From positions 1-34,388 of the forward strand of contig CALLUY010000046.1 in the NCBI GenBank assembly GCA_938010615.1: DNA of 34,388 nt, read 5' to 3'. This DNA comes from an uncultured Pirellulaceae bacterium. Lineage in GTDB: Bacteria; Planctomycetota; Planctomycetia; Pirellulales; Pirellulaceae. A program made the translations under genes and the position numbers. Shown piece after piece: positions 1-34,388 of the stretch (the stretch's first letter is position 1; each line of letters opens with the position of its first letter). Under the pieces are notes generated by a model. It was given only the letters and a program-made list of their open reading frames with translations, searched no databases and was not told the origin of the DNA.

Positions 1-456
1 CCATGCCAGAGGTTAGATTTGGTACAACGAACAGGCTGCGCCACAAGAGTCGGTCTCATGATTCGAAGTCGGGTCCGATCGCGGCTGACGTGGGGATTGG
101 CAGCGGCTTGGGCTGTGACAACCTGAAAGCTGAAGATCCTAGCAACTCAATAAACCGAAAAGCCGATCGCAATTCGATTAAGTTCAACGTATCAATATCC
201 CAATCCAAAGTAGATATTTATCCCGAGAGGGGCATTACACGGGATTGAAATTGGATTTTGCGAAATTGTATTCTTGCTCGTCTTGGCGTGTCAAATCAAT
301 ACTGCCCTCGCTCAGTTTTGATGTGCTGGCTGTTTTGGCGTGTCGCAAATGGCTGAGTCTTCTGGCAACAACGAGCAAAAATACGTCGAGCAAAATACTG
401 GATCAGGCGGGTGCTAAAAGGAATTTGGAACATTGTGATGCGATGAGAATGCTTCC
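1..456. other. left-edge stretch without a supported gene
   Basis: This stretch lies beyond the 3' end of the large (-) alpha-2-macroglobulin gene. A reading frame open to the left edge on the + strand runs to a TGA at 246-248 and could be the tail of a gene starting outside the window. It uses codons uncommon in the neighbouring genes (AGA, AGG, ATA, ACA) and shows no domain I recognise. A (-) ATG at 57-59 could also start a gene leaving the window, but only about 19 codons are visible. I see no convincing terminator for the macroglobulin gene here, nor a tRNA or a repeat. Confidence 0.4.
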
Positions 457-3400
457 CTACTCGACCGTGATCTCTACGCTCCCTGAGTGGCTGTTGAACT
501 CGGGAGCATACATGCATTGTAGCTCCGCGATTCCGGTTTCGTAGACGCCGCGGTGTTGGACTCGGACGGAGTATTCGAAGACGTAGGTGCCGCGAGGTAA
601 GTAGTCGATGAAGAAGTGGCTGGCCGTGTCCTTTGTCGATTCGTAGTACGCCAAGCCGTCCTGAAACTTATAGCGAGAAAGTACATTGACCGGCTCGGTG
701 CCGCTGCCACGATAGTCCTTGAGGTGCACGTATTCCATTGCCCGATCGACGCGGAGTTCGACTCGCATGACTAATTCGTCGCCGACTTCTACTGGGCCTT
801 TGACTTCGGAGATCACCGGACCCTTCTCCGAGTTCTTCTTGGTGTACAGGCTCTTCTTCAACGTCAGTGGAGTCCCTTCGTAAGGCTCGATCTTGCTGAC
901 GTCTTCTAGGTATTGCCAATGGACGCTGCCCCAAGCGATGCCGTCGTCGGACTTCACCATTTCGATCTGGCCCATCTCCGGCCTGATCTCGCCGCGAACA
1001 AACTTTTGTTCGTAGAATCCAGTTCCAGCTTCGATTTTCTCAGGCTTGATTTGCAACCCGCCGAGCTTCACGCTGACCAGTTTATCGGAGGCCAACAAGT
1101 CGGTGCCGCGGAGGAGCAAGCCGTAACATGCGTCCGCGGTCGCTTTGGTGGTTTTCCAATTCTGAGTTTGTTTCTGTTTCAGCAGCCAGATCTTTAGCTC
1201 CTCAACTTTCGCCTTGTCGCCGGCGACTTCATCGTAAGCTTCGATCATCAAAGCTTGTGTCTCGATCGGAGCCTTGTACCACCACCAAGACCGATCTCCT
1301 TCTCGCCAGAACATTCCCATTTCGTCCTCTTGAAGACTCCGCTCCGTCAGGCTTTTCATGATCGCAGTGGGCGTTGCAGGATCGCCGAGTCGCTTCAATG
1401 CAATCGCGACATGGCCTTGTGATTGACGATTGTTCAGGTCGACCCAATGTTTCTTTGCTTGGCCAACGAAGTAGTCGAACGCAGTCTTGTATTTGTCGTC
1501 AACCGGTTTGTCGTTGAGGAAGAAGCTGCGACCGTAGAGGTAAAGACAAATGGATTGCGAAAGATTGTTCTCTTTCAAATTGCCATGGTTCCTGATGGCT
1601 TCGTACTGTTTGTTGATCCACCAATCCAGCCGATCAAGAGACCGGATCGCCGGAGAGACATCGACGGTGGTTCCCAGATGCCGAAGTCGTCCGAATCCTG
1701 TCGTCACATAAAGCGTGATGTAATCGTTGGCTCGTCCGCCAGGGAACCATGGCCACGCACCGTCGCTCAGTTGCATTTGTTTTAGCCGATCAAGTGATCG
1801 TTTCGTTTCTGCCGTCATGCGGTTTTTGTCGAACAGGACACCGACGTCGCGACGAGCCTGACTTTCCTTTTTGCCGGCCTTCAACCACGGCGATTCGGCG
1901 ATCAAAATGTTTCGCAATTCGTCGTTCTTCTCCAGCGGACCATCGAGAGCATCGGTGCCTCGCCATTGGTCGAAAATTCTTTCGATCTTCGGATCGCTGG
2001 AAACGATGTGATGTCCAAGCGTATTCGCGTACAGCCGGTTAAACGTTTGCTCACTGCATTGATGTTGGTATTCCATCAAGTACGGCAACGACATGACTGC
2101 GTACCAAGACGGGTTGGAAGTCATCTGTACCGTCAGAGTTTGATTTTGAAGCGTGTCGCTTTTTCCAGATAACTTCAGACGTTCGAAATCAAAAGTCTTT
2201 GTTTGGTTGCCACGAATTGGCAGCGGAAGCGATTCGGTTACAAGGATTCGTTTCGAAAGAACTGGCAAGAATCCTTCTTCGCCATCGGAAACTTTCTCAG
2301 TCGCACCAATCGCCTTGTAAGTCAACGCTCCTACGAAATCAGGAACTTTGATTTTCCAGTAAAGGCTCGTCGATTGTCTGGCCGGAATCTCGAACGTCTG
2401 ATCGAGCTGCTGGTTGCCGAACGCCGCATCGACGCTTTTAGCCGTACGAGCATCTGCGAACGTCAGCCGAACAGAACCGGTTTGCGGATCGTCTGACTGG
2501 TTGGAAACTTTGACGGAGAATTCAAGCAAATCTCCCTCGCGAAGGAAACGAGGCGGATTCGGTTGGACCATCAGGTCTTTGCTCGTTGTCATCTCGTCTG
2601 TCAGAAGCGCCGACCGCAATTCGTTATCATGAGCGAAACCCATGAATTTCCATTTCGTAAGAGCTTCTGGAATTTCGAACTCGATTCGAACCGATCCATC
2701 GTCATCGACCTTCAGGTTCGGATAGAAGAACGCGGTCTCTTGCAGGTTCTTGCGAGGAGAAACGGATTTGAGGTCGACTTTCGAACCTGATGATGCGGAG
2801 CTGACGGTTCCGCCCCCAGCATCCGTTTCCACGCCAGATGAATTGGATTGACCTTTGCTCATTGAGCGACCAGCCAACCCCATCCCTGCCGCGTTCGGTG
2901 CCGGTGCCGACGCGGTATCAGCCATTTCCATTGCGGGGACTTCGCCACCACCAAGGAAACCGCGACCTCTGAATTGCATTCGCTGCATCGCATTCCGATT
3001 TGTCCAGTAATCACTCTGCCAATCAAGTCCCGTTAGGTTTGCAAAACTTCGATAGGTGCGACGGGCGTCTCGATAACTGCGGTGGCCAGAGTGAAAAGCT
3101 TGACGTCCGCTTTGTTGAAAGTTGTAGAACCGCATCGTCACCGATGTGTAGTTGCGATAAAACGCATTGAAGGCACCTATCCACTGGTGAGGGTTAAATG
3201 CATCCAGCGACGCGTCATACATGCCCGCAACCATTTCGGAAACTGTTTTTTCGGCGTTGGGGCCAGACACAACGGCCGTCCAAGTTTCTCGGCCGCCGGG
3301 TTGAAGCTTGGAAACGAAGTGCTCCCACTTAACGGTCAGCTTTTTGTTTGACCACGGGACGGTGATCGGTTGATTGACAGGGTAAAGTCGATTTTCATGA

Positions 3401-6400
3401 ACGTAGGTGATTCGGAGTTGTATTCCTCCACGATGTTTTTCTTCGATGGGAAATTTAATGACGTGCTGCGTTGCGTTGGGGTTCGTCCAGTACGATTTCA
3501 AGACCTTGCCGCGATGCTCAAGTTCCACAAACGCGCGACCAGAATCATAGCCAGTGCCCCAGACGGCAACGAATTCTTCGCCCGGTTCGACAGACTTTTG
3601 CTTCGTCTGAAAGAAGTGAGGAATCTTCGTTGCGAACTTGTCGCCCGTGAAATCGTTCACCAATAGTGGCACTTCTGTGCGGACCTTGTTGCCGGCCGGA
3701 TCAGTCGTTTCGAAAACGGCTTTGAAAGCACCCGCTTTGAGTGCGATCGTCGTTTTTGTTTCTCCTGAATCGTCGGTAGAAAGTTCCCTTTCGAGAGCAA
3801 TTGCTCCGGTTGGCCATGCATTGATTTTCGACAGGTCAGGTGTGTCGGTTTTCGGGTTGTAGCCCCAACGATATCGGTTCCCAAGAGCAACACGTTGGAC
3901 TTTTTCAGGTGGAGTCAATTCGAAGATTTTGAGGACGCCGCTGGATTTTTGGCCTTCGCCGTCCACTGTTGTGATGCTCAGTGAGAGTTCAATTTCTTCG
4001 TCCGTCGTCAACCATTGTTCTGCTGACAATTTCGCCTGTAGCGATGTGTAGCCAACGCTTGTCGTCTGGGAGGCTGAACGAGTCTCCCCGGCGGTGTCGG
4101 TAACGTCGGCGAAGACCTGATAAGTGAAAACAGGTTCACTTTCACGATCGATCGATTCATCCGGTTCGGCCGTGAATTCGATCTCAAACTTTCCGTTGGC
4201 GTCGGTTTTCATTTCACCATTGGCGATTTCCTTGGTATCGCCACGCTGCGGCACGTACCAATATCGATAGCTCCACCACGTCGGATATCGAACCGTTCGG
4301 ACGACGCGCCAGACGACTTTGGAACCGTCGACGGCCGCGCCCGTGTAAGCCGTTGCGTTGCCGGTGATCTTGACTTTTTGGCCAAGTTGAAATGCTTCGG
4401 TCGGTTTGTCAATTTCGGTAAAAAACTTTGGGCGTTTGTATTCCTCGACGCGAATCCTTGCGGTACCTGCGATCGAAGAATGGAGTCGCATCATTCCCGT
4501 TACGCGATCTCGCGGCGCCGTGAAGCTGCCAGAAAACGAGCCAAACTCGTTAGTTGTAAACTGCTTCTTTTCGACTTCCTGATTGTTGGCGTCATAAAGC
4601 CAAACGGTGAGCGTTTTGCCCGGACGGGTCGAATACTCGTTGGTGATTTGGTTGGACTGATAACAGATGCCTTTGAACTGAATCGTTTGGCCTGGACGAT
4701 AGATGGAACGGTCTGTGAAGAAGACGGTCCTTTGGTGCTTTGTAGGCGCTGAGTACCTACCGTTGTGGGTGTTTTCGACGACACCGAATGTTTGATCACC
4801 ATGAGTGATATCCAGCTTCATCAGCGCACTCTTGTTCTTAAAGATGACGAACCCGTTGGCGTCTGTCGTCGCAGTTGTTTTCGCAGATGGTCGACTGTTG
4901 CGTCCAGCGTATATCCATTTCGCGCTCTCGACGGTAACGCCCTCTAGCGGCTTTCCGTCGATGGCATTAACAACCTGAACCTCGAACTGACTTTCCCCGA
5001 CCGAACGACGTGCAATCATGGCGAGTTTGCTAATCCAGACTTCGGCCATTGAAATCGATTTGTATTTTTCATCACGAGTCGCTTGGTCAAACGTTCCGTC
5101 ATTGCTGGAAAGCAGGATGTAGCAACCAGATTTGAGGTCGAGTTTGTCTTTATCGACCAATATCGATTCAGTGCGTGGTTTGAAGTCATCTGTCGAGGGC
5201 AACTCAACGGACCACTCTTTGAGAGTCTTGGAATTCAGAATGGCCTTCATGTTTTCATTGTGTGAACGCTGCGGTGTTCGAAATCGTCCCCAGTCTTTCC
5301 AATTCCGGTAATCAAATTCGACTAGCCGAAACCAAACTTTGTTCACATTCTGATATCGGACATCAACTCGAACGTCGTCTCCGTTCCAAACCCGTTCCGT
5401 GACGATATTCAAGAATTTAGTTTCAATTTCGTTGAGCACATTTTGGCATTGTTTCGCCCCAATCGAATTCGGAAATCGAGCGATGCCTTGCTCCGCGAAT
5501 TTTTTGGCTTCGACGAAATCGGATTCGTCAGCCTTGATCGCCATTGCCAACGATGCCAACGCGATCGAGCTCAACGGATGCGTGACGTTCTGGTCACAGA
5601 ATCGTTTCAATGCCGCACGGTATCGAACGTTTGCTTCTTCTCCTTTGGCGATAGAACGTCCAAACCGAAGCCGCATTAACTCAGCGTCGAGGTAAGCAGT
5701 CGGATCTTTGTCCAAGGCATGGGATTGCAACAACTCCTGCAGCAAAGCGACCGCTTTGAGTTGGTAAGAATCGTCGTCAGTCGTTTCAGGATTCCATCTG
5801 AGGAACTCAGCGGTCGCGGCAAAGATTGGCGAATCGGCGCCAACTTGAAACGCGTCCTGTTGACGAATGAACTGTTCATCGAGCGAATAAAATTGCAACG
5901 CTCGGAAGGCAAGGAAGTCATAGAGCGTGGGGCGATGTTCGTCGGAAACGTTCCCTTTGGTCAACAGCTTGTCGTAGGTGGCGATTGGAATCTTTTGCAA
6001 ATCCTCTTTCGACGCAAGAGCCTCTGTGAACAGTTTGTCAATTTCGCCCAGCAGTCTGGCCAGATCCCACATTGCAAAATCGTCGCCCGGTTCAGATGCC
6101 GTTTGAGACCGCTGTTGGAATCGCCATCGATTCTGTTGATAGTACATGAAAAAGTACTCAGCCAACATCGTCTTCAGCACTGGCTTCATTTGCTCAGGAG
6201 CATCCGGTATCGCGACGCGTAGTTGCTTGATGACGTACGGATAAACCGGTTGATTGACCTGACCTTCGATCAAAAAACGAGAGCACAAAGCCAGTGTCGC
6301 TTCAGGCCACGCTTCGTCAGCGACGGCACTTTTCTGAATCTCTTTCAAGCCAGCGATCGCCGATTTCGGCAAGCGATTTTGCTGATCGCTCTGAACTTTA

Positions 6401-6543
6401 TTCCACAGCTGTAGCCGATCTTCGTCTTCGAGCCAAGAATCACCAAGGGATCCATTTTCGCTCGCCAGCAGAAAGTTACCTGCGAAGAGGCAACCGGTCA
6501 GTAGAGAAAGAAACAGAACAAGGAAACTGATCAAACGGATCAT
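457..6543 (-). CDS. large lipoprotein alpha-2-macroglobulin family protein with thioester motif
   Basis: The product (2028 residues from the ATG at 6543) is a bacterial alpha-2-macroglobulin, a periplasmic protease trap thought to capture attacking proteases through a reactive thioester. A hydrophobic N-terminus ends in the lipobox LLTGC (Cys18), so lipid anchoring is likely. About 400 N-terminal residues look helical and repeat-like. They are followed by macroglobulin/MG2-type beta domains (roughly 580-1000), a Gly/Ala/Ser-rich stretch near 1190-1250 that could serve as bait or linker, the conserved A2M segment, and the thioester motif C-S-E-Q with Cys near residue 1496, then the thioester helical domain and a C-terminal beta domain. 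The frame extends to a TTG at 6564, but the ATG gives a proper signal peptide and has AAGG upstream. It is longer than typical bacterial members (about 1500-1700 residues). The usual partner gene pbpC is not in the window. Confidence 0.93.
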   Translation of the reverse strand: MIRLISFLVLFLSLLTGCLFAGNFLLASENGSLGDSWLEDEDRLQLWNKVQSDQQNRLPKSAIAGLKEIQKSAVADEAWPEATLALCSRFLIEGQVNQPVYPYVIKQLRVAIPDAPEQMKPVLKTMLAEYFFMYYQQNRWRFQQRSQTASEPGDDFAMWDLARLLGEIDKLFTEALASKEDLQKIPIATYDKLLTKGNVSDEHRPTLYDFLAFRALQFYSLDEQFIRQQDAFQVGADSPIFAATAEFLRWNPETTDDDSYQLKAVALLQELLQSHALDKDPTAYLDAELMRLRFGRSIAKGEEANVRYRAALKRFCDQNVTHPLSSIALASLAMAIKADESDFVEAKKFAEQGIARFPNSIGAKQCQNVLNEIETKFLNIVTERVWNGDDVRVDVRYQNVNKVWFRLVEFDYRNWKDWGRFRTPQRSHNENMKAILNSKTLKEWSVELPSTDDFKPRTESILVDKDKLDLKSGCYILLSSNDGTFDQATRDEKYKSISMAEVWISKLAMIARRSVGESQFEVQVVNAIDGKPLEGVTVESAKWIYAGRNSRPSAKTTATTDANGFVIFKNKSALMKLDITHGDQTFGVVENTHNGRYSAPTKHQRTVFFTDRSIYRPGQTIQFKGICYQSNQITNEYSTRPGKTLTVWLYDANNQEVEKKQFTTNEFGSFSGSFTAPRDRVTGMMRLHSSIAGTARIRVEEYKRPKFFTEIDKPTEAFQLGQKVKITGNATAYTGAAVDGSKVVWRVVRTVRYPTWWSYRYWYVPQRGDTKEIANGEMKTDANGKFEIEFTAEPDESIDRESEPVFTYQVFADVTDTAGETRSASQTTSVGYTSLQAKLSAEQWLTTDEEIELSLSITTVDGEGQKSSGVLKIFELTPPEKVQRVALGNRYRWGYNPKTDTPDLSKINAWPTGAIALERELSTDDSGETKTTIALKAGAFKAVFETTDPAGNKVRTEVPLLVNDFTGDKFATKIPHFFQTKQKSVEPGEEFVAVWGTGYDSGRAFVELEHRGKVLKSYWTNPNATQHVIKFPIEEKHRGGIQLRITYVHENRLYPVNQPITVPWSNKKLTVKWEHFVSKLQPGGRETWTAVVSGPNAEKTVSEMVAGMYDASLDAFNPHQWIGAFNAFYRNYTSVTMRFYNFQQSGRQAFHSGHRSYRDARRTYRSFANLTGLDWQSDYWTNRNAMQRMQFRGRGFLGGGEVPAMEMADTASAPAPNAAGMGLAGRSMSKGQSNSSGVETDAGGGTVSSASSGSKVDLKSVSPRKNLQETAFFYPNLKVDDDGSVRIEFEIPEALTKWKFMGFAHDNELRSALLTDEMTTSKDLMVQPNPPRFLREGDLLEFSVKVSNQSDDPQTGSVRLTFADARTAKSVDAAFGNQQLDQTFEIPARQSTSLYWKIKVPDFVGALTYKAIGATEKVSDGEEGFLPVLSKRILVTESLPLPIRGNQTKTFDFERLKLSGKSDTLQNQTLTVQMTSNPSWYAVMSLPYLMEYQHQCSEQTFNRLYANTLGHHIVSSDPKIERIFDQWRGTDALDGPLEKNDELRNILIAESPWLKAGKKESQARRDVGVLFDKNRMTAETKRSLDRLKQMQLSDGAWPWFPGGRANDYITLYVTTGFGRLRHLGTTVDVSPAIRSLDRLDWWINKQYEAIRNHGNLKENNLSQSICLYLYGRSFFLNDKPVDDKYKTAFDYFVGQAKKHWVDLNNRQSQGHVAIALKRLGDPATPTAIMKSLTERSLQEDEMGMFWREGDRSWWWYKAPIETQALMIEAYDEVAGDKAKVEELKIWLLKQKQTQNWKTTKATADACYGLLLRGTDLLASDKLVSVKLGGLQIKPEKIEAGTGFYEQKFVRGEIRPEMGQIEMVKSDDGIAWGSVHWQYLEDVSKIEPYEGTPLTLKKSLYTKKNSEKGPVISEVKGPVEVGDELVMRVELRVDRAMEYVHLKDYRGSGTEPVNVLSRYKFQDGLAYYESTKDTASHFFIDYLPRGTYVFEYSVRVQHRGVYETGIAELQCMYAPEFNSHSGSVEITVE

Positions 6544-6650
6544 GTTGGCGACCTTAAGCGACAAGTGTTGTGTCCAACCCTATCGGAATGGATATCGCTT
6601 TGTGACGCAACATGAGTCGCTCGAGTTCCCGGATATTCTCGCACTCCAAT

Positions 6651-6701
6651 GAAAATAAGCCATCCTTCGGACACGTCGGAGGTGTATCGGAAGGATGGCT
6701 T
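6651..6701 (-). terminator. hairpin terminator after the small membrane protein gene
   Basis: AAGCCATCCTTC (6657-6668) and GAAGGATGGCTT (6690-6701) form a perfect 12-bp stem. The loop contains a second short inverted repeat (ACAC/GTGT). On the - strand the stem is followed by TATTTTC. It sits just downstream of the 77-codon gene and just upstream of the macroglobulin gene, so it should separate the two transcripts. The loop (CGGACACGTCGGAGG) resembles the hairpin repeats at 19347 and 28991. Confidence 0.7.
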
Positions 6702-6741
6702 GATTTGCAGCAGCGATTTTGGTGCCGGTGGGCGAAATCAG

Positions 6742-6975
6742 TTAGGCGAACTTGTAGTTTGTGATCTGGTGGAACGTGGCCTCGAAGGTTGGAAGCCACA
6801 TTGGCATGGTTTTGATCGCGTAGAATGCGGCTACTGAAGCAAGGATTACGATCGTGCAGTTAACGAACATGTTTTTGATCGTATGATTGGCTTGCATGCG
6901 AGCCATTTTCTTGTCGGCAAGTAAAGCAGCCGTGAAGTACTTTTCGGAATCAAGAGTTTGGTAAGTTTTAGACAT
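6742..6975 (-). CDS. small single-span membrane protein
   Basis: This is a 77-residue protein with a polar, charged N-terminal half (residues 1-33) and one strongly hydrophobic segment (about 36-58), followed by a short amphipathic tail. I recognise no family. It is supported as a gene by its own ATG, a terminator hairpin directly downstream, and its position alone between the macroglobulin gene and a divergent SDR gene. The ribosome binding site is weak. A role at the inner membrane is inferred from the hydrophobic segment only. Confidence 0.6.
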   Translation of the reverse strand: MSKTYQTLDSEKYFTAALLADKKMARMQANHTIKNMFVNCTIVILASVAAFYAIKTMPMWLPTFEATFHQITNYKFA

Positions 6976-7110
6976 GGTATTCGCTCAGTCGGAGTTTGTG
7001 TTTCGCCGTCGGAAGGCTGTTGGTAACGAGTAAAGCAATGCCCATGCCAAATAGATCCGTGCGGCAAAAACCACGGTTTCGGCAACGCTAGTTTATTCTG
7101 ATGCCTAAAC

Positions 7111-7128
7111 GCAACATCCGGATGTTGC
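7111..7128. promoter_or_regulatory. 18-bp perfect palindrome in divergent intergenic region
   Basis: GCAACATCCGGATGTTGC is a perfect 18-bp palindrome in the 256-bp gap between the (-) small membrane protein gene and the (+) SDR gene. Its length and divergent setting fit a dimeric regulator's operator. No T-run follows on either strand, so it is not a terminator. The regulator is unknown. Confidence 0.4.
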
Positions 7129-7231
7129 AGTTAAAGCACACGCGATGGGTTTTCGCATCGATCGTTAAGGCTTGTTCACTCGAACGTGATCGAATACCGT
7201 TTCGGATCTTTCTTTCCTTTACGATTAACCA

Positions 7232-8017
7232 GTGTCTAACTCTCTCCATAACAAAACAGCCGTCGTCACCGGCTCCTCTTCGGGGATCGGTCGAGCGATC
7301 GCCGTTGCGCTGGCTAAGCAAGGAGCAAACGTTGCCTTGCACGGACGCGCGCCGTCGGATCGAATCGCAAGCGTCGCTGCCGAAGTCGCCGCGACCGGAG
7401 TCAAGACCACGAATCTTTTCGCTGACTTCGCCACGATTGAATCTTGGGAAGGGTTCGTCTCTGAAGCTTGGGATTGGAATGATGGCGTCGATATCTGGAT
7501 CAATAATGCGGGCGGCGATGTGCTGACCGGCCAGTGGAAGGATCAGGGCCTTGAGCAGAAACTGGACTATCTGTTCGAAGTTGATGTCAAGGCAACGTTG
7601 ATGCTCTCGAGGGCAATCGGATCCAAGATGGCCGAACGTGAATCAAGCGGCAACGGAGGTTCTTCGATTATCAACATCGGTTGGGATCAGGCGGCTCAAG
7701 GGATGGCGGGTGAGAGTGGTGAACTGTTCGCGACGACCAAAGGAGCGATCATGGCGATGACGAAAAGTCTTGCTCAGTCGTTGGCGCCGGAAGTTCGCGT
7801 CAACTGCATCGCTCCCGGATGGATTCAGACACAATGGGGCGAAACGGCAAGCGATGCTTGGCAAGCCCGAGCAACGGGGGATGCATTGATGGGACGTTGG
7901 GGGCAGCCAGAAGACATTGCAGCAGCTGCCGTTTTCCTCGCCAGTGATTCCGCCAGTTTCGTGTCGGGACAAGTGTTACCAGTCAACGGTGGATTTCGAT
8001 TTAACAAAGAAGATTGA
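7232..8017 (+). CDS. SDR-fold protein lacking the usual catalytic Ser and Tyr
   Basis: This 261-residue protein has a classical short-chain dehydrogenase/reductase fold: the nucleotide-binding turn TGSSSGIG (13-20), the NNAG element (INNAGG, about 90-95), and the C-terminal PGW segment after the active-site helix. The usual Y-x-x-x-K reads F-A-T-T-K (Phe166, Lys170), and the strand that normally ends in the catalytic Ser reads N-I-G-W. NAD(P) binding is likely, but standard SDR catalysis is doubtful. It may be a pseudo-enzyme or use a different mechanism. The start is a GTG with no clear Shine-Dalgarno. It ends 15 bp before the esterase gene, so the two are probably co-transcribed. Confidence 0.88.
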   Translation: MSNSLHNKTAVVTGSSSGIGRAIAVALAKQGANVALHGRAPSDRIASVAAEVAATGVKTTNLFADFATIESWEGFVSEAWDWNDGVDIWINNAGGDVLTGQWKDQGLEQKLDYLFEVDVKATLMLSRAIGSKMAERESSGNGGSSIINIGWDQAAQGMAGESGELFATTKGAIMAMTKSLAQSLAPEVRVNCIAPGWIQTQWGETASDAWQARATGDALMGRWGQPEDIAAAAVFLASDSASFVSGQVLPVNGGFRFNKED

Positions 8018-8032
8018 GCTGAAGAACGAAGT

Positions 8033-8752
8033 ATGAACACGTCAAAAATTAAAGTCGGAGAACTTGATGTCGCTCTCGTCAAAGGGACTGACAAGCCGAA
8101 AGCTGCCGTGATTCTGTGTCATGGGTTCGGCGCTGGTGGTGACGATCTGGTTTCGATCGCTGAGGAAATGGTGAAGGTTGATGCGAACTTCAAGGAAGTC
8201 GCATTTCTGTTTCCAGTTGCGCCGATCAGCATGGGAACCGAATTTGGATTTGAATCTCGAGCCTGGTGGATGATCGATGTCGACAAAATTCAACAGTTGG
8301 CGGAGAAAGGCAAGTTTCGCGATCTAAGAAAAGAATCTCCAGAGGAACTGCCAAACTGCAACAAGTTGATCGTTGATGTGATCGAACATGCGTGCTCGGA
8401 GTTTGAGATTCCCCATTCTCAAATTGTGATTGGCGGGTTCTCTCAAGGAGCAATGTTGACGACGGATGTTGCGTTGTCGTTCAGCAAACAGCTTGGCGGT
8501 TTGGTCGTCTGGTCAGGCACCCTGCTCTGTGAAGACAAATGGGATTCGCTGATGGGTAACGTGGAATTTCCCGTTTACCAATCTCACGGAACACTGGATC
8601 CAATTTTGCCTTTCGATAACGCGGTGGCACTGTGCAACCTGTTCGCGGATGCGAAAGTCGACATCGACTTCACGGAATTCGAAGGTCCGCACACGATTCC
8701 GGTCAGCGGAATGATGGGTGCGATGAAAATGATTCGCAAAGCGGTTCTTTAG
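8033..8752 (+). CDS. carboxylesterase/phospholipase, Abhydrolase_2 family
   Basis: This is a 239-residue alpha/beta hydrolase of the carboxylesterase/lysophospholipase (Abhydrolase_2) type, about the usual length. An oxyanion-hole loop (CHGFGAGGDD, near 26-35) is followed by the nucleophile elbow G-F-S-Q-G (Ser137), an acid in GTLDPILP (Asp189) and a histidine in GPHTIP (His220), so the catalytic triad is complete. There is no signal peptide, so it is probably cytoplasmic. It follows the SDR-like gene by 15 bp. The natural substrate is unknown. Soluble esterases of this family cleave short acyl esters, thioesters or lysophospholipids. Confidence 0.88.
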   Translation: MNTSKIKVGELDVALVKGTDKPKAAVILCHGFGAGGDDLVSIAEEMVKVDANFKEVAFLFPVAPISMGTEFGFESRAWWMIDVDKIQQLAEKGKFRDLRKESPEELPNCNKLIVDVIEHACSEFEIPHSQIVIGGFSQGAMLTTDVALSFSKQLGGLVVWSGTLLCEDKWDSLMGNVEFPVYQSHGTLDPILPFDNAVALCNLFADAKVDIDFTEFEGPHTIPVSGMMGAMKMIRKAVL

Positions 8753-8775
8753 GAGTGCGACATAAGTTGTAGTCG

Positions 8776-8817
8776 TTGAGTTTTCTTGCGATTTGGCATA
8801 TTCTGGTGCCGCAAGAA
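8776..8817 (+). promoter_or_regulatory. candidate promoter with flanking inverted repeat upstream of the CrtI-like/fabZ/fabI operon
   Basis: TTGAGT (8776-8781) and TATTCT (8799-8804) are separated by 17 bp, a plausible sigma-70-type pair. A perfect 8-bp inverted repeat, TTCTTGCG (8783-8790) and CGCAAGAA (8810-8817), brackets the -10 element. It could be an operator or a hairpin at the transcript start. The ATG of the next gene lies 27 bp past the repeat. Confidence 0.4.
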
Positions 8818-8843
8818 TTTACTCTCACTCAACCCACACTGAT

Positions 8844-10274
8844 ATGCCTAAAGACTTTCTCAAGGGAGCTGCCGACGAATACGATGTGGTCGTGATCGGA
8901 AGCGGTCTCGGCGGACTCACCGCCGCCAACATTCTTGCTCGCGATGGCATGAAAGTCCTGTTGCTGGAACAGCACTACAAGCTTGGCGGTTTAGCGACTT
9001 GGTTCAAACGGCCCGGCGGCCATATCTTCGACATCTCGCTGCACGGATTTCCCTACGGCATGGTGAAGAGCTGTCGTCGGTATTGGTCCAAAGAAATCGC
9101 GGATTCGATCGTGCAACTGGAAGGTGTTCGCTTCGACAATCCAATGTTCTCGCTGACGACAACGTTCGATCGAAAAGACTTCACGAATCTTTTGACTTCT
9201 CAGTTCGACATCAAGCAAGAAGCGGTCGACCGTTTCTTTGACACTGCTCGTGGCATGAACTTCTACGACGATCAGGATCGAACGACGCGTGACCTATTTG
9301 AAGAATTTTTCCCCGGTCGCGAAGATGTGGTTCGCCTGCTGATGGAGCCAATCGTTTACGCCAACGGTTCAACGCTTGAGGATCCCGCGCTGACTTACGG
9401 AATTGTTTTCTCCAACTTCATGTCCAAAGGCGTGTTCGTATTCCAAGGCGGAACGGACAAGCTGGTCAAAACGATGGAGAAAGAACTTAAATCCAACGGC
9501 TGCGATGTTCGAATCAACTGTGATGTTGAAAAGATCAACGTCAGTGCAGACGCAGTCCAGTCCGTTGTCGTCAACGGTCGTACGATCAAATGCAAAGCCG
9601 TCGTGTCGAACGCGAATCTTCGGTCGACGATCTTCAATATGGTTGGCGAAGAACATTTTGATGGCTCTTTCGTCGACGATGCTAAGGAAGTTCGTCTGAA
9701 CAATTCCAGCACGCAAGTCTACATGGCGATGAATCCGGACGACACGGTCCCGCGCGAGACGGGTGACTTGTTGTTCTCGAGCACGGCAGAGAGATTTGAA
9801 ACGGATCTGCTGTTGAGTCGTGACATTACAAGTCGAACGTTTTCGTTCTACTACCCGGATACTCGTCCAGACAAAAAGGAACGTACCTTGATCGTGTCCA
9901 GCACCAACGCGAATTTTTCGGACTGGAACGACATGAGCAAGGATGACTACGAGGCGAGCAAGAAAGATTTGATCGAAACGACTTTCGACGCGTTAGAGAA
10001 ATACGTCCCGAATTGTCGCGAGCGAATCTCTCACGTCGAAGCTGCGACGCCGATCACGTTTGAGCACTACACGAAGCATATTAGTGGAGCTTCCTTCGGC
10101 ACGAAATTCGAGGGCTTGGCGGTCAGCCGTCAGTTGCCACAACAGATCACTGGCCTCTATCACGCCGGCAGTTGCGGCATCATCATGTCGGGCTGGCTCG
10201 GCACGATCAACTACGGCGTCATCGTGGCGAACGATGTCATCAACCAGATTTCAAGTGCTTCGATGCCGGCTTAG
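8844..10274 (+). CDS. CrtI/retinol-saturase-like FAD-dependent oxidoreductase
   Basis: This 476-residue flavoprotein belongs to the phytoene desaturase/all-trans-retinol 13,14-reductase superfamily. The N-terminal Rossmann FAD site is G-S-G-L-G-G (19-24), followed by a [12 protein letters not shown] segment. The C-terminus carries the FAD-closing signature around [21 protein letters not shown]. The frame is open to 8793, but the ATG at 8844 lies directly before the Rossmann domain and fits the promoter upstream. The substrate cannot be read from sequence: polyene lipids or carotenoid-like chains are typical. It is followed after about 50 bp by FabZ-like and FabI genes, which suggests acyl-chain chemistry rather than ordinary carotenoid synthesis, since no crtB or crtE is present. 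Confidence 0.85.
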
Positions 10275-10326
10275 TGCTGTCGTATTTTCGATTTCGCATT
10301 CCCGATTCCCAATTCCGCATTCAATC

Positions 10327-10752
10327 ATGTCTCTCGACGCTATTCATGCTGCAATTCCGCACCGTGCTCCGATGCTGCTGGTTGATGAAATCGTCAGCCA
10401 AGAAGAAGATTCCATCGTTTGCCGAAAATCGTTTCACGCAGAAGAATACTTTTTCCAAGGCCACTATCCTGACCAGCCGATTGTGCCTGGTGTGATTCTT
10501 TGCGAAGCCACCGTTCAGTCTGGCGCAATTTTGCTGTCGTCCAAAATGAAACAGCAGTCTGGCGTTCCCGTTTTGACGCGGATGTCGGATGTGAAATTCA
10601 AGAACATGGTCAAGCCCGGCGATTCGATCGAAATGTCGGTCAAGATCGACGAAATTGTATCGACGGCTTATTACCTGACTGGCGTTGCCAAAGTAAACGG
10701 CAAAGTTGCGGCTCGACTTTCTTTCACATGCACCGTCGCGGAAACAGGATAA
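10327..10752 (+). CDS. fabZ: FabZ-type 3-hydroxyacyl-ACP dehydratase
   Basis: This is a 141-residue hotdog-fold protein, the normal length for FabZ. It has the N-terminal [13 protein letters not shown] block and the active-site motif [16 protein letters not shown], giving catalytic His46 and Glu60. It removes water from 3-hydroxyacyl-ACP in the type II fatty acid cycle in the cytoplasm. The frame is open upstream into the oxidoreductase gene, but the ATG at 10327 is where homology to FabZ begins. It lies 52 bp after the CrtI-like gene and 4 bp before fabI, so the three are almost certainly one operon. It could be a paralogue dedicated to a special lipid rather than the housekeeping FabZ. Confidence 0.88.
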
Positions 10753-10756
10753 GCCC

Positions 10757-11566
10757 ATGGACTTCTTGAAGCTTAACGGAAAACCGGTTGTTGTCTTCGG
10801 CGTCGCCAACAAAAAATCAGTCGCTTGGCATATCGGCAAAACGCTAGAAGAACACGGTGCGAAAGTCATCTATGTCGTTCGCAGTGAAGCTCGAAAAGAG
10901 TCAACGGCGAAGCTGCTAAAGGATCGTCCGGTTTACGTTTGCGATGTTGAATTCGAAGACCAAATTGACTTCGTGCGAGACCAAATTGCGAAAGATCATC
11001 CTGGGCCAATTGCCGGATTGGTACACTCGATCGCGTTTGCGGCCTACGACGAAAGTGGCATCAAGCCGTTCCACGAAACGGGAAAGCAACAGTTGCTGCG
11101 AACTTTCGACATTTCGTGCTTCTCATTGATTGCGGTTTGCAATGCGTTCAGGGAAATGCTCGCTCCTGATGCCTCGGTCGTCACGATTTCAATTTCGACG
11201 ACCACGATGGCCAGCGAGAACTATGGATTTATGGCGCCGGTGAAAGCAGCGTTGGACAGCTCGCTGGCTTTTCTGGCAAAGAGTTTTTCAAAGTTCTCTG
11301 AAGTTCGTTTCAATGCGGTGGCTCCCGGATTGCTGAAGACTTCCGCTTCGGCTGGCATTCCCGGTTACGTTGACGCTTACCTGTTCGCAGAGCAAGTTAT
11401 CCCTCGCGGTAAGGCGATTCAAACGCAAGAAGCAGCGGACGCCGCATGTTTTCTGCTCAGTCCACGATCCTCCGGCATCAATGCTCAGCGAATCGTGATC
11501 GATGCTGGAATGGCGATCAACTATTTTGACAACGAGATAATTGCAAAACAAATGAAGCTTGATTGA
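10757..11566 (+). CDS. fabI: enoyl-ACP reductase (FabI)
   Basis: This 269-residue protein is a divergent SDR of the FabI type, catalysing NAD(P)H-dependent reduction of trans-2-enoyl-ACP, the last step of fatty acid elongation. The cofactor loop is [11 protein letters not shown] (14-24). The active site keeps Tyr156 and Lys163 in N-Y-G-F-M-A-P-V-K, the same spacing as E. coli FabI, while the position of E. coli Tyr146 is Ile. The APGLLKTSA loop also matches. An upstream in-frame ATG at 10706 lies inside fabZ. The ATG at 10757, 4 bp after the fabZ stop, is preferred. Confidence 0.9.
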
Positions 11567-11631
11567 GATCGATGCTACAATGGAAAGCGGAATTGGAAAA
11601 AGATAGCAATAAGTGATGCCCTTCATCGATC

Positions 11632-12495
11632 ATGGGAATACGATTTCTTTGTAGCAGTTGCGAACATCGCCTCAATGTGAAAACAAAGCAGGCTGGCCAA
11701 TTCTGTATTTGTCCAGAATGTGAAGATGAAATTCAGATTCCTCTCGAATCGACCGTCTCGCCAAAGACAAAGCAACGAAAGAAGAAACGCCGCGGTAAGC
11801 CTCGGTCCAACGTTGAAGTCGAGATTACTCCTGTCGTGAATGATCAATTTGATGATCAATTTTCTATTGAACTGGAACGTCCTGAGACGCCGTCTACTGA
11901 AGTTCGTGAAGTCTTCGAAGTTGCGGCTGCCGTTGGCAATTCGTTTGAGCAGGCCTCACAGTCGATCGTAGATCCCGAACGTGTGCCCGCTGCAGAGGAA
12001 GATTCGGAAGCACTTTTGAGTTCCGGTTTGCCGGTTGATGCCGACGCGGTGATGAAGGCGCTAAGCGATTCAAGCGACACCGACGAATCTAAAGACGATG
12101 ATTCTTTTCTGTTGGCAAAACCAGTTGTAAAGATTGAAGAAAATCCTTTGAAGTCGGATCCAAATCTCGTTTGGTATTTGAGGCACAAGCGGCTCGGCGA
12201 AAAAGGGCCACTCAAAGCGACTCAGGTTGAAGCGATGCTCGAATCGGGGCAACTTCGACGAGGCTACATTGTGTGGCGACAGGATTGGAACGACTGGGTT
12301 CCTGTAGAGAAAGTCTTTCCTGAGTTGATTGCAAAGCCAGCCGATTCGACCTACCAAATTCCTGACGAGCTAAATCCGCATTCGGAAGTGAGCCGTAAAC
12401 GGCGCTCTCAGAAACGATTTTGGATGTGTTTTAATGCCGCAGGTTTTCTTATCTTGGTCCTTTTGGTCTACTGGGTGACTCAGTTCGGTTGGTAA
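11632..12495 (+). CDS. zinc-ribbon and GYF_2 domain membrane protein
   Basis: This is a 287-residue protein. An N-terminal zinc ribbon (Cys7, Cys10, Cys27, Cys30) is followed by a basic patch and a long acidic, low-complexity linker (about 60-170). A GYF_2-type domain (about 178-230, from VWYLRHKRLGEKGPL to DWNDWVPV) comes next, then one C-terminal transmembrane segment (about 263-283). The arrangement is common among planctomycete membrane proteins of unknown function. GYF_2 domains are thought to bind peptides. It is followed after 18 bp by a lipoprotein gene, which suggests co-transcription. Confidence 0.82.
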   Translation: MGIRFLCSSCEHRLNVKTKQAGQFCICPECEDEIQIPLESTVSPKTKQRKKKRRGKPRSNVEVEITPVVNDQFDDQFSIELERPETPSTEVREVFEVAAAVGNSFEQASQSIVDPERVPAAEEDSEALLSSGLPVDADAVMKALSDSSDTDESKDDDSFLLAKPVVKIEENPLKSDPNLVWYLRHKRLGEKGPLKATQVEAMLESGQLRRGYIVWRQDWNDWVPVEKVFPELIAKPADSTYQIPDELNPHSEVSRKRRSQKRFWMCFNAAGFLILVLLVYWVTQFGW

Positions 12496-12513
12496 TTTTT
12501 TGCGAGCAAGGCG

Positions 12514-13278
12514 ATGTTTTCTCAGACCAAAATTTCTTTTCTAGTTTTGATTTCTCTTGTTTCAGTGGTCAGCCTCGCTGGGTGCGATGCCAAGAAAGCT
12601 GTAAAGGAGGACACGGCTCAATTGTCAGTTGATGAACCAGAAACTCCTGGCGACGCGGCTGATGATAAGGGTGTTGAAACGACTGAGCCTGAAGTTGAAG
12701 CCGATGCTGCGCCGGCGAAAGAGGCAGCTGACGCTGCAACGAATGATACTGCTGCGCCTGCTGCTGGCGATGGTTTCGAGGTTGCCGTTGCCAAGGGTGG
12801 TGCACTGGTTTTCAAGGCGCCTTCCTCTTGGAAAAAAGTGAAGCCACGTTCTTTCGTCGTTGAGTATGAAATTTCAGTTCCTAAATCCGAAGGTGAAGCT
12901 GACGATGCCGCCGATGGAAGGCTGACCATCATGGGAGCTGGAGGAAACGTTCAGGCCAACATCGATCGCTGGTACGGTCAGTACACACAACCCGACGGCA
13001 GCAAAACAGCAGACAACTCAACGGTGACGGAATCTGAAGTCGCTGGTTGCGATGTGACTTGGGTCGACATTGAAGGCACGCTGATGGATCGTCCCGGCGG
13101 ACCGATGGCTGGCGGCGCAGTCGTTGAACGTGAAAACTACCGAACGCTTGCTTCCATCATCCAAGCAGGCGATCACGGACAATATTTCATCAAGCTCTAT
13201 GGTCCCGTGAAGACCATTAACGACAATGAAGCTGCTTTCAGGTCGTTTGTGCAGAGCTTGGTAATTGCCAAGGATTGA
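12514..13278 (+). CDS. lipoprotein of unknown function
   Basis: This is a 254-residue lipoprotein. The signal sequence ends in the lipobox S-L-A-G-C (Cys24). Residue +2 is Asp, which in E. coli would retain the protein at the inner membrane; whether that rule holds in planctomycetes is unknown. An Ala/Glu/Asp-rich linker (about 28-85) leads to a compact C-terminal domain (about 90-252) starting near FEVAVAKGGALVFKAPSSWK, which resembles the alpha/beta domains found in many planctomycete lipoproteins. No catalytic motif is evident. It lies 18 bp after the GYF protein gene. Confidence 0.78.
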   Translation: MFSQTKISFLVLISLVSVVSLAGCDAKKAVKEDTAQLSVDEPETPGDAADDKGVETTEPEVEADAAPAKEAADAATNDTAAPAAGDGFEVAVAKGGALVFKAPSSWKKVKPRSFVVEYEISVPKSEGEADDAADGRLTIMGAGGNVQANIDRWYGQYTQPDGSKTADNSTVTESEVAGCDVTWVDIEGTLMDRPGGPMAGGAVVERENYRTLASIIQAGDHGQYFIKLYGPVKTINDNEAAFRSFVQSLVIAKD

Positions 13279-13447
13279 AGATTGCTCTGTTGGTGACGTT
13301 CGCAAGGTGTCCGGTATTAGTTTCAACAATGCCAGTCATGAGAATTGATCGGACTTTGAATCAACTCGTTTGGCAGTTAAAATGTGGGATCGCGTGAAAG
13401 CGCTGATTCCCACCTTTCTCTCCACTCTTCCTTCCCGGAATTTGCTC

Positions 13448-16400
13448 ATGAGTCGAAAGTCTTCCAAACGTGAAGCGAGCAAGAAATTGCTGAGCTATCA
13501 AACGCTTGAACCTCGAAAGTTGCTGGCGGGCGACGTCGTGATCTCGGAGTTCGTTGCATCGAATCTTGGGTCTTTTCTTGATACCTACGAAGAGTCGCCG
13601 GACTGGATCGAGCTTTACAATCGCGGCGATACGGCTGTTGATCTTCAGGGCTATCACCTGACTGATGATCCGGCTGACCCAATTGGCTGGACGTTCAATG
13701 CTTCGTCTGTGATTGGTCCCGGTGAGTATCAAGTTGTTTTTGCTTCTTCGCGAAACGAAATCGATCCCGCTGGATATTTTCACACTGACTTTAAGCTTAG
13801 TGCGGGCGGCGAATACATCGCACTCTACGATGCGGACTTAAATTTGCGATCTGAGTTTGGCGCCAACGGCACGGACTATCCAGCCCAAATCACAGATGTC
13901 TCTTTCGGTGTTGGACAGGGAGCGTTGGTCAACGGAGACAGCGTTGCTCAATATTTGATTCCGTCAGACAGCTCCCTTGAATCGACTTGGTTTAACAACA
14001 ACTTCAACGCCAGTGCAAACGGATTTATCGATGGCCGCGCGGCGATTGGTTATGAAAATAGCCCTGGTAGCAATACCAGCTACAGCGATGAAATTGAAAC
14101 CGTGGTCCCATCGGGAACAACCAGCGTCTACTTGCGAAATGAGTTCAATCTTGATGATGCGAGTGCGGTTACGGATCTCGTGTTCAATGCCAAGTTCGAT
14201 GACGGCTTTGGGGTTTGGCTCAACGGTCAGTTTCTGTTTTCTGAAAACGCAGGAAATGGTTTCGCTTGGAATACCACTGCCAGTGGAATTCACAATGACG
14301 CTCAGGCGTTGCAGTATCAATCCTATGCGCTCGACGGAAGTGTCGGTTCGGTTGGGGATTTCCTGAATCTGTTAGTTGACGGGAAAAATACGCTGGCGAT
14401 TCATGCACTCAATGAGTCATCTACAAGTAGTGACTTTTTAATGTCGCCGCAGTTACTCACGAATTCTCCAGTTGGGGCGGCAACGTATCTGGCGACTCCA
14501 ACACCTGAGCAACCGAATTCGGGACCGGCGGTTATTGGGCCTCGAATCGAGAACGTGAGTGACTTTACATCAATTGCTCTCGGTCAACAGACGACCATTA
14601 CGGCGGATATATCCCAATTTGATTTGCCAGTTAATGCCAGTCAGGTTCGTCTGCACCATCGCGTGATGTTCGGCAGCACGCACACCATTGCAATGAACGA
14701 TAACGGCACAGGCGGTGATGCGGTCGCTGGCGACGGCACATTTTCTGCAACCTTTAACACATCTGGCGTGGCAGCCGGCCAAATGGTTCGCTGGTACGTG
14801 ACGGCGGAAGATACCGACGGAAATCAGTCACGTGCTCCACGCTTCTTCGATGCACTTAATTCGGCCGAGTACTTTGGCGCGGTTGTGGTTGATGCTTCGA
14901 TCGATACCGATTTGCCTGTTATTCAATGGTTCATCCAAAATCCTTCTTCGGCCAATACTGATTTTGGATCGCGGGCTTCGATTTTTTACGAAGGCACTTT
15001 CTACGACAACGTCCAAGTCGATATTCATGGCCAGTCGACACGTGGAAGCGAGTTTCCGAAGAAGTCGTATGACTTTGATGCCAACTCCGGCGAGAAATTC
15101 GATATTCCGTTCATCGGCAAATCGAGCGATTTTAATTTGCTGACCAACTACGCAGACCAATCAAAGCTTCGACATCCGTTGGCGTATGAGCTGCTGACCG
15201 AATCCGGAGTTCCGACGTTGCATGGCGCTCCGACGATGGTTTATCGCAATGGAGCGTTTTACGGACTGTACGACGTTGTCGAAGAAGGAGACGAAGAATA
15301 TCTCGATCGTGTGGGGCTCGATACCAACGGTGCACTCTATAAAGTCAACAACAATTTGAGTCACGCGTACACGAACGTCACCAAGAAAACTCGCAACTAT
15401 GAAAATCACGACGATTTTCAAAACGTGATCAATGGAAACGCGCTCAGTGGATCAACGGCGACGACTTGGGATTTTGACAACCTCGACATCGCGGGATTGA
15501 TTAACTACGTCGCAGGCGAAGCCGTTGTTTCTGGTCCGGATTTTGGACACAAGAACATGTACTGGTATCGAGACACCGAAGGCACCGGTTTGTGGACGTC
15601 ATTGCCGTGGGATCAAGACTTGACGTTTGGTCATCAATGGACGGCGTCCGTTTCACCGCCTTATTTTGACAACACGCTCTACACGAATCTGAACCTCGAC
15701 GTGGGGCTCAACAATTTGTTCCAACGCGTGCACAACACGCCGGTGCTGCAAGAAATGTTTTTCCGCCGCGTGAAAACACTTTCGGATCAGTTTTATGGTG
15801 AGCCCGGAACTCCTGTTGCGTCAAGCTACCTCTATCAACGCATGAATGAGATCGAAGCTTTGATCGAGGACGAAGTCGCACTGGACATTGCTGAGTGGGG
15901 CATTCAGGCCAACTTCGCGGCGGCCTATCCGTTCAATCCTGCTCAAGCCGTTGATCAACTGCGAGACGTTTTCATTAACTCGCGCCGGGTGAATGTGAAC
16001 AACCGCAATGGCGTGCCAAACGCCCAAACGGGAACGCCAACGATTCTGTTTGACAATTCCGATTTTGATTCCAGTCCAGCGTCTGGTTTGCAAGCTGAGG
16101 AATACGTTCGGCTCAATAATCCGAACTCCGTTGCTGTTGATGTTTCAGGTTGGACGATCAGTGGTGGAATTTCCCACACGCTCAAAGCTGGCACCGTCAT
16201 CCCGGCCGGTGGAAGTTTGTACCTGGTTGCCGATGTCGTTGCATTTCAAAATCGCAACGTTGGAGTTGGATCGGGGCAGCAGCTTTTCATTCAGGGTAAT
16301 TACAACGGGAATATTTCAAATCTTGGTGAAACGATTGAGCTTCATTCGGATGCCGGAGTCTTCGTCGATGATTTGACGACGCCGAATTCGGGTCTCACCG

Positions 16401-18466
16401 CGAACCAAGACTTTTTTCGGATCTCGGAAGTCAATTACAATCCGTCGACTTCAGTGGCTAACGCGGAATACATCGAGTTTCTCAACACGGGGACGACGAC
16501 GCTTGATCTTGCGGGCGTTACGGTCACAGAAGGACCAAGTGTTCCATTCGTGTTCCCTGCGGGAACGACTCTGGCGGCGGGCGAACGGATTTTGATCGTT
16601 CAGGATCCAGCTGCGTTCGCGGCGGCCTATCCCGGTGTTCCGGCTTCACAGGTCGTTGGAAGTTATACGGGAAAGCTAAGCAACGCTGGCGAGAATATTC
16701 GAGTTGAAGAGCCAGGCGGTGAAAAGATTCTCGAAGTGAATTACGGTGATTCCAATCCTTGGCATTTTGGTACTGACGGTGATGGTCAGACGTTGCAGCT
16801 GGTGGACGAGTTTAACACTTCGTTGTTGGAAGTTGGGAAGAACTACGCTTGGAAGCCTAGTTTCGCATTCAACGGAACGCCAGGTCAGCCGCCGTTGAGC
16901 GTCGGAACCGTTGTCATCAATGAGATTCTTGCCCATACAGACGACCCATTATTGGACAGCGTCGAACTGTTCAATCCGACGGGCCAGTCGGTGTTGATCG
17001 GTGGGCTCTATCTTAGTGATTCCGCCAACAATCTCCTGAAGTATCAGATTCCTGCAGGAACGACTTTGGGCGCTGGCCAGTATATTGTGTTTGATGAAAC
17101 TCACTTCAATCGGAATCCGACTAATCCGGGGCCAAATGACTTCTCATTTAGTTCGTCCAATGGAGATCAAGTTTGGTTGACGGCTGCTGCCGCTGGATTG
17201 CCAAGCGTCGTATTTGCTCAAGCTGACTTCGGTGCAACTTTCAATGGAGAGTCACTCGCACGAGTACCGAATGGAACGGGTCGACTGTTGCCGAGTGCAA
17301 TGACAACGCTCGGAGCAGAGAATTCGACTCCTCGAGTTGGTCCGCTGATCATCAGTGAAGTCAACTATCATCCGGAGGATCCATCTTCCGCTGCGTTGGC
17401 GATTGAGCCAGCGATCACGGCTGGCGATCTCGAGTTTATCGAAATCAAGAATCCAACGGCGCAGTCGATTGCCCTTTCAAATTGGCGTCTTCGTGGAGAA
17501 CTGGATTTCGATTTTGAATCTGGCATGATAACTTCGGGCGATACACTCGTCGTCGTGACATTTGATCCGGTGCTCCCGGAGAATGCGAGTTTGCTTTCCG
17601 CCTTCCGGACTCACTATGGCATCGACAATACGGTGAATCTCGTTGGTGTCGAGACCGGTGACAACCTTGCAAACAGCTTCGGACGTGTCAGCTTGCAACA
17701 GGCAGATGATCCGCCAGCAAACGATCCCGCGACGATTCCTTGGGTATTGGCGGACGAAGTTGTTTACGATGATCTTTCTCCGTGGCCAATCGCAGCCGAT
17801 GGCTCAGGACCTTCGATTAACCGGCTAGAGTCAGGAACCGAGGGAACCCCAGCTTCCAACTGGACGGGCGATGTACCTTCGCCGGGCGAGTATTTTGGAT
17901 CTTCGACTGCTCCAACGCTTGCTGGCTTGACGATCAACGGTGGCGAGAGCCAACGATCTTCAGTAGACAGACTCGTGTTGACGTTCAGCGGTTCGGTGGA
18001 TATCGATCCAGACGCTTTCACTTTGGTTCAACGTAGCGATGGTGATGGAACGCCAACGGGAACCGTACTTTCCTCCAGCTTCAGTTGCGCCATGAATGGT
18101 GACACGATTGTGACGCTGACGTTTGATAGTTTGACTCGCAACGCCGCAGGTTTTCTTGTCGACGGCAACTATGAATTGACAGTCGACGGTTCAAAGGTAC
18201 GACGAACGGGCACAGGTTTGACGCTTGGTGGCGAATTCGTCTACGGTGATAGTGCCGACGAACCGTTCTATTCGCTTTACGGCGACAACAACGGAGATCG
18301 CATTGTGAATATTTTCGATCTGTTGGCTCTGCGACAAACTTATTCCGCGTCGACAGGTGACTCGAACTTCAATCCAGCTTTGGACTTCGGCGCCGACGGA
18401 ACGATCAATGTGTTCGACTTGCTGCAGTTCAGAAACAACTTCGGAGAATCACTGCCGTTTGTTTAG
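13448..18466 (+). CDS. giant secreted protein with lamin-tail domains, CotH kinase-like domain and dockerin
   Basis: This is a 1672-residue exported protein. The N-terminus carries the planctomycete export motif LEPRKLLAGD at about residues 19-28. I see five lamin-tail (LTD) beta-sandwich domains, near 30-110, 880-960, 987-1080, 1154-1230 and 1299-1390. A CotH kinase-like domain (about 490-840) includes the VDIHGQSTRG, FNLLTNYADQSKLRHPLAYEL and LPWDQDLTFGHQW motifs. A chitobiase-C-like segment sits near 380-480. The C-terminus has a dockerin I-type pair of Ca-binding repeats (GDNNGDRIVNIFDLL; GADGTINVFDLL). CotH domains phosphorylate secreted proteins in spore formers; activity here is inferred. 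The frame is open to a TTG at 13370, with another ATG at 13382. The ATG at 13448 places the export motif normally and has GGAA upstream. Confidence 0.9.
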   Translation: MSRKSSKREASKKLLSYQTLEPRKLLAGDVVISEFVASNLGSFLDTYEESPDWIELYNRGDTAVDLQGYHLTDDPADPIGWTFNASSVIGPGEYQVVFASSRNEIDPAGYFHTDFKLSAGGEYIALYDADLNLRSEFGANGTDYPAQITDVSFGVGQGALVNGDSVAQYLIPSDSSLESTWFNNNFNASANGFIDGRAAIGYENSPGSNTSYSDEIETVVPSGTTSVYLRNEFNLDDASAVTDLVFNAKFDDGFGVWLNGQFLFSENAGNGFAWNTTASGIHNDAQALQYQSYALDGSVGSVGDFLNLLVDGKNTLAIHALNESSTSSDFLMSPQLLTNSPVGAATYLATPTPEQPNSGPAVIGPRIENVSDFTSIALGQQTTITADISQFDLPVNASQVRLHHRVMFGSTHTIAMNDNGTGGDAVAGDGTFSATFNTSGVAAGQMVRWYVTAEDTDGNQSRAPRFFDALNSAEYFGAVVVDASIDTDLPVIQWFIQNPSSANTDFGSRASIFYEGTFYDNVQVDIHGQSTRGSEFPKKSYDFDANSGEKFDIPFIGKSSDFNLLTNYADQSKLRHPLAYELLTESGVPTLHGAPTMVYRNGAFYGLYDVVEEGDEEYLDRVGLDTNGALYKVNNNLSHAYTNVTKKTRNYENHDDFQNVINGNALSGSTATTWDFDNLDIAGLINYVAGEAVVSGPDFGHKNMYWYRDTEGTGLWTSLPWDQDLTFGHQWTASVSPPYFDNTLYTNLNLDVGLNNLFQRVHNTPVLQEMFFRRVKTLSDQFYGEPGTPVASSYLYQRMNEIEALIEDEVALDIAEWGIQANFAAAYPFNPAQAVDQLRDVFINSRRVNVNNRNGVPNAQTGTPTILFDNSDFDSSPASGLQAEEYVRLNNPNSVAVDVSGWTISGGISHTLKAGTVIPAGGSLYLVADVVAFQNRNVGVGSGQQLFIQGNYNGNISNLGETIELHSDAGVFVDDLTTPNSGLTANQDFFRISEVNYNPSTSVANAEYIEFLNTGTTTLDLAGVTVTEGPSVPFVFPAGTTLAAGERILIVQDPAAFAAAYPGVPASQVVGSYTGKLSNAGENIRVEEPGGEKILEVNYGDSNPWHFGTDGDGQTLQLVDEFNTSLLEVGKNYAWKPSFAFNGTPGQPPLSVGTVVINEILAHTDDPLLDSVELFNPTGQSVLIGGLYLSDSANNLLKYQIPAGTTLGAGQYIVFDETHFNRNPTNPGPNDFSFSSSNGDQVWLTAAAAGLPSVVFAQADFGATFNGESLARVPNGTGRLLPSAMTTLGAENSTPRVGPLIISEVNYHPEDPSSAALAIEPAITAGDLEFIEIKNPTAQSIALSNWRLRGELDFDFESGMITSGDTLVVVTFDPVLPENASLLSAFRTHYGIDNTVNLVGVETGDNLANSFGRVSLQQADDPPANDPATIPWVLADEVVYDDLSPWPIAADGSGPSINRLESGTEGTPASNWTGDVPSPGEYFGSSTAPTLAGLTINGGESQRSSVDRLVLTFSGSVDIDPDAFTLVQRSDGDGTPTGTVLSSSFSCAMNGDTIVTLTFDSLTRNAAGFLVDGNYELTVDGSKVRRTGTGLTLGGEFVYGDSADEPFYSLYGDNNGDRIVNIFDLLALRQTYSASTGDSNFNPALDFGADGTINVFDLLQFRNNFGESLPFV

Positions 18467-18629
18467 GTTCCGTTCGGAAAAGCTGGGATGTACCTCCGGT
18501 CTGTGCTCTCTTTTTAATGAAGCTTTCGAGTATGATGTCCACGGACAACGAACGGGGTCGCGAAGCGAGTGTTGCTGCGTCCCCAATAACCCTGATTGAA
18601 CCGTTGCTGTTTTCTGTTTTGAGAGTCCA

Positions 18630-19289
18630 TTGACACAACCAAAAATCCAAGCCGTCACGTTTGATATGGACGGCTTGATGTTTAACACAGAAGACCTCTA
18701 CGACATCGTCGGCGAACAACTGCTCAACCGTCGCGGTCAGAGTTTTACGTCAGAGCTGAAAATGGCGATGATGGGTTTGCCGGGTCCGCAGGCGTTCGCC
18801 GTCATGAAAGAATGCTGTGGCCTCGATGATTCGATTGAGGCATTGGCAACTGAATGCGAAGAGATGTTCGTTGATTTGCTTCCAGCAAGAATTGAACTGA
18901 TGCCAGGCTTGGAAACGCTATTGGAACTGCTCGAATCCGCTGACGTGCCCAAAGCGATCGCAACCAGCTCTCATCTAAAGTTTGCGGAGCGAGCATTGGG
19001 GATTTTTGACTTGCAGCCCCGATTCGAGTTTGTGTTGACCTCCGAAAGCGTTGAACGAGGCAAGCCCCATCCTGACGTTTATCTTCTGGCGGCAAGTCGC
19101 CTTGGCGTGCAGCCCGAGAATATGCTGGTGCTCGAGGACAGCGTTCACGGCAGTTCTGCAGCGATTGAGGCTGGTGTGACGACGATCGCAGTCCCATCCC
19201 GCCGTGTCGATTCGACTCAGTTTGGATCGGTTTACGCAATCTGCGACAGGCTGGACGATTCGACGGTCCTCGATTTGATTCGAAACTGA
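18630..19289 (+). CDS. HAD-superfamily phosphatase, beta-phosphoglucomutase-like
   Basis: This 219-residue protein has all HAD motifs: F-D-M-D-G (nucleophile Asp12, Asp14), the Ser motif in AIATSS, the Lys in GKPHPDVY, and the acidic motif VLEDSVHG. A helical cap is inserted after motif I, as in the beta-phosphoglucomutase/phosphatase subgroup. It probably dephosphorylates a sugar or nucleotide phosphate in the cytoplasm. The start is a TTG at 18630 with GAGAG four bases upstream; the next ATG would remove motif I. It stands alone between the giant secreted protein and glmU. Confidence 0.88.
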   Translation: MTQPKIQAVTFDMDGLMFNTEDLYDIVGEQLLNRRGQSFTSELKMAMMGLPGPQAFAVMKECCGLDDSIEALATECEEMFVDLLPARIELMPGLETLLELLESADVPKAIATSSHLKFAERALGIFDLQPRFEFVLTSESVERGKPHPDVYLLAASRLGVQPENMLVLEDSVHGSSAAIEAGVTTIAVPSRRVDSTQFGSVYAICDRLDDSTVLDLIRN

Positions 19290-19346
19290 CTGGTTCGGTT
19301 TATCGAGGCTTGTCATATTTCGTCGGCTAAAGATACTGATGACAAA

Positions 19347-19399
19347 TGTAGCAGTGTCTCTCCGAGACACCGAACGAGTCTCCGAGAGACTTGCCTACA
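19347..19399. repeat. structured intergenic repeat, three-way-junction type
   Basis: TGTAG (19347-19351) and CTACA (19395-19399) form an outer stem. They enclose two perfect hairpins, GTGTCTC-TCC-GAGACAC (19354-19370) and AGTCTC-CGA-GAGACT (19377-19391). The same architecture recurs at 28991-29040. It lies between the HAD gene and glmU. No T-run follows, so it looks like a dispersed repeat or RNA element rather than a simple terminator. Confidence 0.65.
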
Positions 19400-19441
19400 A
19401 GTTCAAAATCCAGTTTGCCCTACCCTTTCGATTGATCGCCC

Positions 19442-20188
19442 ATGAGTAATCAAGACGCTCCCATCGCCATCGTTCTAGCTGCCGGAAAAGGCACCCGGAT
19501 GAAATCCGAGTTGCCGAAAGTTCTCTGTGAGGCTGCCGGTCGACCATTGGTCAGCTACGTCATCGATTCACTGCGTAAGGCAGGCGTAGGCAAGATTGTC
19601 TCTGTTGTCGGATATCGAGCTGACCTTGTGAAGGAAACTCTCGGATCTGATCCGGATATGGAGTTTGCGTTACAGGAAGAGCAGCTTGGGACAGGTCACG
19701 CCGTGATGATGTGTCGTGAAGCCGTTGCAAATCACAACGGCCCGGTCGTTGTCGTCGCTGGCGATTCGCCGATGCTTCAGGCTGACTCCATCGCGGCGTT
19801 GCTTAAAGATTTCGCTGCGACCCAACCGGCTTGTATCTTGGGCACGCTGATCCATGACAACCCAACGGGGCTCGGGCGAATTGTCCGTGACGCTGACGAT
19901 AACTTTACCGGTATCGTCGAAGAGAAAGATGCCACAGAAGATCAAAAAGCGATTGCCGAAGTCAACATGAGCACCTACGTTTTCGACTGTCAGAAAATGC
20001 TCAGTGCATTGGATCGATTGACCGACAACAATCGCCAGAAAGAGTACTATATCACGGACGTGCCGGGCATTTTGCTGTCCGACAAAGAAGACGTACGAGC
20101 ACTTCCGGTGCTCAAGCCGATTGAGGCACTCAGTGTGAATACTGTTGAGCATCTCAAAGCGGTTGAAGAAGCTTTGCAAAACTCATAG
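19442..20188 (+). CDS. glmU: single-domain UDP-GlcNAc pyrophosphorylase (GlmU N-terminal domain only)
   Basis: This 248-residue nucleotidyltransferase has the signature LAAGKGTRMKSELPK (12-26), the uridine-binding GTGHA and the GDSP metal-site loop. These match the uridylyltransferase half of GlmU, which makes UDP-GlcNAc from GlcNAc-1-phosphate and UTP. The left-handed beta-helix acetyltransferase half of normal GlmU (about 450 residues) is absent. The stop is clean, so this is a natural single-domain form and glucosamine-1-phosphate acetylation must come from elsewhere. The gene precedes prs by 44 bp, the same order as gcaD-prs in Bacillus. UDP-GlcNAc supplies cell envelope glycans. Confidence 0.85.
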   Translation: MSNQDAPIAIVLAAGKGTRMKSELPKVLCEAAGRPLVSYVIDSLRKAGVGKIVSVVGYRADLVKETLGSDPDMEFALQEEQLGTGHAVMMCREAVANHNGPVVVVAGDSPMLQADSIAALLKDFAATQPACILGTLIHDNPTGLGRIVRDADDNFTGIVEEKDATEDQKAIAEVNMSTYVFDCQKMLSALDRLTDNNRQKEYYITDVPGILLSDKEDVRALPVLKPIEALSVNTVEHLKAVEEALQNS

Positions 20189-20232
20189 CTCAAGTCGCCT
20201 TCCATCATTGTTGCTACGCAATCGAGTAAACC

Positions 20233-21210
20233 ATGAGTCAGCTACAGGTCTTTAGCGGTCGAGCCAATCCAAAATTGGCGAACGATATTTGTTCTTCGAT
20301 GAATATCGATCTGGCCGAATGCCGTTTCTCCACGTTTCCCGACGGAGAGTTTCACTGCAAAATCCAAGACGTTCGCGGTCGCGACGTTTTTATTGTGCAG
20401 CCGACGTGCCCTCAGGTTAACGACAACGTAATGGAGTTGTTGATCATGATCGACACCTGCCTTCGTGCCAGTGCCGAGCGAATCACGGCTGTCATTCCGT
20501 ACTACGGATACGCTCGTCAGGATCGAAAAGATGAGGGTCGCGTTCCGATCACCGCGAAGCTGGTTGCGAACATGATCACACGCGCCGGAGCGGATCGAGT
20601 CCTGACCATGGATTTGCATGCGGCTCAGATTCAAGGTTTCTTTGACGTTCCCGTCGACCACCTTTACGCGGGTAGCGTGCTGAACGAGCACTTTCTGTCA
20701 AAGAACATTCCGACCGAGGACATCGTGATCGTTGCTCCCGATGAAGGCTCGATCAAACGAGCGGTTGGGCATGCGAAACGGATCGGCGGAGAGTTGGCAA
20801 TTCTGGATAAGCGTCGACTTTCGGCAGAAAAGATCGTGCAGGAAAATATCATCGGCGGACCGGTCGAAGGAAAGGTTGCGTTGCTGTTTGATGACATGAT
20901 CAGCACGGCCGGTTCGATTTGCGGCGCGGCGGAACTGGTGAAGAAAAAAGGTGCCAAGGAGATTCACGTCGCAGCAACCCATGGCGTTCTGGCGGGGAAA
21001 GCGGTTGAACGCTTGAAGAATGCACCAGTAGATTCGATTGTTGTCACCGACAGTATTCCGATTTCTGACGAAAAAGCAGCCCAGTTGCCTAACCTGAAGA
21101 TTTTGTCGATCGCTCCGATGATGGGTGAAGCAATCCGTAGGATCCACCAACACAAATCGATTAGCGATATTTTCAAAGAAGACGACGATCCTTCAGAGGA
21201 TGAGCCCTAA
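20233..21210 (+). CDS. prs: ribose-phosphate pyrophosphokinase (PRPP synthase)
   Basis: This 325-residue class I PRPP synthase transfers pyrophosphate from ATP to ribose-5-phosphate, feeding nucleotide, histidine and tryptophan synthesis. It keeps the ATP/metal region from IPYYGYARQDRK, the DLHAAQIQGFFD metal site, the flexible-loop segment KRRL, and the ribose-phosphate loop LFDDMISTAGS. Length and order match the family. It follows glmU by 44 bp and is likely co-transcribed with it. The C-terminal acidic tail (KEDDDPSEDEP) is slightly longer than usual. Confidence 0.95.
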   Translation: MSQLQVFSGRANPKLANDICSSMNIDLAECRFSTFPDGEFHCKIQDVRGRDVFIVQPTCPQVNDNVMELLIMIDTCLRASAERITAVIPYYGYARQDRKDEGRVPITAKLVANMITRAGADRVLTMDLHAAQIQGFFDVPVDHLYAGSVLNEHFLSKNIPTEDIVIVAPDEGSIKRAVGHAKRIGGELAILDKRRLSAEKIVQENIIGGPVEGKVALLFDDMISTAGSICGAAELVKKKGAKEIHVAATHGVLAGKAVERLKNAPVDSIVVTDSIPISDEKAAQLPNLKILSIAPMMGEAIRRIHQHKSISDIFKEDDDPSEDEP

Positions 21211-21257
21211 GGTATGACGAAAGGGTTGCATCCAACGAGCATTGAGTATTAACCGAC

Positions 21258-22394
21258 ATGGCTGTTCGAAAGCGGTATCTCCTGTTAGCAGCCGTCGTTG
21301 CGGTGGTCATGATTGTTGCCGCCATAATTTTGTTGGCGATTTTGGTTCTGGCTACGATGGCTTATGTCAGTGCCGCACCGCCCATTGAGTTTTCATTGAA
21401 GGATTCGCAATCGACCCGGATAGAAAAAGCGGAGGCTTGGCAGGAACGTCTTTTTGACAACCAAAGTTTCAATGGAGCAATTCTTGTCATCAAAGACGGC
21501 GAAGTTTTGATCTCGAAATGTAGCGGCTATACGGACCCGACGAAGGATCTGAAGCTTACGCCGCAAACTTCTATGCGACTGGCTTCAGTCTCCAAGCAAT
21601 TTACTGCGGCGGCTATTCTCGTGCTCGTGCAGCAGGAGCGAATCGGACTCGACGACTTGGTGTCCAGCCACCTCGAAGACTTTCCCTACGGCGACGTGAC
21701 GGTGCGGCATCTACTGAACATGACTTCAGGCATTCCGGACTGCTACATGGAGCTCGCCGAAAGTCATAAGGGCGAGGTTGACGAATGCTTGAAGATCTCG
21801 GATGTCACAAATTTGATTGCCAAGTATCCGCCAGCTCGCGAAGGAAGCGTCAACGAATTTCACAGTTACAGCAACACCAGCTACGTGTTACTTGCGGCAA
21901 TTGTCGAATCTGTTTCGAATTCTTCGATGGAAGATTTTATGGCGAGAGAATTGTTTGGACCGCTTGGAATGAAAAATTCTCGAATTTGGAATCTCGTTTC
22001 GGAAGATTGTTCGTTTGAAGGACAAGCCAAATCTTTTTTTGCGTCTCAAGTTGAGGTGCCTGGTTTTCTGGACGGCGTTGCGGGAGACGGTGCCGTTTTC
22101 TGTAGTCTTGATGACTTCGTGCATTGGGACCAGTTCTGGCGCGGCAACGACCTCGTTTCGCCCGAGCTGATGAAGCAGGCTCTTGAACGACCTACTCTGG
22201 CGGACGGTTCATTGTCCGATTATGGATTCGGTTGGGTAATCGAAGGCGATGGTCATTGGCATAACGGAGCTTGGTTGGGTGCACGTTCCTACACGTATCA
22301 GGACGAAGACTTTTTCGTCGTCATCGTGGACAATTCAAGCAGTCTAATCGTGGACTCGATGGGCTCGGAACTCAGGCGAATTTTGGATGATTGA
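21258..22394 (+). CDS. membrane-anchored serine beta-lactamase-like hydrolase
   Basis: This 378-residue protein begins with a long hydrophobic N-terminal anchor (about 6-38), followed by a beta-lactamase/class C penicillin-binding fold. The active-site motifs are S-V-S-K (Ser110, Lys113), Y-S-N (Tyr204, Asn206) and an H-N-G element near residue 334 in place of the KTG box. Family members hydrolyse esters, D-amino peptides or beta-lactams, and the substrate here is unknown. It should face the periplasm. It lies 47 bp after prs, so read-through is possible, but the function gives no obvious link. Confidence 0.88.
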   Translation: MAVRKRYLLLAAVVAVVMIVAAIILLAILVLATMAYVSAAPPIEFSLKDSQSTRIEKAEAWQERLFDNQSFNGAILVIKDGEVLISKCSGYTDPTKDLKLTPQTSMRLASVSKQFTAAAILVLVQQERIGLDDLVSSHLEDFPYGDVTVRHLLNMTSGIPDCYMELAESHKGEVDECLKISDVTNLIAKYPPAREGSVNEFHSYSNTSYVLLAAIVESVSNSSMEDFMARELFGPLGMKNSRIWNLVSEDCSFEGQAKSFFASQVEVPGFLDGVAGDGAVFCSLDDFVHWDQFWRGNDLVSPELMKQALERPTLADGSLSDYGFGWVIEGDGHWHNGAWLGARSYTYQDEDFFVVIVDNSSSLIVDSMGSELRRILDD

Positions 22395-22444
22395 GAAAAC
22401 ACAGTTCCAAACCTGCCGAATGCGACGGAAGCTATGATTTCCGT

Positions 22445-22473
22445 TTGACGAAAACAATGCGATGGCTTAAAAC
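22445..22473 (+). promoter_or_regulatory. candidate promoter for the SRP RNA gene
   Basis: TTGACG (22445-22450) is a good -35 box. The sequence 17 bp later reads TAAAAC (22468-22473; TTAAAA at 16 bp), a weak -10. A start near 22480 would leave a leader of about 20 nt before the folded SRP RNA, which may be processed. It is the only plausible promoter in the 110-bp gap. Confidence 0.3.
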
Positions 22474-22504
22474 TTCACGTCGACAGCATCACAATGTTGA
22501 ACTG

Positions 22505-22618
22505 CTGCCCAAAAGTGGGCTCCGCGAGGGGGAGCCGTGAACCTGGTCAGGCCTTAACCGGAGCAGCCATAAGCGGGGTACTCTTGTGCGGAGTCCTCTT
22601 TTGGGCAGATTCAACTTT
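22505..22618 (+). ncRNA. ffs: signal recognition particle RNA (small bacterial type, 4.5S-like)
   Basis: The ends pair over a long helix: CTGCCCAAAAG (22505-22515) with CTTTTGGGCAG (22608-22618), continuing through GGGCTCCGC against GCGGAGTCC. The middle holds the conserved Ffh-binding domain, with G-G-T-C-A-G-G on the 5' side and A-G-C-A-G-C-C on the 3' side. About 114 nt is the normal size of the small bacterial SRP RNA. The tip between the two halves reads CC-TTAACC-GG, not the usual GGAA tetraloop. TTCAACTTTCTTTT after the helix serves as the terminator tract. The next protein gene starts 13 bp downstream. The RNA works with Ffh and FtsY in co-translational targeting. Confidence 0.88.
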
Positions 22619-22631
22619 CTTTTAAGCAACC

Positions 22632-24782
22632 ATGCATCGATATAGCATCGTAGTCTTTCTTGGCGCTTTCCTGCTTTTTCAGGTCCAGCCTCTGATCGCA
22701 AAAGTCATCCTGCCGTGGTTTGGTGGAACAGCATCGGTTTGGAACACCTGCATGATGTTCTTTCAAATCGCGCTGCTTTTGGGCTATCTGTATTCGCATG
22801 GTCTGCGGATGTTGCTCAAGCCACGTACGTCATGGATCGTGCACAGTATTGTTCTGCTGTTAGCGCTGCTGACGCTGCCAGTGCTGCCGACGGAATCGCT
22901 TAAGCCGGAAAGCTACGATTCGTTTTCGTTCGAGATCGTCAAAGTGCTGGCGTTGTCAGTCGGAGTACCCTTTTTTGTTTTGGCAACGACCGGGCCGCTT
23001 ATTCAGGCTTGGCAGAGCGTTTCTCACGGTGGCGATGCTGGCTCTGGAAAGTCCAATTCTCCCTATCGACTGTACGCGCTTTCAAATGTCGGATCGCTAT
23101 TGGCATTGATCAGCTATCCGTTTTTGTTTGAACCAAACTTGCGGTTGCAAAGCCAGTCGTGGCTGTGGTCGGGCATGTTTGTACTCTTTGTCTTGATGTG
23201 TATCTGTAGTGGAATGCAAGTTCGGCAGCGTGATTCGTGGCACGAGGTGGCTGACGAATCAAAACTGGAAAGTACGTCGAAGATTGGCGTGTTGACGATG
23301 CTGATGTGGCTCGTGTTGGCGATGTTGCCATCGATCATGTTGCTGGCGACGACCAACTTGATGTGCCAAGAGATTGCGTCAGTGCCCTTTTTGTGGATCT
23401 TGCCGCTGACGCTTTACTTGATTTCGTTCATCATCTGTTTTGAGAAACCTCGCTGGTATCATCGTGGGATTTTCGTGCCGCTGTTGCTGCTTGGCGTCAC
23501 GGCGGGCGTGGCCGTTGCGTTGCTCAATGTGCATGCGTCAGCAATGTTGCAAGTCGCATTGCTCTCACTGAGCCTGTTCGCATGTGGGATGACTTGTCAC
23601 GGCGAACTGGAACGGCTCAAGCCTCACGTAAGCAAGCTGACGCTATTCTATCTTTTCGTGTCGCTTGGAGGTTCGCTTGGCGGGATTTTCGTTGTGTTGA
23701 TCGCTCCGCGAATCTTTTCCGGGTTTCCGGAGTATCAGTTGGCGTTGATGGGGTCGCTTGTAGTTGGTGTCGCCATTCCCAGTTTTCAAAAATCGATGCC
23801 GGGCATTAGGAAGCTGGGCCTTGGATTCGTTGCCCTGATTATAGGCGGTTTGGTTTTGGCGAACTTGATCGCCACGCTGACGCGTACTCAAGTCGATGGA
23901 GTATTACTTGACGGGCGCAACGAATACGGAATCTTCTCGGTCGAAGAAAAAGGAAATCGTCTGGTCTTCATTAGTGGCAATATCGATCACGGAAGCCAAA
24001 TCATGCTTCCAGAACCCAGCTTGGAGCCGCATAGTTATTACGCTGACGGAAGTGGGTTTTCAGTTTGCATCAAAACGCAGCGAGATATTGCATCCAACGA
24101 ACAGCCACCTCGAAACGGCTTGAAGGTCGGTGTGTTGGGATTGGGCATCGGATCGATGCTTTCATGGGCGACGCCCGAAGACGAGTTTGTGTTCTATGAG
24201 ATCAATCCAAAAGTCGAAGAAATTGCTCGAGAATGGTTTACGTTTCTCGATTCGCACGAACAGTCGGAAGTCGTCATTGGTGACGGACGGATCATGCTGG
24301 AAATGGAAACGAAGAAGGGAATCGACCGTCAGTTTGACTTGTTGGCCATCGACGCGTTTTCAAGCGACTCGATCCCGGTTCACTTACTGACTGACGAGTG
24401 CTTCGACGTTTATCAGAAACACTTAAAGGAAGACGGGATTCTTCTATTCCATATTTCGAACCGCTTTATCAACTTAAAACCCGTCATTTTCGCGACTACC
24501 AAGAAGCGGGGTTTGACGGCATCTCACGTCGTTCACAAAAGCAGTGAAGATGAATCGATCTCAGGTAGTGACTGGATTTTGGTGACAAATGAAAAAGTTG
24601 CCAATCATACTTGTATTAAATCGGCGGCGACCGACTACCAGTTACCCGCAAATGCTCCTCAGTGGACTGACGATTTCGCCAGCCTTGCTCCCGTGATGAA
24701 CTGGTCGATCGCGATTTCATGGGAAAAGATGTTCGAGGGCCAGCGAATGAAAAAGAAAACTCCAACGGTGGAACAGAAGTGA
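22632..24782 (+). CDS. membrane-fused spermidine synthase-like protein
   Basis: This 716-residue protein has about 480 N-terminal residues of multiple transmembrane segments, starting with the family hallmark FLLFQVQPLIAKVILPWFGG. A C-terminal spermidine synthase-like methyltransferase-fold domain follows (about 490-700), with the nucleotide-binding GLGIGS near residue 500, an acidic residue in FYEINP, and DAFSSDSIPVHLLT near 575. Such fused MFS/spermidine synthase proteins are common in planctomycetes. Aminopropyl transfer has not been shown for most of them and the substrate is uncertain. It starts 13 bp after the SRP RNA and its TGA overlaps the GTG of fdhD, so the two proteins are probably translationally coupled. 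Confidence 0.85.
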   Translation: MHRYSIVVFLGAFLLFQVQPLIAKVILPWFGGTASVWNTCMMFFQIALLLGYLYSHGLRMLLKPRTSWIVHSIVLLLALLTLPVLPTESLKPESYDSFSFEIVKVLALSVGVPFFVLATTGPLIQAWQSVSHGGDAGSGKSNSPYRLYALSNVGSLLALISYPFLFEPNLRLQSQSWLWSGMFVLFVLMCICSGMQVRQRDSWHEVADESKLESTSKIGVLTMLMWLVLAMLPSIMLLATTNLMCQEIASVPFLWILPLTLYLISFIICFEKPRWYHRGIFVPLLLLGVTAGVAVALLNVHASAMLQVALLSLSLFACGMTCHGELERLKPHVSKLTLFYLFVSLGGSLGGIFVVLIAPRIFSGFPEYQLALMGSLVVGVAIPSFQKSMPGIRKLGLGFVALIIGGLVLANLIATLTRTQVDGVLLDGRNEYGIFSVEEKGNRLVFISGNIDHGSQIMLPEPSLEPHSYYADGSGFSVCIKTQRDIASNEQPPRNGLKVGVLGLGIGSMLSWATPEDEFVFYEINPKVEEIAREWFTFLDSHEQSEVVIGDGRIMLEMETKKGIDRQFDLLAIDAFSSDSIPVHLLTDECFDVYQKHLKEDGILLFHISNRFINLKPVIFATTKKRGLTASHVVHKSSEDESISGSDWILVTNEKVANHTCIKSAATDYQLPANAPQWTDDFASLAPVMNWSIAISWEKMFEGQRMKKKTPTVEQK

Positions 24783-25651
24783 ACGACTCAAGCGATAGTC
24801 TCGAGGAACGTCGCCGCATTCGTGAGATCGTCCGGTTTTCCGACGGCCAATTCGTCACCGAGAACGATTCACTCGCGACAGAAGAGCCGTTCGAAATCCG
24901 CGTCGTGTTCGGAAAGGCACCAAAGCGGAAAGATCGTTCGCTGTCGATCACCATGCGGACTCCGGGACACGATCAAGAATTGGCGGCTGGATTCTTGCTG
25001 GGCGAAGGCATCGTCAATTCATCGGACGATATCGATTTGTTTGAAGTGACGGGCTCCAAAGCCGACGGCTCAAAGGAAACGAATCAACTGTGCGTGCATC
25101 TGGCGGAGCACGTCGCGTTTGACTTTGGCTCTCTGCAGCGGAACTTCTACACGACTTCCAGTTGTGGGATCTGTGGCAGGGCTTCATTGGAAGCTGTTCG
25201 TTCGCAGTTGAAGGAATCAGTGTCTTCAGAAGAAATGTTCGTTTCTCCCGCCGTTATCTGTTCGCTTCCAGATTCATTGCGACAGTATCAATCCACTTTC
25301 GAGGCGACCGGTGGACTTCATGCAGCCGGACTCTTTGATCGGTCAGGGGCTGTAATTGATTCTTATGAAGATGTCGGCAGACACAATGCCCTCGACAAAT
25401 TGATCGGCAGTCAATTACTTTCGAAGTCGGTGCCGCTTTCGAATCGTATTGTCGTCGTCAGCGGCCGAGCCAGTTTTGAGCTGGTTCAAAAAGTTATCTC
25501 TGCCGGAGTGCCCATGTTGGTCGCAGTTGGCGCTCCGTCTTCCTTGGCGGCGGATCTTGCCCATGAGTTTGGTGTCACGCTGGTTGGATTTGCTTCAGCG
25601 AAGCGATTTAACGTCTACAGTCATGCACAGCGAATTGGGCCTAAGCGATAG
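24779..25651 (+). CDS. fdhD: formate dehydrogenase accessory sulfurtransferase FdhD
   Basis: FdhD passes sulfur from a cysteine desulfurase to the molybdenum cofactor of formate dehydrogenase, an activity needed for that enzyme. The 290-residue product has the sulfur-carrying C-x-x-C (SSCGICG, Cys129 and Cys132), the DVGRHNALDKLIG block and the SGRASFELVQK block typical of the family. The frame is open to an ATG at 24719 inside the upstream gene. I prefer GTG at 24779, which forms a GTGA overlap with the upstream stop and has GGTGG before it. No formate dehydrogenase subunit is in the window. Many of those enzymes are selenoproteins, which is notable given the nearby Sec-type thioredoxin. Confidence 0.92.
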   Translation: MNDSSDSLEERRRIREIVRFSDGQFVTENDSLATEEPFEIRVVFGKAPKRKDRSLSITMRTPGHDQELAAGFLLGEGIVNSSDDIDLFEVTGSKADGSKETNQLCVHLAEHVAFDFGSLQRNFYTTSSCGICGRASLEAVRSQLKESVSSEEMFVSPAVICSLPDSLRQYQSTFEATGGLHAAGLFDRSGAVIDSYEDVGRHNALDKLIGSQLLSKSVPLSNRIVVVSGRASFELVQKVISAGVPMLVAVGAPSSLAADLAHEFGVTLVGFASAKRFNVYSHAQRIGPKR

Positions 25652-25840
25652 TGATCTAACGAGTCGGCGGGAGGACTGTTCCGAGTTTCAGCAATTTATC
25701 TGGCCGACTGAGCGGTAGAATTCGACCAATTTTCATCACATTTGATGAATCAATGCGAACAGTGAATCAGATTCTTGATTGATGGCAACGGAGATGCTTA
25801 AATGGTGGTGAATTTTTCAAGTCTCCCAAGTGAACTCACC

Positions 25841-27043
25841 ATGAATTTTAAGACACCAAGATATTTCCTTGTGGCAATGCTTCTCTTTGCTGGAACGGTT
25901 GCACAGGATTTGGTTGCCCAAACGTACTATGTTGCGACCAACGGGAACAATGCTCGCACCAGAGCGCAAGCGCAAAATCGCAACACTCCCTATCGCTCGA
26001 TTCAAACCGCGCTCAATCGAGCGCCATCTGGTTCGACCATTGTTGTCCTTGATGGAACGTATTGGGGACATTTTAACTTTGTGCGTTCGAACGTGACACT
26101 GAAATCAGAACGCAGAGAAGGTGCGTTTATTGTTGGATCCATTTTCGCAAACGATTTGTCGTTTATTCGGATTGATGGATTTGAGATTTCTAACCGACGC
26201 CCCGATGCTCCTCGCAGTAAAGGCATCGGTGTGAATCGTTGCCACAATATCGTCGTTCGCGATTGCCGCGTTCACGATTGCCGTGGCGGTGGAATTGCAA
26301 TTGACCAGAGCGACCAAATTCTCTGTGAATGGAACGTCGTTTACCGGAATGCGTTCTGGGATCCCGACCAACACAGCGGGATTAGCATATACCAGCCGCA
26401 ACGTCGCACCACCGACAGATCCGGTTACGATATAATCGTTCGGAATAACACAAGTTTCTCCAATGAGAACAAAGTCAACAACGTGCTCTTCGGTCGACCA
26501 ACTGACGGAAATGGAATCGTCGTGGACGATACGCAAAACTTGACAGCACCTACAGGCGACAATCAGCTTTACTCCGGATCGATCCTCGTTGAGAACAATT
26601 TGTGTTTTAATAATGGTGGTCAAGGAGTTCACTGCTACCAATCAGAGAACGTTACGATTCGTAACAACACGCTCTATCGCAACATGCGAAGTTTCGACTT
26701 CGGTGGCGAAGTGTCAGTTGTTCGCGGAAACAACGTTTTGGTTTACAACAACATTCTCTGTGCCAACAACAATCGTGACGCTGCCCTCAAATTTGAAGGC
26801 GGATTCGTTTGGTTTAACTTCAACCTGATTCACAACGGATTGACGCCGGGCGTGAATAACGGGCGAAACACGATTTTTTCTCCGCCTGCATTTGATCCAA
26901 ATGGCTTTTTTGATTTGCGATCCAACAGTCCAGCGGTTGATGCTGGCCTGACTCAGTCAGGAAGGTTCGGTTTGGATGTTGACGGGAAATTCCGATCCTC
27001 TGGTGACGGCATAGACATCGGTGCCAAAGAATTCGCGTTCTAA
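25841..27043 (+). CDS. secreted right-handed parallel beta-helix protein
   Basis: This 400-residue protein has a signal peptide (MNFKTPRYFL onward, cleavage probably after LVAQ near residue 27). A DUF1565/pectate-lyase-like N-terminal cap (TYYVATNGNN, then YRSIQTALNRAPSGSTIVV) leads into repeated beta-helix rungs rich in N-N and I/V-V-R-N motifs (about 110-330). The fold is that of secreted polysaccharide lyases and hydrolases, but no catalytic residues can be assigned. The frame is open to 25802; the ATG at 25841 gives a proper signal peptide. A strong terminator follows 33 bp after the stop. Confidence 0.85.
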   Translation: MNFKTPRYFLVAMLLFAGTVAQDLVAQTYYVATNGNNARTRAQAQNRNTPYRSIQTALNRAPSGSTIVVLDGTYWGHFNFVRSNVTLKSERREGAFIVGSIFANDLSFIRIDGFEISNRRPDAPRSKGIGVNRCHNIVVRDCRVHDCRGGGIAIDQSDQILCEWNVVYRNAFWDPDQHSGISIYQPQRRTTDRSGYDIIVRNNTSFSNENKVNNVLFGRPTDGNGIVVDDTQNLTAPTGDNQLYSGSILVENNLCFNNGGQGVHCYQSENVTIRNNTLYRNMRSFDFGGEVSVVRGNNVLVYNNILCANNNRDAALKFEGGFVWFNFNLIHNGLTPGVNNGRNTIFSPPAFDPNGFFDLRSNSPAVDAGLTQSGRFGLDVDGKFRSSGDGIDIGAKEFAF

Positions 27044-27075
27044 ACAACTTGATTTAGAAACGACTAAACAAATAA

Positions 27076-27110
27076 GGGTGGCATAGACAAACGTCTACGC
27101 CACCTTTTTT
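27076..27110 (+). terminator. rho-independent terminator after the beta-helix gene
   Basis: GGTGGC and GCCACC with an inner TAGAC/GTCTA stem form a hairpin, followed by six T residues (27105-27110). It lies in the 85-bp gap between the converging beta-helix gene and thioredoxin gene. The reverse strand has only CTTATTTG after the stem, so it serves mainly the + strand. Confidence 0.88.
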
Positions 27111-27128
27111 ATGCACTATGTAGATTGA

Positions 27129-27455
27129 CTACGCCGATGTGCTGTGCGTGTCGAGCAAAGTCTGAAGCTCGTCTTTTTCTCTGTAGCCTTGAAGTCGCTC
27201 TACGACTTCGCCGCCCTTGAAAACAAGGATCGTGGGTACTGCAGCGATACCGTACTTTACGGCAAGCTCCATGTTTTGCGTAACGTCGAGCTTTCCAACT
27301 TTGGATTTGCCTTCGTTCTCAGTTGCCAATTCGTCGATGACTGGACCCAGTCGTTTGCAAGGTCCTCAGCTTTCTGAGTAAAAATCAACCATTACGATTG
27401 AATCTGAGCTGAGTACATCAGCATCGAAACCGTCAGTAGTAAATTCTGCCGCCAT
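27129..27455 (-). CDS. thioredoxin with in-frame UGA at the active site; probable selenoprotein (Sec30-Gly-Pro-Cys33)
   Basis: Read from the ATG at 27455, which has an ideal AGGAG five bases upstream, the frame gives 29 residues ending VDFYSES, then UGA (27366-27368), then GPCKRLGPVIDELA, and runs on without interruption to a TAG: 108 codons, the normal thioredoxin length. The UGA stands exactly where the first Cys of C-G-P-C belongs. Downstream the fold is intact, with cis-Pro in AAVPTILVFKGG. Read as selenocysteine, the active site is U-G-P-C, a selenothiol/thiol redox pair for disulfide reduction in the cytoplasm. A SECIS-like hairpin follows the UGA. Trp before the first active-site residue is replaced by Ser. 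Alternatives are a nonsense mutation (pseudogene) or a base error. A TTG at 27329 would give only a 66-residue fragment lacking the active site and has no reason to be the start. Confidence 0.85.
27339..27368 (-). promoter_or_regulatory. candidate bacterial SECIS element directly after the thioredoxin UGA
   Basis: Counting the U of UGA as nucleotide 1 on the - strand, GACUG (17-21) pairs with CAGUC (26-30), leaving the loop G22 G23 U24 C25 (27344-27347). In the E. coli fdhF SECIS, as I recall it, the loop is also GGUC at 22-25, and G23 and U24 contact SelB. The bulged U17 of fdhF is absent (G17 is paired). A competing helix, GGACC (4-8) with GGUCC (22-26), is also possible. The lower stem is weak. 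Confidence 0.6.
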
Positions 27456-27476
27456 TTTGTCTCCTGGTATCTAAGT

Positions 27477-27506
27477 GTATGACTTGCGACAAGTCGTTGT
27501 GTTCAA
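27477..27506 (-). promoter_or_regulatory. candidate thioredoxin promoter with palindromic spacer
   Basis: On the - strand, TTGAAC (27506-27501) and TCATAC (27482-27477) are 18 bp apart. The perfect inverted repeat GACTTG-TCG-CAAGTC (27495-27481) fills most of the spacer and overlaps the -10, so a regulator bound there would block transcription. The predicted start would give a leader of about 15 nt containing AGGAG. Confidence 0.35.
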
Positions 27507-27533
27507 GGTACTGAGACGCGTGAAAGCCAAGAA

Positions 27534-28928
27534 TCATACTGACTGTTTCGCGTTTTCAGCTGCCACGATTTTACGATTTTCCCGCCCGATGAACAGAGAC
27601 AATCCAATCCAAGCGATTGCGATTGGAATCATGATCCACGAAAGCGTGGTCATTGCCATGCCCAAAGTCTCTCGAGCGGACTTGTAGACACCTCCAATGG
27701 CCGAATCTCCTCCTCTTCTGACGACTGTGTCGATGAAGCTTTTCGCTTTATATCGGTCTTCACGTTTGACGGCCGTGAAAAGAACTTCGCGAGCTGGGTT
27801 GCTGATGCCGTATTCCGCTGACCGACCAATCACCGAAACGACGGCTAAAACGGCAATGGAAGGAGACAGTGCCAGCGAGGTAATCCCAATCACATAGGCG
27901 ATCGGCAACATCGCCAGCGTCCAGCCCAATCCGCCCTTTCGCATCAGCCAACCGACGACAACGCATTGGAACAGCAGCGTGACGATTGATACGGCAAAGT
28001 TGATGTTGGCGAAGTATTCAGTGCTGGCTTCCTTGGATGCCGCTTTCTGAAGTTTGGCTCTTGCCGCTTCAAGTTGCTTCTCCGTCAACAATTCTCGATT
28101 TTCGATTTGGGATTCATCAAATTCAACATCTGCGAAAGCCGCGTTGACTATTTCGGCTTGTTGAAAGTAAACCGTTGTTCCGCAGGTCGCTAAGAATATT
28201 CCAAACAGGCAGATGGCAAATAGGTACGTCGATTTAAAGACCGCAGTGAAGCCGGCAAAAGGGTTTCCGCCCGTCGCTTTGCCGCTGTCTTTTTTCTTGT
28301 GAGTTGAATCTGATAGTTTGCTGAACGATCGTTCCATCGAAAAGTACACCACCAACGCCACTAGCAGCAGTCCAGCTGGAATCAGTAGCAGGTTGGCAAC
28401 TCCAAACTGGCCGACGAGCCGCCCCGCGACTTGAGATCCGACAAGCCCACCGATCGTTCCACCGCCGGACATAACGCCGAAGATTCGGCGGCCCTGATCC
28501 GTCGAAAGCATGTCGCCGGCGATGCTCCAAAAGAATGAAACGATGAACAATCCGTAGACGCTAATCCAAACGAAAAAAGCGCGTGCCACCCAAATCTGCG
28601 AGGAATCTGGCAGTCCGTTCATCGCCAGCCAGAACGCAAACAAGCACGTCATGAAGATCAAGTAGATGCACGGAACGAGTACCTTCCGATGGAACTTGCC
28701 GACCAAAATCGAGTACAGCGGAATCGCGACCAGCATTACGACGAACGTTGCCCAGAAAAGCCAGGACAGGTTTTCAATTCCGTAAGTCGAACCGATTTGC
28801 TCTCGAATGGGACGCAGCACGTAGTAGCTGAACAGGACTAGGAAGAACCAAACTGCTCCGTGCCAGAGTATCGATCGTTCGTACGCCGTCAGGTCTCCAA
28901 CGAGGCGTTTTTCAATGGCAAGGAGCAT
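27534..28928 (-). CDS. ADP/ATP-carrier-like (NTP/NDP exchange type) or MFS transporter
   Basis: This 464-residue integral membrane protein has about 12 hydrophobic segments. The N-terminal SYYVLRPIREQIG motif and the general layout resemble the bacterial ADP/ATP translocase-like (Tlc/Npt) branch related to MFS transporters. True energy-parasite translocases have extra substrate-binding residues that I cannot confirm, and free-living bacteria carry many homologues of unknown substrate. A soluble helical insert rich in Glu, Lys and Gln (about 255-300) lies between the two halves. The ATG at 28928 lacks a clear Shine-Dalgarno. The thioredoxin gene follows about 80 bp later in the same direction but has its own likely promoter. 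Confidence 0.8.
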   Translation of the reverse strand: MLLAIEKRLVGDLTAYERSILWHGAVWFFLVLFSYYVLRPIREQIGSTYGIENLSWLFWATFVVMLVAIPLYSILVGKFHRKVLVPCIYLIFMTCLFAFWLAMNGLPDSSQIWVARAFFVWISVYGLFIVSFFWSIAGDMLSTDQGRRIFGVMSGGGTIGGLVGSQVAGRLVGQFGVANLLLIPAGLLLVALVVYFSMERSFSKLSDSTHKKKDSGKATGGNPFAGFTAVFKSTYLFAICLFGIFLATCGTTVYFQQAEIVNAAFADVEFDESQIENRELLTEKQLEAARAKLQKAASKEASTEYFANINFAVSIVTLLFQCVVVGWLMRKGGLGWTLAMLPIAYVIGITSLALSPSIAVLAVVSVIGRSAEYGISNPAREVLFTAVKREDRYKAKSFIDTVVRRGGDSAIGGVYKSARETLGMAMTTLSWIMIPIAIAWIGLSLFIGRENRKIVAAENAKQSV

Positions 28929-28990
28929 GGCTTTGGCGGAAGCTAGGACAGCGATCGTGAGTTGACATCATACCAATACAAGCCATCAAA

Positions 28991-29040
28991 GTAGCACGTC
29001 TCTCCGACACGTCGAAAATCGCCTCGGAGTGACAAGCTAC
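28991..29040. repeat. structured intergenic repeat, second copy of the three-way-junction type
   Basis: GTAGC (28991-28995) and GCTAC (29036-29040) form the outer stem. Inside are an imperfect hairpin, ACGTCTC-TCC-GACACGT, and a weaker one around TCGCCTC/GGAGTGA. The layout matches the copy at 19347-19399. It lies between the POT terminator and the carrier-like gene. Confidence 0.55.
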
Positions 29041-29050
29041 CGAGGATCGC

Positions 29051-29087
29051 AAAAAAACGGGGCCAAGCAATCGCTTGCTCGCCCCGT
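29051..29087 (-). terminator. rho-independent terminator after the POT transporter gene
   Basis: On the - strand, ACGGGGC (29087-29081) pairs with GCCCCGT (29063-29057), with an inner AGCAA/TTGCT stem. Seven T residues follow (29057-29051). It lies 29 bp past the transporter's stop codon, a textbook terminator. Confidence 0.92.
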
Positions 29088-29115
29088 ATCGTTTCATTGA
29101 CGCCGTTTCAACGCT

Positions 29116-31287
29116 TTACGCTTCAGTCTTTTGGTCCTTCGTTGATCCGATCAGGTTTCCGTCTTCATCAATGATTTTGTCTTCGTGCATCCAGTACTTC
29201 AGCAGTGGCGACATCAAAATGCACACGCCACCACATGCCATTGCCGTTAAAGCAATCGTACCAAATACGTCACCGTAAACGTTGACCGTATTAATCGGGG
29301 CTGGCAGATCCGCACCGGCTCCGCCGCCGTGTCCGCCAACGCTGGTCAAGTTAGAAATGATCGCCGCGAGATATTGACTGAACGCGGTTGCCAAGAACCA
29401 AGCTCCCATCAGCGTGCTAACGAGAATCTTCGGGCTGAGTTTCGTCATCGTTGACAGTCCCACCGGCGAAAGGCAAAGCTCACCAGTCGTTTGCAACAGG
29501 ATTCCAAGGGTCAACCAACTGATGCCAACCATGCCAACAGCCGTACAGTTTTGTGCTCCCAGCCAGAATGCTCCGAAGCCCATTCCCAATTGGATCAAGC
29601 CAAAACCGAATTTGACAGGTGCACTTGGATCCATGCCTCGCTTACGAAGTGCTGCCCACATCCAGTTGAAAATCAAAGCGAAGATCAAAATGAAAATCGC
29701 GTTGAACGACTGAAAAATGGAAGCCGGTAATTCGTCTGTGCGTTCGGCGATTCCCATTCCTACGTTTGAATCACTGATGGTCCAGTCGACGACGATTTTG
29801 TCAACGTCCTCTGTTTCCTTAATGATTTTCCGCATCTCATCGAGATCCGTGTTGGTAAACGCTTTGCCAGGAGCATATTCAAATCCAAGCTGTGCTTGGG
29901 TGGGTTCGATTTTGATCGTTTGTCCAACTTGATCCTCAGTAACGGCAGTTGTTTCGCCGACCCGGTCAATATTCCTGTCGGTGAAGTTGTTGACACTGCT
30001 GCCGGCCTGTTCGAAAAAGGCGAAGAACAACATTTGAAAGAAAATCAGAATCAGGGCCGCAATCATTCGATGGCGTTGAATCTTCTTCAGCTTAAATGTT
30101 TCGATGATCAAATAGCCAAACGCCAGCAGACCTAGAATCGTCAACACCGCACCAGCTGGTTTACTGACTTCTTCGAGGAAGATCCCTGCAATGTCCGCCA
30201 ACCCATATGGCCAGTCATTCTCTTTCACTTTTGCGATCCAGTCCCTGTTGAGCATTTGATAGGACTCGCCACGAAGTTTTGGTACCACGCTGATACCGGC
30301 GGCTTCGACTTTTTCGATCGTTCCGGAATCAACATTCATGTTGGCTAAGAAATTAACGCGCTCTTTTAGTAATTCATCCGTTGTCTTGACGACTGCACCT
30401 TCTGGCGGACTTTGGAACGGCGAAAATCCCGATACGAGAAGCGCAAAAACCGGAACTGCGATAACGATGCCAAGATAGATCTTCCAGTCATGTCGCTTGT
30501 CGACTCCCTCCGGTCTCGCCCCAGCCCATTTGGGTAGGCCGCCTTTCGACAGCGCAATCCATGCGACGACGGCTGCGATCATCAAGCACGCAGCCACAAA
30601 GATGTTGATCAGAATTGCGTAAATGTTGTCAGGTCGAAACATCAACATGCCGACGGTGGAGGCAAGCGCTCCAGCCATGATCAGCAATTGTGTGATCAGG
30701 TTTGGCATCACAAAAACGGCCAAACCGATCAACATTCCGATCGTTGCCAATCCAAATCCGTAGTGCCAACCGTAGGTCTCACCGACAAAGCCACAAAGCA
30801 GCGGACTCATTGCGGCACCTAGGTTGATGCCCGTATAGAAAATATTGAATCCGTCGTCTCGGCGTTTGTCGCCCTGCCCATAAAGAGAACCGACGGTCGT
30901 TGAAATGTTTGGTTTGAAAAATCCGTTACCCGTAATCAACAATGCGAGAGCAAAGAAAAACGGCCATTCGGATTCAATGGTCATCAGAAGGTGGCCGGCC
31001 GCCATGAGCAATCCACCGATCACAACCGCCAATCGCTTACCCATGATTTTGTCAGCCAGCATGCCGCCAATAAATGGCGTCATGTAAACGAGTGCAGTAT
31101 AAGCTCCATAGACCGTGTAGGCTTGCGAGTCACCATAGCCTAGGAAACCCTTGATCATGTAGAAGACCAACAGGGCTCGCATGCCGTAATAGGAGAATCT
31201 TTCCCACATCTCGGCGAAGAAAAGAGTGTACAAGCCGGAAGGATGGCCCATTACTGTGGGTTGACTATCAATTTCCGCTTGAGACAT
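29116..31287 (-). CDS. POT/PTR-family proton-dependent oligopeptide transporter with large loop inserts
   Basis: This is a 723-residue inner-membrane transporter that imports di- and tripeptides with protons. Family signatures are present: E-x-x-E-R-F-x-Y-Y (EMWERFSYYGMR, about 27-38), FFKPNIS and DGFNIFYTGINLGA, and FFEQAGSSVNNFTDR later. It is longer than the usual 450-520 residues because two soluble segments interrupt the membrane helices: one near 310-360, rich in Asp and Glu, and one near 440-510 following FFEQAGSS. The start ATG has AGGAG six bases upstream. It is monocistronic, with its own terminator. Confidence 0.92.
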   Translation of the reverse strand: MSQAEIDSQPTVMGHPSGLYTLFFAEMWERFSYYGMRALLVFYMIKGFLGYGDSQAYTVYGAYTALVYMTPFIGGMLADKIMGKRLAVVIGGLLMAAGHLLMTIESEWPFFFALALLITGNGFFKPNISTTVGSLYGQGDKRRDDGFNIFYTGINLGAAMSPLLCGFVGETYGWHYGFGLATIGMLIGLAVFVMPNLITQLLIMAGALASTVGMLMFRPDNIYAILINIFVAACLMIAAVVAWIALSKGGLPKWAGARPEGVDKRHDWKIYLGIVIAVPVFALLVSGFSPFQSPPEGAVVKTTDELLKERVNFLANMNVDSGTIEKVEAAGISVVPKLRGESYQMLNRDWIAKVKENDWPYGLADIAGIFLEEVSKPAGAVLTILGLLAFGYLIIETFKLKKIQRHRMIAALILIFFQMLFFAFFEQAGSSVNNFTDRNIDRVGETTAVTEDQVGQTIKIEPTQAQLGFEYAPGKAFTNTDLDEMRKIIKETEDVDKIVVDWTISDSNVGMGIAERTDELPASIFQSFNAIFILIFALIFNWMWAALRKRGMDPSAPVKFGFGLIQLGMGFGAFWLGAQNCTAVGMVGISWLTLGILLQTTGELCLSPVGLSTMTKLSPKILVSTLMGAWFLATAFSQYLAAIISNLTSVGGHGGGAGADLPAPINTVNVYGDVFGTIALTAMACGGVCILMSPLLKYWMHEDKIIDEDGNLIGSTKDQKTEA

Positions 31288-31314
31288 TAGCTGCTCCTGA
31301 AACTTGGTTTTTCC

Positions 31315-31331
31315 CCCAACCTGATGTTGGG
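31315..31331 (-). promoter_or_regulatory. short hairpin in the leader of the POT gene
   Basis: CCCAAC-ATCAG-GTTGGG on the - strand forms a 6-bp perfect stem ending 28 nt upstream of the ATG, just before the ribosome binding site region. It may be an operator or a leader hairpin. No T-run follows. Nothing else was recognised in the 240-bp gap 31288-31531. Confidence 0.25.
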
Positions 31332-31531
31332 CATTTGCACAGAGTCCAATCTACTAAAAACAGCGAATAGATGCAGCGTGCCCCTTACAATCCCGTCCAG
31401 TTTTTTTGAGAAACTCGGAATTCTACAGGTGACTTTTCCGGTTGGTTTTGCCTGTGGACCGAACCAGATGCCGCAATCTACGGAGACCATTTACGGGAAG
31501 GCTTAGCTGGCGATCAAACGGGATGCGGTTC

Positions 31532-31810
31532 TTAAAATCGAAATCGCAGGCCAGTGAACGCCGAACCAATGGTGACTCCACCGATGTCGAGGTTGTCGTA
31601 TCCCAGTGTCCATTCCGTGTTCTGACTGATCGCTCGTCCCAAACTGATTTGGGCGTGAGTGATGTTGGTGTCGCCGATGGATCCAAAGGCAATTTCGCCA
31701 GTTGCCAAGAATCGCTCCAATAGTCGCAGATCGAATCCGCTGGTCATGTTGAATCCAGCATCGCCGCTGTACGAATCACCAAGCCAGTTGATTCCGACGC
31801 TGACGCGCAT
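31532..31810 (-). pseudogene. 5'-truncated duplicate of the C-terminal part of the 33063-33992 gene
   Basis: The 92 codons align end to end with the last 92 residues of the secreted Arg/Asp-rich protein, with 11 differences by my count (for example GINWLGDSY, TSGFDLRL and NTEWTxGYDNLDIGG are shared). Homology begins at the internal Met of the full gene and the fragment directly abuts the TPR gene's stop at 31811. It lacks the signal peptide and N-terminal domain and has no ribosome binding site of its own, so it is best read as a relic. It is still an intact frame, so limited translation by coupling to the TPR stop cannot be excluded. Confidence 0.7.
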
Positions 31811-32845
31811 TCAATAATTCAAGTTCGCGCCGAAATTCGGCTGCTGACCAGCCTCGACGATTTTTTTCCAATTCTCTAGCTTGTCAGCACCCATTTCCCA
31901 GAACTCTCCGCAGAGATCGAAATACTCGGCTACGACTTCTTTTTCTCCCGCTTCAATCATTTCTTTGGCCAGCAACATGTTGGGGCCGAAGGAACCCAAT
32001 TGTGGTGAGCCCGGAGTTTTGGCAGATTCAAGCAATCGCTTCTTCGCCTCATCGAGATTTCCAATTTTCAGCGCGATTCGTCCCAGCAACTGGTTGCCGT
32101 CATAAATCTTGTTGCCATAGTTCCAATCGCGTTTTCCGTCGTCAGACGGTTCAAGCATTTTCGTCGCGTAAGTTTTTGCTTTTTCCATTTCGCCGGCAGC
32201 AAAGGCAACTTTGCCAAGTGAAGTCAAAATCGCATCACGCCCCATTTCATCTGACAACTCGTAGGCACGCTCAAAATGCTTCAAAGCTGAAGCCGCCAAC
32301 TCACCCACTTGCTTTCCCGTTTTCCAAATCATTTTTCGTGAATGAAGATGCCCTAATGCTAGAGGCCACTCGGCATCTTTTGGGGCAAGCTCGGCGGCAC
32401 GATTCAGCAACTCTTCCGTCTTGTCCGGATCGCTCATCGCAAAAAACGCCGAAGCATTTTTGATGATGACCAGATTGTCAGAGTCGTCTTCTAGGTGTTT
32501 CAGCAACAGCTTCTTCGCTTTCGCAAAAGCTTTGGGCGCCATTATATGATCGATGCTTCCTTCGGGATGGCTCAGTACTTCTGCCTCGGGTGCGTTTTCA
32601 ACCAGCCATAGCACGTGTTGTTGATGAGTTTTTGCCAACTCGCGATTACGAAATTGAGCGCCGAAATAATAGCCTAGGATCATGGTGCGTGAGTCAACGT
32701 CGTTGGGGCTGTCCTTCAGGTTTGATTCCAAAGCCACGACCTCTTTCTCGTTGAGTTCACGACCTTTCATGGTGAGGTCGTGGATATCCATTCCATTGAC
32801 CATCAGGCAAGCAACAAGAAAACTGTGAATGATTAGTAATAGCAT
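31811..32845 (-). CDS. TPR-containing exported protein
   Basis: This 344-residue protein has a short hydrophobic N-terminus (MLLLIIHSFLVAC, possibly a lipobox ending at Cys13, though the n-region lacks positive charge). Several helical TPR-like repeats of about 34 residues follow (clearest near 130-290, such as LLNRAAELAPKDAEWPLALGHLHSRK and ALKHFERAYELSDEMG). TPRs mediate protein-protein contacts; no partner is evident. A GTG at 32860 is also in frame, but GGAG lies about nine bases before the ATG at 32845. The stop at 31811 abuts the duplicated fragment, so the C-terminus may have been set by that rearrangement. Confidence 0.78.
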   Translation of the reverse strand: MLLLIIHSFLVACLMVNGMDIHDLTMKGRELNEKEVVALESNLKDSPNDVDSRTMILGYYFGAQFRNRELAKTHQQHVLWLVENAPEAEVLSHPEGSIDHIMAPKAFAKAKKLLLKHLEDDSDNLVIIKNASAFFAMSDPDKTEELLNRAAELAPKDAEWPLALGHLHSRKMIWKTGKQVGELAASALKHFERAYELSDEMGRDAILTSLGKVAFAAGEMEKAKTYATKMLEPSDDGKRDWNYGNKIYDGNQLLGRIALKIGNLDEAKKRLLESAKTPGSPQLGSFGPNMLLAKEMIEAGEKEVVAEYFDLCGEFWEMGADKLENWKKIVEAGQQPNFGANLNY

Positions 32846-32865
32846 GGCTATGAACTCCACTTAAT

Positions 32866-33062
32866 GTTTAGGTTGTCGCGTGTTAAAAGTTTAAACCGCG
32901 TCGCAGCATCGGAGTCATGTTACCGATTTGAATTACCGAAGTCGAGCATTTCGCGGATTTTGATCGTCTTGGTGGGCATCATTCTCGCGGCGATATCATT
33001 TCGACAATGGACAAGCAAACTTTCGCTTCCTGTCTATCGCTGGTGATTGAATGGAATGGATT
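32866..33062. other. intergenic region with an unsupported small + strand frame
   Basis: A + strand frame of 60 codons (32864-33046) contains one hydrophobic stretch (SRILIVLVGIILAAISF) but no ribosome binding site, and it overlaps the TPR gene's promoter region. I do not call it a gene, though a tiny membrane protein cannot be excluded. Confidence 0.2.
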
Positions 33063-33992
33063 CTAAAAATGGAATCGCAGGCCCGTAAACGCGGATCCAA
33101 TCGTCGCGCCACCGATGTCGAGGTTGTCGTATCCCACTGTCCATTCCGTGTTCTGACTGATCGCTCGTCCCAAACTGATTTGGGCGTGAGTGATGTCGGT
33201 GTCGCCAATGGATCCAAAGTCAATTTCGCCAGTTGCTAGGATTCGATCTGTAAGTCGCAGGTCGAATCCGCTGGTCATGTTGAATCCAGCATCGCCGCCG
33301 TAGGAATCGCCAAGCCAGTTGATTCCAACGCCAATTCGCATCCGAAAGTTGTCGGTAGCGAGTGGCTCGTAAACAAAATTTACGTCACCCAGAAATAGAT
33401 GGTCGCGGAACGTCATGCCAGATTCGCGAAGCATTTTGACGCTCGTGTCGACGCCGAGTCCGCCAGGAATCTGTAGCAAGAGACCGAAGCTTCCAAAGGC
33501 GATGTCGTCGAAATCAGTGCCCCCAACAGCCGTCAGTCGTATTACCCGGTCGAATGAATGCGCTGACTCGACGAAGTAATCACTTTCAACGATTGGCTGT
33601 TCGACAATCGGAGCCACAACGGGTTGATAGATAATGGCTGGTTCTGAAACGACAACCGGTGCAGGATTGTGGTGAACGACGTGGACCTCTTCGACTACTG
33701 GGGTGAAGATGCTTCCGAGTACAATTTCCAATCCTGAATCACACCCGCGGTTACGGCGACGGTTTCTCGATTGGCTTTTTCGCCGGTCTCGTCGATCGCG
33801 AGCGTGCCGATCACGTCCACGGTCATCGTTATCGTTGTGCGATTCGTTGCGACTTGGCTTATCCGGCTTGCTGTGTCGGACGGCGTCGCGGACGCGGCCA
33901 AGCTTTCCCTGCCCGTAGAGGGCGTTTCCATTGGCGAGGAACAGAACGGTCAAAAGTAGAACGGTGTAAACGATGTGTTGTTTGAGATTCAT
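33063..33992 (-). CDS. secreted Arg/Asp-rich protein with C-terminal beta-rich domain
   Basis: This 309-residue protein has a signal peptide (MNLKQHIVYTVLLL to about residue 26). A low-complexity basic/acidic stretch follows (about 30-75) with many R-D, R-R and D-N-D pairs, then Pro/Val-rich VV.P linkers. A C-terminal domain (about 145-309) has alternating hydrophobic strands such as MRIGVGINWLGDSY and GYDNLDIGGATIGSAF, resembling an outer-membrane or surface beta-barrel-like fold. I recognise no family. The ATG at 33992 has AAGGA seven bases upstream; longer in-frame starts add a non-signal extension. Its last 92 codons are duplicated at 31532-31810. The opposite side of the gap holds the start of another secreted gene. 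Confidence 0.8.
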   Translation of the reverse strand: MNLKQHIVYTVLLLTVLFLANGNALYGQGKLGRVRDAVRHSKPDKPSRNESHNDNDDRGRDRHARDRRDRRKSQSRNRRRNRGCDSGLEIVLGSIFTPVVEEVHVVHHNPAPVVVSEPAIIYQPVVAPIVEQPIVESDYFVESAHSFDRVIRLTAVGGTDFDDIAFGSFGLLLQIPGGLGVDTSVKMLRESGMTFRDHLFLGDVNFVYEPLATDNFRMRIGVGINWLGDSYGGDAGFNMTSGFDLRLTDRILATGEIDFGSIGDTDITHAQISLGRAISQNTEWTVGYDNLDIGGATIGSAFTGLRFHF

Positions 33993-34258
33993 CAGAAATC
34001 CTTCTCTGATCGTGATTGACTGAACCTGTTTGATACTCAACCGCCGAATTGCATTCCCCGTGCCAATCCGAAAAACCGCATCAAACCGTGGTATTTCCAA
34101 GGGAACGTGAGTGATGGCACGGAAATGCTTGCGACATCAATGTGATTTGCGGCGATTAATTTTGATGACACTAAGAGTGCAATTGTCAGCACTCGCCAAG
34201 TGTCGCGACTGAATGGCAGCCCGTTCGAAGTCCCAATTTCATCAATTACAATTTTCTT

Positions 34259-34388
34259 ATGACTTCATTCAAAAATATCGTTTTCATACTCGTCGTTGGA
34301 TTGATTACTTCACCGCTGGCAACCGGTCAAACGATGGTCGATCCGTCGCGGTTTCAGTCTCCCCAAAAGCCAATCTACACACTCGATG
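34259..34388 (+). CDS. N-terminal part of a secreted protein, cut by the window edge
   Basis: From the ATG at 34259 the frame is open to the edge (43 codons). It begins with a typical signal peptide (MTSFKNIVFILVVGL, cleavage probably after LATG-Q) followed by a polar mature start (TMVDPSRFQSPQK). No domain is visible yet. It diverges from the Arg/Asp-rich protein gene across a 266-bp gap. Confidence 0.65.
   Translation, partial: MTSFKNIVFILVVGLITSPLATGQTMVDPSRFQSPQKPIYTLD

Follow-up and report, generated by a model that had tools for sequence, protein, structure and literature searches.

Thioredoxins are small proteins that maintain other proteins in the reduced state. Bacterial thioredoxins in which selenocysteine (Sec, U) takes the place of the first active-site cysteine belong to an established family. 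The Sec thioredoxin (Trx, PF00085, UxxC) is presented as experimentally verified in a 2026 review (PMC13188914), which cites Kim 2015, and the same review describes the Sec forms of Trx as adapted to efficient work at high substrate concentration. A count made in 2006 comprised seven such proteins, with examples from delta-proteobacteria, Carboxydothermus and Treponema (PMC1794560, in extract). Among planctomycetes, P1 and P2 were reported to have Sec-insertion genes, and P1 a selenoprotein FdhA (PMC4807772, in extract); as far as that extract goes, the main text has the word "thioredoxin" once, in a cited title, and the supplementary candidates could include one. The main texts of PMC5029168 and PMC12013277 gave no match for planctomycetes/thioredoxin. 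In the open-access literature, nothing was found that links Mariniblastus with selenocysteine, and no title or abstract opening reports a Sec thioredoxin there.

We describe herein a thioredoxin gene of an uncultured marine planctomycete, probably a member of Mariniblastus, in which an in-frame UGA is very probably read as selenocysteine. The product would be a U-G-P-C enzyme, expected from its sequence to reduce disulfides. The gene resembles the known UxxC thioredoxins in that a thioredoxin standing alone would have Sec in place of its first active-site Cys. It differs in coming from a planctomycete lineage, where UPPC forms occupy a fusA/ptsI locus and are apparently the sole thioredoxin in some genomes. 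Like P1 and P2, the organism is a planctomycete with Sec-insertion genes and, like P1, it has a FdhA that is a predicted selenoprotein. Because Sec thioredoxins are already known, the gene adds a member to a known kind.

The window, i.e., the whole stretch of 34,388 nucleotides that was analysed, is contig C46 of a 4.7-Mb draft assembly (G000) that is 84% complete. Elsewhere it carries a bacterial small SRP RNA (22511-22605, plus strand; 46.6 bits, cut-off 40), a bacterial alpha-2-macroglobulin of 2035 residues (457-6564, minus strand), and a protein of 1698 residues that combines lamin-tail, CotH kinase and dockerin domains (13370-18466, plus strand). The thioredoxin frame (27129-27455, minus strand) consists of 108 codons and a TAG stop. 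It opens with an ATG at 27455-27453, preceded by a Shine-Dalgarno-like AGGAG (27465-27461), and closes at 27131-27129. A single in-frame TGA, codon 30 (27368-27366; ...FYSES-U-GPCKRLGP...), occupies the first active-site position and likely encodes Sec30, while a TGC at 27359-27357 supplies the second, Cys33. These features bear out what an earlier note, made from the letters alone, had said of the start, the frame and its one UGA. That note had also seen family-like sequence on both sides of the UGA, and with C written for U, PF00085 matched residues 4-102 (E 5.8e-27; 94.1 bits, cut-off 23.5) and TIGR01068 residues 7-103 (101.1 bits, cut-off 96.8), so that profile homology spans both flanks and the thioredoxin domain covers the whole protein. 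When TIGR01068 was run on the genome DNA, the score was 93.7 bits, just under the cut-off, and the NCBIfam TrxA cut-off (NF006898) was missed, with 98 versus 138 bits. An AlphaFold2 model reached a mean pLDDT of 92.2 and a pTM of 0.85, and the sequence relatives of known structure were nearly all thioredoxins (best 60 of 283). No sigma-70 promoter was found in a scan of 27000-27700. Beyond the stop, a terminator-like 12-pair hairpin is followed by a T-rich stretch (27077-27104, minus strand; one found, shuffles mean 0.7).

The UGA is shared by relatives. An ortholog search of 99 genomes, the window's own included, found TGA at the same codon in ten other genomes of the genus, with 61-69% identity. 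The resulting group of 11 genes has UGPC in G000 and G025, and UPPC in the remaining nine. A second UPPC clade (G001, G002, G006 and G015) and a third UGA type (G013 and G025) add six genes, bringing the total to 17 UGA thioredoxin genes in 16 of the 28 genus genomes. The third type is distant; its two genes, L056 (G013:C6) and L057 (G025), have the active sites W-UPPC and W-UGPC and a 7-pair hairpin with a CGGG loop 22 nt after the UGA. Outside the genus, G136 and G137, which belong to another genus of the family, share the active-site TGA in the form T-UGPC (L212, L213; 241 family genomes searched). Seven outside-genus rows with TGA among the matches listed were checked; these two have it at the active site, and the other five (G203, G278, G143, G198 and G276) were rejected as UGA thioredoxins, their TGA being an ordinary terminal stop. 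Cys relatives of the thioredoxin have CPPC or CGPC, and TGC or TGT stands at the active-site column, as the earlier note's reading of the UGA called for. A comparison with public contigs found 195 relatives and kept 80 loci; eight of these have the TGA, all as UPPC and apparently from the same genomes as the genus set, and the other 72 have no TGA in the matched frame. When 392 genomes of the phylum were scanned for a UGA-PC-hairpin pattern, the one match was to the genome of the window; the draw contained no other member of the genus.

On a tree of 46 chosen rows, from which the third type and G012 were left out, five changes between Sec and Cys are needed, at least three of them by well-supported branches, and two Cys proteins (P0037 and P0044) are nested in the UPPC group. 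The relatives give no sign of the decay that the earlier note had named as a sign against its reading. The sequence downstream of the TGA is under purifying selection: pN and pS after the TGA are 0.175 versus 0.73 between G000 and G008 and 0.147 versus 0.65 between G000 and G025, and in all 11 pairs computed nonsynonymous change clearly lags behind synonymous change.

Among the alternatives, the one that survives best, improbable as it is, holds that the UGA is mainly a selenium-controlled stop, i.e., a selenium-gated switch, and that a CGPC thioredoxin does the work. A Sec gene should indeed end early when selenium is short, and G000 retains a second thioredoxin, a CGPC protein at C28 (99.3 bits), for which reason sole dependence on the UGA gene is not claimed for the window's genome. 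On the other hand, a UGA gene is the only thioredoxin-family match above 50 bits in nine of the 28 genus genomes (G001, G003, G007, G008, G016, G017, G018, G019 and G022; 88-93% complete), although each single absence is unsure because these are incomplete drafts. Thioredoxin matches below 50 bits in the nine lie mostly in longer frames. Being the only stand-alone thioredoxin found in these relatives, a UGA form would there do housekeeping work. Moreover, C30, P32, C33, D24, K55 and P74 (C for U), columns with familiar roles in thioredoxins, are invariant in 40 aligned proteins, which also argues against a mere switch.

The surroundings of the gene vary within the genus. In all four genomes mapped (G003, G016, G019 and G024), the UPPC gene lies between fusA with rpsG on one side and ptsI with a FabZ-like gene on the other; G024 carries a CGPC gene as well. 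The same locus holds CGPC in G005, G011 and G027. The names at this locus were taken from G016 by NCBIfam, with the FabZ-like gene below its cut-off. In G136 and G137, the neighbors of the thioredoxin include ptsI and the FabZ-like gene, and fusA is not matched within 14 kb, while in G000 and G025 the order is peptide transporter, MFS, thioredoxin, beta-helix protein and fdhD. A selA match over the cut-off was missing in three of the 16 UGA-thioredoxin genomes (G002, G003 and G018; 88-92% complete). It was present in G001 and in six of the eight orthologue-group genomes with UPPC as sole thioredoxin, the exceptions being G003 and G018. The proposition that a Sec thioredoxin occurs only where selA is present was set aside for want of contrast, as 22 of the 28 genus genomes have a selA match above the cut-off, including nine without a UGA thioredoxin. 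No thioredoxin reductase match above 50 bits was found in G017. A flavoprotein adjoining the second-clade gene was considered as a private thioredoxin reductase and rejected, since TIGR01292 covers only about 216-300 of the profile; the translated flavoproteins of G001 and G002 presumably resemble a glutamate synthase small-subunit-like protein.

Selenocysteine decoding can be expected of this organism, as the earlier note had predicted. Profile searches of the assembly returned SelA (552 bits, cut-off 267.9), SelB (349.8 bits, cut-off 242.25) and SelD (262.6 bits, cut-off 125), and tRNA-Sec scored 65.9 bits (cut-off 47) and was also called by ARAGORN as tRNA-SeC with anticodon tca; the set of a Sec-decoding organism (selA, selB, selD and selC) is thus present, each over its cut-off. 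The SelD match (L010, G000:C68:22772-23689), whose active-site stretch reads Cys, sits in a 741-residue open frame with no internal stop and seems to be fused to an N-terminal domain, which by eye we take to be flavoprotein-like. The nearby fdhD (FdhD-NarQ, formate dehydrogenase maturation; 24719-25651, plus strand), a gene also found near the G025 orthologue, had been noted earlier as a hint of a Sec-dependent formate dehydrogenase. The hint was a good one: the formate dehydrogenase alpha subunit of G000 (L174, G000:C154:8353-10365; 811.4 bits) contains a single TGA in frame, placed at the Sec position in the motif AATUHAP, with a GGUCU-loop hairpin 18 nt after it. These findings weigh on the proposal, still less probable than the switch, that a code change or a suppressor tRNA makes UGA stand for another amino acid. 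Whichever amino acid UGA stood for, the thioredoxin frame would be open, but the gene upstream (27534-28928) terminates in TGA, so that TGA is still a working stop next door; in both UGA genes seen in G000 the codon coincides exactly with a known Sec site, and tRNA-Sec is present together with SelA, SelB and SelD.

A hairpin, GACUG-GGUC-CAGUC (27339-27352, minus strand), follows the thioredoxin UGA and is likely a SECIS element by its conservation and spacing. The bSECIS model, as given in an extract of PMC13188914, asks for an apical loop of 3-9 nt, an upper stem of 4-16 bp, a G in the first two loop positions, 16-37 nt from UGA to loop, and a minimum free energy of -7.5 kcal/mol or lower. 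A GGUC loop on a 5-pair stem fits the shape, and a distance of 18 nt fits the spacing, but the window's copy reaches only -6.2 alone and -6.3 when forced in 48 nt, and the free minimum of the 48 nt (-11.6) is a different, competing fold. Thus, a candidate for the SECIS element that the earlier note proposed to seek within 27300-27370 was found by shape and spacing, though it fails the energy rule, and the hairpin is likely bSECIS-like in shape, spacing and conservation. In 48 nt, the energies are -7.3 in G008, -7.7 in G024, -12.3 in G025 and -7.9 in G136 and G137; no excess stability over shuffles was found (z -0.91, -0.49 and 0.20). In the E. coli fdhF SECIS (L091), a GGUC loop likewise begins 18 nt downstream of the UGA; that hairpin has the greater stability (-14.9 in 48 nt), with an apical stem of four pairs versus five here.

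The codons of the hairpin hardly vary. Its 14 bases (GACTGGGTCCAGTC) are invariant in all 11 orthologue-group genes. Of the seven amino-acid-invariant codons in the hairpin stretch (codons 34-41), five are also nucleotide-invariant, versus 2/45 elsewhere (Fisher p 1.6e-4), a contrast that lies within the gene, so that kinship acts on both sides. With only five divergent genes, the figures are 5/7 versus 5/45 (p 0.0017). In G136 and G137, the hairpin reads AACTG-GGTC-CAGTT, with one pair altered on both sides, a covariation of one pair that 74 of 500 shuffles also reached. A GGUC loop with at least five pairs is present in 11/11 UGA orthologue genes (12 rows, one gene twice), while none of 94 Cys rows, in which some genes are present twice under two handles, has a GGUC loop with even two or more pairs 16-25 nt after the column. 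Generic G-loop hairpins of at least five pairs are so frequent (the best hairpin in 45 of the 94 Cys rows) that only the GGUC form discriminates; generic criteria were therefore ruled out as proof of a SECIS, there being no shuffle signal either. The second-clade UPPC genes L051-L054 (G006, G002, G001 and G015) have hairpins of 3-4 pairs and no GGUC loop. That an ordinary Cys thioredoxin has acquired a nonsense codon or was wrongly sequenced, so that the gene is dead or misread, would take just a single TGA in one draft assembly that is 84% complete; this is the least credible of the readings in view of the same-codon TGA in ten other genus genomes and in two of another genus, the selection on the sequence after it and the conserved adjacent hairpin codons.

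The selenoprotein reading that the earlier note put forward is thus supported by the Sec machinery, the TGA of FdhA, the Cys homologues and the lack of decay. In such a gene, SelB with Sec-tRNA-Sec would bind the GGUC hairpin and insert Sec at codon 30. If the enzyme follows the usual chemistry of thioredoxins, the selenolate of Sec30 would attack the substrate disulfide, Cys33 would resolve the mixed selenenylsulfide, and NADPH-thioredoxin reductase (TIGR01292 match at G000:C88; joined pieces 346.5, cut-off 343.45) would reduce the Se-S bond. If selenium is absent, a 29-residue stub would result.

A different arrangement may exist in G013, where a CPPC thioredoxin (L030 1501-1884, G013:C163) ends in ...SGGGC-TGA-GGC-TAG, possibly encoding Gly-Cys-Sec-Gly. 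A hairpin of six pairs, AGCGUU-GGUC-AACGCU, lies 20 nt after the tail TGA, with no excess stability over shuffles (z -0.34 and -0.47). The tail occurs in eight of 16 relatives taken from 120 listed, seven with GGC as their last residues and one with GGG; G013 alone matched the 127-residue tailed query as far as its C-terminus among the matches listed (241 family genomes). No literature on such a C-terminal Sec tail of a thioredoxin was found, judged by title. The C-terminus of animal thioredoxin reductase is Gly-Cys-Sec-Gly, as that of the G013 thioredoxin would be; the animal enzyme is a flavoprotein, whereas the G013 protein is a thioredoxin and is not the window's gene, and the likeness is a lead only. 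A joint reading, which we put forward tentatively and consider doubtful, is that the housekeeping thioredoxin turned Sec in the eight UPPC-only genomes, of which the three mapped members have the gene at the fusA/ptsI locus, and that Sec moved to a C-terminal tail in the sister lineage G013. If so, the UPPC-only group would have no Cys back-up, its ribonucleotide, sulfate and peroxide reduction would depend on selenium, and the G013 thioredoxin would carry a second redox center of its own.

Standard gene calling would end the window's thioredoxin at 29 residues and so hide a core redox protein. The genus has UGPC, UPPC, CPPC and CGPC forms, and one locus holds UPPC in some species and CGPC in others, so it could be used to test why a housekeeping enzyme exchanges Sec and Cys. 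In any species that truly has no thioredoxin but the Sec form, growth would be limited by the supply of selenium.
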